13,148 bases of DNA from Akkermansiaceae bacterium (GTDB taxonomy: Bacteria; Verrucomicrobiota; Verrucomicrobiia; Verrucomicrobiales; Akkermansiaceae): positions 1-13,148 of the forward strand of contig JALOTR010000012.1 in assembly GCA_025457805.1 (NCBI GenBank), written 5' to 3'. Every line of letters begins with the position of its first letter. Position 1 is the first letter of the stretch. Below are positions 1 through 13,148 of the stretch, piece after piece. Below the pieces are notes generated by a model that worked only from the letters and a program-made list of their open reading frames with translations, had not been told where the DNA came from and searched no databases. The position numbers were made by a program, and so were the translations under genes.

Positions 1-2773
1 CACTTGAGGCCAGGCTTGCCATCCGCTCGTCCGCAGGGCTCGGCATGCACACCTTGATGCTGCAGACGGTCTAACTCTGAGCTGCCTCAAGGCAAATGGC
101 AGCGTCTGGGCAAGTGGCGACAACCAATTCGGCCAACTCGGGGATGGCTCCACGACATCCACCAATTCCCCGATCGAAGTGCTCACCGGCGTGAAAGCCA
201 TTTCCGCAGGCAGAAACCACAGTTTGTTCATCAAGGAAGATGGCAGCGCGTGGTCCTGCGGATCGAATGCGTATGGGCAATTGGGAAATGGCACGACGAA
301 TAGCGGTGCCACTCCCAATCCCGTGCAGGTCCTCACGGATGTGCAAGCCGTCTCCGCCGGATCAACGCATAGCCTGTTCCTCAAAACCGACGGCACGGTG
401 TGGGCATGTGGCGAGAATTTCTTCGGTCAACTCGGGGATGGGACCAGAATTGACAGATCCATTCCCACTCAGATTTCCCTCACCGATGTGAAAGTGGTTT
501 CCGCTGGCCCCCATCATAGCCTCTTCCTCAAACAAGATGGCACCGCGTGGGCATCAGGTTCGAACTCGGACGGGCAATTGGGAACTGGTCCCAATGTGAG
601 CGACTTCTTCAAGTCCACGCCAGTCCAAGTGCTCACGGGGGTGCGCACTCTGGATGCCGGCGGATCCCACAGCATTTTCGTGAAAAACGATCCGGGCGGC
701 ACCACCTATGCAACCGGCGGCAACTACAATGGCGAATTTGGCGATAACAGCACGAATCCATCGTTCAGTCCCAAGCTGGTGTTTTTCGGAGGCGTCGATG
801 TCTCGGCGGGGGCAAGTCATACAATGTTCATGAGAACCGGTGCGATCCATGCCACAGGGTTCAACAACGGCGCGCTGGCCATCGGCAACAACGACACCCA
901 GCTCAGACCCGTCAAGACTCTCACGGAAGGAGATCAAGCCGTCTCGGCGGGCCAGAACCACAGCCTGATTTTGGTGAGAAGCGGCAAGGTGTTTGCCAGC
1001 GGCAGGAACCTCTCAGGGCAACTCGGAGATGGCACACTGCTATCAACAGCCACTCCGGTGGAAGTCACCGGGTTGTGGATTCCGGAACTGGTAGTGAACG
1101 CACCCGGCGGCCAAAGACTCGACTCCGGCGGAACCACAACGGCATTTGGAAGTGTGAATCGCGGATCGAACCAAAGTCTCACCTTCACCCTCAAAAACGC
1201 GGGTTTTGGGGCTCTCACAGGAATTACTCCCACTTTCATCGGTGGAAATGCTTCGGACTTCACAATCGCGCTTGCACCCTTGTCCGAAGTTTCCCCGGAA
1301 GGAACCACCACCTTTACCGTGAGATTTACCCCGGCGGGCAATGGTGCCCGCGCCACGACCTTGCGTCTCGCGAGCAGCGATCCGGATGAAAGCAGCTTCG
1401 ATATCCCGCTCAGTGGCATCGGCGTGGGCATCCCCGAAATCACCGTGCTCAATGGCACGGCAAATCTCAACGATGGCAATTCCGCGAGTTATGGGTCCGT
1501 GAATCGCGGCACGAACAAGGTGATTTCCTTCACCATCAGAAACACCGGCACCCTCAGTCTCACCGGCATCGCGGCAAGCCTCAGCGGCGGGACCGTTTCC
1601 GACTATGCCATCACTACGGCTCCGGCTTCATCGTTGGCGCCGAATGCGAGCACCACAGTGAGTGTGAGATTCACCCCAGCGGCCGCCGGTGCGCGCACGA
1701 CCACGCTGCGCATCGCGAGCAACGACGCGGATGAAAACCCCTTCGATATCCCCCTTTCCGGCACGGGGGTGAGCGTTCCTGAAATAGCCATCAACCAGGG
1801 CAAAGCACTGCTCGTCGATGCGGCATCCAGCGTGGCTTTTGGATCGATTGATATAGGCTCCAATCGTATCATCTCACTCACCATCAGGAATGTCGGCACC
1901 GCCAATCTCACCGGCATCGCTGCCAGCCTGCCGGGAGCCAGCGCGACGAGTTATAAAATCACCACTGTTCCTCCAGCCACCCTCGCGCCGGATGCCACGG
2001 CCACCGTGAGCATCCGCTTCACACCGTCCGCACCGGGTGCACGAAACACCTTGCTTCGCATCTCCAGCAATGATGCGGATGAAAACCCATTCGACATCGC
2101 CCTCACCGGCAGCGGTATGGCGGTTCCGGAAATCACGGTTGCGAATGGGAGGGCAAACCTCATCGATGGCAAATCCACCGTCGGTTTCGGATCCGTCAAG
2201 TCAGGCTCATCCGAGGTCATCACCCTGACCATCAGGAACACCGGCACCGCGCCGCTGACGAAAATTGCCGCATCCCTCAACGGAGCCCAAGCCAACCAGT
2301 TCAAAGTATCCAAACCCGGCGCAAGTCTCGCCCCAGGAAAGTCCACTACGGTGAAAGTCACCTTCAGCCCCACGGGCACAGGAGCGCGTTCCACCACCTT
2401 GCGGATCGCCAGCAGCGATAGCGACGAAAAGGTCTTTGAGATCAAACTGTCCGGCACCGCAGGCGCGGCGGCCAAGTCCGCTCTCGTCGCCGGAGTGGCA
2501 GCCTCCCGGAACGCTCCGGAAAGTGGCAAAGTCACCTCCCGCCTCCTCGCGGATGGCTCGCGCCATCGCATCCTCACCGTGGAAAAAAGTGCCGCCGCCG
2601 GCCTCATCCCATTGGTGGAAGTGTCATCGGATCGCGTCACCTGGTTCAGCGGGCCGGATCATACCGCCGTCCTCATCGACGATGCCGCCCTCCTGCGGGT
2701 CATGGACCGCACGCCTCATTCACCCGCGGCCAAGCGTTTCATCCGGGTTCGCTGGCTGGCCGGGAATCGCTGA
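1..2773 (+). CDS. RCC1-repeat / ASH (choice-of-anchor D type) repeat protein, 5' truncated, frame break near 60-95
   Basis: This is the 3' part of a large repeat protein, probably exported, that continues off the left edge. From a GTG at 179 the open frame gives 864 residues, but that GTG lies inside a repeat and is not the true start. Residues 1 to about 300 hold six RCC1-type blades with the recurring pattern V-x-A-V-S-A-G-x-x-H-S-L-F-L-K-x-D-G and G-Q-L-G-D-G-T. Residues 301-762 hold four repeats of 115-117 residues, each starting [IV]-P-E-[IL] and containing F-G-S-V, a T-[IL]-[RK]-N segment, V-R-F-T-P and L-R-[IL]-[AS]-S-[ND]-x-D-E, typical of ASH/choice-of-anchor D beta-sandwich domains. 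Residues 763-864 are an unassigned tail. Upstream, bases 3-60 encode matching blade sequence (SSAGLGMHTLML) in frame 3 and bases from about 80 continue in frame 2, so the frame is broken. RCC1 propellers usually bind partners; the role here is unknown. Domain calls are confident, function is not. Confidence 0.85.
98..1078 (+). repeat. RCC1 beta-propeller repeats (coding tandem repeats)
   Basis: About seven consecutive units of roughly 50 codons run through this stretch, each repeating S-A-G-x-x-H-[ST]-[LIM]-[FI] followed by G-x-x-x-x-G-Q-L-G-[DNT]-G. The blades around 650-900 are more diverged: G-E-F-G-D-N and A-L-A-I-G-N replace the usual G-Q-L-G-D-G. Seven blades is the size of a complete RCC1 propeller, and fragments of another blade lie upstream. 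Confidence 0.8.
1079..2463 (+). repeat. Four tandem ~348-bp repeats encoding ASH-like domains
   Basis: Repeat units begin at about 1079, 1430, 1775 and 2123, each encoding [IV]-P-E-[IL]. They share long near-identical DNA stretches, for example the segments encoding TIRNTGT / TIRNVGT and LRIASNDADENPFDI. Units 2 and 3 are the most alike at DNA level, pointing to recent internal duplication. Such repeats can also collapse or expand in short-read assemblies. Confidence 0.8.
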
Positions 2774-2774
2774 G

Positions 2775-2813
2775 ACTTCACTCATCTCCGGTGCGAATCC
2801 GGAAGGGTGAAGT
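2775..2813 (+). terminator. Stem-loop just after the RCC1/ASH gene, candidate terminator
   Basis: A two-part hairpin begins one base after the TGA stop. The outer arms ACTTCAC (2775-2781) and GTGAAGT (2807-2813) pair perfectly, and the inner arms TCCGG (2787-2791) and CCGGA (2799-2803) close a 7-base loop. No U-tract follows, so if it stops transcription it may need Rho or may protect the 3' end instead. Confidence 0.45.
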
Positions 2814-2892
2814 GCACTCCAGAAGCATACACGCGATCACGTGTCGCGACGCTCTTGTGACGAAGGGGGAGTTATGATATTTCCCCATCTTC

Positions 2893-3309
2893 ATGAACTC
2901 ATTCCCCCCTGCCGATTGTCCAGCATGTGTTCTTTTGGTGGATCAAGCCTCCGAGATGAGACATGCCATAGAGCGCACGCTCACTGCAAATGGCTATCAG
3001 GTTCACATCGCCACCAACCGCCATGAGGCAGCGGCCGAAGTGCGGGAAAACGAAATCCACCTCGTGGTGATGAACATGCTCATGCCGCATGCGGAGGGAA
3101 TCGGCACTCTCATGGCCATTCGTTCGATTTCTCCCACGATGAAGCTCATCGCGATGCCCGGTGAAACGGGCGACCAGGCCGGCCATTTCCTGCCGCTTGC
3201 CAAGTCGCTCGGCGCATCCGCCATTCTCACCCATCCGCTCGATCACGAGCTTCTGCTCAAGACCGTGCGTGGACTGCTCAGTCAGGAGCTCCGGCAGATG
3301 GCGTGTTGA
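2893..3309 (+). CDS. Stand-alone degenerate receiver (pseudo-receiver) domain protein
   Basis: The 138-residue protein is a single CheY-like receiver fold with no output domain. The first strand is V-L-L-V-D-Q (residues 13-18), leaving one acidic residue where receivers usually have two. The strand that normally ends in the phospho-accepting Asp reads L-V-V-M-N-M-L-M-P, so Asn61 occupies the Asp position. The switch Thr/Ser after strand 4 appears to be Pro89 (L-I-A-M-P-G), and the conserved Lys before the last cis-Pro is His114 (L-T-H-P-L). With all three changed, phosphorylation by the usual chemistry is not expected; such proteins normally act by protein-protein contact. The ATG has no clear Shine-Dalgarno; a purine run (AAGGGGGAG) lies about 20 bases upstream. 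The 3' end overlaps the convergent flippase-like gene by 32 bp. The fold is confident, the partner unknown. Confidence 0.8.
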   Translation: MNSFPPADCPACVLLVDQASEMRHAIERTLTANGYQVHIATNRHEAAAEVRENEIHLVVMNMLMPHAEGIGTLMAIRSISPTMKLIAMPGETGDQAGHFLPLAKSLGASAILTHPLDHELLLKTVRGLLSQELRQMAC

Positions 3310-4309
3310 CGGAATCCGGTTGTTTCACCGCCTCCAGATCGCTGGCGTGGATGCGGTCCCGCTTTTTAAGGAAAAACAGTGCGCCTAACAAGGCCCACAG
3401 CGCATTGCAGCCAAAGCCCGCCAAGGAAGCGGCCACGGCAACTTCCGCCGGAACCCGGGCGAGATCGTGCAGCAGCACTTCGAAAAGTTTCTCCCGCACA
3501 CCCACGCCGCCGATGGACACGGGCATGCCGCTGATGGCATCGATCACCGGCATGGCGGACATCACATCCGAGTAAGCAGGGCTGCCACCCACTGCCCGCA
3601 CGCCGCAGTAATAGGAGGAGAAATACGCACCCAGCATCAGGAAGGAAACGCCGAGGCCCGCGAGGGCATGCCGCCACTTTTTCCGATAGATATCATATAA
3701 CTCCGGTATCTGCTTCATCATCGGCCAGCGCGCGAAGCGGTTGTTGCCATGAATGCGCCGATGCACCGGAGGCGAGGCAAATACGAAGATGAGCGCCACC
3801 ATCGCCAGCCCGCCACCCAGATAGACCCAGGCGAAGTGGATGACGCCGCGGCCGAGCACGCTCGGATCCGCGAGCGCATCAAAACGCGCGGCGGACATGA
3901 TGAAAAACAACAGGGCAATCGAAACCAGCCCCGCCAGATGATCCGCCGTCACGGCCATCGCGATGACCAGCTTGCGCCCGGGATGATCCCGCATGAGCAG
4001 GATGATGCGCGCGGCGGATCCACCGAGCCCGCTTACCGATGCCAGGCTGAACAAACCATCGATCATCGTCAGTTCCACCGCCCTCCCGAGGGAAATGCGG
4101 ATGTCTTGCGCCCGCAGGAAAAACCACCCACGCGCCGCCTGAAGGACAACTGAAATTCCTGCCAACGCAGCACCGCCAGCCAGCCAGCGGTAATCCACCG
4201 CGCCCGGCCGGGTGAAAACGGAGTGATCGAACTCCACTTGCGAGAAGGCCCAATACAGACAGCCCGCCGTGAGCGCCAGCTTGAGGAGAAATACGAGGAT
4301 GGCCTTCAT
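3278..4309 (-). CDS. Flippase-like integral membrane protein (LPG synthase TM / UPF0104 family)
   Basis: The 343-residue protein has about eight hydrophobic helices across its length, the first at residues 4-22. It carries the family's characteristic segments: G-L-G-G-S-A-A-R (residues 94-101), and near residues 261-273 the motif G-M-P-V-S-I-G-G-V-G-V-R-E, which matches the P-x-S-x-G-G-x-G-x-R-E signature of the LPG_synthase_TM (UPF0104, YbhN-like) family. Members are thought to move or transfer lipid-linked substrates; the substrate here is unknown. The ATG at 4309 was preferred over an upstream start at 4366 because it opens directly into the first membrane helix, avoids overlap with the acyl carrier protein gene, and is preceded by AGAGGGG about 10 bases upstream. 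It is the last gene of an operon with the ACP (16-bp gap) and FabG genes. Its end overlaps the receiver gene convergently. Confidence 0.85.
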   Translation of the reverse strand: MKAILVFLLKLALTAGCLYWAFSQVEFDHSVFTRPGAVDYRWLAGGAALAGISVVLQAARGWFFLRAQDIRISLGRAVELTMIDGLFSLASVSGLGGSAARIILLMRDHPGRKLVIAMAVTADHLAGLVSIALLFFIMSAARFDALADPSVLGRGVIHFAWVYLGGGLAMVALIFVFASPPVHRRIHGNNRFARWPMMKQIPELYDIYRKKWRHALAGLGVSFLMLGAYFSSYYCGVRAVGGSPAYSDVMSAMPVIDAISGMPVSIGGVGVREKLFEVLLHDLARVPAEVAVAASLAGFGCNALWALLGALFFLKKRDRIHASDLEAVKQPDSVNTPSAGAPD

Positions 4310-4325
4310 GCGGGCGGCCACCCCT

Positions 4326-4583
4326 CTAGGCGGATTTCTCAATCTCGGTGGCAATGGTTTCCACATTCTCCAGGATGCCCTTGGCGGCAGCGGAATCGCC
4401 TATTTTCAAACCAAAGTGTTTCTCCAGCGCGACTACCAACTGCAGTGCATCTACCGAATCCAGCCCCAGACCCTCGCCGCCGAAGATGGCCGTCGTGTTG
4501 CCGATTTCCTCCGGTTTGGAATCGAGCATCAACTCCTCCACCATCACTTCCTTGATTTTTGCACGCAGGGTTTCGCTATCCAT
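4326..4583 (-). CDS. Acyl carrier protein (accessory type)
   Basis: This 85-residue acidic helical protein carries the phosphopantetheine attachment motif G-L-D-S-V-D-A-L, with Ser43 as the expected modified residue. Length and helix pattern are standard for a discrete acyl carrier protein. The D-S-V-D form, rather than D-S-L-D-T-V-E as in housekeeping fatty-acid ACP, together with its place between a ketoreductase and a flippase-like gene, suggests a specialised acyl chain or secondary lipid rather than bulk fatty-acid synthesis; this is inference. The bases before the ATG are pyrimidine-rich (CACCCACCC), with no Shine-Dalgarno. It sits 41 bp after fabG and 16 bp before the flippase-like gene. 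Confidence 0.9.
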   Translation of the reverse strand: MDSETLRAKIKEVMVEELMLDSKPEEIGNTTAIFGGEGLGLDSVDALQLVVALEKHFGLKIGDSAAAKGILENVETIATEIEKSA

Positions 4584-4624
4584 GATGGGTGGGTGAATCG
4601 GGTTTTGAGTGGGTTGAGAAGATA

Positions 4625-5350
4625 TCAGTAAATCCCGCCATCGATTTTCAGCGAGGCGCCCGTGATATAGGCGGCATCGTTGCTGGCAAGGAAATAGACC
4701 GCTGCGGCCACTTCCTCCGGCTTGCCAAAGCGGCGCATCGGGATGCCCGCGCGGGCCTGCTTGCGGGCGTCTTCATCCATCGCGCCGATCGCATCGGTCT
4801 CGATGTAGCCGGGCAGGATCGAATTCACCGTGATGCCCGAGCGGGCGACTTCTTTGGCCAGCGTCCGACCCAGCGCCACCACTCCCGCCTTGGCGGCGGC
4901 GTAGTTGGTTTGCCCCAAGGGCGGGAGGATGGCACTCAGCGAGGCGATATTGATGATGCGCCCGAAACGCTGCCGCATCATCGGCGTGACCACCGCGCGG
5001 CAGCCATGGAAGGTGGAATCGAGATTCGAGGAAATCACCTCATGCCACGTCTCGCTCGGCATGGCAGGCAGCAGGCAATCGCGGTGCATCCCGGCATTGT
5101 TCACCAGCACGTCGATCCGTCCATCCGCTTGGACGATGGTTTCCACCGCCTGGGTCCATGCCGCGGAATCCGTGACTTCCAGATCCAGCAAACGACAACG
5201 TCCCGGAAACTCCGCCGCCAGCGCAGCGGCTTGCTCACGATTCCGCCTTACCCCCAGCCAGACCGAGGCCGCCGGATCACGATCCAGAAAATAGCGGCCA
5301 ATCGCCAGACCGAGCCCGCCATTTCCGCCAGTGATGAGAATCGAACGCAC
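4625..5350 (-). CDS. fabG: SDR-family 3-oxoacyl-ACP reductase (FabG-like)
   Basis: The 241-residue protein is a classical short-chain dehydrogenase. It shows the nucleotide-binding T-G-G-N-G-G-L-G (residues 7-14), N-N-A-G (84-87), Asn109, the catalytic Ser137 in I-N-I-A-S-L, and Y-A-A-A-K (Tyr150, Lys154). The C-terminal pattern P-G-Y-I-E-T-D and G-A-S-L-K-I-D-G-G is typical of NADPH-dependent beta-ketoacyl-ACP reductases. The neighbouring ACP gene supports an acyl-ACP substrate. The start is a GTG with no Shine-Dalgarno, the first codon of the fold; the gene leads the operon and faces away from the gene at 5463. The gene name refers to the family; this may be a paralogue serving the accessory pathway rather than the housekeeping enzyme. 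Confidence 0.88.
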   Translation of the reverse strand: MRSILITGGNGGLGLAIGRYFLDRDPAASVWLGVRRNREQAAALAAEFPGRCRLLDLEVTDSAAWTQAVETIVQADGRIDVLVNNAGMHRDCLLPAMPSETWHEVISSNLDSTFHGCRAVVTPMMRQRFGRIINIASLSAILPPLGQTNYAAAKAGVVALGRTLAKEVARSGITVNSILPGYIETDAIGAMDEDARKQARAGIPMRRFGKPEEVAAAVYFLASNDAAYITGASLKIDGGIY

Positions 5351-5424
5351 GCCCGAAACTGGCGCAGCGCGGCTGGCAGGTCAAGGTTGGCGGGGATGGT
5401 GGCGATAGGGCTTTCAAAATTCGT

Positions 5425-5452
5425 TTGGCGAGCATCCCGACCGATGTTAAAT
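5425..5452 (+). promoter_or_regulatory. Possible sigma70-type promoter for the 5463-7000 gene pair
   Basis: TTGGCG (5425-5430) and TTAAAT (5447-5452) are separated by 16 bp in the 112-bp divergent gap between fabG and the next gene. A start about 7 bases after the -10 box would leave almost no leader before the TTG codon at 5463. This is a by-eye match only. Confidence 0.25.
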
Positions 5453-5462
5453 CCACACCAGA

Positions 5463-6008
5463 TTGATCGGAAGCGAGTCACCCACCCTGCGGCAGCGCAT
5501 CGAAGGCTTCGAGCTCGATGAACCGGGAGTGACGCTTCCCTTCACCAGCCGTTTGGCGCGCGAACAAGGATGGAGTCATGTGTTTGCGGCGCGTGTGGTC
5601 CGCGAATACAAACGCTTTCTCTGCCTCGCATGCGAAGCGGGTCATCCTGTGACGCCCTCGGAGGAAGTCGATCAGGCATGGCACCTGCATTTGGTTTATA
5701 CACAGAGTTATTGGAAAGACCTTTGCGGGGATGTGCTCGGCCGGGAACTCCACCATGGCCCCACCCGCGGCGGCGCGGCGGAAGGGGAAAAATTCGTGGA
5801 TTGGTATGGTAAAACTCTCGAAAGTTATGGGCGCTTGTTCGGCGAGGTCCCGCCCACAGATATCTGGCCATCACCGGCGCAGCGATTTGGTGGTCCATTC
5901 GCCGCCCGCTGGGTGGACCCGGAAAAATTCTGGATTGTCCCCAAGCCGCAATGGAAATGGATATCATTTCGCAAATTGTTCCGTATTCGACCCACCCCAT
6001 CCCCATGA
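5463..6008 (+). CDS. GRDP-like (DUF1399-type) WHxH protein, uncharacterised
   Basis: This 181-residue soluble protein has no signal peptide or membrane helix. It contains E-E-V-D-Q-A-W-H-L-H (residues 67-76), matching the V-D-x-x-W-H-x-H core of the glycine-rich-domain-containing-protein-like family (PF07173, formerly DUF1399). A second conserved-looking patch is H-H-G-P-T-R-G-G (97-104), then F-V-D-W-Y and D-I-W-P. The His residues and Asp70 could bind a metal, but no function is established. The TTG at 5463 is the only plausible start: an in-frame stop lies at 5448, and the family-like sequence begins directly after the start. Its TGA overlaps the ATG of the next gene (ATGA, 6005-6008), so the two are probably translationally coupled. 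From memory, similar pairs occur in other bacteria. Confidence is high that it is a gene, moderate for the family. Confidence 0.75.
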   Translation: MIGSESPTLRQRIEGFELDEPGVTLPFTSRLAREQGWSHVFAARVVREYKRFLCLACEAGHPVTPSEEVDQAWHLHLVYTQSYWKDLCGDVLGRELHHGPTRGGAAEGEKFVDWYGKTLESYGRLFGEVPPTDIWPSPAQRFGGPFAARWVDPEKFWIVPKPQWKWISFRKLFRIRPTPSP

Positions 6009-7000
6009 TCATCCCCTCGCTGGAAATGCTTGCTCGGATTCCTCTGCTCGATTGGTACGGGACGGAGTTCCTGTTATTCTATATCGTTGCTCTCATCGTT
6101 ATCGGCTTGTGGACGATCCGCCGCGCCCGGCGCTCGCTGCATTGTTATGACAATTCCCACGAACATGCGCTACTGACAGATCCCTTCGAGGTTGCCTATC
6201 TCTCCGCCGGTCCGGACAGGGTCACCCAATTGGCTATATCGAGATTGATCCACCGCAAGTTGGTGTTGTGGCAATCGGGATTCTGGAAATCGAGTCTGAT
6301 CGCCAACCAGGGTCGCACGGGAGTTCCATCAGATCTGTTGGAACCAGAGCGCGTTCTGTTAGGCCGGATTCAGGCCTTTGGTGCGAAGGGCATGCCGGTC
6401 AAAGGCGCGCCTGCAGTGGTGTTTCCCACGCTGCGACCGATCGAGGTGCGGCTTGCATTGTTGGGACTGCGGCCCACGGAAGAAGAACGAAAGTCGGCGA
6501 CCACTACCACGATTCTGCCGCTTCTGTTGTTGGTGCTTTTGGGCGCAGCGAAGGTGGGGATCGGATTCATGAGTGACAAACCCGTATTGTTCCTCGTTCT
6601 GTTGCTGGTCCTCACGGTGATTGTGATGATGAGCATGCCCGGTCTGGTCCCGCGGCTCACGCCGTCCGGCGAGCGCATGTTGGACAAGATGCGATTGAAG
6701 AATGAGACCGCACGTCATGGTGCCCGGGTGGATGATCTTGCGGAAATGGGCATGTTTTCCCACTCGGTGGCATTGTTCGGACCGGTGGCCGTCGCGATGT
6801 TGCCCGGCTTCGGTGCCATTCACCAAGAGATCGAGCGGCTCAAGGCCCAAGCCGTAACCACTGCCGCAAGCGGCTGTTCCTCCGGGGGAGTAAGCAGCGG
6901 CTGCGGTGGAGGTGGCTGCGGCAGCAGTGGCAGCAGTGGCAGCGGAGGAGGAAGTGGCTGCGGCAGCAGCGGTTGCGGTGGGTGTGGCGGAGGTGATTGA
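6005..7000 (+). CDS. TIGR04222-like membrane protein with Gly/Ser/Cys-rich C-terminal tail
   Basis: This 331-residue protein begins with a short segment leading into a membrane helix (G-T-E-F-L-L-F-Y-I-V, about 19-36). A soluble stretch of about 130 residues follows, then two adjacent helices (about 170-190 and 193-216), a second soluble part, and a C-terminal tail (290-331) made almost only of Gly (22), Ser (12) and Cys (6). The arrangement of an N-terminal G-x-E-F-L-x-F-Y helix, a conserved middle and an extreme Gly/Cys tail fits the TIGR04222 membrane-protein family, as far as I recall it; its function is unknown. The ATG at 6005 overlaps the previous gene's stop as ATGA; an in-frame ATG at 5951 would add 18 residues but overlap that gene by 58 bp. 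A hairpin straddles the stop codon. The tail could bind metal, form disulfides or be modified. Confidence 0.75.
   Translation: MIIPSLEMLARIPLLDWYGTEFLLFYIVALIVIGLWTIRRARRSLHCYDNSHEHALLTDPFEVAYLSAGPDRVTQLAISRLIHRKLVLWQSGFWKSSLIANQGRTGVPSDLLEPERVLLGRIQAFGAKGMPVKGAPAVVFPTLRPIEVRLALLGLRPTEEERKSATTTTILPLLLLVLLGAAKVGIGFMSDKPVLFLVLLLVLTVIVMMSMPGLVPRLTPSGERMLDKMRLKNETARHGARVDDLAEMGMFSHSVALFGPVAVAMLPGFGAIHQEIERLKAQAVTTAASGCSSGGVSSGCGGGGCGSSGSSGSGGGSGCGSSGCGGCGGGD
6872..6997 (+). repeat. Low-complexity GGC/AGC/TGC coding repeat (Gly/Ser/Cys tail)
   Basis: The last 42 codons before the stop are nearly all GGN, AGC/AGT/TCC and TGC/TGT, with short tandem units such as GGCAGCAGTGGCAGC. Six Cys codons are spread through it, closer together towards the end (G-C-G-S-S-G-C-G-G-C-G). 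Such sequence can gain or lose units by slippage. Confidence 0.8.
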
Positions 7001-7026
7001 AATCAAAGGCGGTTCGCTCATTTCAA
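6997..7026. terminator. Hairpin shared by two convergent genes, candidate bidirectional terminator
   Basis: Arms TTGAAAT (6997-7003) and ATTTCAA (7020-7026) pair perfectly, with a small inner GCG/CGC stem at 7009-7017. The structure covers the stop codon of the gene ending at 7000 and the stop of the opposing gene at 7018-7020. There is no long U-tract in either direction, so termination strength is uncertain. Confidence 0.45.
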
Positions 7027-9297
7027 GGACCCATGAGTCGTGCTGCCAGTAAGATGCAGCGACTTCTTGGGCCCCTGGAGCACGAGGGCATAGGTGGCAT
7101 TGATGAGATCGTCCTCGCCCATGTAAGGTGCGCCCATGTGAGGGGTGGTGAAATGCAGTCCATAGCCGGGTTCCCATGCCAGGGCGAACCACCATGCGTA
7201 TTCGGAAATGATTTTCTGATAGGCATCCGGCAAGGCAAGATTGAGTCCTAACAGACCGAGCGAACCGCCGGGTTCTCCATAGGCATGGCTGTTGCGGATC
7301 CAGGGATGGTTCGCGGCCATGAATCCTGTCATCGCATCGCGCATGTCCGGTCGCTGATTGCGAAGATGTGCAGCCATGGCAAACAAGCCGGAGCGCGACC
7401 AGAATTCCTCGGTGTCTTTGTAGGAACGGTTGTATCCCAACGAGCCATGCCCGCCTTCCTTGGGATCGGACCATGACATCTCCATGTAGGGCATGAGCAA
7501 TTCCCAAATGCCGGATTTCATCCCACAACGCATGGCGAGCGCTTCGAAAACCAGCAGATGGCAAGCTGGAGCGACGAGCGCCTTTTCCTCATAAGGCAGG
7601 CCACTCGGACCATGGCCAAGTGCGGGCACATCCCACTTGCTTGGATGCTGGCCATTCACGGCCCAATCGCGGAGTTCATCGAGGTTCTTCAACACCGACT
7701 TGTCACCCGTGGCAAGATGCCACTCGCTGTAGAGGATGCCGGCATAGGCACCTGCCCAGAATCCAAGATTTCCATAGTCATCCGGTTTCTTATACTTTTC
7801 CTTGGCCCATTCGACCGCCTTGCGGACACGCGATTTGTGCTTTGCTTCGCCCGTGGCGATCAGTGCCAAGGCGGAATAACAAGTGCGGATCATGTCGCCG
7901 GACCAACTGCCGTCTTCCTTCTGCGTCCGGACGAGAAACTCCAGACAATCCTCCAACAAACGCGCCGCCTCCGGATCATCGGCCGGATTCATGGTGGTGA
8001 AAGCACGTTTGCGGGCAAGGGGAAATTCGATGGTTTCTACCTTACCTTTTCGTAGCAGAGTGATAGGAAGTGTGGTTTTTCCTGCTTTGAGGGCGAGTTC
8101 GGTTTCGCGGCCGATGATGGCTTCGTGGCTGCGCTGAAACCATTCCCAGCCCGGGCTCAGATCGTTGACAGGCAGGGGCTTGCCAGCGATCGCAAGGATC
8201 ACATCGCCAGTTTTGAGATGTTCTCTCGCCGCAGAGGAACCTGATTGTACGGTCATCACCGCGAGTGAAGTCTGCTTGTGTTCGGTGAGCGCATCAAAGC
8301 CTAACAGACCCGCCGCCAGCTTGTCCGGTCCGAGACCCCCATTCGATCTGCCATATAACTTCGGGCTGGGTTCCAAGTGGAGTCGTTCCAAACGAGGAGT
8401 GCCAATCACCACGCTGGCATCGGGACCATTTTTCACCCGCAGGCCGAAGGTTTTTCCTTCTAACAATTTCATCATCTCCGCAGGAATTTCCGCCCATGCC
8501 CGGGAGCCGGCGGCCATTGGTGTCAGCGGATTGAGTTTGACCCCCACCGCTTCCACTTCGGCGGCGGTGCCGAAGCCGCCGCCGCTCCAGTCGCTCTCGA
8601 TCACGAAACGGAATGCATCAACAATCACCGGTTCCGGCAGCGTGATTTCAAGTGTCTTGCGGTTGTCGGCTTCGATGGTTTCTCCGGAGTTCACGGATTT
8701 CCAATCCTCGCCCGGCAGCCGGATTTCGAGGCGATATCTTCTCGCCACGCCATTGGTGAATCCACCCTGCCTCGGAGTGTAGCGGATGCGGGTGAGGCGA
8801 GTGGGTTTGCCAAACTCCAGACCCAGCCAATGGGGTGGCTTGTCCTGTTGGCCGCTGTAGTTGGAATGCCAATCCGTTTTGATATCTCCATCGAATGCCT
8901 TGTCAGCCTCCGCTCCTGGATGGCCGGATGAGGAAATCACCACCCACTCCGCTCGTGGCGCCGGGCTTGATACCTCGGTGGCCCCTGATGCAAAAACCTC
9001 ACCGCTCGCAGGATCCAGTGCTTCTAACAAAACCTTGCCCGACTGTTTTCCCGATGAGCCATAGAGATCCACCGATAACAACCCGCGCCACTCGCCACCC
9101 GCTTCCCTTTCCTTGTCGGTGAGCGCAGGCACCTGGATCGGCAAGCTCGCTGCCGCATCCGGCGCGAGTTCGAAGCCACCATCGCCGACCAAGGGCCAGG
9201 ACCGGATGGTATTTCCATTCGTTTCAAATCCACCCACCGGCACCGGGGCCGCGAACAAGGGTGAACACATCAATACTCCAGCAAACAAACGATACAT
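7018..9297 (-). CDS. Secreted discoidin–PDZ–alpha/alpha-toroid protein (DUF6288-like)
   Basis: The 759-residue product starts with a signal peptide (M-Y-R-L-F-A-G-V-L-M, cleavage likely near F-A-A-P), which is why the ATG at 9297 was chosen over one 14 codons upstream. Residues about 117-250 look like an F5/8 type C (discoidin) sugar-binding domain (A-F-D-G-D-I-K-T-D-W-H, L-G-L-E-F-G, R-Y-R-L-E-I). Residues about 330-380 resemble a PDZ domain (G-L-L-G-F-D, L-K-T-G-D-V-I-L-A-I-A-G). From about 447 to the end lie helical repeats of the squalene-cyclase-like toroid class, with a QW-type motif Q-K-E-D-G-S-W. This order resembles DUF6288 proteins of Verrucomicrobia and Planctomycetes, of unknown function. 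No lipobox is seen. An envelope or extracellular carbohydrate role is inferred from the discoidin part. No Shine-Dalgarno precedes the start. Confidence 0.8.
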   Translation of the reverse strand: MYRLFAGVLMCSPLFAAPVPVGGFETNGNTIRSWPLVGDGGFELAPDAAASLPIQVPALTDKEREAGGEWRGLLSVDLYGSSGKQSGKVLLEALDPASGEVFASGATEVSSPAPRAEWVVISSSGHPGAEADKAFDGDIKTDWHSNYSGQQDKPPHWLGLEFGKPTRLTRIRYTPRQGGFTNGVARRYRLEIRLPGEDWKSVNSGETIEADNRKTLEITLPEPVIVDAFRFVIESDWSGGGFGTAAEVEAVGVKLNPLTPMAAGSRAWAEIPAEMMKLLEGKTFGLRVKNGPDASVVIGTPRLERLHLEPSPKLYGRSNGGLGPDKLAAGLLGFDALTEHKQTSLAVMTVQSGSSAAREHLKTGDVILAIAGKPLPVNDLSPGWEWFQRSHEAIIGRETELALKAGKTTLPITLLRKGKVETIEFPLARKRAFTTMNPADDPEAARLLEDCLEFLVRTQKEDGSWSGDMIRTCYSALALIATGEAKHKSRVRKAVEWAKEKYKKPDDYGNLGFWAGAYAGILYSEWHLATGDKSVLKNLDELRDWAVNGQHPSKWDVPALGHGPSGLPYEEKALVAPACHLLVFEALAMRCGMKSGIWELLMPYMEMSWSDPKEGGHGSLGYNRSYKDTEEFWSRSGLFAMAAHLRNQRPDMRDAMTGFMAANHPWIRNSHAYGEPGGSLGLLGLNLALPDAYQKIISEYAWWFALAWEPGYGLHFTTPHMGAPYMGEDDLINATYALVLQGPKKSLHLTGSTTHGSLK

Positions 9298-9354
9298 GAC
9301 GCCGTGATAACGCCACAAATCGACCGATCCTTCCAGCAAAACCGCCGGACGGGA

Positions 9355-9945
9355 TCAACCACCCGCATCCCACCATGCCGGTTGTTTGCCGGGCTTCCAC
9401 TTGATGTTGCAGCCGCTGCTGGGATAAGGCCGCGCCAAGGGCTCCTCGCCCGCAAGCATCCGTCGTGCGGATTCGCGCAGATCTCCACCATGCGCAGCCT
9501 GTCCGCTGCGGGGGCGCGAGTCATCGAATTGCCCGGCGTAGAACAGGTGACCTTCGCCATCAAAGAGGAAAAAATCCGGCGTGCAGGCCGCGCCGTAAGC
9601 GATCGCCGTTTCCTGCGTGTCATCGATGAGATAGGGGAAATCCCATTTTCTCTCCTGTGAAAATTCCATCATGTGCTCGGGTCCGTCCTGCGGATACTTC
9701 TCGGTGTCGTTGGAATTGATGGCTACGGTATGGACTCCCTGCTCCCAGAGTTCACGCGCCAGAACTCCCAAGGCATCCGCCAGATGAACCACGAAGGGGC
9801 AGTGATTGCATGCAAACACCACCAGCAAACCCTTGGGCCCCATCGCGTCCTTGAGGGTGACCACCGTGCCATGCGCATTCGGCAGTGAGAAATCCGGCGC
9901 CGCATCTCCGGTATGCAGGCGGAATGTGGAAAGAACTTCGGACAT
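9355..9945 (-). CDS. Thioredoxin-fold redoxin / AhpC-TSA-like protein with CNHC motif
   Basis: The 196-residue protein has the redoxin start G-D-x-A-P-D-F-S-L-P (residues 13-22), then V-V-F-A-C-N-H-C-P-F-V, where Cys46 and Cys49 form a CxxC pair expected to be redox-active. The later T-P-D-F-F-L-F-D holds the conserved cis-Pro of the thioredoxin fold, and the C-terminus contains G-C-N-I-K-W-K, a patch typical of this family of about 190 residues. It is probably a thiol-disulfide oxidoreductase or atypical peroxiredoxin in the cytoplasm, as no signal peptide is seen. The ATG at 9945 was chosen because family similarity starts there; a longer frame reaching 10155 would run through the palindromic control region. 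It is transcribed away from the MoeB-rhodanese gene, sharing a 162-bp divergent region. Confidence 0.85.
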   Translation of the reverse strand: MSEVLSTFRLHTGDAAPDFSLPNAHGTVVTLKDAMGPKGLLVVFACNHCPFVVHLADALGVLARELWEQGVHTVAINSNDTEKYPQDGPEHMMEFSQERKWDFPYLIDDTQETAIAYGAACTPDFFLFDGEGHLFYAGQFDDSRPRSGQAAHGGDLRESARRMLAGEEPLARPYPSSGCNIKWKPGKQPAWWDAGG

Positions 9946-10006
9946 GCCGACATCATAACACAGGTCACGCCGAGGTGAAATCGTTTTCAATCCCGTCCTG
10001 AAATGC

Positions 10007-10044
10007 GCGACAATCCTCGTGACGGCCGTCACAAAAATTGTCGC
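10007..10044. promoter_or_regulatory. Concentric double palindrome in a divergent promoter region, candidate operator
   Basis: A perfect 14-bp palindrome, GTGACGGCCGTCAC (10019-10032), is enclosed by perfect 8-bp arms GCGACAAT (10007-10014) and ATTGTCGC (10037-10044), with 4-bp unpaired spacers (CCTC and AAAA). All parts share one centre at 10025.5. The inner part contains GTGA-N6-TCAC, the core spacing of CRP/FNR-family sites. It lies between the divergent starts at 9945 and 10108, so it is well placed to control both genes. The regulator is unknown. Confidence 0.55.
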
Positions 10045-10107
10045 ATGTTTTTCCCGCGCGATTCCCACTTGGACAGCAGGCTGGATCCGCGTCATGGTGG
10101 CGGCGCG

Positions 10108-11232
10108 ATGCCAGCCAGCCTCCAGCCGGAAGAAATCTTGCGATACTCGCGCCACCTACTCATCCCCGCGGTCGGCGAGGCGGGTCAATTGCGCTTGAAA
10201 CAAGCCTCCGTCCTGCTCGTCGGCACTGGCGCTCTCGGTTCGCCCTCCGCCATGTATCTCGCTGCCGCAGGTGTCGGCCGTCTCGGTCTGGTGGATGCGG
10301 ATGTGGTGGATGCCTCGAATCTCCAACGCCAAATCCTTCACGGCGAGTCATGGGTGGGAAAACCCAAACTCGAAAGCGCCGCCGCGCGATTGCGCGAGGT
10401 CAATCCCCATGTCGATGTGGTGCTTCATCCCGTGCGATTCACTCCGGCCAATGCCATGGAAATCGCAGCGAGTTATGACATCATCGTCGATGGTTCGGAC
10501 AATTTTCCCACCCGCTTCCTCACCAACGACACGGCCTTCTTCCTGCGCAAACCCCTCGTTTACGGCGCGATCCACCGCTTCGATGGACAAACTTCGGTCT
10601 TCGCCCCGCACCTCGGCGGGCCTTGTTACCGCTGCCTACTTCCCACCATGCCCGCGGCCGGCAGCGTGCCATCGTGTCAGGAAGCCGGTGTGCTTGGGGT
10701 CCTGCCAGGCATCATTGGCTCGATTCAGGCGATGGAAACGCTCAAGTTGATCCTTCAAATCGGCACCGTCCCGCTCGGCAAGCTCACGGTTTATGATGCG
10801 TTGCAAAGCAGTTTCCGCTCGCTCAAACTCCACCGCGATCCCAAGTGTCGGCTTTGTGGTGATCAACCCGACATTCAATCGGTTTCGAACGGCGAAACAC
10901 TCGCCTCCGCATCCTGCGAAATTTCCACCTCACACCCCATGGACAGCATCACCACCACCGAACTCCGCGAATTGTTAGATAAGGGATATGATGGCATCCT
11001 AGTCGATGTCCGCGAGCCTGCCGAACATGCCATCGCCCACATCGAAGGCTCGCGCTTGATCCCGCTGGGCACTCTGGGCGATCACCTCGGCGAACTGCCA
11101 AAGGACAAGGAAATCCTCATCCACTGCAAATCCGGGATGCGCTCTGCCAAAGCCGTGCAGATCCTGTTAGATAATGGCTACACCCGGGTGAAAAACGTCT
11201 CGGGCGGCATCGATGCATGGTTGAAGGGATGA
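10108..11232 (+). CDS. moeB: MoeB/ThiF-type adenylyltransferase fused to rhodanese (MoeZ/MoeBR-like)
   Basis: This 374-residue fusion would adenylate the C-terminus of a small sulfur-carrier protein (MoaD, ThiS or similar) and supply sulfur. Residues 1 to about 250 are an E1-like domain: R-Y-S-R-H-L near the start, the ATP-binding G-T-G-A-L-G (39-44), D-x-S-N-L-Q-R-Q, and four zinc-site cysteines in C-Y-R-C (173, 176) and C-R-L-C (247, 250). Cys190 in S-C-Q-E-A-G-V-L-G sits where the family's acceptor Cys is found. Residues about 275-374 are a rhodanese domain with active-site loop C-K-S-G-M-R (Cys340). The ATG at 10108 begins the conserved sequence; an upstream in-frame ATG at 10003 would put the palindrome inside the gene. 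No MoaD, ThiS or other cofactor gene is nearby, so the carrier (molybdopterin, thiamine or other thiolation) is undecided. The convergent esterase ends one base away. Confidence 0.9.
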   Translation: MPASLQPEEILRYSRHLLIPAVGEAGQLRLKQASVLLVGTGALGSPSAMYLAAAGVGRLGLVDADVVDASNLQRQILHGESWVGKPKLESAAARLREVNPHVDVVLHPVRFTPANAMEIAASYDIIVDGSDNFPTRFLTNDTAFFLRKPLVYGAIHRFDGQTSVFAPHLGGPCYRCLLPTMPAAGSVPSCQEAGVLGVLPGIIGSIQAMETLKLILQIGTVPLGKLTVYDALQSSFRSLKLHRDPKCRLCGDQPDIQSVSNGETLASASCEISTSHPMDSITTTELRELLDKGYDGILVDVREPAEHAIAHIEGSRLIPLGTLGDHLGELPKDKEILIHCKSGMRSAKAVQILLDNGYTRVKNVSGGIDAWLKG

Positions 11233-11233
11233 T

Positions 11234-12475
11234 TCAATCCCCATCCGGCTTGGTGGGATCCTTCATCGGACTCTGGGCCATGCGGAAGCTGGATGGATCG
11301 TCGGGTTTGGCGGGATCAAAAGGTTTCACATCATCCACAAGGTGTTTAGCCAGTTCGGGGAAGCCGCTGCGGATTCCTTCGACGATGCACTTGGCGATTT
11401 CATAACTTCCGAAGTTGTTATGATGCGTTCCATCCTGAAACGCGGCATCGAGATTGGCGCCGAGGGCTTGGTATAGCTTGCGGCTCATCGGATGAAGATC
11501 GATGAGCGTGGCCTCGGTCGATTTCGCCACGCGCCGCACCGCATCGGGATAACCCGCCAGCGTGTCCTTGTGCACGCCTCCCTTGCGTTCCATTGAGGTG
11601 ACGAGCACCGCCGTGGCACCTTTTCCTTGGATGTCCTTGACCATGGCGGTGAGATCACTTTCGTAAGTTGCAAGTGCATCCGGCTGTTTGCTTTTCATGT
11701 CGTTGTGGCCGAACTGGATGAAGACATAGTCGCCCTTTTTTGCCAGTGAGAGCACCTTCTTCACCCGGCGTGCAGAGAGCGAGCTGCGGATCGATTCACC
11801 GGATTCTGCATAGTTGGCCACGGCGATCCCCGGTTTGAAAAAACGCGGCAGCATCTGGCCCCAGGAGTTCCACGGCTCGTAGGGCTGATCCGTCACCGTC
11901 GAATCCCCTAACAGAAACACGGTGGTCGCCTCCGGGGCCGGTGTGATCACCACTCCCGCAACGCAGGGACGTGGGCCGTTGAATTCGAGGGTAAGTTTCT
12001 GATCCCAATGCAGATAGTCCTTTTCCCGTGGCTTGAGCCCCACTCGCGAGCCGTCTTCGATCTCCGGCGTGCGGATGTTGGCGGTGAATTTGCGGACAAC
12101 TTGCTCGCCTTGGGCCGTGGTGATGTTTTCCAGCATGAGACGCCGCGACTCGGACTTGATGGTGGTATCGGAAGTTCCTTTGGAATCTCCCAGCGTCACC
12201 TCGACATCATAGTTTCCCTCCGGCAGATCCACCGAAAAACAAAAGCCACCTTCAGCTGTTAGAAAATCCCCACCCCAGGCATCGCCGCCGCGATCCGTTG
12301 TGGTGGGCGCGTGGCCGATTTCAAATCCATAACCGCGCTCCTTGCTGTAGTTCATCGACGCCTCCACACCGATCGTCTCCGCCGCCACCCGCGATGTGCC
12401 GAAGTCGAAGCGCATGGGTTTGGTTTCCGCGTGGGAAGGAAGCAGGAGCAACAATAGAGGGAACAAGGGTTTCAT
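11234..12475 (-). CDS. Secreted SGNH/GDSL esterase, rhamnogalacturonan acetylesterase-like
   Basis: The 413-residue protein starts with a clear signal peptide (M-K-P-L-F-P then a run of Leu, cleavage after P-S-H-A). Residues about 20-180 form an N-terminal beta domain with F-D-F-G and G-Y-G-F-E, as found before the catalytic domain in many rhamnogalacturonan acetylesterases. The SGNH catalytic blocks are complete: G-D-S-T-V (Ser192), G-E-S near residue 225, G-H-N-D (Asn258) and D-G-T-H (Asp348, His351). It probably removes acetyl groups from pectic or related polysaccharides outside the cytoplasm (CE12-like); the exact substrate is inferred from family resemblance. The ATG at 12475 opens the signal peptide directly; a TTG three codons upstream is less likely. 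Its stop is one base from the stop of the convergent MoeB-rhodanese gene. Confidence 0.88.
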   Translation of the reverse strand: MKPLFPLLLLLLPSHAETKPMRFDFGTSRVAAETIGVEASMNYSKERGYGFEIGHAPTTTDRGGDAWGGDFLTAEGGFCFSVDLPEGNYDVEVTLGDSKGTSDTTIKSESRRLMLENITTAQGEQVVRKFTANIRTPEIEDGSRVGLKPREKDYLHWDQKLTLEFNGPRPCVAGVVITPAPEATTVFLLGDSTVTDQPYEPWNSWGQMLPRFFKPGIAVANYAESGESIRSSLSARRVKKVLSLAKKGDYVFIQFGHNDMKSKQPDALATYESDLTAMVKDIQGKGATAVLVTSMERKGGVHKDTLAGYPDAVRRVAKSTEATLIDLHPMSRKLYQALGANLDAAFQDGTHHNNFGSYEIAKCIVEGIRSGFPELAKHLVDDVKPFDPAKPDDPSSFRMAQSPMKDPTKPDGD

Positions 12476-12520
12476 GGCACCCAAGTATCGATCCGGCAGA
12501 ACCCGATGTCACCCACCATT

Positions 12521-12542
12521 CCGTCCTTCAATTGGGGGACGG
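12521..12542. terminator. Hairpin between two minus-strand genes, possible terminator
   Basis: CCGTCC (12521-12526) and GGACGG (12537-12542) form a perfect stem that extends on the plus-strand RNA by two G·U pairs and a C-G to an AATT tetraloop. In the minus-strand transcript, the direction both neighbours are read, the two G·U pairs become A/C mismatches, so the stem is weaker. No U-tract is present in that direction. Confidence 0.3.
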
Positions 12543-12548
12543 CTCGGC

Positions 12549-12959
12549 TCAGAGGGGTGGCAGACTTGCCAAAATGGCGTCCAGACGCTCGCGGGTCCCA
12601 TGGGTGTCGCACCAGTTTCCGATGTATGCCATGTCGAGAGTCTCAGGTCCCTGCACCGCAAGCACATCCCGGGCATCATCAAGATCCTTGGATCGGCCCC
12701 AACGGATTTTCTGGACGATGAGATCCTCGGCAGTGGGAAGCCAAGTTTCGATTCCCAATTCAGGAGCGGCCTTCTTGTACCTGCGATTGAACTGCTCCTT
12801 TACGAAAGGATCATCAAAAAGCTCAAACAGTTCGACTACCAAAGCCGTGTTTCCAGCGGCCTTTCCAATGTGCCTGCGACCCCAGGTGATGGTGTCGAAT
12901 TGGACTTGGTCTCGGAACTCAATCTCAGGCTCGAGGCGGGAAATGAGTTGGTTGATGCT
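12549..12959 (-). CDS. Nucleotidyltransferase-family protein, C-terminal part only (5' end lost at chimeric join)
   Basis: 136 residues remain, from S-I-N-Q to the stop. The pattern V-V-E-L-F-E-L-F-D-D-P-F, E-Q-F-N-R-R and T-A-E-D-L-I-V-Q-K-I-R-W-G-R-S-K-D-L-D-D matches the second half of small nucleotidyltransferase-fold proteins (AbiEii-like/MNT superfamily; the region often appears as P-E-D-L-I-x-x-K-L-x-W). The N-terminal half, which would carry the G-G and D-x-D catalytic residues, is missing because the sequence switches to an unrelated gene at about 12950-12975. The open frame does continue to the window end, but there it is antisense to ptsI and not meaningful. Full-length relatives include toxins or antitoxins, but no partner gene is visible, so no role is claimed. 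Confidence 0.65.
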   Translation of the reverse strand, partial: SINQLISRLEPEIEFRDQVQFDTITWGRRHIGKAAGNTALVVELFELFDDPFVKEQFNRRYKKAAPELGIETWLPTAEDLIVQKIRWGRSKDLDDARDVLAVQGPETLDMAYIGNWCDTHGTRERLDAILASLPPL

Positions 12960-12976
12960 TTCGGGCCGATCAACCT
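12945..12976. other. Chimeric junction between two genomes
   Basis: To the left the minus strand codes for the nucleotidyltransferase-family protein; to the right the plus strand codes for the inside of enzyme I. Both genes are cut at the same place. Perfect 7-bp inverted arms GGTTGAT (12950-12956) and ATCAACC (12969-12975) flank the seam, which may have helped an assembly or amplification artefact to form. Confidence 0.7.
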
Positions 12977-13148
12977 TCTGATTCCCATGCTGGCCCATGC
13001 CAGCGAGATCCGTCAGACCCTGGCGCTGATCGACAAGGCGCGTGCCCAGCTGGACGCGCGCGCACAGGTGCACGGGATGGTGCGCATCGGTGCCATGATC
13101 GAGGTGCCCGCCGCCGCGCTGACCATTCCGCTGTTCCTGCGCCATTTC
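12960..13148 (+). CDS. ptsI: PTS enzyme I (phosphoenolpyruvate–protein phosphotransferase), internal fragment, foreign
   Basis: The 63 codons are open to the window edge. They encode I-N-L-L-I-P-M-L-A-H-A-S-E-I, then I-G-A-M-I-E-V-P-A-A-A-L, which aligns with the PEP-binding barrel of enzyme I (E. coli PtsI has M-F-P-M-I and I-G-V-M-V-E-T-P-A-A-A). The Glu of M-I-E-V-P corresponds to the Mg/PEP-ligand region. The start of enzyme I (HPr-binding and phospho-His domains) is absent and the end runs off the window. The wording M-L-A-H-A-S-E-I-R-Q-T-L is, from memory, like Comamonadaceae enzyme I, and base composition is higher in GC than the rest of the window. It is best treated as contamination by misassembly, not as a gene of the host organism. 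Confidence 0.85.

Follow-up and report, generated by a model that had tools for sequence, protein, structure and literature searches.

The locus considered here raises the question of what a small soluble protein does beside a membrane protein that ends in a string of Gly, Ser and Cys. The two proteins, A and B, are encoded by an overlapping gene pair in a stretch of 13,148 nucleotides from an Akkermansiaceae genome (GCA_025457805.1, contig JALOTR010000012.1), which as a whole is called the window. B is a member of the TIGR04222 family, whose proteins were proposed in 2025 to be substrates of MNIO enzymes (Antoine et al., PMC12452194). An earlier, sequence-only reading of this DNA described the GRDP-like and TIGR04222-like families as lacking known functions, a statement that this proposal renders outdated for TIGR04222. 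The pairing of TIGR04222 with MNIO genes is thus already published, and in the same article 490 of 1372 complete genomes with TIGR04222 genes, a third, are reported to have no MNIO. Candidates for serving TIGR04222 tails without an MNIO are A and an SbtM-like radical SAM enzyme. Here, we describe the conservation of the tail and the genes that accompany it, and we present a reading of A as a partner that matures the tail or loads metal onto it.

The A-B gene pair and the tail of B

Gene A occupies 5463..6008 of the plus strand and encodes, from a TTG start, a protein of 181 aa; gene B follows on the same strand at 6005..7000 and encodes 331 aa. The two are joined by an ATGA overlap (6005..6008, plus strand) in which the stop of A meets the in-frame ATG of B, and an in-frame ATG farther upstream, at 5951, is an alternative start that would yield a B of 349 aa. 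B scores 102.8 bits against TIGR04222, for which the curated cut-off is 43, over profile positions 5-229 of 229, which secures the family identity first suggested for it. Both histidine motifs that had been noted in A, like the overlap itself, are confirmed by translation: W73-H74-L75-H76 (5679..5690, plus strand), with W73 and H74 invariant and H76 nearly invariant, and the H97-H98-G99 patch (5751..5759, plus strand), which alignment identifies as the family's HHxP motif. In a 55-row alignment of A-like domains reaching down to 31% identity, D70, W73, H74, T80, Y83, C88, H97, H98 and P100 of A are invariant. Hydropathy reveals no hydrophobic segment in A (best 19-residue mean, 0.57). The AlphaFold2 model of A is a helical domain (mean pLDDT 86.3) that has no match in the PDB at E 0.001, and no recognised enzyme fold was found for the protein. 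The precomputed Pfam label PF27765 is carried by all 120 homologues of A among the matches listed, while the Pfam scan of A itself reported no match to this family; PF27765 is not mentioned in the literature searched, which leaves most subscription papers outside it.

The last 42 residues of B (6872..6997, plus strand; ending in CGSSGCGGCGGGD) comprise 22 Gly, 12 Ser, 6 Cys, 1 Val and 1 Asp, exactly the composition first read from the translation, and represent the C-terminal low-complexity Gly/Ser/Cys region that is a trait of TIGR04222. All four Gly codons are used in the tail, and Ser is encoded by AGC, AGT and TCC; with codons this varied, slippage of a DNA repeat does not account for the tail. 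The tail is also conserved. Among the 120 B homologues listed, of 880 matches, every one has at least three Cys in its final 45 residues, and 114 carry CGGC inside the final 20. The Cys tail is therefore kept in the listed close relatives, and its absence or the loss of its Cys, named beforehand as grounds against the reading of the pair, is not what is found. The Gly/Ser/Cys composition had prompted a parallel with microcin B17, but composition is all that recommends a YcaO route to an azole peptide: a Pfam scan of ten window proteins gives no YcaO match at E 0.1, this route is extremely improbable, and MNIO and SbtM-like radical SAM enzymes provide better parallels.

A and B are also found as a single fused protein among the B homologues (for example P0180, P0193 and P0194). 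In the fusions of loci L005, L006, L009, L147 and L149, a lipobox-like motif often closes the stretch that links A to B, as if an internal, cleavable signal peptide came after A.

The neighbours of the pair in the window both lie on the minus strand, one upstream at 4625-5350 and one downstream at 7018-9339; the protein of the latter matches F5/8 type C and DUF6288 over cut-off and gives weak PDZ matches. The minus strand between 3278 and 5350 encodes in a row an LPG-synthase-like membrane protein, an acyl carrier protein and a 3-oxoacyl-ACP reductase-like gene, and a lipid or polyene cluster may have its edge here.

The side of the membrane on which the tail resides was approached through hydropathy and a count of charges. 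B possesses three strong hydrophobic segments (means 2.18, 2.30 and 2.83), the first at 6062..6118 and the second and third within 6512..6637, all on the plus strand, in agreement with the three-helix protein originally proposed; a fourth at 6764..6820 (plus strand), just ahead of the tail, is weaker (mean 1.80), so that the helix count may be three or four. Among 99 unfused B homologues, segments over threshold number three in 52, four in 37, two in 7 and five in 3. The 12 residues before segment 1 of B contain one K/R and the 12 after it contain four, and the 52 three-segment homologues average 0.6 K+R before this segment and 3.6 after it, a pattern that speaks for an N-terminus on the outside and, given three spans, for a tail in the cytosol. 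Should segment 4 of the window's B span the membrane, the tail would be placed outside, and a cytosolic A would then have to work on it ahead of insertion. Twenty A proteins bearing their own tail were examined in the same way; 15 show two hydrophobic segments, and 14 of these 15 have at least three K/R after the second segment, an arrangement that speaks for A and tail sharing one side of the membrane. Our guess from these charge patterns is that the tail of B may be cytosolic, a lean away from the surface tail suggested earlier, and this lean differs from the periplasmic location predicted for the TIGR04222 tail in PMC12452194. That prediction, together with the Gly/Ser/Cys composition and the weak fourth segment of B, would suit a tail that extends outside the cytosol as a structural element or one cross-linked by disulfides, with A as a folding or redox helper; the charges at segment 1 and in the two-segment A proteins lean the other way, however, and the fixed Cys pattern of the short-type A proteins described below is unlike filler, making a structural tail very unlikely.

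Partners of TIGR04222 tails

The genes that accompany TIGR04222 were tallied in four samples: 288 genomes of Verrucomicrobiota, 199 around a Phycisphaerae genome (Planctomycetota), 299 around a Lysobacterales genome (Pseudomonadota) and 151 of the Abditibacterium phylum. TIGR04222 matches over cut-off occur at 9, 8, 12 and 12 places, respectively, 41 in total, and at 32 of these a Cys tail and its flanks are visible, the flanks varying in length and many being ended by contig ends. The partner at the 32 tailed places is A in 18, MNIO in 10 and radical SAM in 3, and two kinds of partner are never found together. The remaining place, in G302, has no partner and lies on a 3.8-kb contig. By sample, in the order given above, A accounts for 8, 1, 5 and 4 places, MNIO for 0, 4, 0 and 6, and radical SAM for 0, 0, 2 and 1. 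G291 is scored as A-partnered, its B sitting in two frames around a masked stretch, and in G826 the tailed copy is separated from MNIO by a second TIGR04222 copy that lacks a tail. The nine places outside the 32 consist of four cut by contig ends (in G243 the end cuts the tail and A adjoins; in G595, G543 and G635 it falls within or just past the tail) and five without a Cys tail. No partner was seen at four of these tail-less copies, in G681, G679, one of two in G403, and G377, whose copy covers only half the model and may be broken; the fifth is the tandem copy within the G826 MNIO operon.

A, MNIO and radical SAM thus occur singly beside the same kind of tail, a CGGC end being present in 17 of 18 tails partnered by A, 9 of 10 partnered by MNIO and 3 of 3 partnered by radical SAM. 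Uncorrected for kinship, Fisher tests return p values of 4e-8 for A versus the other two partners and 4e-4 for Cys tail versus partner. A tree was built from 37 TIGR04222 domains, with two A-partnered copies from cyanobacterial plasmids (L032, L033) included and the broken G291 and half-length G377 copies omitted. Nearly all A rows form one group in it (2 changes), radical SAM partners appear in two places, and there are four partner changes overall; support is modest and long branches meet. The four changes suggest that partners were switched a few times, not 18.

In Verrucomicrobiota, A is adjacent to or fused with TIGR04222 in 9 of 9 places over cut-off. The claim that A and B belong together therefore holds, and homologues of the two, far from being rarely neighbours, regularly adjoin. 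Viewed from A, 17 of the 288 Verrucomicrobiota genomes contain matches to its profile, at 18 places in all; 10 of these carry the Cys tail in the frame of A and 6 on an adjacent B, and the other two are one with an adjacent B cut by a contig end and one, in G013, without a tail. The pairing goes beyond chance, and the window pair is a variant of the TIGR04222 Cys-tail system in which A takes the position that MNIO or radical SAM genes hold at other loci.

The radical SAM genes directly follow Cys-tailed TIGR04222 genes, at L204 (4623-5675), L205 (5012-6052) and L240 (5225-6535), and two of the three match SbtM best. Those of G551 and G631 exceed the cut-off of PF04055, and their best NCBIfam model is SbtM (TIGR04082), with scores of 114 and 142 bits that fall short of the model's cut-off of 350; a SPASM match over cut-off was found in G631 only, of the radical SAM genes scanned. 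The gene of G807 is related to those of G551 and G631 (profile E 3e-96). In the main text of PMC12452194, a search for the term "radical SAM" finds it in the reference list only. A two-sequence radical SAM profile has no match in the window (L157), and MNIO (PF05114) has none in the window or in the window's own draft genome, which is 59% complete.

Could A be a mere recognition or partner domain, in the manner of DUF2063/PME or RRE partners, with the maturase encoded elsewhere in the genome? A is small and helical and, in the manner of a leader, is often part of the same protein as the tail, and an MNIO match is present somewhere in 4 of 9, 2 of 9 and 20 of 34 A-bearing genomes of three sets, the third set containing four further genomes in which these searches found no A. 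Overall, MNIO is seen in 26 of 52 A-bearing genomes, but the other 26 show none (several are drafts, and some are incomplete). Moreover, MNIO occurs in only 1 of 48 A loci, each covering at most 8 kb per side and often ended by contig ends, and in that one, L111, it apparently belongs to an operon of its own, together with an adjoining small protein that is rich in Cys and has a signal-like N-terminus. The tail-type radical SAM profile matches none of the 48 A loci, and no A was found in the MNIO and radical SAM loci. These observations argue against a recognition domain served from a distance, which we regard as improbable.

The A domain on other Cys-rich tails

In the Planctomycetota and Pseudomonadota samples, A was found at 19 places in 16 of 199 genomes and at 25 places in 20 of 299 genomes, respectively, and there it mostly bears a Cys tail of its own. 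At least two Cys are present in the last 45 residues of 38 of 47 A frames from the two phyla (two genes being counted twice, from neighbouring loci), compared with 102 of 597 called frames from the neighbourhood; this control takes in spurious frames and some tailed partners. For the nine other A frames, the tail is on the next gene in L079, L080 and L098, one frame is cut by the locus end, that of L095 has a single Cys within the last 45 residues, and those of L048, L056 and two in L097 are without a tail.

A is linked to Cys tails in several unrelated architectures. One lacks TIGR04222 and consists of A followed by hydrophobic segments and a Cys/Gly/Ser tail (for example L011, L034, L043, L045, L081, L085, L103 and L247). 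At four loci in two phyla (L110, L111, L115 and L137), a short A directly adjoins a protein of 356-380 aa that is free of hydrophobic segments and ends in a Ser/Gly stretch rich in Cys; the three of these four neighbours scanned against Pfam and the two scanned against NCBIfam gave no match. A further architecture is the short-type protein with five C-terminal Cys, represented by P0241-P0360, by L090/L136 and, in the planctomycete sample, by L112. The five-Cys pattern is present in all 120 listed short-type homologues of L090, of 351 matches, and the named rows, of "glycine-rich domain-containing" proteins, include Pseudomonas, Marinobacter, Microbulbifer and Cobetia. Short-type proteins often have Asp in place of the first His of HH and keep the D, WH, H, T, Y, C and second H. 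Finally, L134 (G788) encodes two neighbouring A-domain proteins (7830-8963 and 9399-10223) whose C-terminal halves are made of about eight or nine CAGPH-type repeats, resembling a multi-core precursor.

Two divergent A proteins with Cys-rich ends are encoded on plasmids. One, in Rhizobium gallicum (L036, 3815-4405), ends in CKGCNGCAAGCVS and lies between nifW and nifS; the other, in Streptomyces (L038, 1755-4390), follows a radical SAM gene at a distance of about 1 kb.

The short type also bears on the ancestry of A, which had been assigned to PF07173. A itself scores 16.4 bits, below the gathering cut-off of 22.7, and so falls short of the family; four of five short-type relatives tested exceed that cut-off, and the short-type and A profiles align with an hhalign probability of 98.6. 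As judged from these scores, A is a distant relative of the GRDP-like proteins (PF07173/DUF1399), which is the part of the assignment that stands. The Cys-bearing Gly-rich region that is a trait of GRDPs is carried on the partner B in the window and on the same protein in relatives.

The occurrence of one domain with very different tails (CGGC, CAGPH repeats and five-Cys ends) would also suit a tail that stays unmodified and binds a metal or cluster through its cysteines, A being a metallochaperone or metal-sensing loader that performs no covalent chemistry. The conserved His and Cys of A and the varied spacing of the Cys-rich tails are compatible with metal transfer, as is the lack of a recognised enzyme fold in A; the CGGC tail, however, is elsewhere served by MNIO and radical SAM enzymes, whose families are known to modify their substrates covalently. 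Metal loading by itself is a possibility that we take seriously while considering it rather unlikely.

A proposed role for A and its relation to known systems

We propose that A and the Cys/Gly tail of B may form one functional module, in which A would be the dedicated partner that matures the tail. By the most likely route, A would act on the Gly-Cys motifs of the tail, using a putative metal site made of its conserved D/W/H/H, Cys and HH residues; alternatively, it would load metal there. B would keep at the membrane a tail that might bind a soft metal, copper for instance, or buffer it. Since two unrelated maturase types serve the CGGC tail, a maturation role for A naturally suggests itself, and we take the argument no further than that. 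We judge the chances slightly better than even that A is a maturation or metal-loading partner of the Cys/Gly tail that replaces an MNIO or radical SAM maturase. We infer that A is catalytic or metal-binding, and the modification, the metal and the membrane side are likewise inferred.

The boldest reading, and an unproven one, is that A itself is the modifying enzyme. In its widest form, this reading would add the WHxH/GRDP domain to MNIO and radical SAM enzymes as a third class of Cys-tail maturase that is related to neither. Whether as a small metalloenzyme or as a self-acting modifier, the domain would serve TIGR04222 tails in place of those enzymes, act in cis on fused tails in many bacteria (the five-Cys and CAGPH types included) and do the same in plant GRDPs, so that bacteria and plants would share a system of modified proteins; this extension is speculative, and we hold it tentatively. 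If A is an enzyme, it would represent a new kind of Cys maturase, and if not, a new metal-loading partner. A testable molecular role is also offered for DUF1399/GRDP, which is known by phenotype in plant papers, and for the Pseudomonas and Marinobacter proteins annotated only as "glycine-rich domain-containing". No description of the A-type system was found in the literature searched, a body that lacks most subscription papers; in a search for "glycine-rich domain-containing protein" with radical SAM or RiPP, none of the matches listed carries the first term, and a term search finds "glycine-rich", "GRDP" and "PF07173" absent from the main text of PMC12452194.

Among known systems, the TIGR04222-MNIO pairs described there (Antoine et al. 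2025, PMC12452194) resemble the window pair in that B belongs to the same family and has the same kind of Gly/Ser/Cys tail; unlike them, the window pair carries A and has no adjoining MNIO. Systems of the SbtM type yield a thio(seleno)oxazole, the SbtM product being described as a thiooxazole (PMC12538549), and are resembled by G551 and G631 in that a radical SAM gene directly follows a Cys-tailed TIGR04222 gene. The G551 and G631 scores fall below the curated cut-off, however, and the window is without such a gene. Thiooxazoles are also MNIO products (PMC12668002), as in the bufferins, whose modified cysteines chelate copper (PMC12452194, PMC12668002). B shares with these metallophores a Cys-rich precursor and a Cys-containing motif, its tail having six Cys, but bufferins are small secreted proteins with Sec signals and DUF2063 partners, whereas B is a membrane protein.

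Plant GRDPs, as described in PMC4299439 and PMC8585784, consist of DUF1399 followed by a C-terminal Gly-rich region with Cys, and for the orthologues of AtGRDP2 a Gly-rich consensus of [CG]GGGCGG[GC] is given (PMC4299439). By these descriptions, AtGRDP1 and AtGRDP2 are like the relatives of A in having an N-terminal domain of the PF07173 kind and a C-terminal Gly-rich/Cys region. AtGRDP2 differs from them as a protein of 787 aa with a putative RNA-binding motif that has been studied for its part in growth, stress and auxin.
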